Part shown: positions 1-26,421 of the stretch, one piece after another | Layout: each line of letters begins with the position of its first letter | Position numbering within the stretch: the first letter of the stretch is position 1 | Origin: a virus | Length of the DNA stretch: 26,421 bases | Strand: one strand, 5' to 3' | Virus record (IMG/VR): IMGVR_UViG_3300044615_000030 | Location: 1 to 26,421 of that record | Made by a program: the position numbers and the translations under genes | The notes under the pieces: model-generated | Databases searched by the model: none | Told to the model about the DNA's origin: nothing | The model's input: only the letters and a program-made list of their open reading frames with translations

Positions 1-1
1 C

Positions 2-325
2 CAATACAGCCAAGCGGCTGGTGTTGAGCAGATTGATGGCAAGTGGTACACCAAGTACATCCTTGGCCCTGTCTTCTTAGACCAAGTTGTAGATGGTGTA
101 ACTACTACTGCTGCCGAGCAAGAGGCTGCTTACAAGGCCAGCAAGGACGCAGAGCAAGCCAAGGCGGTACGCACCAGCCGGGATGACAAGCTGACTGAGA
201 CTGATTGGCGGTTTCGCAGTGATATGACACCTTCACAGGAGTGGAAAGATTACTGCCAAGCCTTGCGAGACATCCCAGCACAGGCTGGATTCCCTTGGAC
301 CGTTACTTGGCCTGACGCACCATGA
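2..325 (+). CDS. Tail fibre assembly chaperone-like protein (C-terminal part)
   Basis: The reading frame is open from the left edge and ends in TGA at 323-325, so only the last 107 residues are present. The C-terminal half carries the signature of phage tail assembly chaperone domains (Phage_tail_APC type): a basic stretch, then TDWRF, then EWKDYCQALRDIPAQ and GFPWTVTWPDAP. Proteins with this ending usually follow a tail fibre or receptor-binding protein gene and either help fold it or form its C-terminus, so the missing upstream part may be a separate fibre gene or the same polypeptide. The next gene starts inside this stop codon (ATGA). The family call is good; whether this is a stand-alone chaperone or the tail of a fibre protein cannot be decided here. 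Confidence 0.75.
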   Translation, partial: QYSQAAGVEQIDGKWYTKYILGPVFLDQVVDGVTTTAAEQEAAYKASKDAEQAKAVRTSRDDKLTETDWRFRSDMTPSQEWKDYCQALRDIPAQAGFPWTVTWPDAP

Positions 326-492
326 GTGAAATAGACATCCGATTGACGAGCCACGAGGCCGTTTGTGCTGAGAGGTATGCACAGATCAATGCTCGGCTCA
401 AGCGGCTTGAGGGTGTGATTATGAAGACCACTGGCGTCTTGATCGTCTCCATGTCCGCTATCGTTTACGCATCTCTGACGCTGGGCAGATGA
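322..492 (+). CDS. Small membrane protein, lysis-cassette associated, 56 aa
   Basis: This 56-residue ORF starts at the ATG that overlaps the previous stop. The N-terminal 30 residues form a charged, helix-prone segment (HEAVCAERYAQINARLKRLE). The C-terminal half is one hydrophobic transmembrane segment (roughly residues 36-54) ending in GR. A cytosolic coiled-coil-like head plus a single TM resembles XhlA-type hemolysin or holin-accessory proteins of phages, but I see no diagnostic motif. It is the first of a run of overlapping membrane-protein genes that ends with the endolysin, which suggests a role in lysis or envelope anchoring. The function is inferred from context only. Confidence 0.6.
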   Translation: MSEIDIRLTSHEAVCAERYAQINARLKRLEGVIMKTTGVLIVSMSAIVYASLTLGR

Positions 493-493
493 A

Positions 494-646
494 GTGGACT
501 TCTTTGACGTCCTGTCAAAAGCCTGGCCCATCCTGCTGGCGCTGATCACCTTGATCATTGTCTTGGCAAAGTTGGACCTGCGGGTAGCTGTTCTGGAGGA
601 CAAGATCAAAACGCTGTTTGAGATGTGGAACAGGCGGGACAAATGA
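494..646 (+). CDS. Small single-TM protein, GTG start, 50 aa
   Basis: The only in-frame start after the TGA at 476-478 is GTG at 494, giving VDFFDVLSKAWPILLAL and onward. Residues 10-26 are strongly hydrophobic and would form one membrane helix. The rest (residues 27-50) is an amphipathic charged helix with heptad-like leucines. The stop TGA overlaps the next ATG (aATGA at 643-646). The frame is consistent with translational coupling on both sides, which is why I accept such a short GTG-started gene. This topology (short N-terminus, TM, coiled coil) is like an inner-membrane spanin or a pinholin partner, but nothing identifies it specifically. Confidence 0.5.
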   Translation: MDFFDVLSKAWPILLALITLIIVLAKLDLRVAVLEDKIKTLFEMWNRRDK

Positions 647-1119
647 TTGATCCGCTAACCGCCTTTGCCGTTGCCCAAGGAGCCATCAAAGGCATTCAAG
701 CTGCCATCAAGATGGGCAAGGACATCAATGGCATCAGTGGTGACCTGATGAAGTTCTTCGAGGCGAAGGACGTTATCGCCAAGGAGTCAGTCAAGAAAAA
801 GCCAAAGGGCTTTGGCAAGAGCGATACGGCAGTGGCGTTTGAGACGGTGATGCAGCTCAAGCAGCTCCAAGACGCAGAGAACGAACTGAAGCAGATGCTG
901 ATCTGGTCGGGCAATGACGACGTGTGGAACGCACTGATGCTGGAGCGTAACCGCATGGTGGCTGAACGCAAGAAGGCAGAAGCAGAGAAGGCTCAGGCCA
1001 AGGCACTGAGGGCTAAAGAGATTAACGACATCCTGACCTTTGGTCTGTGGGCTGCATTGGTGGCTGTAGTGATTGGTTTAACTGCCTGGTTCACCTGGCA
1101 ACTTGTGGGGGACACATGA
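643..1119 (+). CDS. Tail-anchored membrane protein with central coiled coil, 158 aa
   Basis: I chose ATG 643 (MIDPLTAFAVAQGAIKGIQA), which overlaps the previous stop, over an upstream GTG at 625. Residues 1-40 are helical and Ala/Ile-rich. The middle is lysine-rich (KKKPKGFGK), followed by a long charged coiled coil (residues about 70-130, with EKAQAKALRAKE at its end). A single hydrophobic segment, about residues 133-155, anchors the C-terminus. I do not recognise a named family with certainty; its position beside the holin points to lysis or envelope remodelling. A C-terminal anchor is the reverse of a classical Rz-type inner-membrane spanin, so that role is only a possibility. Confidence 0.7.
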   Translation: MIDPLTAFAVAQGAIKGIQAAIKMGKDINGISGDLMKFFEAKDVIAKESVKKKPKGFGKSDTAVAFETVMQLKQLQDAENELKQMLIWSGNDDVWNALMLERNRMVAERKKAEAEKAQAKALRAKEINDILTFGLWAALVAVVIGLTAWFTWQLVGDT

Positions 1120-1418
1120 CGGACGATAAAGGCGCATTGATTGAAAAGGCTACATTTGCAATACTGCCACTGCTGTTTAGCTGCGTTGTGTATCTGATGT
1201 CGGCTCTGTCAAATCTCAGCCATGAAGTCACTATTCTCAATAGCAAGATCAGCTTGGTGGTAACCAGTGACAACAAGCAAGCCAGCAACTCAGGCGCTGA
1301 GTTGGCAAGGGAAAAACTGAGACAGGACTTGGAAAAAGAAATCCAAAAGAACCGAGATGACATCATGCACAACAGACAAGAGATTGCCGTGATCAACACC
1401 AAGTTGGAGAAGAAGTAA
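1116..1418 (+). CDS. Membrane protein with N-terminal TM and coiled coil (i-spanin- or holin-accessory-like), 100 aa
   Basis: ATG 1116 overlaps the previous stop by ATGA, and the stop TAA overlaps the holin start as TAATG. After a short charged N-terminus (MTDDKGALIEK) comes one hydrophobic helix at about residues 12-31 (FAILPLLFSCVVYLMSAL). A soluble coiled coil rich in Lys/Glu/Asn follows to the end. An N-terminal anchor followed by a periplasm-sized coiled coil is the layout of Rz-type inner-membrane spanins and of some holin-associated proteins. No overlapping or nested lipoprotein o-spanin with a lipobox is evident. The gene is real by context; its exact role is inferred. Confidence 0.68.
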   Translation: MTDDKGALIEKATFAILPLLFSCVVYLMSALSNLSHEVTILNSKISLVVTSDNKQASNSGAELAREKLRQDLEKEIQKNRDDIMHNRQEIAVINTKLEKK

Positions 1419-1903
1419 TGGACTGGCTTAAACAGATTGCACCAACGATTGCCACCGCACTTGGTGGACCATTGGCAGGCATGGCGGTAAGCGCCATCTC
1501 CAAGGCCATTGGCGTGGACCCCGAGAAGGTGGGAGACATGATCAGCAGCAACAAGCTGACTGCAGACCAGATTGCAATGGTGAAGATTGCTGAGATTGAA
1601 CTGCAAAAGCAAGCGCAGGAGCTTGGCCTCAACTTTGAGAAGTTGGAGGTGGAGGATAGGAAATCCGCAAGGGATATGCAGTCAGCCACCAGATCCATGA
1701 TGCCGCCAATACTCGCTGGTGCCGTGACACTTGGATTCTTCTCCATCATGGTGATGATGTTCTTCAACCAGATTGACTCCAACAACCCCGCCATCCTGAT
1801 GATGCTGGGGTCACTCGGCACAGCTTGGACCGGGATCATTGCTTACTATTTCGGCAGTTCTGCTGGAAGCCAAGCCAAGACAGATTTACTTTCAAAGAGG
1901 TGA
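1418..1903 (+). CDS. Holin, three-TM (GTA_holin_3TM-like) family
   Basis: This 161-aa protein starts MDWLKQIAPTIATALGGPLA, a sequence typical of the 3TM holin family first described for gene-transfer-agent release. Hydrophobic segments lie near residues 5-32 (Ala/Gly-rich), 93-116 (MPPILAGAVTLGFFSIMVMMFF) and 124-148. A charged coiled coil sits between the first two segments and a basic tail (SKR) closes the protein. Its role would be to permeabilise the inner membrane at the end of infection and let the downstream M15 peptidase reach peptidoglycan. The start overlaps the previous TAA. The endolysin follows two small genes later, as expected for a lysis cassette. Confidence 0.8.
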   Translation: MDWLKQIAPTIATALGGPLAGMAVSAISKAIGVDPEKVGDMISSNKLTADQIAMVKIAEIELQKQAQELGLNFEKLEVEDRKSARDMQSATRSMMPPILAGAVTLGFFSIMVMMFFNQIDSNNPAILMMLGSLGTAWTGIIAYYFGSSAGSQAKTDLLSKR

Positions 1904-1905
1904 TT

Positions 1906-2052
1906 ATGAAACCCGGACTCTACGCAAACATCAACGCCAAGCAGGAGCGCATCAAAGCTGGCTCCAAGGAAAAGATGAACAAGGTCGGCAGCAAGGCAGC
2001 GCCTAGCGCCAAGGACTTTAAGCAAGCAGCCAAGACAGCCAAGAAGAAATGA
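1906..2052 (+). CDS. Small basic hypothetical protein, 48 aa
   Basis: The ATG at 1906 lies two bases after the holin stop and is preceded by AGAGGTG as ribosome-binding site. It gives MKPGLYANINAKQERIKAGS followed by a lysine/alanine-rich tail (KAAKTAKKK type ending). The protein is very basic, with no hydrophobic segment. I recall very similar short proteins beginning MKPGLYANIN in environmental phage genomes, without an assigned function. The next gene starts inside its stop (ATGA). It could bind nucleic acid or be a minor virion component; this is inference from charge alone. Confidence 0.7.
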   Translation: MKPGLYANINAKQERIKAGSKEKMNKVGSKAAPSAKDFKQAAKTAKKK

Positions 2053-2336
2053 AGACTTTAGCTTGGCAGCGTAAGGAAGGACAAAACCCCAAGGGTGGGT
2101 TGAATGCTGCTGGACGGGCAAGCCTCAAGGCGGCTGGGCAAAACATCAAGCCACCCGTCAAGTCTGGTGACAATCCTCGACGAGCCAGTTTCCTAGCTCG
2201 AATGGGCGGCAACGATGGACCAGAGTACAAGGACGGTAAACCCACCCGGCTGCTGCTGAGTCTCAATGCTTGGGGTGCTAGCTCCAAGGCAGACGCCAAG
2301 GCCAAGGCCAAAGCAATATCAGCGAGGAACAAATGA
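2049..2336 (+). CDS. DUF6321-like basic protein, 95 aa
   Basis: Starts MKTLAWQRKEGQNPKGGLNA at the ATG overlapping the previous stop. The layout (WQRKEGQNPKGGLNAAGR, then IKPPVKSG, then PRRASFLARMGG, then a C-terminal SLNAWGAS plus Lys/Ala repeats) resembles the DUF6321 family: small Arg/Lys-rich phage proteins with a conserved RRxSFxARM core. No catalytic motif is visible. It sits between holin and endolysin with ATGA overlaps on both sides, so it is probably co-translated with them. The biochemical role is unknown. Family resemblance is moderately sure; the gene itself is almost certain. Confidence 0.75.
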   Translation: MKTLAWQRKEGQNPKGGLNAAGRASLKAAGQNIKPPVKSGDNPRRASFLARMGGNDGPEYKDGKPTRLLLSLNAWGASSKADAKAKAKAISARNK

Positions 2337-2743
2337 CGCCTCACTTTAGCCTTGCTGAGTTGACCTGCACTGACCACCGCAGCCTGGACAACACGCCTAA
2401 CGCACAGGAGCTGGCAAACCTTCAGCGGCTGGCTGAGTTCTTGGAGACAATGAAGACAGCACTTGGCGGCAAGCCTGTGATGATCTCCAGTGCCTTTCGC
2501 TCCAAGGCCGTGAATGACGCAGTGGGCAGTCGAGACACCTCGCAGCATAGGCAAGGCTTGGCCTGTGACTTTAGGGTGCCTGGGATGACGCCAGACGCTG
2601 TGGTGAGGGCGCTGATTTCGGCTAAACTTCCCTTTGACCAAATCATCCGTGAATATGATTCTTGGACTCACATCAGCATTGCTGAAAAGCCAAGGGGTCA
2701 GGCTCTAATTATCGACAAGCAAGGTACTAGACAGTTTGTCTGA
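2333..2743 (+). CDS. Endolysin, peptidase M15A family
   Basis: This 136-aa protein has the zinc-peptidase M15 signature: SSAFRS near residues 52-56, SQHRQGLACDF at 70-80 supplying the zinc ligands His72 and Asp79, and EYDSWTHIS with Glu107 and His113. Members are D-Ala-D-Ala or L-Ala-D-Glu type peptidases that cut peptidoglycan stem peptides. The N-terminus FSLAELTCTDH is the usual family opening. The length fits a single-domain endolysin with no separate wall-binding domain. There is no signal peptide, so release needs the holin at 1418-1903. The start ATG overlaps the previous stop. Which peptide bond is cut cannot be read from sequence. Confidence 0.9.
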   Translation: MTPHFSLAELTCTDHRSLDNTPNAQELANLQRLAEFLETMKTALGGKPVMISSAFRSKAVNDAVGSRDTSQHRQGLACDFRVPGMTPDAVVRALISAKLPFDQIIREYDSWTHISIAEKPRGQALIIDKQGTRQFV

Positions 2744-2752
2744 AAGATCAAT

Positions 2753-4231
2753 ATGCTGATGCCACTCAAGATACCAGCAGGCGTTTACCGTAACGGCACT
2801 GAATACCAATCAATGGGTCGGTGGTTCGGCGCTAACTTGGTTCGGTGGTTTGAGAACACTCTCAGGCCAGTTGGAGGCTGGCGCAAGAGGGCTAATGGAC
2901 AGATGTCAGGCACCTGCCGAGGCATTATCAATTGGCGTGACAACAGCTCAACCCGGTGGATTGTGGCTGGCACCAACACCAAACTGTATGTGATGAACCA
3001 AGCTGGGACGCTGAAGGAAATAACACCAACGATATTCACACCTGGTGCAGCAGATGCATCATTGCTAGTTGGCTATGGCTACGGAAACTATGGTGCATTT
3101 GCGTATGGTGTGGCTAGGCCAGACACTGGCGCAATCATCAACGCTGCCACCTGGTCAATGGACACTTGGGGTGAGTATTGGGTCGGATGCTGCAACAGCG
3201 ATGGTCAATTGCTGGAGTGGCAGCTAGGATTCACAACGCCAACGAAGGCAGTGGCAATTGTCAATGCACCCACCAGTTGCGCGGCGGTGATGACCACCTC
3301 TGAGCGTTTCATGTTCGCCTTGGGTGCCAGCGGTAACCCTCGGCTTGTGGCATGGTGTGATCAGGAGGACAACACCACATGGTCACCAGCCGCCAATAAC
3401 CAAGCAGGCAGCTTTGAGCTGACAACTGTAGGTTCAATCTTGGCGGGTAAGCGGGTGCGAGGCGTCAACCTGATATTCACTGACGTTGATGTCCACACCA
3501 GCAGCTACATTGGTCAGCCGTTCGTGTTCAGCTTTGAGAAGGCTGGCTCTGGTTGCGGCTTGATTGGACCCCAGGCTGTAGCGGCTATTGATACAGCAGC
3601 CATTTGGATGTCACGTTCAGGTTTCTGGATTTACGACGGTTACGTCAAGCCACTACCTTCTGACGTTGGCGACTATGTGTTCAGCAATATCAACTTGGAG
3701 CAGGCCAGCAAGGTTTACGCTGTCCACAACTCCAAGTTTGGTGAGATATGGTGGTTTTACACCAGCAGCGCCAGCATCGAGAATGACTCCTACGTCATCT
3801 ACAACTACCGTGAAAACCACTGGTCAATAGGCACCTTGGCGCGTCTGGCTGGGGTTGACAAGGGCGTCTTCAACAACCCGTTGATGGTCAGTGCTGACGG
3901 TTACATCTACGAGCATGAGGTGGGCTTTGCCTACGACTCACAGACAATTTACGCTGAGTCAGGTCCGGTAGAGATTGGCAATGGCGAGCAGATCATGCAG
4001 GTTCGCAAGGTGATACCTGACGAGTCCAACCTTGGGGATGTCAACATCAGCTTCAGCAGCCGTTTCTATCCAACCGACACTGAGACAACCTACGGTCCAT
4101 TCACCAGCGCCAACCCAACCGACGCACGTTTCAGTGGGCGCCAGGTCAAGATGAAGGTAACAGCCGATACTTTGAGTGATTGGCGGGTGGGGGTGATGCG
4201 CCTAGATGCGGTGCCAGCCGGGAAACGCTGA
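2753..4231 (+). CDS. Putative tail protein (beta-propeller-like, tail nozzle/stabilization candidate), 492 aa
   Basis: The protein begins MLMPLKIPAGVYRNGTEYQS; a second in-frame ATG at 2759 is nearly as good. It is rich in aromatic residues, Gly and alternating hydrophobics, with recurring blade-like strands (WIVAGTNTKLYVMN, GFWIYDGYVKPL, DGYIYEHEVGF), and ends VMRLDAVPAGKR. This strand-rich layout, the length near P22 gp10 (about 470 aa), and the presence of a P22-type portal in the same genome suggest a tail accessory or nozzle protein of a podovirus, but I see no decisive motif. The next gene starts at the last base of its stop codon. The virion role is likely; the exact part is uncertain. 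Confidence 0.6.
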   Translation: MLMPLKIPAGVYRNGTEYQSMGRWFGANLVRWFENTLRPVGGWRKRANGQMSGTCRGIINWRDNSSTRWIVAGTNTKLYVMNQAGTLKEITPTIFTPGAADASLLVGYGYGNYGAFAYGVARPDTGAIINAATWSMDTWGEYWVGCCNSDGQLLEWQLGFTTPTKAVAIVNAPTSCAAVMTTSERFMFALGASGNPRLVAWCDQEDNTTWSPAANNQAGSFELTTVGSILAGKRVRGVNLIFTDVDVHTSSYIGQPFVFSFEKAGSGCGLIGPQAVAAIDTAAIWMSRSGFWIYDGYVKPLPSDVGDYVFSNINLEQASKVYAVHNSKFGEIWWFYTSSASIENDSYVIYNYRENHWSIGTLARLAGVDKGVFNNPLMVSADGYIYEHEVGFAYDSQTIYAESGPVEIGNGEQIMQVRKVIPDESNLGDVNISFSSRFYPTDTETTYGPFTSANPTDARFSGRQVKMKVTADTLSDWRVGVMRLDAVPAGKR

Positions 4232-4443
4232 TGTCTCTCAACGTACCGCACCCACCTCAAGTCTATACGCCAGTGATGGAGGCGCAGCGTAACTTCCTGC
4301 TGGAGAACGCTGACCGACTGAATCGAAAGACTAACGCTGACGTTGAGATTAGCAGCAGTAAGCTGATATTGACATCACCCAATGGGACTAGATACAGTGT
4401 GGTGGTGAGTAACGCAGGAGCGTTATCGGCAACGGCACTATGA
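4231..4443 (+). CDS. Small hypothetical virion-region protein, 70 aa
   Basis: ATG 4231 shares its first base with the previous TGA and gives MSLNVPHPPQVYTPVMEAQR and onward. The N-terminal half is helical with acidic and basic residues (AQRNFLLENADRLNRK). The C-terminal half is short beta strands (KLILTSPNGTRYSVVVSNAG). The last codons overlap the next gene as ATGA at 4440-4443. No family is recognised. Its place between a tail protein and the gp13-like gene suggests a minor structural or assembly factor. Confidence 0.65.
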   Translation: MSLNVPHPPQVYTPVMEAQRNFLLENADRLNRKTNADVEISSSKLILTSPNGTRYSVVVSNAGALSATAL

Positions 4444-4799
4444 CAGATATTGAGAGATTGAGGCCAGAGATTGAAAAAGCCTTAAAATATTCGTTAAACA
4501 CTCACACATTTGAGGATGTCGTTGAGCTGGTCCAGCAAGCCAAGATGCAATTCTGGCCTGGAAAGAATTCGGTGGTGGTTACGGAGATTGTTCTCCACCC
4601 ACAGCAAAAATGCCTAAACTATTTTCTAGCAGCAGGCGTGATGGAAGAACTAGAACTGATGTCACCAATGATTGAGGCTTGGGGTAAGAGCCTTGGATGC
4701 ACTCGCGTCACTTTAGCTGGACGCAAGGGATGGCAGAAGACTTTTCTGGCGAAGACAGGTTACACACCACAGTGGTGGATCATGAGTAAGGAGTTATAG
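4440..4799 (+). CDS. GNAT-fold phage protein, T7 gp13-like (DUF2833 type)
   Basis: This 119-aa protein matches the small acetyltransferase-like proteins of podoviruses. The pattern is THTFEDVVELVQQAKMQFWPG, then VVVTEIVLHPQQKCLNYFLAAG, then MIEAWGKSLGCTRVTLAGRKGW and a closing KTGYTPQW. In T7 the counterpart, gene 13, is needed for proper assembly of internal virion proteins, and the genes after this one here look like internal virion proteins. The acetyl-CoA loop (Q/RxxGxG/A) is not clearly conserved, so catalytic activity is doubtful. It starts on an ATGA overlap. The family call rests on motif memory. Confidence 0.72.
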   Translation: MTDIERLRPEIEKALKYSLNTHTFEDVVELVQQAKMQFWPGKNSVVVTEIVLHPQQKCLNYFLAAGVMEELELMSPMIEAWGKSLGCTRVTLAGRKGWQKTFLAKTGYTPQWWIMSKEL

Positions 4800-4800
4800 C

Positions 4801-6543
4801 ATGGCTGACATTTCAATCCAAACCGCCTATGAGCGAGTCTTAGGCCGCACACCAAGTGCCGATGAAGTTGCCTACTGGCAGTCTACGTTTGGGAACAGCG
4901 TTGACCCTGTTGAACTGTCAACCTTCAGTGTGGCGGCGCAACCTGAACGAGCTGCTGCGCCCAATACAAATGACGCAGTGCGGAATATGTACATGGAAGT
5001 TCTGGGCAGAGCGCCTGACGCATCAGGGCTGCAATACTTCTCTGACCGTTTTGGGCCAACGGTTGAAACTGGTGAGTTAGACATCTTTAAGAACATGGCG
5101 GCTGAAGAAGTTGCTGCTAATGCCGCTAGGAATGCAGCACAACAATTAGCCGCACAGCAATTAGCCGCACAACAGGCGGCAGCAGCACCAGTAGCAGAGA
5201 CACAAGCACCAACGCAAGCTCAACTTCAAGCGGCAGCACAACAGGCAGAGGCAGCTAGAGCCGCAGCAATTACTCCCACCGCTACTGGGATGTCCATTGC
5301 AGACGCCTACCAACGGGTCTTGGGACGAGCGCCATCTGCCTCTGAGATTGCTTACTGGACATCTCAGTTTGGCCCTGGAGTTGACCCTACTGAGTTGTCC
5401 ACATTCAGTGTGGCGGCGCAACCTGAACGAGCTGCTGCGCCAACAACGAATGATGCTATTCGGCAGATGTACCTATCAGTCTTGGGGCGTGAACCTGACG
5501 CTTCTGGACTGAAATACTTCTCTGACCGTTTTGGGCCAACGGTTGAAACTGGTGAGTTAGACATCTTTAAGGGAATGTCTACGCAAGAAATCAACGCCAA
5601 TGCAGCCCGGAACGCTGGTACTACGACTCGCACAGGTACAACCACCACTGGTACTGTCCAGCCCATCACCAGGCCAACAACGCCAAGGCAAGTGACAGGC
5701 ACCCAGCTTGCACCAGCGCGGGTCACCAACACAGCCATTACGGGTACACCTTTTCGTAACATCTACACGCCAGCCACAACTCAGCAGAACGCGCCTACGC
5801 TGGCGCAAATCAACGCTGCATCTCAGTCGGCTAACCCGTACCAGTCCCTGATGGCGCTGACGCCTCAACGCACACTGTCACCAGCGTATGCAGCCCAAGC
5901 AGGGCAGACAGCCGCCAACACCAACCTTGGTGGCTTCAATTCAGCCGTGTACAACCCGGCAGCGACAACGACAAGGGCAACAACAGGAGGTGGCCTGTTA
6001 ACCACTGCGGAGTCACCGGCTGGTGGAGAGAATCCTGCTGCTACAACACCAGACTGGGGTACAGCACTAAGTATCGGACAAACATTGTCTGATTTAGGTC
6101 TGACCAGTATTGGCGATAGTTTGCAAGCAGATGCGCGTATGGGTATCAATTCCCAAACTGGTGCATATTCCGCAGAAGCACAGGCTCAACGTGCAGCGGA
6201 GGCGGCGGCAATGGCTGCAAACATTGCGGGGGTTGGTGTTGACGCCGGGGATCGTGATGTTGGTAGCGCAAGGGGCGACAGCGGCAATGATGGAGGTGGA
6301 GGCGCAAGGGCTGGCGGTGATCAAGGCGCTACAGGTGGTGGCTACATGGCAAAGGGTGGCATGGTTACGCCTCGACAAGTCAAGGGACGTAACCCACCTG
6401 GACCAGACGATGGCTACACCGGGCTAGATATTGGCGAGTACGTCATCCGCAAGAAGGCAGTGCAAAAATACGGCGCGAACATTTTCGAACAAATTAACGC
6501 AGGCAAGATTCCAGCCAAGCGTTTGAAATCTCTGTTGGAGTAA
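4801..6543 (+). CDS. DUF4214-repeat virion protein, 580 aa
   Basis: ATG 4801 follows GGAG (in aaGGAGttatagc). Two copies of a DUF4214-like pair lie at about residues 1-97 and 161-257, each with AYxRVLGRxPSAxExAYW followed by MYxxVLGRxPDASGLxYFSDRFG. An Ala/Gln-rich linker (residues 100-157) separates them. A Thr/Pro/Ala/Gly-rich low-complexity region follows to about residue 520. The C-terminus has a conserved phage element (GPDDGYTGLDIGEYVIRKKA, then YGANIFEQIN). DUF4214 helical repeats occur in secreted, S-layer and phage structural proteins. In the middle of the virion block this is most likely a structural or ejected protein. The repeats are partly identical in DNA, at a 480-bp offset (see findings). 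Confidence 0.75.
   Translation: MADISIQTAYERVLGRTPSADEVAYWQSTFGNSVDPVELSTFSVAAQPERAAAPNTNDAVRNMYMEVLGRAPDASGLQYFSDRFGPTVETGELDIFKNMAAEEVAANAARNAAQQLAAQQLAAQQAAAAPVAETQAPTQAQLQAAAQQAEAARAAAITPTATGMSIADAYQRVLGRAPSASEIAYWTSQFGPGVDPTELSTFSVAAQPERAAAPTTNDAIRQMYLSVLGREPDASGLKYFSDRFGPTVETGELDIFKGMSTQEINANAARNAGTTTRTGTTTTGTVQPITRPTTPRQVTGTQLAPARVTNTAITGTPFRNIYTPATTQQNAPTLAQINAASQSANPYQSLMALTPQRTLSPAYAAQAGQTAANTNLGGFNSAVYNPAATTTRATTGGGLLTTAESPAGGENPAATTPDWGTALSIGQTLSDLGLTSIGDSLQADARMGINSQTGAYSAEAQAQRAAEAAAMAANIAGVGVDAGDRDVGSARGDSGNDGGGGARAGGDQGATGGGYMAKGGMVTPRQVKGRNPPGPDDGYTGLDIGEYVIRKKAVQKYGANIFEQINAGKIPAKRLKSLLE
4924..5571 (+). repeat. Intragenic direct repeat, 480-bp offset, with two perfectly conserved patches
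   Basis: Within the DUF4214-repeat gene, 4924-4961 (38 bp) equals 5404-5441 exactly, and 5033-5091 (59 bp) equals 5513-5571 exactly. The sequence between and around these patches has diverged at many positions. All matches keep the same 480-bp offset, so this is a tandem domain duplication, with the two patches either under strong constraint or recently homogenised by gene conversion. Confidence 0.9.
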
Positions 6544-6547
6544 CACC

Positions 6548-7696
6548 ATGAGCAAAAGCGGCGGAAGCCAGACAGTCACCACACAAATTGATCCCACAAT
6601 TAAAGCTGCCTACCTGCAGAACTTGCAGCAGGCGCAGAGCGTAGCCTCGGCGTTACCTGTCAGGGAGTTTGCTGACTTCAACCCCATCTATCGGGCTGGT
6701 GAGCAGCAGATGGTGAACACTGGCTTGGCTGGTCAAGGTCTTGGAACCACCAACCTTGCAGCCGAGTACGCCAACCAAGCGGCGCAGTTCCAACCCTACT
6801 ACACAGGCGGCGTCAACGCCGGGATGTCCAACCAGATTGGTGCTGTTGGCTACACACCCACTGATGTCACTGCTGCACAGGCGCAAATGTCAAACATCAG
6901 CAACTACATGAACCCCTACATCAGCAATGTCATTGGCGGGTATGACGCTACCACGGGGAAATCCACTGGTGTGTTGGGTGACATTGAGGCCGCACGGCAG
7001 GCAGCCGTACAACAGATGGGTGAGGCTGCAACTAGGGCTAAAGCCTACGGCGGTACACGCCAAGGAGTTGCGGAGGCCGCTACTAACAGGGCATACGCTG
7101 ACAAGGCGGCTCAGATGTCCGCACAGCTACGCCAGCAAGGGTTTGACACCAGCGCCAACCTGATGCAACAGGATTTGAACCGCACCCAACAAGCCAACCT
7201 GCAAACAGCAGCACAAGGTACTGGTGCGGCTCAGTATGGTGCTGGTGCCATCAACGCTGCAATGGGCGGTAATGCAGCAGCGCAGAATGCTATGGCTCAG
7301 TTCAACGCTCAGTTGGCCCAGCAGTCTGACCTAGCTAACCAACAGGCTTACGCTGCCGCCAATGCACAGCGTCTTGGTGCTGCTGGACAGTTAGGCGCGC
7401 TCGGAGCGCAACAGCAGAACCTTGGTCTTGGTGGCGCACAGGCTGTCATGGGCGTAGGGTCAGCGCAACAACAAATGACCCAGGCTCAACTGGATGCCTT
7501 GCGCGGTATTGGATTGGAGAAGCTGGGCATTACTCAGCAGGCAATGTCCACTGCTTTACCTAATGCTGGCGGTAGCCAAACAACACCGACAACCAGGAAT
7601 GCATTGTCCAGCGCGCTCGGTGGTGCTGGATACGGTTACCAATTTGGCGGTCTTCCAGGTGCTGCAATTGGCGGTATTCTTGGACTGTTGGGATAG
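6548..7696 (+). CDS. Internal virion / DNA ejection-like protein, Ala/Gln-rich, 382 aa
   Basis: The start ATG 6548 follows GGAG in the tail of the previous gene (ttGGAGtaacacc). The protein is unusually rich in Ala, Gln, Gly and Asn with almost no aromatic core. It has long helical stretches (DIEAARQAAVQQMGEAATRA, then QLRQQGFDTSANLMQQDLNR) and a glycine-rich hydrophobic C-terminus (GGLPGAAIGGILGLLG) that could insert in a membrane. This composition is typical of podovirus proteins carried in the capsid and ejected to build the trans-envelope channel (the T7 gp14 role). The assignment is by composition and position, not by a conserved motif. Confidence 0.62.
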   Translation: MSKSGGSQTVTTQIDPTIKAAYLQNLQQAQSVASALPVREFADFNPIYRAGEQQMVNTGLAGQGLGTTNLAAEYANQAAQFQPYYTGGVNAGMSNQIGAVGYTPTDVTAAQAQMSNISNYMNPYISNVIGGYDATTGKSTGVLGDIEAARQAAVQQMGEAATRAKAYGGTRQGVAEAATNRAYADKAAQMSAQLRQQGFDTSANLMQQDLNRTQQANLQTAAQGTGAAQYGAGAINAAMGGNAAAQNAMAQFNAQLAQQSDLANQQAYAAANAQRLGAAGQLGALGAQQQNLGLGGAQAVMGVGSAQQQMTQAQLDALRGIGLEKLGITQQAMSTALPNAGGSQTTPTTRNALSSALGGAGYGYQFGGLPGAAIGGILGLLG

Positions 7697-7705
7697 GAGA
7701 TAGAC

Positions 7706-9631
7706 ATGGCTGACTTTAATTTAGAGGGTCTGCTTGGAAATATAGGCAGCGCCTTCTCTGGTGGTGGAAACTACCTTGACGAGTACCTGACACCAGAGCA
7801 GAGGGCTGCAATGCAGCGCAATGCAATGCTAGCAGCGTCAGCAGCACTGCTCAAGGCTGGTGGCGAAAGCACCAGGCGCATTGGCATTGGTGAGGCTCTA
7901 GGTGGCGCGTTTGAGGCAGGCCAAGCCGGGTACGAGAAAGCGCAGACGGGTGCGCTGACTCAGATGGCAATGAAGCAGAAGCTGGACGAGGCAAAGAGAG
8001 CCAAGGAGTTGAATACTCGACTTGCCAGCATCATGGGGCTATCAACACCTGATGAGATGGAATCACCAGAGGTAACAGCTAACAAACTGATGCAGTCAGG
8101 AAGGGCAGCAATTCAAGCTGGAGACTTCACCAGAGGCTTTGACTTTTATAAGCAAGCCAGAGAAGTGAACCCACGGGATGAGGTGCAGGGTGGTCTGACT
8201 TCATTAACAGATGAGGCTGGTAACCCCATCATGGTCCAGCAATTCAAAAGCGGAAAAATTGTCACTGCCCCAGGGTACGGACCACCGAGGGAAATGGTAT
8301 TGCAGGATGTTGGTGGAAAACTTGTGGCTATTGATAAAGCTAGGACACCAACAGGAAGCGAATTTACTTTAGGCATGACGGATTACCAAAAATTCCAATC
8401 AAACCTTGAGTTGGAAAAACTTGGCATGAGCAGGACAGAACTTGATGCCAAGCTGAAGAATGATGCACAAAGACTCAGCATCAGCGAGAGAGAACTGGCA
8501 CTGGCTGTTAAGCGTTTCGGCTTGAATGAGCAGGAATTTGCAAGAGGAAATTACCAAATAGAGCAGGCTGAAAATGGAAACTTTGTTTATGTTTCCAAGG
8601 TGCCTGGTATGCCTTCCATTCCAGTGCCAGGTACTGGTGGTAAGCAACTCAGCGTAGGTCTGACACCAATCCAGCAGCAAGACCTTGCTATTCAACTCAG
8701 GCGCATAGGGTTGAGTGAGGCTGAATTTGCAAGGGGTAACTATGAGATAAAAGAAGCAGACAACGGAACCCTGATGTATGTCTCCAAGACTCCTGGTATG
8801 CCTTCAATTCCAGTCCTTGGTGCTGGTGGTAATCCTCTGACTGTTGGAATTTCTCCAGCGGAACAAGCAAGATTGAATATTTCTCTTCAGCAACTTGGAT
8901 TGAGCAAGCAAGAGTTTGACCAAAAGGTCAAGCAAGATGCACTCAGGATGGGCATTGACCAGCAACAGTTGGGACTGGCAGTCAAGAGATTCAAGTTAAG
9001 TGCAGATGAATTTGCGCGTGGCAACTACTCTGTCAAAGAAACAGAAGGCGGTTTTGCCTATGTCCCAACCTTACCAGGACTGCCAACTATTCCAATCATG
9101 GGTGGTGGTGGGGAGCCACTAAAGGGCAAATCAGAAGCACCAGTAGCATTTTCTGAAGCGTCCAGAAAGCTCAATAATTTGAAAGGCAACATTTCTGCAT
9201 ACAAAACAGAAATCAATGCTGATAAAACTGTATTCCCAAGCGAAGTACCACTGCCTTTTGGAGCAAGAATTCCACTGCCAACAGGTACAGACACTGCAAG
9301 ATTACGTGGAAAATATCAATCGCTGTTGATGGGTGTAAAAGATTTGTATGAACTTGGCGCATTAACTGGACCAGACATGGGCATCATCAGTGAGCAGCTA
9401 ACAAATCCTGCATCGTTTGCTGGTATGTTTACTTCACGCGCTGCAATGAAGGAACAGATCAAGGTGCTTGAGGATATGGCTGGACGCGCTGAAGAAAATC
9501 TTTCTTCAACTTACAAGCGAAAAATACCAGCGGCATCAACATTAAGCGCACCACCAGCACCAATGGTGCCTGGGGCTGGTGGGTCAGGCTTGACCTGGGA
9601 CCCTGCCCAAAAGAAATTTGTGAACCGATAG
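7706..9631 (+). CDS. Internal virion-like protein with three FARGNY repeats, 641 aa
   Basis: ATG 7706 is preceded by GGAGAT. Residues 1-110 are Ala-rich helix (EQRAAMQRNAMLAASAALL, then GIGEALGGAFEAGQAG), a common opening of phage ejection proteins. Between about residues 253 and 475 three repeats occur, each with a helix, the core EFARGNY, a short variable hairpin, then Y-V-x(3)-PG-[ML]-P-[ST]-IP and a Gly-rich turn. The remainder is helical, with a Pro/Ala-rich tail (PAPMVPGAGGSG). The next gene starts after AGGAACTTATC. An injected channel protein or minor tail component is likely; no enzymatic motif was seen. Confidence 0.62.
   Translation: MADFNLEGLLGNIGSAFSGGGNYLDEYLTPEQRAAMQRNAMLAASAALLKAGGESTRRIGIGEALGGAFEAGQAGYEKAQTGALTQMAMKQKLDEAKRAKELNTRLASIMGLSTPDEMESPEVTANKLMQSGRAAIQAGDFTRGFDFYKQAREVNPRDEVQGGLTSLTDEAGNPIMVQQFKSGKIVTAPGYGPPREMVLQDVGGKLVAIDKARTPTGSEFTLGMTDYQKFQSNLELEKLGMSRTELDAKLKNDAQRLSISERELALAVKRFGLNEQEFARGNYQIEQAENGNFVYVSKVPGMPSIPVPGTGGKQLSVGLTPIQQQDLAIQLRRIGLSEAEFARGNYEIKEADNGTLMYVSKTPGMPSIPVLGAGGNPLTVGISPAEQARLNISLQQLGLSKQEFDQKVKQDALRMGIDQQQLGLAVKRFKLSADEFARGNYSVKETEGGFAYVPTLPGLPTIPIMGGGGEPLKGKSEAPVAFSEASRKLNNLKGNISAYKTEINADKTVFPSEVPLPFGARIPLPTGTDTARLRGKYQSLLMGVKDLYELGALTGPDMGIISEQLTNPASFAGMFTSRAAMKEQIKVLEDMAGRAEENLSSTYKRKIPAASTLSAPPAPMVPGAGGSGLTWDPAQKKFVNR
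8464..9129 (+). repeat. Threefold protein repeat (FARGNY unit) inside the 641-aa gene
   Basis: The units lie at about 8464-8670, 8671-8862 and 8863-9129. Each codes a helix ending in EFARGNY and a hairpin ending in PG(M/L)P(S/T)IP plus a Gly-rich turn. The third unit has an extra helical insert before the core (QEFDQKVKQDALRMGI). The repeats are clear in protein and diverged in DNA, so the duplication is old. Confidence 0.85.
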
Positions 9632-9640
9632 GAACTTATC

Positions 9641-11485
9641 ATGGCACAAGTCATTAACGTCATTGGCTACGGTGACATCTCATTCCCTGACGGGATGAGC
9701 ATGGAAGAAATCACCAAGGCATTGGAGCAACTGCCACCAGCGCCAGGCTCAAGGTCCATGCCAGATGAGCTGATGCGCCAAACTGGGTTGGCTGCAAGGC
9801 CGATGGCTCAAGCTGCAATGACTGTTGGTGGGCTGCTGCCAATGGCGGTGGATCCGCTGGTGAACCTGTTCAACCTTGCGGCAGGGACAAAGGTTCCAAC
9901 AATGACGCAGGCGACTCAAACCAACCTGAACCGCATGGGTTTCCCACAGCCTGAGACGTCACAAGAGAGGGTGGTGCAGGACGTTGGTTCGGCTGGCTAT
10001 GGCACTGCTGGAGTTGCTAGGGCTGCTGGCGCAGTTGCTCCAAGGTTACCGGGGATGCTAAGTGAGGCCGCTAAATTCTTCGCGCAAAGCCCACAGGCAC
10101 AGTCAGCCGCAGCAATCACAGCAGCAGGTGCTGGGGGTGCATTGCGTGAGGGCGGTGCTAACCCCTACGCTCAGATGGGTGGTGCAATGCTGGCGGGTAT
10201 GGTGGCTCCTGGAGGCCCATCACTGTCCACCACACAACGAGCATTGGCGGTGCCTGGTGGACTGGTCAAGCCGTTCACAGAGCAAGGACGCCAGGTCATT
10301 GTTGGTAACGTGTTGAACCGCCTTGCCACCAATCCCCAGCAAGCCATGCAGAACATGGAGATGTCTGCGCCACTGGTGCCAGGTGTACGTCCTACGGCGG
10401 CAGGTACAGCGCGTGACCCTGGTTTGGCTGGTGCAGAGACAGCCATCCGTGGCCTAGACACTGGCGGTAACCTATTTGGTCAACAGATCAACCAAAACCA
10501 AGAGGCTATCCTAAACGCCTTCCGACAGATATCAGGTAAACCTGGCTCTATCCCTTACGCAGAGGCCAAGCGTTCGGCAATTACAACACCAATGCGTGAG
10601 GCAGCATTTGCCAACAAGCAGGCGGTGGATGTTGAACCCGTACTCTCAGCCATCCAGGGCATTATGAGCAACCCGGCAACTCAGCGGAAAACAGTTGATG
10701 ATGCAATGGTCTATGTCCAAGGGCTGTTGGCAAAGCGGGTGAATCCAGAGACGGGAACCATTGACCCAATGTCCCTGTACAGCGTCCGCAAGGACATCAC
10801 AGATGCAATGGCGGGTAAGCTGTCTGGTGACCTGTCCAACCTCAGACTTGCTAGGGGACAACTTGCTGAACTGCTGCCTGTCATTGACAGGACCATTGAC
10901 GCTGGCGCACCAGGGTTTATGGCTTACATGGACAAGTACGCCAAGTCCTCACAAGGTATTGACCAGATGCGTCTGCTGCAGGGCATTGAGGCCAAGGTTA
11001 CAACGGGACTGCCTAACCTCAGTACGGGTAATCCTGTCCTGGCGGCATCAGCACTACGCAGGCAGCTTGCTGCTGCACAGGATGAGCTGGGCACCCAGCT
11101 ATCACCTTCAGCGCAGGGCAAGCTGGACAACATCATCAACGAGATCAATAGGGGCATGGCGGCAACTGCGCCAGGTGTAAAACCACCAGGCTCAAACACC
11201 TTCCAGAACATGAGCATGGGCAACCTCATTGGGCGGGTGTTCAGCGAGTCCCTAGCTGATAACACAACGCTCCGCACCATGACAAGGCCGCTAGACTTCT
11301 TGTACAAGCTGCCTGATCAGCAAGTGCAGCAGCTGCTGGTGCAGGCTATGCTTGACCCCAAGCTGGCGGCAATGATGATGGCGAAGGCGAATATTATGCG
11401 GGTGGAGCCACTGGCAACATCACTGCGCCAGAAGGCACAGCAAATGGGTTTTGGAACTTTAATTGGAACAGGAGCAACAGAATGA
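9641..11485 (+). CDS. Internal virion / ejection protein, 614 aa
   Basis: ATG 9641 follows AGGAA. The N-terminus (AQVINVIGYGDISFPDGMSM) is a short beta element with an FPDGMS motif seen at the start of many phage internal virion proteins. Gly/Ala-rich amphipathic segments follow (GLLPMAVDPLVNLFNLAAG at about residues 63-81, AAITAAGAGGALREGG near 157, and AQMGGAMLAGMVAPGG), able to associate with membrane. A long helical C-terminal half ends in LRQKAQQMGFGTLIGTG. No lysozyme or transglycosylase signature was found. Its order in the operon (gp13-like gene, small ejection protein, two large ones) fits the T7/P22 pattern of three ejected proteins. Confidence 0.62.
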   Translation: MAQVINVIGYGDISFPDGMSMEEITKALEQLPPAPGSRSMPDELMRQTGLAARPMAQAAMTVGGLLPMAVDPLVNLFNLAAGTKVPTMTQATQTNLNRMGFPQPETSQERVVQDVGSAGYGTAGVARAAGAVAPRLPGMLSEAAKFFAQSPQAQSAAAITAAGAGGALREGGANPYAQMGGAMLAGMVAPGGPSLSTTQRALAVPGGLVKPFTEQGRQVIVGNVLNRLATNPQQAMQNMEMSAPLVPGVRPTAAGTARDPGLAGAETAIRGLDTGGNLFGQQINQNQEAILNAFRQISGKPGSIPYAEAKRSAITTPMREAAFANKQAVDVEPVLSAIQGIMSNPATQRKTVDDAMVYVQGLLAKRVNPETGTIDPMSLYSVRKDITDAMAGKLSGDLSNLRLARGQLAELLPVIDRTIDAGAPGFMAYMDKYAKSSQGIDQMRLLQGIEAKVTTGLPNLSTGNPVLAASALRRQLAAAQDELGTQLSPSAQGKLDNIINEINRGMAATAPGVKPPGSNTFQNMSMGNLIGRVFSESLADNTTLRTMTRPLDFLYKLPDQQVQQLLVQAMLDPKLAAMMMAKANIMRVEPLATSLRQKAQQMGFGTLIGTGATE

Positions 11486-11799
11486 GCAAGCTATTTCGGG
11501 ACGACAACGGGCAACTGACTACCTTTGGCGCGCTTGGCACCACCCAAGTGATGACGGTCACAACCAGCAGCGTACAGTCCACAGCAGTAGGGGCTGGCGT
11601 CACCATGCTGCGCCTAACAAACAGCGGGGGTGTGCATTGCCACTTTGCCATTGGAGCCAACCCAACAGCCAGCCTGACCACCTCTCCCATGCTGCCAACC
11701 AACGCTGTTGAGTACGTTGCCTGCGCTGGTGGCGACAAGGTGGCTGTCATTCGAAGCGGTGGCACTGCCACCGATATCTCAATCACGCAGATCAGCTAG
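11482..11799 (+). CDS. Small beta-rich virion-region protein, 105 aa
   Basis: The start overlaps the previous stop (ATGA). After MSKLFRDDNGQLTTFGALG the protein alternates Thr/Ser/Val strands (TTQVMTVTTSSVQSTAVGAG, then TMLRLTNSGGVHCHFAIG) and ends with KVAVIRSGGTATDISITQIS. The composition suggests a compact beta-sandwich, as in capsid decoration, tail or fibre-tip domains. There is no TM segment and no enzyme motif. Similar short proteins with an ALGTTQ opening occur in environmental phages without assigned function. A structural role is inferred. Confidence 0.65.
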   Translation: MSKLFRDDNGQLTTFGALGTTQVMTVTTSSVQSTAVGAGVTMLRLTNSGGVHCHFAIGANPTASLTTSPMLPTNAVEYVACAGGDKVAVIRSGGTATDISITQIS

Positions 11800-11808
11800 G
11801 AGCGCATC

Positions 11809-13158
11809 ATGGGGCTGCTGGAAGACTTGGAGTTTCTGAAGAAACAGCGCAAGCCTAACTTGCTTGCAAATACAAGGCAATTGCAAGGTCCAGCAGAACC
11901 CTACCTACGCCAGCAGTATCCAGAGGTGTATGGCGCACTTGGTGGACTGTTAGGAATGGCACCAGACGAGATGGCTGGGAGCGTCCTGGACCCCAACACC
12001 GCCAGGGTTAGGTCAGGCGCTGAGTACGGTTTTCCTGTTGGTACTGCGGCCCAGGTGCTGCCAATGGCTCGACCTGCTCAAGCTGCGGCTATGGCAGCAG
12101 GACGAGCTGGTGAACGCTTGGCGGAACGTGCTGTGCCAAGGATCATGGAGCGAGGTGGCATGGGCGCTGAGATGCTGCAAGGGATGGCGCAAGGAAGTAG
12201 GTCAAATGCCTTACCACCAAGCGGAAGAAGTGGCATTGGTGCATTTGATTCTAGATACGATCCTCGGGTACAAGAGCAATCTAGGATGCAATCAATGGTC
12301 CGAGACATTCAATTGAATCCTGGTGCAACAAATGCACCCAAGGTTTCATTGGCTGATTTTGAAGGAAGACCATTTATCACCAGCATGTCGGATAGGACTG
12401 CGGCTGGTGGCAATTTGATTGGTATTGATGACGTTAGTTTCAATAGGCCAGTTGGATTGCTTGGCGGTCAAGATTACATGTTCAACAACCCAGCAGTTTG
12501 GGCTAGTGGTGAAAGACCAGCTAAAGCATTGATGAAATATGCTGAAGAAGTAAAAAGTGCTACTGGTCAAAATCCACTGTATTTACCTTATCGCATGGCA
12601 CCAACTGGTGGTGATTTTGCTCAAATGACTGGTGAAACAATGTTGGCATATGCTGACAGTGCGATGGGTAAAGCACAGAAAAACAAGCTAAACAAAGCCA
12701 TCAAAAAGTTTATTCCTGATTGGGTTGGAGTCTCAAATCCTGAAAGTGTGAATCAGTTTAGAGAAGTACCAGATGCAACTAGGAAAGCCATTAAAGACAT
12801 GATGGATAAAAACTTCAGAAATGAAGGTGGACTCAATATCGGAAGTGCAAGATTAGCTGTATCTGATCCAGCTCAAATGGCTGCTCAAGAGGGTGGCGTT
12901 ATGAACGTAGGTGAAATTTTTGCTGGGCAACCAATCATTAAAAATTCAGGTCATCCTGCATATCCTAGTGCGGTGCCTGGTCGAGGAATTGGAACATTGA
13001 CTGAAGATAGAAACATCTTTGAACTGTTGCCAGATGTTGTAAAAGCTAGGGGTATACCAGACCCATTAAATCCTAGACCATCTGATTTAAGGGCAATGCA
13101 AATGCATCCTTATGCGGGTATTCTTGATGAGGAATTGCTCAGGCGTCTTGGCTATTGA
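11809..13158 (+). CDS. Mosaic virion-region protein, polyvalent-protein-like, 449 aa
   Basis: ATG 11809 follows GGAGCGCATC. Residues 1-140 resemble the Ala/Gly-rich ejection proteins upstream (AAQVLPMARPAQAAAMAAGR). From about residue 165 the protein becomes a globular-looking domain (SLADFEGRPFITSMSDRTA, GGQDYMFNNPAVWASGE, YLPYRMAPTGGDFAQMTGE, and RNIFELLPDVVKARGI near the end). This part recalls domains found in large polyvalent or MuF-type phage proteins that travel with the DNA into the host. I cannot name an activity. Base composition shifts at the same place: 62% G+C at 12061-12120 against 35% at 12781-12840. The 3' end overlaps the converging leftward operon by 20 bp. Confidence 0.6.
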   Translation: MGLLEDLEFLKKQRKPNLLANTRQLQGPAEPYLRQQYPEVYGALGGLLGMAPDEMAGSVLDPNTARVRSGAEYGFPVGTAAQVLPMARPAQAAAMAAGRAGERLAERAVPRIMERGGMGAEMLQGMAQGSRSNALPPSGRSGIGAFDSRYDPRVQEQSRMQSMVRDIQLNPGATNAPKVSLADFEGRPFITSMSDRTAAGGNLIGIDDVSFNRPVGLLGGQDYMFNNPAVWASGERPAKALMKYAEEVKSATGQNPLYLPYRMAPTGGDFAQMTGETMLAYADSAMGKAQKNKLNKAIKKFIPDWVGVSNPESVNQFREVPDATRKAIKDMMDKNFRNEGGLNIGSARLAVSDPAQMAAQEGGVMNVGEIFAGQPIIKNSGHPAYPSAVPGRGIGTLTEDRNIFELLPDVVKARGIPDPLNPRPSDLRAMQMHPYAGILDEELLRRLGY

Positions 13159-13345
13159 ACAAATAAGCAGGATCAAAAGTATTTGCAAATTTCTCACCAT
13201 AGCGTTTTGTCAAGAATGCTATGACTGACTCTTTGGTAACTGACTTAACACCAGTCACAACACAACGAGTTTCATGCAGTCCAAGTGCTTCAAGCATCTT
13301 GTCTGTCATTTTTATCTCAGTGTTAACGATGGGTGATAGTTTCAT
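13139..13345 (-). CDS. Hypothetical protein, 68 aa (last gene of leftward operon)
   Basis: This reads MKLSPIVNTEIKMTDKMLEA, then a segment with CVVTGVKSVTKESVIAFLTKRYGEKF, which looks like a small alpha/beta fold. The start overlaps the previous stop as ATGA (13342-13345). The stop lies 20 bp inside the opposing 449-aa gene, so transcription from both sides converges here with no visible terminator between. An internal ATG (residue 13) is an alternative start. No family is recognised. Confidence 0.6.
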   Translation of the reverse strand: MKLSPIVNTEIKMTDKMLEALGLHETRCVVTGVKSVTKESVIAFLTKRYGEKFANTFDPAYLFNSQDA

Positions 13346-13497
13346 TTTCCATTCCTAGTCTTATCATTCTGCGCCTTGTCAATTTGCTCACGCAACCACC
13401 TTGGTCCACCAAGCTGAAGCAACTTGATACGTTGGCTCTGGGTCAGCTTGATTGAGTACACCACAGACAGTGGCTCACCTACACGCTTGGTACTCAT
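13342..13497 (-). CDS. Small helix-rich protein, possible ribbon-helix-helix type, 51 aa
   Basis: The chosen ATG at 13497 overlaps the previous stop (ATGA) and has AGGA seven bases upstream, so I prefer it to the longer in-frame reading from 13524. The sequence has a strand-like start (EPLSVVYSIKLTQSQ), then RIKLLQLGGPRWLREQIDKA. A beta strand followed by helix, a G-G-P/A turn and WLREQI is the pattern of short RHH-like phage DNA-binding proteins. The match is only by shape. It may regulate the operon or host genes. Confidence 0.6.
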   Translation of the reverse strand: MSTKRVGEPLSVVYSIKLTQSQRIKLLQLGGPRWLREQIDKAQNDKTRNGK

Positions 13498-13739
13498 GGA
13501 CGCTTCCTGGGTAGTGGCGCCCAATACTGCCAGAACTGCGTCTCGCCCACCTTGTAGATGTAGTGCCCCATTGTGGCAACACCAGACCGTCCTAGTAACA
13601 GCACCTTGACACCTTGCGGTGTCTGATCGTCAATGGGCAACCAAAAGAAGTCATCCGCTACTGCTGCCGTGAAGGTGCTGTCCAGCCTGAACTTCTGCTC
13701 ATGCTTGAAACGCTCAAACTCTTCGTCTTCAGGGGCCAT
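13494..13739 (-). CDS. DUF551-like protein, 81 aa
   Basis: The N-terminus is charged (MAPEDEEFERFKHEQKF). The rest follows the DUF551 pattern: W-L-P-I-D-D-x-T-P-x-G-V-x-V-L-L-L, a short hairpin (GVATMGHYIYKVGETQFW), then Y-W-A-P-L-P near the end. DUF551 proteins are common small accessory proteins of phages, of unknown function. The start overlaps the upstream gene by 11 bp, the only junction of this operon that is not an exact ATGA. Confidence 0.65.
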   Translation of the reverse strand: MAPEDEEFERFKHEQKFRLDSTFTAAVADDFFWLPIDDQTPQGVKVLLLGRSGVATMGHYIYKVGETQFWQYWAPLPRKRP

Positions 13740-14004
13740 TGTTGCGATCCTTTAGTTTGGCTTCGATGGCTCTGGCAAACTCCATCAGTGCGCCATCGTA
13801 TTCCGTCGGTATGGTGCTTGGCATCATGTTGCCGATTGTGGTTGCGGTCAGCGGCTTGCGCTGTGCTGCGGCAACAAGGTTGGCAAAGGCAAGAAGTTCT
13901 AGGACTGGCGCAACAGTTACGGTCTTAGAGCCGTCTGGGTGGATAGCAACCACCTTTTCAAACCCAGCCTCCCGCGCCATGCGGATGATGTCGTCTTTAG
14001 TCAT
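13729..14004 (-). CDS. Hypothetical early protein, 91 aa
   Basis: It begins MTKDDIIRMAREAGFEKVVA, a helix-turn opening often seen on small phage accessory proteins. A hydrophobic helix follows (VLELLAFANLVAAAQRK), and a C-terminal acidic/basic helix (YDGALMEFARAIEAKLKD). It is predicted soluble. The start overlaps the upstream stop (ATGA at 14001-14004). No enzymatic motif was found; expression as part of the leftward early operon is inferred from layout. Confidence 0.68.
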   Translation of the reverse strand: MTKDDIIRMAREAGFEKVVAIHPDGSKTVTVAPVLELLAFANLVAAAQRKPLTATTIGNMMPSTIPTEYDGALMEFARAIEAKLKDRNNGP

Positions 14005-14120
14005 GTCAGATACCCAGCAAAAAAGGACAGCGCCACTATCGCAAGCAACGCAAGGACAATTGCTAAGGCGGTGTCCAGCCAGCCGTAGGCAAACAGGTTT
14101 TCTACTTCATCGTCTTTCAT
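14001..14120 (-). CDS. Very small membrane protein, 39 aa
   Basis: Reading left from ATG 14120 gives MKDDEVENLFAYGWLDTALA, then a hydrophobic run (IVLALLAIVALSFFAG) ending YLT. The short acidic N-terminus followed by one TM helix suggests an inner-membrane peptide. Both ends use ATGA overlaps with neighbours (14117-14120 and 14001-14004), which is the main reason to accept so short a gene. It could modulate the envelope or superinfection, but this is speculation. Confidence 0.6.
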   Translation of the reverse strand: MKDDEVENLFAYGWLDTALAIVLALLAIVALSFFAGYLT

Positions 14121-14380
14121 GTCCGATTCCCCCTGCTAGGCAGACTAAACGCTTTCAAACTTCCCTCTCGCGGCACCTGCCGCATACTGTCGCCGTCACC
14201 CGAGCGATAGACGTCACGCTCCCAAATGCTGAGAGCTGGTGCGCTGACCTCACCAGGACGCTTGATGCGCTCCACGTATACGCCAGCAGACTGTCGTGCA
14301 TCTCGGCTGAGATACACATTTGGGAGCCTTTGCATATGCGCTGGCGCTTTGCTACGGTCAATGTCCTTGAGGTTGCTCAT
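14117..14380 (-). CDS. Hypothetical protein, 87 aa
   Basis: It begins MSNLKDIDRSKAPAHMQRLP and is Arg/Ser-rich throughout (VYLSRDARQSAGVYVERIKR), ending in SLPSRGNRT. It is basic, soluble, and shows no recognised domain. ATGA overlaps at both ends fix the frame. A second open frame at 14155-14361 on the same strand is its shadow. A nucleic-acid or ribosome partner is possible from charge alone. Confidence 0.62.
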   Translation of the reverse strand: MSNLKDIDRSKAPAHMQRLPNVYLSRDARQSAGVYVERIKRPGEVSAPALSIWERDVYRSGDGDSMRQVPREGSLKAFSLPSRGNRT

Positions 14381-14643
14381 TTGATTTGTGTCCTGTATCC
14401 ACGTTTAGTAAAGCACTGAACGCTGCCGTTGTCCAGCAGCCTCCATGTGGCATTCTCACCACCGCACATTGCCTGTGCAGCGCGTGAGAACTTCTCCATT
14501 GCCAATTGCTCACGCTGGGTTGCCCGAGCATTGGCGGCTGAATCTACTGCAGCCTGGTGGTCAGAGGGTCCATCCAACAGGTAGGCCGTGGACAGCACCA
14601 AGGCCACCGCTACCGCAAGACACCAATTGATTGCGTGATTCAT
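14377..14643 (-). CDS. Exported or membrane-anchored small protein, 88 aa
   Basis: The N-terminus (MNHAINWCLAVAVALVLSTA) is a hydrophobic signal or anchor sequence, so the remaining 60 residues would lie in the periplasm. That part has a helix (QREQLAMEKFSRAAQAMCGG) and a two-strand end (WRLLDNGSVQCFTKRGY) with two cysteines that could form a disulphide. The start overlaps the upstream stop (ATGA). An envelope function such as superinfection exclusion would fit an early phage operon, but no motif proves it. Confidence 0.65.
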   Translation of the reverse strand: MNHAINWCLAVAVALVLSTAYLLDGPSDHQAAVDSAANARATQREQLAMEKFSRAAQAMCGGENATWRLLDNGSVQCFTKRGYRTQIK

Positions 14644-14969
14644 ATTGCGTTCCTATCTTCGTAGCGTTCTTGGCCCTTGTCGTACTGGTCATGTTCAGCC
14701 TGGACCGCCATGTCCTCCAAGGCTTCTTCCTCAATGGTTGCCGCCAGATCGCCGATGACCTCAGAAATGTCAACGCCTTCCACCAGCGCCCAGATCAACT
14801 CAATGCTCTCGGCACTGCCGGGTTCGTCTCGGGTTTCGCGTTCTGCTTCTTCGTAAGCCAGATAGCAGTCAATGACCAGACCGCCAGCAGTCTCAAAGCG
14901 ATGGTTGTACAGACCCTTCAGGTCTGCTTTAGTTGGCTTGTAGCCTGTTGACCAGACGGGGGCGCTCAT
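14640..14969 (-). CDS. Highly acidic early protein, 109 aa
   Basis: I count 26 Asp/Glu against 9 Lys/Arg, a net charge near -17. After MSAPVWSTGYKPTKADLKGL come almost only acidic helices (YEEAERETRDEPGSAESIEL, then LAATIEEEALEDMAVQAEHD). No enzyme motif is visible. Strongly acidic small early proteins are sometimes DNA mimics that block restriction or repair enzymes; that is a hypothesis from charge and context. The start overlaps the upstream stop as ATGA (14966-14969). Confidence 0.65.
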   Translation of the reverse strand: MSAPVWSTGYKPTKADLKGLYNHRFETAGGLVIDCYLAYEEAERETRDEPGSAESIELIWALVEGVDISEVIGDLAATIEEEALEDMAVQAEHDQYDKGQERYEDRNAI

Positions 14970-15220
14970 GCTGCCACCAGCACTTTGCAGGAACTGATGC
15001 GTTTCTTTGCGCCAACCTCACGGCTTGCAATCCCAGCGGCATGGTACTGCTGACGCTTGGCCCCGGTGCGGCTGGTGTAACCGACAGGCTCACGCCCATC
15101 GATTTCAATCACCTCAATGACCTGCGCCATGCCAGGACTGACCTGTTCAGCAGTGGCTGTAACTTTGATTGATCTCCAGCCTGCTGCTGTAAAAACTGAT
15201 GCTGTGTATTGAATGTTCAT
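14966..15220 (-). CDS. Hypothetical early protein, 84 aa
   Basis: The ATG at 15220 is preceded by AAAGGA seven bases upstream and by a small stable hairpin (see separate entry). The protein starts MNIQYTASVFTAAGWRSIKV with beta strands, continues with VIEVIEIDGREPVGYTSRTG, and ends with a basic helix and KKRISSCKVLVAA. The first half looks like a compact beta-hairpin fold. No family is recognised. It is the second gene of the leftward operon. Confidence 0.65.
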   Translation of the reverse strand: MNIQYTASVFTAAGWRSIKVTATAEQVSPGMAQVIEVIEIDGREPVGYTSRTGAKRQQYHAAGIASREVGAKKRISSCKVLVAA

Positions 15221-15235
15221 GGTGATGTCCTTTCT

Positions 15236-15249
15236 GGGGCCGTAGCCCC
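15236..15249 (-). promoter_or_regulatory. GC hairpin with UACG tetraloop upstream of a leftward ribosome-binding site
   Basis: In leftward mRNA the sequence reads GGGGC-UACG-GCCCC, a 5-bp GC stem closed by C-G around a UNCG-type tetraloop, one of the most stable known. It lies between the stop of the 85-aa gene and the AAAGGA site of the 84-aa gene. No T-run follows, so it is not an intrinsic terminator; an mRNA-stability, processing or translation-control element is more likely. Confidence 0.55.
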
Positions 15250-15256
15250 GTTGTGA

Positions 15257-15514
15257 TTACTTACGCTCAACAGTGCCTACCAGTTCGCCTTCAGTGATGG
15301 CAAACAGAATTGCTTTGGCAATGTTCAAGGTTTGACGGGCACGCTCCACATCGTTGTAGAGCATCAGTTCTTGGGCATCTGACATCAGGCCAGCAACAAC
15401 CATGTTGCCGCCAGAGAATTTGTAGGTCATGGATTGCTTGACCTGTTGGATGTATTCCGCAATGTCGGCTACGCCGTACATGGTCAGATTGCGATTTGGT
15501 GTTGCAGTTGTCAT
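15257..15514 (-). CDS. Hypothetical early protein, first gene of leftward operon, 85 aa
   Basis: The chosen ATG at 15514 has AAGGA eight bases upstream; a longer in-frame reading from 15604 runs through the promoter and operator and is rejected. It starts MTTATPNRNLTMYGVADIAE, then is helical (YIQQVKQSMTYKFSGGNMVV; later YNDVERARQTLNIAKAILF) with a short C-terminal strand. No TM, no known motif. As the promoter-proximal gene it should be the earliest leftward product. Confidence 0.7.
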   Translation of the reverse strand: MTTATPNRNLTMYGVADIAEYIQQVKQSMTYKFSGGNMVVAGLMSDAQELMLYNDVERARQTLNIAKAILFAITEGELVGTVERK

Positions 15515-15564
15515 GATGTTTTCCTTGGTTAAGACCCTGTGCAAAGTGCTAGGGCTTGAGTAGG

Positions 15565-15592
15565 ATTCTAGCGTCACGCTAGTACAGGTCAA
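15565..15592 (-). promoter_or_regulatory. Leftward sigma70-type promoter
   Basis: On the minus strand the -35 box TTGACC lies at 15592-15587 and the -10 box TAGAAT at 15570-15565, each five of six to consensus, with a 16-bp spacer. Initiation would fall near 15558, giving a leader of roughly 44 nt before the 85-aa gene. It is the best promoter I can see in the window and would drive the whole ten-gene leftward operon. Confidence 0.65.
15568..15582. promoter_or_regulatory. 15-bp palindromic operator inside the leftward promoter
   Basis: CTAGCGT-C-ACGCTAG is a perfect inverted repeat with one central base. It fills the spacer and overlaps half of the -10 box of the leftward promoter, so a dimeric repressor bound here would block RNA polymerase. 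Further GCTAG half-sites lie at 15548-15552 and 15666-15670. The YdaS/Cro-like protein encoded next door is the natural candidate to bind. Confidence 0.6.
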
Positions 15593-15622
15593 GCACTCAA
15601 GCAAAAATATTTGCTATGACAA

Positions 15623-15634
15623 ACCCTTAAGGGT
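15623..15634. promoter_or_regulatory. 12-bp palindrome ACCCTTAAGGGT, possible rightward operator
   Basis: This perfect palindrome lies about 50 bp upstream of the YdaS/Cro-like gene, just after a possible rightward -35 (ATGACA at 15616-15621). The matching -10 is weak (TACACA at 15642-15647, wide spacing), so the promoter itself is uncertain. The palindrome differs from the one at 15568-15582 and may bind another factor. Confidence 0.4.
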
Positions 15635-15680
15635 AAACACCTACACATTTAGTCTCAAGCAGTCTGCTAGACTTCTTCGC

Positions 15681-15887
15681 ATGGAAAACAAATTGACAGC
15701 AACGCAACGCCAAGAGCTTGCAGAACGAGTTGGCCTCAACGAACAGTGGCTCTACCAATGCCTTAGCGGTAGGCGGGACATGAGTCCTGCTGAAGCCATC
15801 CGAGTGGAGGCTGCGTCTGGTGGGACAGTCACCCGGCAGATGCTGTGCCAAGGGACATGGTCCAAGATTTGGCCTGAGCTGGCATGA
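15681..15887 (+). CDS. YdaS/Cro-like transcriptional regulator, 68 aa
   Basis: The protein is one helix-turn-helix domain: TATQRQELAERVGLNEQWLY, then QCLSGRRDMSPAEAIRVEAA, then SGGTVTRQMLCQGTWSKIWPEL. The ending GG-x-VTR-x(3)-[DCQ]-x(3)-W-x(2)-IWPEL is the hallmark of YdaS/Cro-type regulators of lambdoid and other phages. It should bind operators in the divergent region just upstream and repress or switch early transcription. I see no good Shine-Dalgarno before ATG 15681, so translation may be weak, and a small inverted repeat (AGTCT-GCT-AGACT, 15661-15673) lies in the leader. The resolvase gene begins in its stop codon. Confidence 0.85.
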   Translation: MENKLTATQRQELAERVGLNEQWLYQCLSGRRDMSPAEAIRVEAASGGTVTRQMLCQGTWSKIWPELA

Positions 15888-16420
15888 GCAATCTACAATC
15901 CCCCCAGGCTATGCAGTTGCCTACTTTGGGGGCAGGCCATGCGCCTGTCCCTTCCTTTTCTCGGGTCATTGGCATTGACCCTGGCGCATCAGGCGCTATT
16001 GCACTGCTCCTTAACGGTGTGCTGGTGTCAGTACACGATATGCCAACAGTCACCGTGGAGCGCAACAAGGCACAGAAGCGGCAAGTCTGTCCTGCTGGCC
16101 TTGCACTTTTGATGCAGCAGCTCGCACCTCACCGGGCAACAGTCGAGAAGGTAGGCGCCATGCCAGGTCAGGGTGTCTCTTCAATGTTCAGCTTTGGGCG
16201 TTCAGTTGGCATCATCGAGGGAGTGCTTGCCGCCAAGCAGATACCTGTGACGTTTGTCACACCACAGAGTTGGCAGAAGTCTTCAGGTGCCGCTAAGGGT
16301 AAGGACGGATCACGCCAGAGGGTCATGGAGCTGTTTCCTCGGGAGGCGCATCTCTTTGCCAGGGTCAAGGACGATGGACGCGCTGACGCAGTTCTGATTG
16401 GTCTATGGGGTGGTGTATGA
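15884..16420 (+). CDS. RuvC-like Holliday junction resolvase
   Basis: The 178-aa protein has the RNase H-fold resolvase motifs: VIGIDPGASGAIA with Asp32, TVEKVGAMPGQGVSSMFSFG with Glu88, and a C-terminal KDDGRADAVLIG with Asp164 and Asp168. Together these give the four-carboxylate metal site. The first 27 residues are extra, and a later start is possible. It would resolve branched DNA from replication and recombination before packaging. It overlaps the regulator stop (ATGA) and the next start (16417-16420). The C-terminus ends soon after the last acidic motif, a little shorter than many relatives. Confidence 0.88.
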   Translation: MSNLQSPQAMQLPTLGAGHAPVPSFSRVIGIDPGASGAIALLLNGVLVSVHDMPTVTVERNKAQKRQVCPAGLALLMQQLAPHRATVEKVGAMPGQGVSSMFSFGRSVGIIEGVLAAKQIPVTFVTPQSWQKSSGAAKGKDGSRQRVMELFPREAHLFARVKDDGRADAVLIGLWGGV

Positions 16421-16641
16421 CTCTACAAGAAGATGAACGTAAGACCCTGAAGGCGCACATCCTCTGGCTGGGGACTGAGCTGGAAAAGTCTCGCCTTCAG
16501 TGCCGAGCCAAGACCGAATTGCTGAAGCGGATGCTGGACCCGGAGGACCTGGGACACGCAGTCTCTAACGAGGTTCGCGCCAGCATCTACCAAATACTGA
16601 TTGAAGATTCACACAACGAAAGAGACGCATGGAACAGATAA
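16417..16641 (+). CDS. Small coiled-coil hypothetical protein, 74 aa
   Basis: I use the ATG at 16417, which overlaps the resolvase stop (ATGA), over the in-frame ATG at 16405. The product is helical and charged (MTLQEDERKTLKAHILWLGT, then ELEKSRLQCRAKTELLKRML), with a C-terminal helix (NEVRASIYQILIEDSHNERD). The nuclease gene starts 13 bp before its end. No family is recognised; its place between resolvase and nuclease suggests a role in DNA metabolism. Confidence 0.65.
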   Translation: MTLQEDERKTLKAHILWLGTELEKSRLQCRAKTELLKRMLDPEDLGHAVSNEVRASIYQILIEDSHNERDAWNR

Positions 16642-17702
16642 AACAGACACTGCTCAGGCCCAGTGCTGCGGGACGATGGATTGCTTGCCCCGCAAGCGTT
16701 CAGCTTTCAGCCAAGATGCCAATGGGAGAGTCAGGTGCTGCCGCGCAGCGTGGGACTGCAATTCACTCTCTGTCGGAGTCATGCTTTATGACCTCCAGCT
16801 TGCCAGAGGAGTGGCTGGGCGTGGAGGTGGAGGGTGTCAGGATGGACGAGGAGGCCATCACCTACGCTCGCAAGCACTTGGACTACATTGAGGGAGAGGA
16901 GAAGCGTTTGGGTAACGTATTCGTTGAGCAGTACGTCACTGCCCTAGACACGCACAACGTCCGAGTTGCGGGTACTGCTGATGTCCTGGGCTGGTCAGAT
17001 GACACTGGTGAATTCGTCATTGGTGACCTAAAGACAGGGCGGGGATACGTTGACGCTGATTCAGATCAGATGCGTATCTATGCACTCGGCGGTATGCGTC
17101 TGGCAAAGAAGACATTCAAGACGGTGACAATGACGATCGTCCAGCCAGTGCATGGCGTGAACCGCAGTCACACCATGACAGTCTCTGAGTTGCTCAAGTG
17201 GGAGCGCAACGTCCTGATTCCTGCGGCACAGGCTGCAATGGCACCAGACCCCAAGGTAGTGCCAAGTGAATCAGCCTGCCAGTGGTGTCCAGCCAGGGCC
17301 ATTTGTCCAGCGCACATTGAAACCTTTACCGAGTTTGCTGAATCAGCATTGCCGCAGGCACTTAGCAATGAGCAGTTGGCGTCCTACCTGAACCAAGTCT
17401 CCAAGGTTGAGGCGTTCATCAAGGCATTGGAGACTTATGCTGTTAAGTGCATCAAGGATGGTGCGGCGGTCCCAGGCTGGCAGATGGGGTCTAAGAAGTC
17501 AACGAGGAAGTGGACTGATGAGACTGAGGCTGTTGGTGCCTTGGTGCTGGCTGGACTCACTCAAGACCAAATCTATCCAAGAGAAATCATATCGCCAGCA
17601 GTTGCTGAGAAGCTGCTGAACGATAAAACGGTCACGGAAACCTTGACAACCAAGGTGTCCAGTGGACTCACCCTATGCCGAGCATTCGGCATTGGTGAGT
17701 AG
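16629..17702 (+). CDS. DUF2800 / RecB-like PD-(D/E)XK nuclease with probable Fe-S cluster
   Basis: In this 357-aa protein the nuclease core is RGTAIH (His46), GTADVLGW (Asp118), then FVIGDLKTGRG (Asp133, Lys135), and QMRIYALG (Gln147). Four cysteines have the layout of iron-sulphur RecB-family nucleases (AddB, Cas4): Cys20 before the core and CQWCPARAIC (Cys217, Cys220, Cys226) after it. The C-terminal 120 residues are the extra DUF2800 part. Likely activity is 5'-3' or 3'-5' exonuclease on phage DNA for recombination, paired with the ssDNA-binding protein just downstream; polarity cannot be read. A 44-bp gap with a tandem CTTAACT repeat separates them. Confidence 0.85.
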   Translation: MEQIKQTLLRPSAAGRWIACPASVQLSAKMPMGESGAAAQRGTAIHSLSESCFMTSSLPEEWLGVEVEGVRMDEEAITYARKHLDYIEGEEKRLGNVFVEQYVTALDTHNVRVAGTADVLGWSDDTGEFVIGDLKTGRGYVDADSDQMRIYALGGMRLAKKTFKTVTMTIVQPVHGVNRSHTMTVSELLKWERNVLIPAAQAAMAPDPKVVPSESACQWCPARAICPAHIETFTEFAESALPQALSNEQLASYLNQVSKVEAFIKALETYAVKCIKDGAAVPGWQMGSKKSTRKWTDETEAVGALVLAGLTQDQIYPREIISPAVAEKLLNDKTVTETLTTKVSSGLTLCRAFGIGE

Positions 17703-17721
17703 TGTCAGTGTGTGTTTAATT

Positions 17722-17735
17722 CTTAACTCTTAACT
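17722..17735 (+). repeat. Tandem CTTAACT repeat upstream of the ssDNA-binding protein gene
   Basis: Two adjacent 7-bp copies (CTTAACT, 17722-17728 and 17729-17735) occupy the 44-bp gap before the ssDNA-binding protein. It might be a small regulatory site. No convincing promoter boxes surround it. Confidence 0.4.
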
Positions 17736-17746
17736 CGGAAATCAAA

Positions 17747-18334
17747 ATGCTAAATCTTTCAAGCAACGGCGGTGGGTCTTACATTCGGTTTATGGCGCAG
17801 ACACGCCAATGGGAAAACTCTAGCAAGGAGTCAATCACATTGCCGCCAATGGTGATGGACATGGACAGTGTTCGCACTGGCTGGCTCCTGCTTGGTATCG
17901 GTCAGCGGGATTGGGTGGAGGACGAGTCCATTGGCAAGAAGGGTAAGCAGCCTTCTGCTGACCACAAGCGTGGCTTTAGCGTAAAGCTGTTCTCGAAACC
18001 TACAGGTGTCGTTGAGTGGTGTGCGTCTGGTGTCGGTGTCACCAAGGGGTTTGAGGCCATCTACAACGCCTGTGATGCACAGGCTGACCACAACCCAGGC
18101 AAGGTGCCAGTCATCAATTACGAGGGTGCAACTGCTCTCAAGATTGGCGCGGGTAACACGGCAATTCCCAATTTCAAACTGAAGAACTGGGTTAACCGTC
18201 CTGCTGCCTTGGATGCTGATGGTGAGGCTGTCTATGAGGAGGAAGCACCAGCACCAGCACCAGTACGTCAGGCAGCAAGGCCAGCTCCAAAGCCAGCGCC
18301 TGTGGTTGAGGATGACGAGGAAATGTTCAACTAA
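17747..18334 (+). CDS. Phage single-stranded DNA-binding protein (gp2.5-like role)
   Basis: The 195-aa protein has an OB-fold-like body with strand-rich sequence (GGGSYIRFMAQTRQW; DMDSVRTGWLLLGIGQRDWV; RGFSVKLFSKPTGVVEW). A Pro/Ala linker and an acidic tail, VVEDDEEMFN, follow. The acidic tail with a near-terminal phenylalanine is typical of phage and bacterial ssDNA-binding proteins, where it contacts polymerase, primase or nuclease. Position between a recombination nuclease and a primase-helicase supports the call. A strong terminator follows immediately, so it can be expressed at high level separately from the primase. The body does not show a canonical bacterial SSB signature. Confidence 0.78.
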   Translation: MLNLSSNGGGSYIRFMAQTRQWENSSKESITLPPMVMDMDSVRTGWLLLGIGQRDWVEDESIGKKGKQPSADHKRGFSVKLFSKPTGVVEWCASGVGVTKGFEAIYNACDAQADHNPGKVPVINYEGATALKIGAGNTAIPNFKLKNWVNRPAALDADGEAVYEEEAPAPAPVRQAARPAPKPAPVVEDDEEMFN

Positions 18335-18351
18335 AATTTAAACGACAAAGG

Positions 18352-18377
18352 AACCCGGCCTGGTGCCGGGTTTTTTT
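18352..18377 (+). terminator. Rho-independent terminator after the ssDNA-binding protein gene
   Basis: An 8-bp perfect stem (AACCCGGC / GCCGGGTT) with loop CTGGT is followed by a run of T (T7 from 18371, sharing its first bases with the stem). It lies 17 bp after the stop of the ssDNA-binding protein and should end or attenuate the 15681-18334 transcript. Confidence 0.85.
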
Positions 18378-18383
18378 GACCCT

Positions 18384-18560
18384 ATGAAACAAGAACAATG
18401 GAATTTGCTCCTCATTTCACTTGCGCGTCGGGTGTACGAGCTGGAGCAGAGAATAAAAACACTGGAAACTGCACATGGATGCAAAACTGATTGCGGCGGC
18501 ATTAGGACACTCAAGGCCAGCAGCAAACGGACATTGGCTGGCGTCCTGCCCAGTCCTTGA
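18384..18560 (+). CDS. Possible small coiled-coil protein overlapping the primase start, 58 aa
   Basis: ATG 18384 opens MKQEQWNLLLISLARRVYEL, then EQRIKTLETAHGCKTDCGGI, so the part before the primase start looks like a real charged coiled coil. The last 28 codons lie inside the primase gene in another frame and look unconvincing (basic, Ser/Pro-rich). No clear Shine-Dalgarno precedes it, and it starts only seven bases after the terminator. It may be a leader peptide coupled to the primase or a chance ORF. Confidence 0.35.
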   Translation: MKQEQWNLLLISLARRVYELEQRIKTLETAHGCKTDCGGIRTLKASSKRTLAGVLPSP

Positions 18561-20553
18561 CCACGGACAGGGGAATGGGGATAAGAACCCGTCTCTGTCA
18601 GTCAGGGATGAAGACGGGAAGCTGCTGCTGAAGTGTCACGGTGGATGTTCGCAGCACGACGTTTGGGCAGCGGTTAGGGACATGGGGTTGCTGCCTGAGA
18701 CATCAGAGTGGGTCGAGCCATTGGCTGGCATTGGCAAACGTCTCAATGGACACCATCCACCAACACCAAGGTTACCAGTACCTACTACACCTACTACACC
18801 AGTTCAGGTAGAACTAGAGCAGGAGTGGCTGTACGAGGATGAGTCTGGCGTCACCCAATTTGTGAAGCAGAGGTTTCGCACTTCAGACGCCAAGGGTAAG
18901 ACGTACAAGTTGCTGAGAGTTATGTCTGACGGAACCCGGCAGGCGTCAATGTCGGGTGCCAGGATCATCCCTTATCGTCTCGCTGATGTCTTGGCTGCTG
19001 GGTTTCACAGCAAGCCAATATTCATTTGTGAGGGTGAGAAGGCGGCTGATGCTTTGGCATCACTTGGCGTCTTTACTTGTACGTCTCACACTGGTGCCGG
19101 GAGTTGGCCTGCTGCCAACAGCGCCTGGTTCAAGGACTTGGCGGTGGTGCTGGTGCCAGACTTTGATGCACCAGGCTATAGATATGCATCCTTGGTAGCG
19201 GCTGCACTTCTTCCTATTGCGAAGTCAGTCAGACTCCTGGCGTTACCCGTGGGGCATACGGAGGATGCGTTTGAGTGGGTTGCGACTGGTGGTGATAAGT
19301 CTGGCCTGATGGCATTGTGCAAGGGGTTGGAGCCTATCTCTGATGCCTCAGAGATTGTTTATCTCCCACCACCAGCAGAAGAAGAAGACTCTGAGCCAGA
19401 CGCCGAGGAACTGGAGCCTGATTCTGAAGCACCAGAGCCAATCGAAAGTAAGATTCTCATTGAGGGTTGGGACACGATTCAGGATGAGCCTGTTGAGTGG
19501 TTGATTCAGGACGTTCTGCCTCGAAAGGGATTCAGCGCACTGTTTGGACCGCCAGGTTCATTCAAGTCTTTCGTGGCCTTGGACATTGCTCATTCGGTGG
19601 CTACTGGTAAGGCTTGGATGGGTAAGGAGGTGTCTGTACCTGGTGCCGTGCTTTACATCTGTGGTGAGGGGCATGGAGGCATTGGGGCAAGGATTAAGGC
19701 ACTGCGAGTGCATCACAAGACTGAGCCTGGCGCACCAGTCTATGTCATCAGGCACCAACTTAACTTACGCAGCTCAAAGGAAGACGTACAGCAGCTCCAG
19801 CTTGCCATCACCAACCTGGTGGCAAGGACTCAGGTCAGGTTTGAGCTGGTGCAGGTGGACACCTTGGCTAGAGCGTTTGGCGGTGGTAATGAGAATGATT
19901 CGTCGGACATGGGGTCGTTCATTGCCTCGCTATCAAAGATTCAGCGGCTTTTGGACTGTGCATTGCAGATCGTCCATCACGTTGGTAAGGATGTCACCAA
20001 GGGTTTGCGTGGACATAGTTCCTTGCTTGGTGCGTTAGATACTGAGTTGGAACTACAACGTATTAATGATGGGTTACAAGATAATAATATTGCTGGCGCT
20101 GGTAATATAACTATTACTAAGCAGAAGGATGGAAGTGACGGTGCTAAGTATGGATTTCGTATGGTCAAGGTTGACTTAGATAATACTAATTTAGGGTTTG
20201 AATCTACTCAGAGTTTGGCGGTGGAGGCTACGGATGTGGCTGTAAATGTGCAGCCAGTTGGCTTAAAAAGGACGGGTCAGGGTAAGCACCAGGGCAAGGC
20301 AATGGCAGCTTTTGTGGAGTCAATCAGGGAAACTGATCGCATTCAGTCCACCAAGTTTGGTCAAAAGAAGGTGACTTTGGTGTCTCTTTGGCGTGAAAAA
20401 GTGTGGCGTGGGTTGGGTAAAACGGGTGAGGTTAAGGGTCGAGATATCGAATTTAAGGCGGCTTGGAGGGCTGCAACCAACCTTGAGGGTGTGACGTTGG
20501 ACGGTGATTTTGCGTTCTTCACCACCAAGTTTGGCGAGAAAGAGCACTTTTAG
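18475..20553 (+). CDS. DNA primase-helicase fusion (CHC2-type Zn finger, TOPRIM, RecA-like ATPase)
   Basis: The 692-aa protein has a zinc finger at residues 25-58 (Cys25, His30, Cys54, Cys58 in CPVLDHG...KCHGGC), and a TOPRIM domain near 180-245 (FICEGEKAADALASLG, then VVLVPDFDAPGYRYA). After an acidic linker comes a RepA/AAA_25-type ATPase: Walker A GPPGSFKSF near residue 357, LYICGEGHGGIGAR, Walker B-like VQVDTLARAFGGGNEND near 458, and IVHHVGKDVTKG. It would prime and unwind phage DNA at the fork. No phage polymerase is seen here, so it probably works with the host replisome. The start follows GGAA. The 3' part uses more A+T-rich codons (20041-20240). Confidence 0.88.
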   Translation: MDAKLIAAALGHSRPAANGHWLASCPVLDHGQGNGDKNPSLSVRDEDGKLLLKCHGGCSQHDVWAAVRDMGLLPETSEWVEPLAGIGKRLNGHHPPTPRLPVPTTPTTPVQVELEQEWLYEDESGVTQFVKQRFRTSDAKGKTYKLLRVMSDGTRQASMSGARIIPYRLADVLAAGFHSKPIFICEGEKAADALASLGVFTCTSHTGAGSWPAANSAWFKDLAVVLVPDFDAPGYRYASLVAAALLPIAKSVRLLALPVGHTEDAFEWVATGGDKSGLMALCKGLEPISDASEIVYLPPPAEEEDSEPDAEELEPDSEAPEPIESKILIEGWDTIQDEPVEWLIQDVLPRKGFSALFGPPGSFKSFVALDIAHSVATGKAWMGKEVSVPGAVLYICGEGHGGIGARIKALRVHHKTEPGAPVYVIRHQLNLRSSKEDVQQLQLAITNLVARTQVRFELVQVDTLARAFGGGNENDSSDMGSFIASLSKIQRLLDCALQIVHHVGKDVTKGLRGHSSLLGALDTELELQRINDGLQDNNIAGAGNITITKQKDGSDGAKYGFRMVKVDLDNTNLGFESTQSLAVEATDVAVNVQPVGLKRTGQGKHQGKAMAAFVESIRETDRIQSTKFGQKKVTLVSLWREKVWRGLGKTGEVKGRDIEFKAAWRAATNLEGVTLDGDFAFFTTKFGEKEHF

Positions 20554-20556
20554 GGT

Positions 20557-20707
20557 GTTCACAAATGGGAACAAATGGGGAACAAATGGTAGACGATTTA
20601 TGAACAGGAAAGTGTTCACAAATGGGGGCAAGGGTATAACACTTGCCCATTTGTGAACAGTTGGGTGGGTGTTTTGAGGTGGGAACAAATGGAAGGGGAA
20701 CAAATGG
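20557..20707. repeat. Iteron-like cluster, seven copies of ACAAATGG
   Basis: The 8-mer ACAAATGG begins at 20561, 20571, 20582, 20618, 20685 and 20700, with an inverted copy (CCATTTGT) at 20647-20654. Most lie in a longer unit, either GGGAACAAATGG or GTTCACAAATGGG. The first three are 10 and 11 bp apart, one helical turn, as expected for cooperative protein binding on one DNA face. It fills the 150-bp gap between primase-helicase and the next gene, and its last copy contains that gene's start codon. Confidence 0.85.
20613..20659. repeat. 14-bp inverted repeat, large hairpin within the iteron cluster
   Basis: TGTTCACAAATGGG (20613-20626) is perfectly complementary to CCCATTTGTGAACA (20646-20659). 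After a GG bulge the stem continues with CAAG/CTTG (20629-20632 and 20642-20645), leaving a 9-nt A/T-rich loop (GGTATAACA). It could be a cruciform, an mRNA leader structure or a single-strand replication start. There is no following T-run, so it is not a normal terminator. Confidence 0.8.
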
Positions 20708-21354
20708 CAAAAGGTAAAACATTGGTGGTGGAGGCTACGCGCTATCCGTTGGATGAGTTCACGGTGAAGGCTGAGTCTTTGGTGGCTAGGTTGGAGCGGG
20801 TGAAGAATGACCATGAGGCTAGGTGGGGAATTAGGCGTATTGAGATGCTGGTGGATTCCAGCTTGAGGTTGAGGTTGGAGCAGCAGATGGAGAGGGTCTT
20901 CAATGCACAGCAGGAGAGGGACATCGAGAAGATGGAGAAGGCGGTCAACGGGATGGTTAAGGGGTTTGGTGTTCTTGACCAGTGGGCATTAGATAATAAT
21001 ATTGAGCAGCCGAGTATTAATGCAGTGGAGTGGGTTATGCAAGACAAGAGTGTGATGGTGGTGGTCCAGACTCACGCTGATGCAATATATTATCAACAGT
21101 TTCGGCCTGATGTTGGTAATAGGCATATATGGTCAATGGAGGAGTTAGAGTTATTATTGCAGTCAGATATTATTAAGGATATTATTAGGGCAAAGGCGTT
21201 ACTCCCAGGCACAAGGATGGTACAGGTGACGCCAGGTGGTAAGACAGGGTTTGATGACTGGCCTGATGCTGACGTTGACCTGAGCGGGGGAATCAAGGAG
21301 CCTTTGTTCAACTTTGAACACGCAAGGATGATGGGTGGCGTTAGGAGCCGTTAA
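20704..21354 (+). CDS. Hypothetical protein downstream of iterons, 216 aa
   Basis: The chosen ATG 20704 (MAKGKTLVVEATRYPLDEFT) follows AGGGGAACAA; the longer in-frame ORF from 20653 translates the repeats and is unlikely. Residues 20-100 are a charged, helical, coiled-coil-like region (ESLVARLERVKNDHEARWGI; LRLEQQMERVFNAQQERDIE). The C-terminal part has WSMEELELLLQSDIIKDIIR and a basic end. No TM and no recognised family. Its start codon lies in the last iteron and the small terminase follows, so it could bind these repeats or belong to DNA packaging; both are inference. Confidence 0.7.
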   Translation: MAKGKTLVVEATRYPLDEFTVKAESLVARLERVKNDHEARWGIRRIEMLVDSSLRLRLEQQMERVFNAQQERDIEKMEKAVNGMVKGFGVLDQWALDNNIEQPSINAVEWVMQDKSVMVVVQTHADAIYYQQFRPDVGNRHIWSMEELELLLQSDIIKDIIRAKALLPGTRMVQVTPGGKTGFDDWPDADVDLSGGIKEPLFNFEHARMMGGVRSR

Positions 21355-21436
21355 AATCGACTCAGGTGGCATCAAAGGTACAGAGTGGTACTTGGGGTGC
21401 TTGGTTCAACGATAGACGATTGTGGAGCGTTTAAAG

Positions 21437-21856
21437 ATGTATGTGAAGCGGAAGGCAGACATCGCCATGCTGGAGTCAATCGACAAGGAAATCGTCTTTT
21501 CGATGATCGAGGTGGGCAAGTCAATTGCTAATGTCTGCATTGAATTGGGCATTAGCAAGCGTGCGCTTGAGACTTGGATTGAAGATAACGGTTATGAGCC
21601 GGATATACTACGCGCACGCGTGCGTGCTGCCGATATGATGGCTTGCGAGACTGTGGAGATAGCCGACACCATCTCCGACGATAACCCGAGCAAGCCGTTG
21701 CACCGCATCAGGACGCGACAGTGGCTGGCCGAAAGGTGGGACGCCAAGACGTACGGCGCGAAACAGGCAGCGGTGACGGTCAACATAGGCAACCTGCGCC
21801 TGGACGCCTTGCGCCAGCTTGAGGTGGTTGAGGACTTATCCACAGGCGAAACGTAG
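21437..21856 (+). CDS. Terminase small subunit-like protein, 139 aa
   Basis: ATG 21437 has GGAG nine bases upstream; an in-frame GTG at 21422 is the alternative (144 aa). The N-terminal half carries a helix-turn-helix (SIANVCIELGISKRALETWI), then GYEPDILRARVRAADMMACE, and the typical small-terminase segment PLHRIRTRQWLAERWDAKTY. The C-terminus ends in LRQLEVVEDLSTGET. Small terminases of this Sf6/P22-like type bind the pac site and start packaging. One perfect DnaA box lies inside its last codons (21836-21844). TerL follows after an unusual 375-bp gap. Confidence 0.85.
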   Translation: MYVKRKADIAMLESIDKEIVFSMIEVGKSIANVCIELGISKRALETWIEDNGYEPDILRARVRAADMMACETVEIADTISDDNPSKPLHRIRTRQWLAERWDAKTYGAKQAAVTVNIGNLRLDALRQLEVVEDLSTGET

Positions 21857-21923
21857 ACTTTCCAGCTCAATCCTGTGGATAACTACAGGATATGGCTAAA
21901 GTGTCTGTATAGCCTGTGGATAA
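21836..21923. other. Cluster of three perfect DnaA boxes, candidate replication origin
   Basis: TTATCCACA occurs at 21836-21844 (+), and its complement TGTGGATAA at 21874-21882 and 21915-21923. All three share the wider core CCTGTGGATAA, so they behave as an 11-bp iteron. A/T-rich sequence follows (about 21924-21980, with ATAATGGATATCGTATTAAG). Perfect consensus boxes in one opposing pair plus a direct copy within 88 bp are what host DnaA would bind. Proof of origin activity is lacking. Confidence 0.75.
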
Positions 21924-22231
21924 GCAATTTGCTTGTTAACATAATGGATATCGTATTAAGCATTTGGTGCATAACTGCTGCTTCCGTATGTTTTACGCAA
22001 CATGGTGAGTCCAGACGCTGGCGGCTCCATCCTGCCGCGCCAGCCGGGTGACCCCCCCCCGTCAGCGCCAACGGCGGGGGCGGCAGTTGCAGCACCAAAC
22101 GCCTACCGAAAAAAATAAAACATAACGTAAAAAATAAAACGTAACGCCAAGCGTTACACGCCAAGCACCCCCCGCCACCCACCACTCGCAACACGCCTTC
22201 CAAAAAAAATAAAAAATGCATAATATGAAAT
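21857..22231. other. 375-bp intergenic region between small and large terminase
   Basis: This is the longest stretch without a convincing gene. From left to right it holds two of the three DnaA boxes, an A/T-rich part, a GC-rich block (about 22011-22095) with a GCTGGCG/CGCCAGC inverted repeat and a run of nine C at 22052-22060, a tandem A-tract repeat, a 7-bp hairpin, and a last A-rich leader running into the TerL start. It may combine origin, pac-like and promoter functions. Confidence 0.6.
22110..22157. repeat. Tandem 19-bp A-tract repeat plus hairpin
   Basis: AAAAAATAAAAC(A/G)TAACG occurs at 22110-22127 and 22129-22146 with a 19-bp period; a third, partial A-tract lies at about 22203-22217. 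The inverted repeat GTAACGC-CAA-GCGTTAC (22141-22157) overlaps the second copy. Phased A-tracts of this kind bend DNA, and the hairpin could be a protein site. Confidence 0.7.
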
Positions 22232-23641
22232 ATGACCACTGACGCTAATCCGTTTCTTGCCTTTGCCAAGCTGTATAAAAACAACCCTGTGCTGTTTGTA
22301 AGGGAAGTCCTTGGCGTTAAGCCTGATCCGTGGCAAGAGGAATTCTTGGGGCATATCGCAGCCAACAACAGGCGCATCAGCGTCAGGTCCGGGCATGGCG
22401 TAGGCAAGAGTACGGCAGCGTCATGGGCAATCATTTGGTATCTGCTGCTGCGCTTCCCTGTCAAGATTGTGGTTACCGCACCCACCAGCAGCCAACTGTA
22501 TGACGCCTTGTTCGCCGAGTTGAAACGCTGGGTGAAGGCGCTACCACCGACACTGCAGGAGCAGCTGGAGGTGAAGCAGGACCGGATCGAAGTTAAGGAG
22601 GCACCGACAGAGGCGTTCATCAGCGCCAGGACATCACGCGCAGAGCAGCCCGAGGCGCTACAGGGCGTCCACTCCGACAATGTGATGCTGGTGGCTGACG
22701 AGGCTAGCGGTATACCAGAGCAGGTATTCGAGGCGGCAGCAGGCAGTATGTCGGGCCACAAGGCCGTGACGCTACTCTTAGGTAACCCGGTACGCAGCAG
22801 CGGATTCTTCTTTGATACCCACAACCGCCTCAAGGATGACTGGGTGACGATGAAGGTGAGCTGCGCCGACAGCCCGAGGGTGTCAGACGCCTATATGGAC
22901 GAGATGAAGTCCAGGTACGGTGAGGAGAGCAATGCCTACCGCATCCGGGTGCTGGGTGACTTTCCGAGGAGCGATGACGATACGGTGATACCGATGGAGT
23001 TATTGGAGGCTGCAACCAACAGGGACGTAGCAGTCAGCCCAATAGCCAAGGTTGTGTGGGGGCTGGACGTTGCGCGGTTCGGGTCAGACAGGAGCGCACT
23101 GTGCAAGCGGCAGGGGAATGCAGTTACCGAGCCAGTGAAAACGTGGAAGAACCTGGACCTGATGCAACTGACTGGCGCGGTGATGGCTGAGTACCAAGCA
23201 TTGCCACCGGACCAGCGTCCGCATGAGATTATGGTGGATAGTATTGGCTTGGGTGCTGGTGTGGTGGACAGGCTGCGTGAGCTGAAGTTGCCAGCCATTG
23301 GCATTAACGTGGCAGAATCCCCGGCATTGGGGAGTACGTACAGGAATTTGAAGGCTGAACTGTGGCACAAGGCCAAGGCATGGCTGGAGAAGCGGGACTG
23401 CGTTATTCCCAAGGATGAGTCCTTGATTGCTGAACTGGCGACAGTGAGATACTTTTTTACCAGCGGGGGTAAAATTCAGATTGAGGGTAAGGACGAGATT
23501 CGTAAGCGTGGCTTGGCGTCACCCGACAAGGCAGACGCCTTTTGCCTTACATTTGCTTCCGATGCCGGGACTGCGATGTTCGGCTCGCAGATGCATAAGT
23601 ATGGTTCGAGTTTGAAACGTAACCTGACGAGGGCAGCATGA
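22232..23641 (+). CDS. terL: Terminase large subunit
   Basis: The 469-aa protein has the packaging ATPase motifs: Walker A SGHGVGKST (residues 53-61), Walker B VMLVADEAS (151-159, Asp156 and Glu157), and coupling motif LLLGNP (181-186). The RNase H-like nuclease follows with GLDVARFGSD (Asp279), IMVDSIGLGAGVVDRL near 332-347, and SPDKADAFCL near 430. It powers DNA into the procapsid and cuts the concatemer. The small subunit is upstream and the portal downstream, the normal order. No Shine-Dalgarno is visible; the leader is A/T-rich (CATAATATGAAAT) up to ATG 22232, which is unusual for this genome. The stop overlaps the next ATG. Confidence 0.95.
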   Translation: MTTDANPFLAFAKLYKNNPVLFVREVLGVKPDPWQEEFLGHIAANNRRISVRSGHGVGKSTAASWAIIWYLLLRFPVKIVVTAPTSSQLYDALFAELKRWVKALPPTLQEQLEVKQDRIEVKEAPTEAFISARTSRAEQPEALQGVHSDNVMLVADEASGIPEQVFEAAAGSMSGHKAVTLLLGNPVRSSGFFFDTHNRLKDDWVTMKVSCADSPRVSDAYMDEMKSRYGEESNAYRIRVLGDFPRSDDDTVIPMELLEAATNRDVAVSPIAKVVWGLDVARFGSDRSALCKRQGNAVTEPVKTWKNLDLMQLTGAVMAEYQALPPDQRPHEIMVDSIGLGAGVVDRLRELKLPAIGINVAESPALGSTYRNLKAELWHKAKAWLEKRDCVIPKDESLIAELATVRYFFTSGGKIQIEGKDEIRKRGLASPDKADAFCLTFASDAGTAMFGSQMHKYGSSLKRNLTRAA

Positions 23642-23787
23642 AAAAAGCTAACAAAATTGCAAAGGTGATGGGTGAATTTAAAGACAAGAAGCTGATGAGC
23701 AGCTCCGGTCAGAAGGTCAAGACCCGTGACCAGGCCGTGGCGATCGCCATGTCCGAGGCGCAGAAGATGAAGAAGGGGATGAAATGA
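23638..23787 (+). CDS. DUF6496-like small basic protein, 49 aa
   Basis: The ORF is fixed by ATGA overlaps at both ends. It reads MKKANKIAKVMGEFKDKKLM, then SSSGQKVKTRDQAVAIAMSE, ending in KKGMK. The order K-V-M-x-E-F-K...L-x-S-x-SG...V-K-x-R-x-QA-x-AIA-x-SEA is the DUF6496 pattern, a small basic phage protein often encoded near terminase or portal genes. The function is unknown; DNA binding is plausible from charge. Confidence 0.75.
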   Translation: MKKANKIAKVMGEFKDKKLMSSSGQKVKTRDQAVAIAMSEAQKMKKGMK

Positions 23788-24206
23788 GAACCATACCCAA
23801 GGATATGCAGCACGCCGTGATGATTATCATGGGCGGCAAGGAGCCTGGTGATTCCTGTCCAGAGGCTACTCAAGACGTAACGCTCAACCTGAAGAACCGG
23901 GAGAAGGCCATCAGTAAGGCGGCATACGGTCCAGAAAACCCGAAGCTGCCCAATACCGAGTTTTGGATGCGGAAGGCAGAGAAATGGGACGTCAGCGCCA
24001 AGGACGCCAAGATGAGCCGTTGCGGTAACTGCTCGGCGTTCAACCAGGACGAGGAGATGCTGGATTGCATTGCCGAGGGTATTGGTAGCGAAGACGTTGA
24101 GGACTTGGGGTACTGCGAGATTTTTGACTTCAAGTGTGCCGCCTCCAGAACGTGTGATGCTTGGATTGTTGAAGACGAGGAAATGGACACAGAGCTGGAA
24201 GAATGA
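23784..24206 (+). CDS. Cysteine-rich hypothetical protein, 140 aa
   Basis: It starts MRTIPKDMQHAVMIIMGGKE. The second half carries six closely placed cysteines: C80-x2-C83-x11-C95-x15-C111-x6-C118-x5-C124, in RCGNCSAFNQ, MLDCIAEG, GYCEIFDFKCAASRTCDAWI. The tail is acidic. This arrangement suggests a zinc or iron-sulphur site. I recall similar proteins with the ending FDFKCAASRTCDAW next to phage portal genes, without a proven function. ATGA overlaps at both ends tie it to the terminase-portal operon. Confidence 0.72.
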   Translation: MRTIPKDMQHAVMIIMGGKEPGDSCPEATQDVTLNLKNREKAISKAAYGPENPKLPNTEFWMRKAEKWDVSAKDAKMSRCGNCSAFNQDEEMLDCIAEGIGSEDVEDLGYCEIFDFKCAASRTCDAWIVEDEEMDTELEE

Positions 24207-24886
24207 ACCCTCCCATTGTCATCAGCACCGTCCACGGTAAGGGTTTACCCGTACTGCTTGAGAGTATCAGGCAGTACGCACCTGACGTTCAGGTTTACCT
24301 GAAGGGTCCAGAGAATGTGGTTAGCGGATACGGCTGCACACTGATATTGGGTGAGCCAAGTAACTTTGGTGATGACTACAACGCAGTGATCAGCAGGGCG
24401 CTGAGTGATGGTTATGGGGCTGTAGTTATTGCGAATGATGATATTGTCTTGACGCCAAATAGTTATAGGATGTTGCTGGACGATGTTGCTATTTGCAAGG
24501 AGTTAAACCAGAACCCTGGACTGGTGGCGTCAAGGTCAGATGCAGTCAGGCCGTACCAGAATATCAGGTGGAATGACGGAGAAGTGCTGAATAATATGCA
24601 GTTCACGCATGAGTCATTTGTCAGGCCGTTGTCTGTTGTCAGCCCTATATTTGCTTGGATGAGCGCAGAGGCTTTTGAGGATTGTCAGTTTCCACCGATT
24701 AATTACTTCAGCGATGATGTCATCTGCGCTGACTTGGAGAAGAAGGGCTACAAGCACTTTCTTAGTGCCAGCTACGTTCACCACATTGGAAGCAGCACCA
24801 TAGGACGTAATGCATACGAACTGACGCTGGCGGCTAAACCTTGGATTGACAAGAATCGTCCAAACTACGCAAAAGAATGGTTTTGA
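24203..24886 (+). CDS. Glycosyltransferase-like protein (GT2/GT-A fold), 227 aa
   Basis: The order is an N-terminal Rossmann-like strand (PPIVISTVHGKGLPVLLESI), then NFGDDYNAVISRAL, a DxD-like metal site VVIANDDIVLTP (Asp79, Asp80), an acceptor-side segment with VSPIFAWMSAEAFEDCQFPP, and YFSDDVICADLEKKGYKHFL followed by HHIGSSTIG. This is the layout of family 2 glycosyltransferases, which move a sugar from a nucleotide-sugar. The target might be phage DNA, a virion protein or a host surface glycan; nothing in the sequence decides. It sits between terminase and portal with a start overlapping the previous stop, an unusual place for a modifying enzyme. Confidence 0.75.
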   Translation: MNPPIVISTVHGKGLPVLLESIRQYAPDVQVYLKGPENVVSGYGCTLILGEPSNFGDDYNAVISRALSDGYGAVVIANDDIVLTPNSYRMLLDDVAICKELNQNPGLVASRSDAVRPYQNIRWNDGEVLNNMQFTHESFVRPLSVVSPIFAWMSAEAFEDCQFPPINYFSDDVICADLEKKGYKHFLSASYVHHIGSSTIGRNAYELTLAAKPWIDKNRPNYAKEWF

Positions 24887-24887
24887 A

Positions 24888-26421
24888 ATGGAAAATCTAA
24901 ACACCGACACCCAGGCCGTTGAGGTGATGGACCTGGACGAACTCCAAGGCATCATCAACATGGAACTGACCGATGCAGTCAGCTACATTGACACTGACCT
25001 GAGTCCCATTCGAGCCAAGGGCACAGAGTATTACCGTGGCGATTTGTTTGGTACGGAGGAAGAGGGACGTAGCCAGGTGGTGGCAATGGAGGTGCGCGAT
25101 ACCGTATCAGCCATGATGCCAAGCCTGATGCGGATATTCTTCAGTTCAGAGAACACTGTCGAGTTTGTGCCAACGGGACCAGAAGACGTTGCCAACGCAC
25201 AGCAGGCCACCGACTACTGCAACTTCATCTTCAACTCTGACAACAACGGTTTCCTGACCACCTACGCCACCTTCAAGGATTCACTGGTGCGGAAGTGCGG
25301 GATTATGAAGTGCTGGTGGGAGGAGGACGAGACTGTCCGGATCGAGGAGTATTCTGGCCTTGATGACCAGACGCTGCAAATCCTGATGCAAGAGCAGACT
25401 GATGTGATGGTGATGAACACCTATCCTGACCAGATGATGGGTCAGTTGCACGATGTCCAGATCAAGCGCAAGATCAAGGGTGGGCGGGTGCGGATTATGT
25501 CCGTGCCGCCCGAGGAACTGCTGCTGGACCGCCGAGCCAGGTCATTTGATGACTCAGCCATCATTGCCCACCGCCAGATGGCGACAGTGGCGCAACTGAT
25601 TGAGTTGGGCTACGACGAGGACGAGGTGCGGGAGAACATCACCAGCAGCGACTTGGACACGAACGAAGAGTACCTGGCGCGTCAGCCTGTGAGTGCCTTT
25701 GGTGTTTCTGCTGAGAGCGCCAACCCCATGATGGAAAGGGTGCTGTACGTTGAGGCGTACCTGCGGATTGACTACGACAGGGACGGGATACCCGAGCTGC
25801 GGAAAATCTGCTGTATTGGCAGCGGCTACAAGATTAAGCGGAACTTGCCAGCGTCCTACATTCCGTTCATTGACTTCCCCTGTGACCCCGAGCCACACAC
25901 CTCTCCCTTGGAGGCCATGTCCATCTTTGACATCACGCATGACCTACAAGAGATCAAGAGCGAGATTCTTAGGAATACCTTGGACAGCTTGGCGCAATCC
26001 ATCCACCCAAGGACTGCCATTGTGGAGGGTCAAGTCAACATTGAGGATGTGCTGAACAACGAGACAGGCGCAATCATTCGCATGAGGGCACCCGGCATGG
26101 TGCAGCCGTTCTCCACGCCATTTGTCGGACAGGCAGCATTCCCGATGCTGGACTACATGGACCAATTGCGTGAGGACCGTACTGGCATGAGCAAGGCGGC
26201 TATGGGCCTGAACGCTGACGCCTTGCAGTCCAGCACCAAGGCGGCAGTGGCAGCAACTATCTCAGCCAGCCAAGGCCGCATTGAGTTGATCAGCCGCATC
26301 ATGGCAGAGGGCATGAAGAAGCTGTTCAAGAGCATCTTGTTCTTGGTGACCACCCACCAGGACAAGGCTCGCATGGTGCGCCTGCGTAATGAGTTTGTGC
26401 AGATTGACCCGCGAGCCTGGG
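24888..26421 (+). CDS. Portal protein, P22-like (3' end missing)
   Basis: ATG 24888 lies just after the glycosyltransferase stop, and the frame is open to the right edge (511 codons). Recognisable portal segments are YYRGDLFGTEEEGRSQVVAM near residues 46-65, DTVSAMMPSLMRIFFSSENT, VRIMSVPPEELLLDRRARSF near 202, then PFIDFPCDPEPHTSPLEAMS, and AMGLNADALQSSTKAAVAAT. This is the P22 gp1-type portal family, whose twelve subunits form the capsid vertex through which DNA enters and leaves and to which the short tail attaches. A P22-type portal supports a podovirus assignment. Confidence 0.88.
   Translation, partial: MENLNTDTQAVEVMDLDELQGIINMELTDAVSYIDTDLSPIRAKGTEYYRGDLFGTEEEGRSQVVAMEVRDTVSAMMPSLMRIFFSSENTVEFVPTGPEDVANAQQATDYCNFIFNSDNNGFLTTYATFKDSLVRKCGIMKCWWEEDETVRIEEYSGLDDQTLQILMQEQTDVMVMNTYPDQMMGQLHDVQIKRKIKGGRVRIMSVPPEELLLDRRARSFDDSAIIAHRQMATVAQLIELGYDEDEVRENITSSDLDTNEEYLARQPVSAFGVSAESANPMMERVLYVEAYLRIDYDRDGIPELRKICCIGSGYKIKRNLPASYIPFIDFPCDPEPHTSPLEAMSIFDITHDLQEIKSEILRNTLDSLAQSIHPRTAIVEGQVNIEDVLNNETGAIIRMRAPGMVQPFSTPFVGQAAFPMLDYMDQLREDRTGMSKAAMGLNADALQSSTKAAVAATISASQGRIELISRIMAEGMKKLFKSILFLVTTHQDKARMVRLRNEFVQIDPRAW

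What the first reader, a model, noticed from the sequence alone, without database searches (positions are those of the whole stretch)
20557..20707. Seven-copy iteron array after the primase-helicase gene
Six direct and one inverted ACAAATGG copies lie in 150 bp. The first three have 10- and 11-bp spacing, matching one DNA turn. The array ends on the start codon of an uncharacterised gene. This looks like a site for cooperative binding of a phage replication or copy-control protein, and the encoded 216-aa protein is a candidate binder.
Basis: partly seen in the sequence, partly recalled or inferred. Interest (0 to 1): 0.7.

Follow-up and report, generated by a model that had tools for sequence, protein, structure and literature searches.

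The report
Phage replication origin with swappable recognition cassette
The repeats just after this phage's primase-helicase gene are most likely its replication origin, and in relatives the repeats and the last ~100 amino acids of that protein change together as one swappable lock-and-key unit while the genes on either side stay the same.

Summary
The array is real: 7 exact ACAAATGG copies in 147 bp (200 shuffles: at most 4), plus one degenerate inverted copy and a strong hairpin (z -7.4) whose arms are an inverted iteron pair. It is conserved. Of 132 relatives, 120 have at least 4 copies of a 7-mer directly after the primase-helicase gene, but the unit differs between groups (GGTAACA, GCGACAA, GGAGACA, ATCGGAA, GTATGCA...). 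Unit sequence tracks only the last ~100 residues of the primase-helicase, predicted as a winged helix: partial rank correlation 0.82, against 0.08 for the downstream 216-aa protein and 0.07 for TerS. Six near-identical genome pairs differ by a ~500-bp cassette (C-terminal domain + array). Cultured roseophages repeat the pattern independently: CRP-823 and CRP-821 share 97% of the helicase body, have 71% identical C-terminal domains, and carry CTACAAA versus GTATAAA in 10-11 copies each, around the same hairpin core. So the likely binder is the primase-helicase itself, not the 216-aa protein. Best reading: an iteron-plus-hairpin origin recognised by a Toprim / RepA-helicase / winged-helix initiator, working like SaPI Rep/ori, P4 alpha and IncQ RepA/B'/C. 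No binding or replication was tested. New variant of a known kind.

The parts
18475..20553 (+). primase-helicase, 692 aa: N-terminal zinc-finger/Toprim primase region, RepA-like (AAA_25) helicase, C-terminal domain; proposed initiator
   Evidence: Pfam AAA_25 E 1.7e-39; PHROGs primase families; weak Toprim; RSF1010 RepA 1g8y E 8e-5
20224..20550 (+). C-terminal domain (last 109 residues), predicted winged helix; proposed iteron reader
   Evidence: AlphaFold2 core pLDDT about 80-90, winged-helix order of elements; covariation with the array 0.82 partial, localised to residues 601-670
20561..20589 (+). three tandem direct iterons ACAAATGG at 20561, 20571, 20582
20594..20601 (-). degenerate inverted iteron (CGATTTAT), exact ACAAATCG in 80%-identical relatives
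20612..20659 (.). hairpin; outer arms hold iterons 20618-20625 (+) and 20647-20654 (-), distinct inner stem and apex (core)
   Evidence: inverted repeat, folding z -4.9 for the whole array and -7.4 for the hairpin, core conserved with protein body lineage
20685..20707 (+). two further direct iterons at 20685 and 20700; the last overlaps the ATG of the 216-aa ORF
20704..21354 (+). 216-aa protein of unknown function; conserved neighbour, not the specificity partner of the array
   Evidence: no Pfam or PHROGs family; partial correlation 0.08

Best explanation
The array is the phage's replication origin. The primase-helicase binds it with its C-terminal winged-helix domain, reading the iterons as several copies along the DNA and as an inverted pair in the arms of the hairpin. 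This places the RepA-like helicase ring on the DNA; unwinding exposes the hairpin core, near which the fused primase makes the first primer, and a polymerase (probably the host's) extends it. Shown by comparison: array conservation, C-terminal-domain/iteron covariation, cassette exchange, the core kept while the iterons change, one array per genome. Predicted: winged-helix fold, primase and helicase activities. Inferred: binding, origin function, priming at the hairpin, host polymerase.
For: 120 of 132 relatives have at least 4 copies of a 7-mer 3' of the gene, with 37 C-terminal-domain clusters. In 1078 close pairs the partial rank correlation of array similarity is 0.82 with the C-terminal domain, 0.08 with the downstream protein and -0.07 with the helicase body. 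A sliding window localises it to residues 601-670 (rho 0.77-0.80), falling to 0.11 in the first 40 residues downstream. Chimera pairs: mostly 85-100% DNA identity up to -400, about 26-78% from -350 to +150, then 86-100%. Hairpin core stays similar (cosine 0.40-0.61) in pairs whose iterons share almost nothing. Independent replicate in cultured roseophages. One array per 36.9-kb genome unit. The exact double iteron was found only in contigs known to carry the helicase, 16 of 16 stretches. RepA homology. Precedents: PMC7581432, PMC8263062, PMC4234260.
Against: No binding, unwinding or replication assay exists. No strong AT-rich melting element in the array (45% GC; lowest 40-bp stretch 32.5% GC, in the lowest 1.7% of the window) and no DnaA box within it. 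No GC-skew switch at the array. Foldseek support for the winged helix is weak (E 0.3-1). Covariation argues for recognition of the array by the domain, not that the function is replication.
Confidence: 0.78

Rival explanations
1. Operator or copy-control site: the primase-helicase C-terminal domain binds the array to regulate transcription of the downstream 216-aa, terminase and structural genes, or its own dosage, and replication starts elsewhere.
For: The array sits directly in front of the packaging and structural genes; the last iteron overlaps a start codon in the window; all covariation data fit a regulatory target equally well.
Against: No sigma-70-like promoter in the region, though phage promoters may differ; the start-codon overlap is absent in distant relatives; a helicase-fused binding domain and a hairpin core kept apart from the iterons suit an origin better.
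Confidence: 0.13
2. Packaging (pac) site bound by the small terminase encoded two genes downstream.
For: TerS gene starts about 0.7 kb downstream (window 21422).
Against: TerS varies 75-100% among phages with identical arrays; partial correlation of TerS with array given the C-terminal domain is 0.07.
Confidence: 0.03
3. The 216-aa protein is the binder.
For: Adjacency; array ends on its start codon.
Against: Up to 99% identical across phages with unrelated units; partial correlation 0.08; the match to array similarity drops to 0.11 in its first 40 residues.
Confidence: 0.02
4. RNA-level element: the hairpin acts in the transcript as terminator, attenuator or translation control, and the repeats are by-products.
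For: Strong hairpin in the transcribed strand.
Against: No terminator-like site, no Rfam match; concerted change of all direct copies together with a DNA-binding-like domain is not expected.
Confidence: 0.04

Closest known systems
SaPI/PICI Rep-ori and SCCmec Cch2 (PMC7581432, PMC6092414)
   Same: Initiator helicase whose C-terminal domain binds short iterons in an origin directly downstream of its own gene
   Different: Helicase here is RepA-like, not DUF927 or D5/SF3; one array with a hairpin rather than two iteron sets flanking an AT-rich stretch
Satellite phage P4 alpha protein with ori1/crr (as described in PMC4234260; two-site layout from own knowledge)
   Same: One polypeptide with Toprim primase, helicase and winged-helix domain binding origin repeats
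   Different: P4 alpha has an SF3 helicase (own knowledge); P4 uses two sites; only one array per genome here
IncQ plasmid RSF1010 RepA/RepB'/RepC with iterons and ssi stem-loops (PMC4234260)
   Same: RepA-family helicase (1g8y), iterons plus a stem-loop that could be a priming site
   Different: Functions fused in one protein; one hairpin, with arms built from iterons
Archaeal plasmid pRN1 ORF904 and phage BIP-1 (PMC4234260)
   Same: Primase-helicase-winged helix protein with a structure-conserved, sequence-variable stem-loop 3' of its gene as putative origin
   Different: Archaeo-eukaryotic primase and SF3 helicase; no iterons in pRN1
V. cholerae PLE RepA/ori (PMC8263062)
   Same: Initiator DNA-binding domain and origin covary, swap as modules, and replicate only as cognate pairs in experiments
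   Different: RepA_N domain at the N-terminus; no helicase or primase predicted in the protein (PMC7145576)

Membership tests
Iteron origin with self-encoded initiator | Multiple direct repeats within 100-200 bp | tested here: met
Iteron origin with self-encoded initiator | Cognate initiator DNA-binding domain | tested here: inconclusive
   supported by covariation only; binding itself not testable here
Iteron origin with self-encoded initiator | AT-rich unwinding element | tested here: inconclusive
   45% GC overall, 32.5% at lowest
Iteron origin with self-encoded initiator | Drives autonomous replication | not testable with these tools
   needs experiment
SaPI/PICI Rep-ori | Repeat region directly downstream of the rep gene, matched to its C-terminal domain | tested here: met
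   comparative evidence; binding untested
SaPI/PICI Rep-ori | DUF927 or D5/SF3 helicase | tested here: not met
   AAA_25/RepA instead
SaPI/PICI Rep-ori | Two iteron sets flanking an AT-rich region | tested here: not met
P4 alpha | Toprim primase | tested here: met
   weak Pfam Toprim; NCBIfam PRK07078 to residues 113-286, below its curated cut-off; PHROGs DNA primase; conserved EGEKAAD and PDxDxPG
P4 alpha | SF3 helicase | tested here: not met
P4 alpha | Second repeat site in the genome | tested here: not met
   one array per genome unit
IncQ replication system | RepA-family helicase | tested here: met
IncQ replication system | Separate RepC initiator and RepB' primase | tested here: not met
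   primase and helicase regions and the C-terminal domain are in one ORF
IncQ replication system | ssi-type priming hairpin | tested here: inconclusive
   hairpin present; priming untested
pRN1-type stem-loop origin | Sequence-variable, structure-conserved stem-loop 3' of the primase-helicase-winged helix gene | tested here: met
pRN1-type stem-loop origin | Archaeo-eukaryotic primase plus SF3 helicase | tested here: not met

The most novel reading that the evidence does not exclude
A bipartite origin-identity system: a constant hairpin core matched to the constant primase-helicase body, and a swappable iteron set matched to a swappable C-terminal domain, with some 35 allele clusters in one environmental phage group, diversified by selection for origins that competitors cannot use or attack (superinfecting relatives, satellites, or origin-directed nucleases such as Odn of ICP1).
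Probability: 0.35. Interest if true: 0.72.

Novelty: new variant of a known kind. Interest (0 to 1): 0.58.

Why it matters
It gives a precise origin prediction for a large uncultured phage group and for cultured roseophages, and a ready natural cross test (CRP-811/823 against CRP-821/831) of how an initiator domain and about ten repeat copies change specificity together without losing function. If the cassette is swapped under conflict, origin identity becomes another arms-race surface. The domain/array pairs are also candidate orthogonal replicons.

Tried and rejected
216-aa protein as binder: rejected by covariation. TerS/pac: rejected. RNA element: no Rfam hit, no terminator, no promoter. 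Origin-stealing satellites: the exact window double iteron was found only in contigs already known to carry the helicase. Structure of the 216-aa protein: single-sequence model unusable, pLDDT 37. PDB sequence search with the C-terminal domain: nothing meaningful; Pfam on the 67 domains: nothing above noise. Across all 6786 pairs the covariation is weak (partial 0.09) because array similarity saturates at zero between distant lineages; the signal is in close pairs. No relative above 60% identity in the phage collection and only distant ones in bacterial genomes, so the host is unknown. GC skew uninformative. The hairpin apex often reads GTCTWA or CTTWA, but the window's does not; no primase trinucleotide is claimed. 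The core-hairpin scan was not analysed further.

Full report
Observation. The array is as described. Six direct and one inverted ACAAATGG lie in 20561-20707, no cluster like it arises in 200 dinucleotide shuffles (7 copies against at most 4), and nothing similar exists in the rest of the window. An eighth, degenerate inverted copy lies at 20594-20601. The fourth direct and the inverted copy are in the arms of a hairpin (20612-20659) with its own inner stem.

Genome context. The window is a 26.4-kb virus record. A 97%-identical relative, IMGVR_UViG_3300034068_000046, carries the array at both ends 36,910 bp apart, so the genome unit is about 36.9 kb with one array; elsewhere only single ACAAATGG matches occur. 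Genes upstream are a RuvC-like resolvase, an exonuclease, an unassigned 195-aa protein in the position where roseophage relatives have an annotated ssDNA-binding protein, and the primase-helicase; downstream are the 216-aa protein, small and large terminase and an SU10-like portal. None of the ten further proteins tested from the relative's genome is a DNA polymerase; that search was not exhaustive.

Relatives. Four scans gave 132 distinct loci with complete gene end and intergenic DNA, and 37 C-terminal-domain clusters at 75% identity. 120 of 132 have a 7-mer present at least four times within 260 nt of the helicase stop. Of the other 12, seven have three copies at most per 7-mer but are mostly visible arrays; in L151, L155, L164 and L165 the reading frame runs into the array; the distant L168 has none visible. 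The unit differs greatly between groups: ACAAATGG, TACAAATSG, GGTAACA, GGTTACA, GCGACAA, GGAGACA, ATCGGAA, ATCAGAA, ACGGAAT, TACGCAA, GTATGCA, GGTCTAC and others.

Which protein goes with the unit. Among 1078 pairs with similar downstream protein (>60%) and helicase body (>70%), array k-mer similarity correlates with the helicase C-terminal domain at 0.82 after removing body and downstream protein; the downstream protein itself gives 0.08 and the body -0.07. Binned, array cosine is 0.00 for domain identity below 35%, 0.03 at 35-50%, 0.17, 0.29, 0.57, and 0.88 above 90%. Exonuclease, 195-aa protein and TerS give 0.06, -0.02 and 0.07 given the domain; TerL gives 0.22 on fewer pairs. A sliding window along the helicase shows rho at or below 0.39 to residue 580, then 0.58, 0.80 and 0.77, and 0.11 in the first 40 residues of the next gene. 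Pairs are not independent, so these are effect sizes; none of 200 label permutations of the all-pairs statistic reached the observed value.

Cassette exchange. Six chimera pairs (such as L097/L124 and L128/L126) are mostly 85-100% identical in DNA to about 400 nt before the helicase stop, about 26-78% from there to 150 nt after it, and 86-100% again within the downstream gene. Domain and array differ as one block of about 500 bp. Adjacency alone does not explain it, because the equally adjacent downstream gene does not covary and the copies within an array carry the same altered unit.

Two-part origin. In those close pairs the hairpin core stays similar (cosine 0.40-0.61) while the iterons share almost nothing (0.00-0.03); between distant helicase bodies core similarity is 0.11. 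For example CGAGAGTCT..AGACTCG stays with iterons GGTAACA, GCGACAA, GGAGACA and ATCGGAA. Within close pairs the core shows only weak ties to either body (0.19) or domain (0.23), so the claim is that the core is kept across the swaps. That the protein body (primase or helicase) reads the core is inference.

Independent replicate. Cultured roseophages CRP-811, -821, -823 and -831 (PMC12629253, in whose main text the words repeat, intergenic and origin of replication do not occur) have the same gene order around the helicase. CRP-811/823 (domain 98% identical) carry CTACAAA x11; CRP-821/831 (99%) carry GTATAAA x10; yet CRP-823 and CRP-821 share 97% of the helicase body and only 71% of the domain. 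All four keep the hairpin core AACCCTTTAGGGTT. Burkholderia phage BcepGomr shows a similar layout after its RepA helicase. Downstream DNA of MW202711 and of Caulobacter phage GB2A shows none by eye.

Protein. The helicase region is RepA-like: Pfam AAA_25 and RSF1010 RepA 1g8y as sole PDB match (E 8e-5). The primase region is supported by PHROGs, weak Toprim matches and the conserved EGEKAAD and PDxDxPG motifs. The C-terminal domain models with core pLDDT 79-90 in winged-helix order; nearest folds are CRP/FNR proteins and the Rok DNA-binding domain, at weak E-values, and among viral models Toprim/AAA phage proteins.

Mechanism and precedent. [quoted passage not shown] pRN1 needs a stem-loop 3' of its primase-helicase-winged helix gene, and the same paper describes P4 alpha and RSF1010 (PMC4234260). 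PLE shows the same covariation of initiator domain with origin, and cognate-only replication, by experiment (PMC8263062). The present system combines these features in a different protein architecture. I therefore call it a new variant of a known kind, with the origin function inferred, not shown.

Noticed in passing
L151, L155, L164, L165 (helicase 3' end): The helicase reading frame runs through the iterons, so the repeats are translated (...IRSDQKSDASDDQKSESETR...). Possible natural lesion or coding origin.
   Followed up: partly
window 21422-21856 and relatives: Terminase small subunit occurs in two forms (about 75% vs 99% identity) among phages that are about 97% identical in the helicase: another allele-swap locus.
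   Followed up: no
L283:11958-12872: A relative of the window phage carries a DNA methyltransferase (phrog_363) upstream of the resolvase-like ORF.
   Followed up: no
window 15681-15887: Small HTH protein resembling YdaS / phage repressor, in front of the RuvC-like gene.
   Followed up: no
L289 (BcepGomr) about 3698-3850; L288 and L292 3' of the helicase: Cultured phages with repeat arrays plus hairpin after a RepA-type helicase, not annotated in the records: likely origins and good experimental systems.
   Followed up: partly
window 4801-6543: 580-aa protein with two DUF4214-like repeats and a long low-complexity middle.
   Followed up: no

Follow-up and report, generated by a model that had tools for sequence, protein, structure and literature searches.

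The interval between the terminase genes terS and terL of a freshwater tailed-phage genome fragment carries a compact module in which three perfect DnaA boxes are interleaved with a predicted XerC/XerD (dif-like) recombination site, and comparison with relatives makes it probable that this composite is a DnaA-dependent phage origin joined to a resolution or circularisation site operated by the host. The window, by which we mean the whole stretch of 26,421 bp that was analysed (IMG/VR record IMGVR_UViG_3300044615_000030), is a fragment of a virus genome: the portal gene runs off its right end and relatives are about 35–37 kb long. The original prediction had seen the boxes only, and the composite DnaA/Xer module is richer than it had stated.

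An exact-match search of the record returned exactly three perfect matches to TTATCCACA and none elsewhere: box 1 at 21836–21844 (plus strand), box 2 at 21874–21882 (minus strand) and box 3 at 21915–21923 (minus strand), a cluster that spans 88 bp at the terS/terL junction. The longer core that the boxes had been said to share is indeed present, with the 11-mer TTATCCACAGG common to all three, and one box does lie inside the coding end of terS: box 1 falls within the last codons of this gene (GAC TTA TCC ACA GGC GAA ACG TAG), which spans 21422–21856 (plus strand) and was confirmed by a match to the Sf6-like terminase small subunit (PF20901, E = 2.8e-13; phrog_1482). Order-2 Markov copies of the window contain a mean of 0.175 perfect boxes, and three within 100 bp occurred in 0 of 400 such copies; the cluster thus stands well above background, as would be expected of a DnaA origin. 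In relatives, which were compared for all three boxes, the position of box 1 is conserved and box 2 is kept at −61/−62 from the Xer core, whilst a possible weak box (TTATGCACC, 21966–21974, minus strand, two mismatches) is conserved only in the window's own lineage. The A/T-rich DNA described as following the boxes is present for about 40–80 bp (A+T 75% at 21920–21959 and 55% at 21960–21999), but not beyond, where A+T lies at 17–33% (22000–22079). Its 40 bp of highest A+T content overlap a predicted recombination site of XerC/XerD type, which makes up most of the A/T-rich stretch and had been missed by the original prediction.

This predicted site occupies 28 bp at 21934–21961 (minus strand) and reads, from 21961 down to 21934, GCTTAATACGA-TATCCA-TTATGTTAACA, with the XerC arm at 21951–21961, the centre at 21945–21950 and the XerD arm at 21934–21944. 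The dif of Rhodoferax ferrireducens has been published as ACTTGATACGA-TGTATA-TTATGTTAAGT (PMC2731167, Table 1); the arms of the window site are identical to its arms at 18 of 22 positions, and the central hexamer is different. A generic proteobacterial dif matrix proved too weak for Rhodoferax-type XerC arms and did not rank the window site first; it was replaced by the published R. ferrireducens arms, and the scan scored the 22 arm positions only. Across 300 Markov copies of the window the arm score never exceeded 17, with 18 reached in none of the 300. The top arm match is the module site in 18 of 18 module-bearing records (16–19 matches), and the best score in two module-less records was only 14–15. 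The anatomy follows the rules given for plasmid xrs (PMC11724359), namely 11-bp arms around a 6–8-bp centre with the inner arm parts most conserved: the window centre has 6 bp and the inner bases of the XerD arm are near invariant. The XerD arm is also better conserved than the XerC arm and the centre variable between replicons, with top-base frequencies in 15 dereplicated sites of TerL family A, to which the window belongs, of 0.90 for the XerD arm, 0.72 for the XerC arm and near 0.5 for the flanks; if family A is taken by itself, the centre shows rather little variation (0.89). A search of 369 genomes of one class with the host-dif pattern AYACGATRTNNNTTATGTTAA gave 0 matches. Read from the dif type only, the arms point to Comamonadaceae-like hosts.

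The module is followed by terL (22232–23641, plus strand; phrog_2, E = 4.7e-46), and 1.3 kb upstream of the module lies a gene for a primase-helicase with a primase-like N terminus and an AAA_25 RepA-type helicase (18475–20553, plus strand; PF13481, E = 1.7e-39; phrog_6088, phrog_906), which travels with the module as judged by co-occurrence. Further upstream, all on the plus strand, are a RuvC-like Holliday junction resolvase (15884–16420; phrog_1770, E = 7.2e-37), a DUF2800/PD-(D/E)XK exonuclease of the replication-recombination block (16629–17702; PF10926, E = 5.9e-63) and a 195-aa protein (17747–18334) that tblastn places in the same block in all primase-helicase-bearing genomes of families A and B. 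The latter gave no family match in Pfam and PHROG searches and our guess would be a ssDNA-binding protein. That no polymerase is visible, as had been remarked, holds for the window's genes in the same two kinds of search, and family-A polymerase was found in 0 of the 17 module-bearing records tested, DNA_pol_A being the one polymerase family searched systematically. Between the module and terL lies a G+C-rich inverted repeat with a C-tract and a G-tract (22032–22086), the RNA fold of which was no better than that of shuffles (z = −0.03). Relatives without the module (L012, L028) retain a similar element followed by GCAGCACCAAACAC, so that the element may serve packaging or termination separately from the module. 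The same interval holds three A-rich direct repeats (22099–22217).

A TerL search of IMG/VR yielded 80 relatives, which are non-independent samples. Perfect boxes in their terL loci occur only 200–460 bp upstream of terL, other lineages carry the near-consensus boxes TTATGCACA and TTGTCCACA at the same positions, and the XerD-arm sequence TTAACATAAT, or its inverse, adjoins the boxes in every boxed relative. Ten module-bearing genomes have 29 perfect boxes inside their modules versus 2 outside in 350 kb. Boxes that were not conserved in relatives would have spoken against the origin idea, which on this test survived. The module is found with TerL families A, B (record G011) and C (record G010), the last only about 30% identical to family A, and the gene order primase-helicase, module, terL is the same in all three, although in family C the module, again between terS and terL, is inverted. 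It is likewise inverted relative to terL in L281 of family B, in which eleven DnaA-like boxes in one orientation and with a period of about 11 bp (about 2612–2765) form an array that looks like oriC, the last box starting 22 bp from an Xer core with the centre CGCCCG. In L054 the Xer core is inverted (ACTGCATACGA-CGGGCA-TTATGTTAAGT) and agrees with the R. ferrireducens dif at 20 of 22 arm positions. An IHF consensus (WATCAANNNNTTR) was present in 20 of 46 dereplicated modules, on the same strand as the Xer core and 59–61 or 69–70 bp 3' of its start, offsets that differ by one helical turn, with a background of about 0.01 per such stretch; there is none in the window's own lineage.

Some features of these loci are recorded here as observations. 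In the modules of G001, G010, G011 and G013 the XerC arm is followed by a conserved CTGTAAG element, which in several lineages pairs with CTTAC(AG) on the far side of the IHF consensus. Amongst the terL-relative contigs that begin at most 6 kb upstream of the gene, left ends are concentrated close to it: 11 lie within 400 bp of terL, several times the number in other bins of this size; these could be physical genome ends or assembly breaks at a variable gap. G016 and G017, two IMG/VR records of more than 50 kb, have the appearance of chimeras between related phages, with long repeats inside each: one of 9.7 kb at 99.9% in G016 and several at 84–94% in G017.

When viral contigs were scanned for the arms, 154 sites in distinct contexts were recovered, and 137 of them have two or more DnaA boxes close by. 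Across the boxed phages the arms are conserved and the central hexamer takes 15 forms, among which the host centre TATACA never occurs, and the five sites that have this centre are all without boxes. Three of these (L244, L245 and L246) are filamentous-phage contigs with Zot and/or Rep_trans genes and a dif identical to that of R. ferrireducens, which is useful for host assignment. Integrase was found in 0 of 19 records and serine resolvase in 0 of 17: with the arms kept, the centre free and no phage recombinase, the sites look as would be expected of an Xer site that serves recombination between phage genomes.

The co-occurrence of the module with replication genes was scored in 69 terL loci that include 500 bp or more of upstream sequence, of which 12 were too short to show either gene and one (L065) was partial. 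Boxes and XerD arm are present in 47 of 47 loci with a homologue of the primase-helicase, whereas both are absent in 9 of 9 loci with an alternative replication block, defined as a RepB_primase/DUF5906 protein and/or DNA_pol_A; DNA_pol_A was found in G006 and G017, both complete examples with this block. The module-less phages retain terS and terL, their TerL is up to 97% identical to that of the window, and on the TerL tree they are nested among the carriers, with five changes of which at least three are forced by well-supported branches. This split and nesting together indicate that replication genes and module have been exchanged jointly more than once, the association expected of a DnaA origin and, in our comparison, the strongest point in favour of an origin and likewise against a role in packaging. 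In a further phage (L269), the Xer site (13666–13689) follows a lambda-O-like initiator gene at a distance of 21 bp and boxes are absent, which suggests that boxes do the initiator's job and that the Xer site does something else. Boxes and Xer site are, by these comparisons, separable elements, some phages carrying the Xer site alone. Other tailed phages of a RecE/RecT group (L279, L290, L302 and L304) have the same Xer arms without DnaA boxes, with the centres CGCCTG, CGCCCG or GATCCG. The module is absent in MW202711, phiM5 and CRP-811, and phiM5 encodes its own polymerase. A plasmid search with the primase returned distant helicase matches only, and the partition ATPase PF13614 was found in 0 of 17 records.

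A host-DnaA origin is the best reading of the boxes for several reasons: relatives conserve them, the rest of the genomes has almost none, they are exchanged with replication genes and absent with a different replication block, an IHF consensus often accompanies them, and one relative has eleven. This part of the original prediction is well supported by comparison, short of demonstration, but cumulative GC skew, which had been proposed as a check on it and was run, is silent: there is no switch or extreme at the module, and a strand-composition switch is not required of phage origins. Locally, GC skew is very high (0.33–0.46) at 20001–21500 and negative (−0.12) at 22001–22500, a pattern repeated in relatives. 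Host DnaA would bind the clustered boxes, IHF would in many relatives bend the DNA, the adjoining A/T-rich segment would open, and the phage primase-helicase would be loaded, upon which host Pol III could copy the genome. Host XerC and XerD would act on the embedded dif-like site, presumably with a second copy of this phage's genome as the partner because the centre differs from that of the chromosomal dif. The outcome would be either closure of a terminally redundant linear genome to a circle or resolution of multimers, as by Cre/loxP of P1. The loxP site of P1 can lie in both of its terminal repeats, and by analogy headful packaging from a nearby pac site would put the Xer site into both repeats of such a genome; the position of the module next to terS may therefore matter. 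Resolution to monomers would oppose the packaging of concatemers unless it is timed or the site is used for circularisation only. The coupling of replication and packaging through the position of the module, which had also been proposed, is speculation. Overall, the module suggests that this phage, in which no DNA polymerase was recognised, relies at one spot on two machines of its host, DnaA and XerC/XerD. Against the composite stands that the window's lineage has only three strong boxes, a short A/T-rich segment and no IHF consensus.

The same elements could be arranged around recombination instead, with DnaA and IHF as architectural accessory proteins only and the true origin elsewhere; the boxes would then set the topology or timing of recombination, like ArgR/ArcA and PepA at plasmid cer and psi. 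The fixed spacings of the flanking boxes from the Xer core, the helical phasing of the IHF consensus to this core and the dependence of plasmid xrs on about 200 bp of accessory sequence occupied by DNA-binding proteins (PMC11724359) would all fit. However, known accessory sequences adjoin the XerC arm whereas most boxes here are on the XerD side, the Xer site persists without boxes in phages that have an O-like initiator or RecE/RecT, and the array of L281 looks like an origin: we regard this explanation as unlikely. Nor is DnaA known to serve as an accessory factor in Xer recombination. Dif-like arms in a phage with no integrase gene also recall temperate phages of the IMEX type such as VGJphi, for which the site would be an attachment site used for integration at the chromosomal dif and the boxes incidental or regulatory; filamentous phages with Zot/Rep genes are found at the same host dif, and lineages with the centre TGGACA share all three XerC-side centre bases with the Rhodoferax dif, as VGJphi-type integration needs. 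The centre of the window (TATCCA) nevertheless shares only one of the three with TGTATA, although this Rhodoferax dif may not be that of the host, and centres vary freely between lineages. Integration at the host dif is unsupported, with no closely related integrated copy among 84,980 bacterial species genomes, and an attachment site seems very unlikely to us.

Location between terS and terL would equally suit elements that guide the terminase (pac/cos) or a late promoter before terL regulated by DnaA, and a 9-of-12 promoter-like match at 21917–21945 overlaps box 3 and the XerD arm. This match is near chance (0.4 expected), promoter and terminator readings being not above chance altogether, and a role in packaging or transcription sits poorly with close relatives that have lost the module and still possess both terminase genes, as well as with the inversions of the module in family C and L281 and of the Xer core in L054; we give it little credence. 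A DnaA titration site that draws host DnaA from oriC is the least probable of the alternatives and close to negligible: a high-affinity box cluster with IHF does resemble datA (PMC5835720), but titration leaves the exchange with the primase-helicase and the absence with the alternative replication block unexplained.

If the module is an origin joined to an Xer site, it offers a compact and testable origin candidate amongst environmental tailed phages, of which most origins are unknown, and comes with a built-in comparative control in the relatives that lost it when their replication block was swapped. It also brings a host-type Xer site with a centre unmatched to the chromosome into tailed phages, a theme known mostly from plasmids and filamentous phages, and could be used as a marker for such phages and their origins in metagenomes. 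We tentatively propose that several unrelated lineages of polymerase-less tailed phages may share an exchangeable replicon cassette, with DnaA origin and host-type XerCD site as one nucleoprotein unit. This cassette would move with the primase-helicase, could lie in both orientations and would allow host DnaA and XerCD to coordinate replication initiation with circularisation or monomerisation beside the packaging genes. Literature searches of partial coverage returned no report of a composite of DnaA boxes and an Xer/dif site in tailed phages.

Of the known systems, the oriR of phage P1 has DnaA boxes, and this tailed phage resembles the window in combining a DnaA-box origin, in the window a putative one, with a site-specific recombination site. 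In P1, recombination at the site keeps the circular form monomeric (PMC2409434). Unlike the window, P1 encodes the initiator RepA and the recombinase Cre, with oriR and loxP as separate loci; the window yielded neither a phage initiator with iterons nor a recombinase, and its boxes and Xer site are interleaved in a stretch of about 130 bp. The origin of plasmid pSC101 has a DnaA box and an IHF site and depends on host DnaA and IHF for replication. At the plasmid sites psi and cer, host XerCD resolves multimers and the centre sequence is free to vary (PMC11724359). The module is thus like pSC101 (psi) and ColE1 cer in its putative use of host DnaA/IHF for replication and of host XerCD, and in its variable centre; it differs in belonging to a virus rather than a plasmid, in that no accessory sequence of ArgR/ArcA type was identified and in that the boxes abut the Xer core. 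With the chromosomal dif of R. ferrireducens it shares the 11-6-11 architecture and arms identical at 18–20 of 22 positions, but its centre differs and varies by lineage, and it lies beside DnaA boxes and not at the replication terminus. The filamentous IMEX phages CTXphi, VGJphi and TLCphi likewise have a dif-like site and no recombinase gene; the window, by contrast, is from a double-stranded tailed phage, for which no integrated copies were found and whose centre is not matched to the host dif. The related phage MW202879 (ctjtQ328) has a TerL 68% identical to that of the window and, like the window, a site-specific recombination function in the terS–terL interval; unlike the window it encodes its own serine resolvase (PF00239) and is without a dif-like site. 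The resolvase gene lies at 966–1634 of MW202879.1 (L243), between terS and terL, and this genome also contains a pair of perfect DnaA boxes, at 3059 and 3179 and thus separated by 120 bp, that lie upstream of repA-like gene ends. This resolvase is an independent hint that site-specific recombination is wanted in the interval between the terminase genes.
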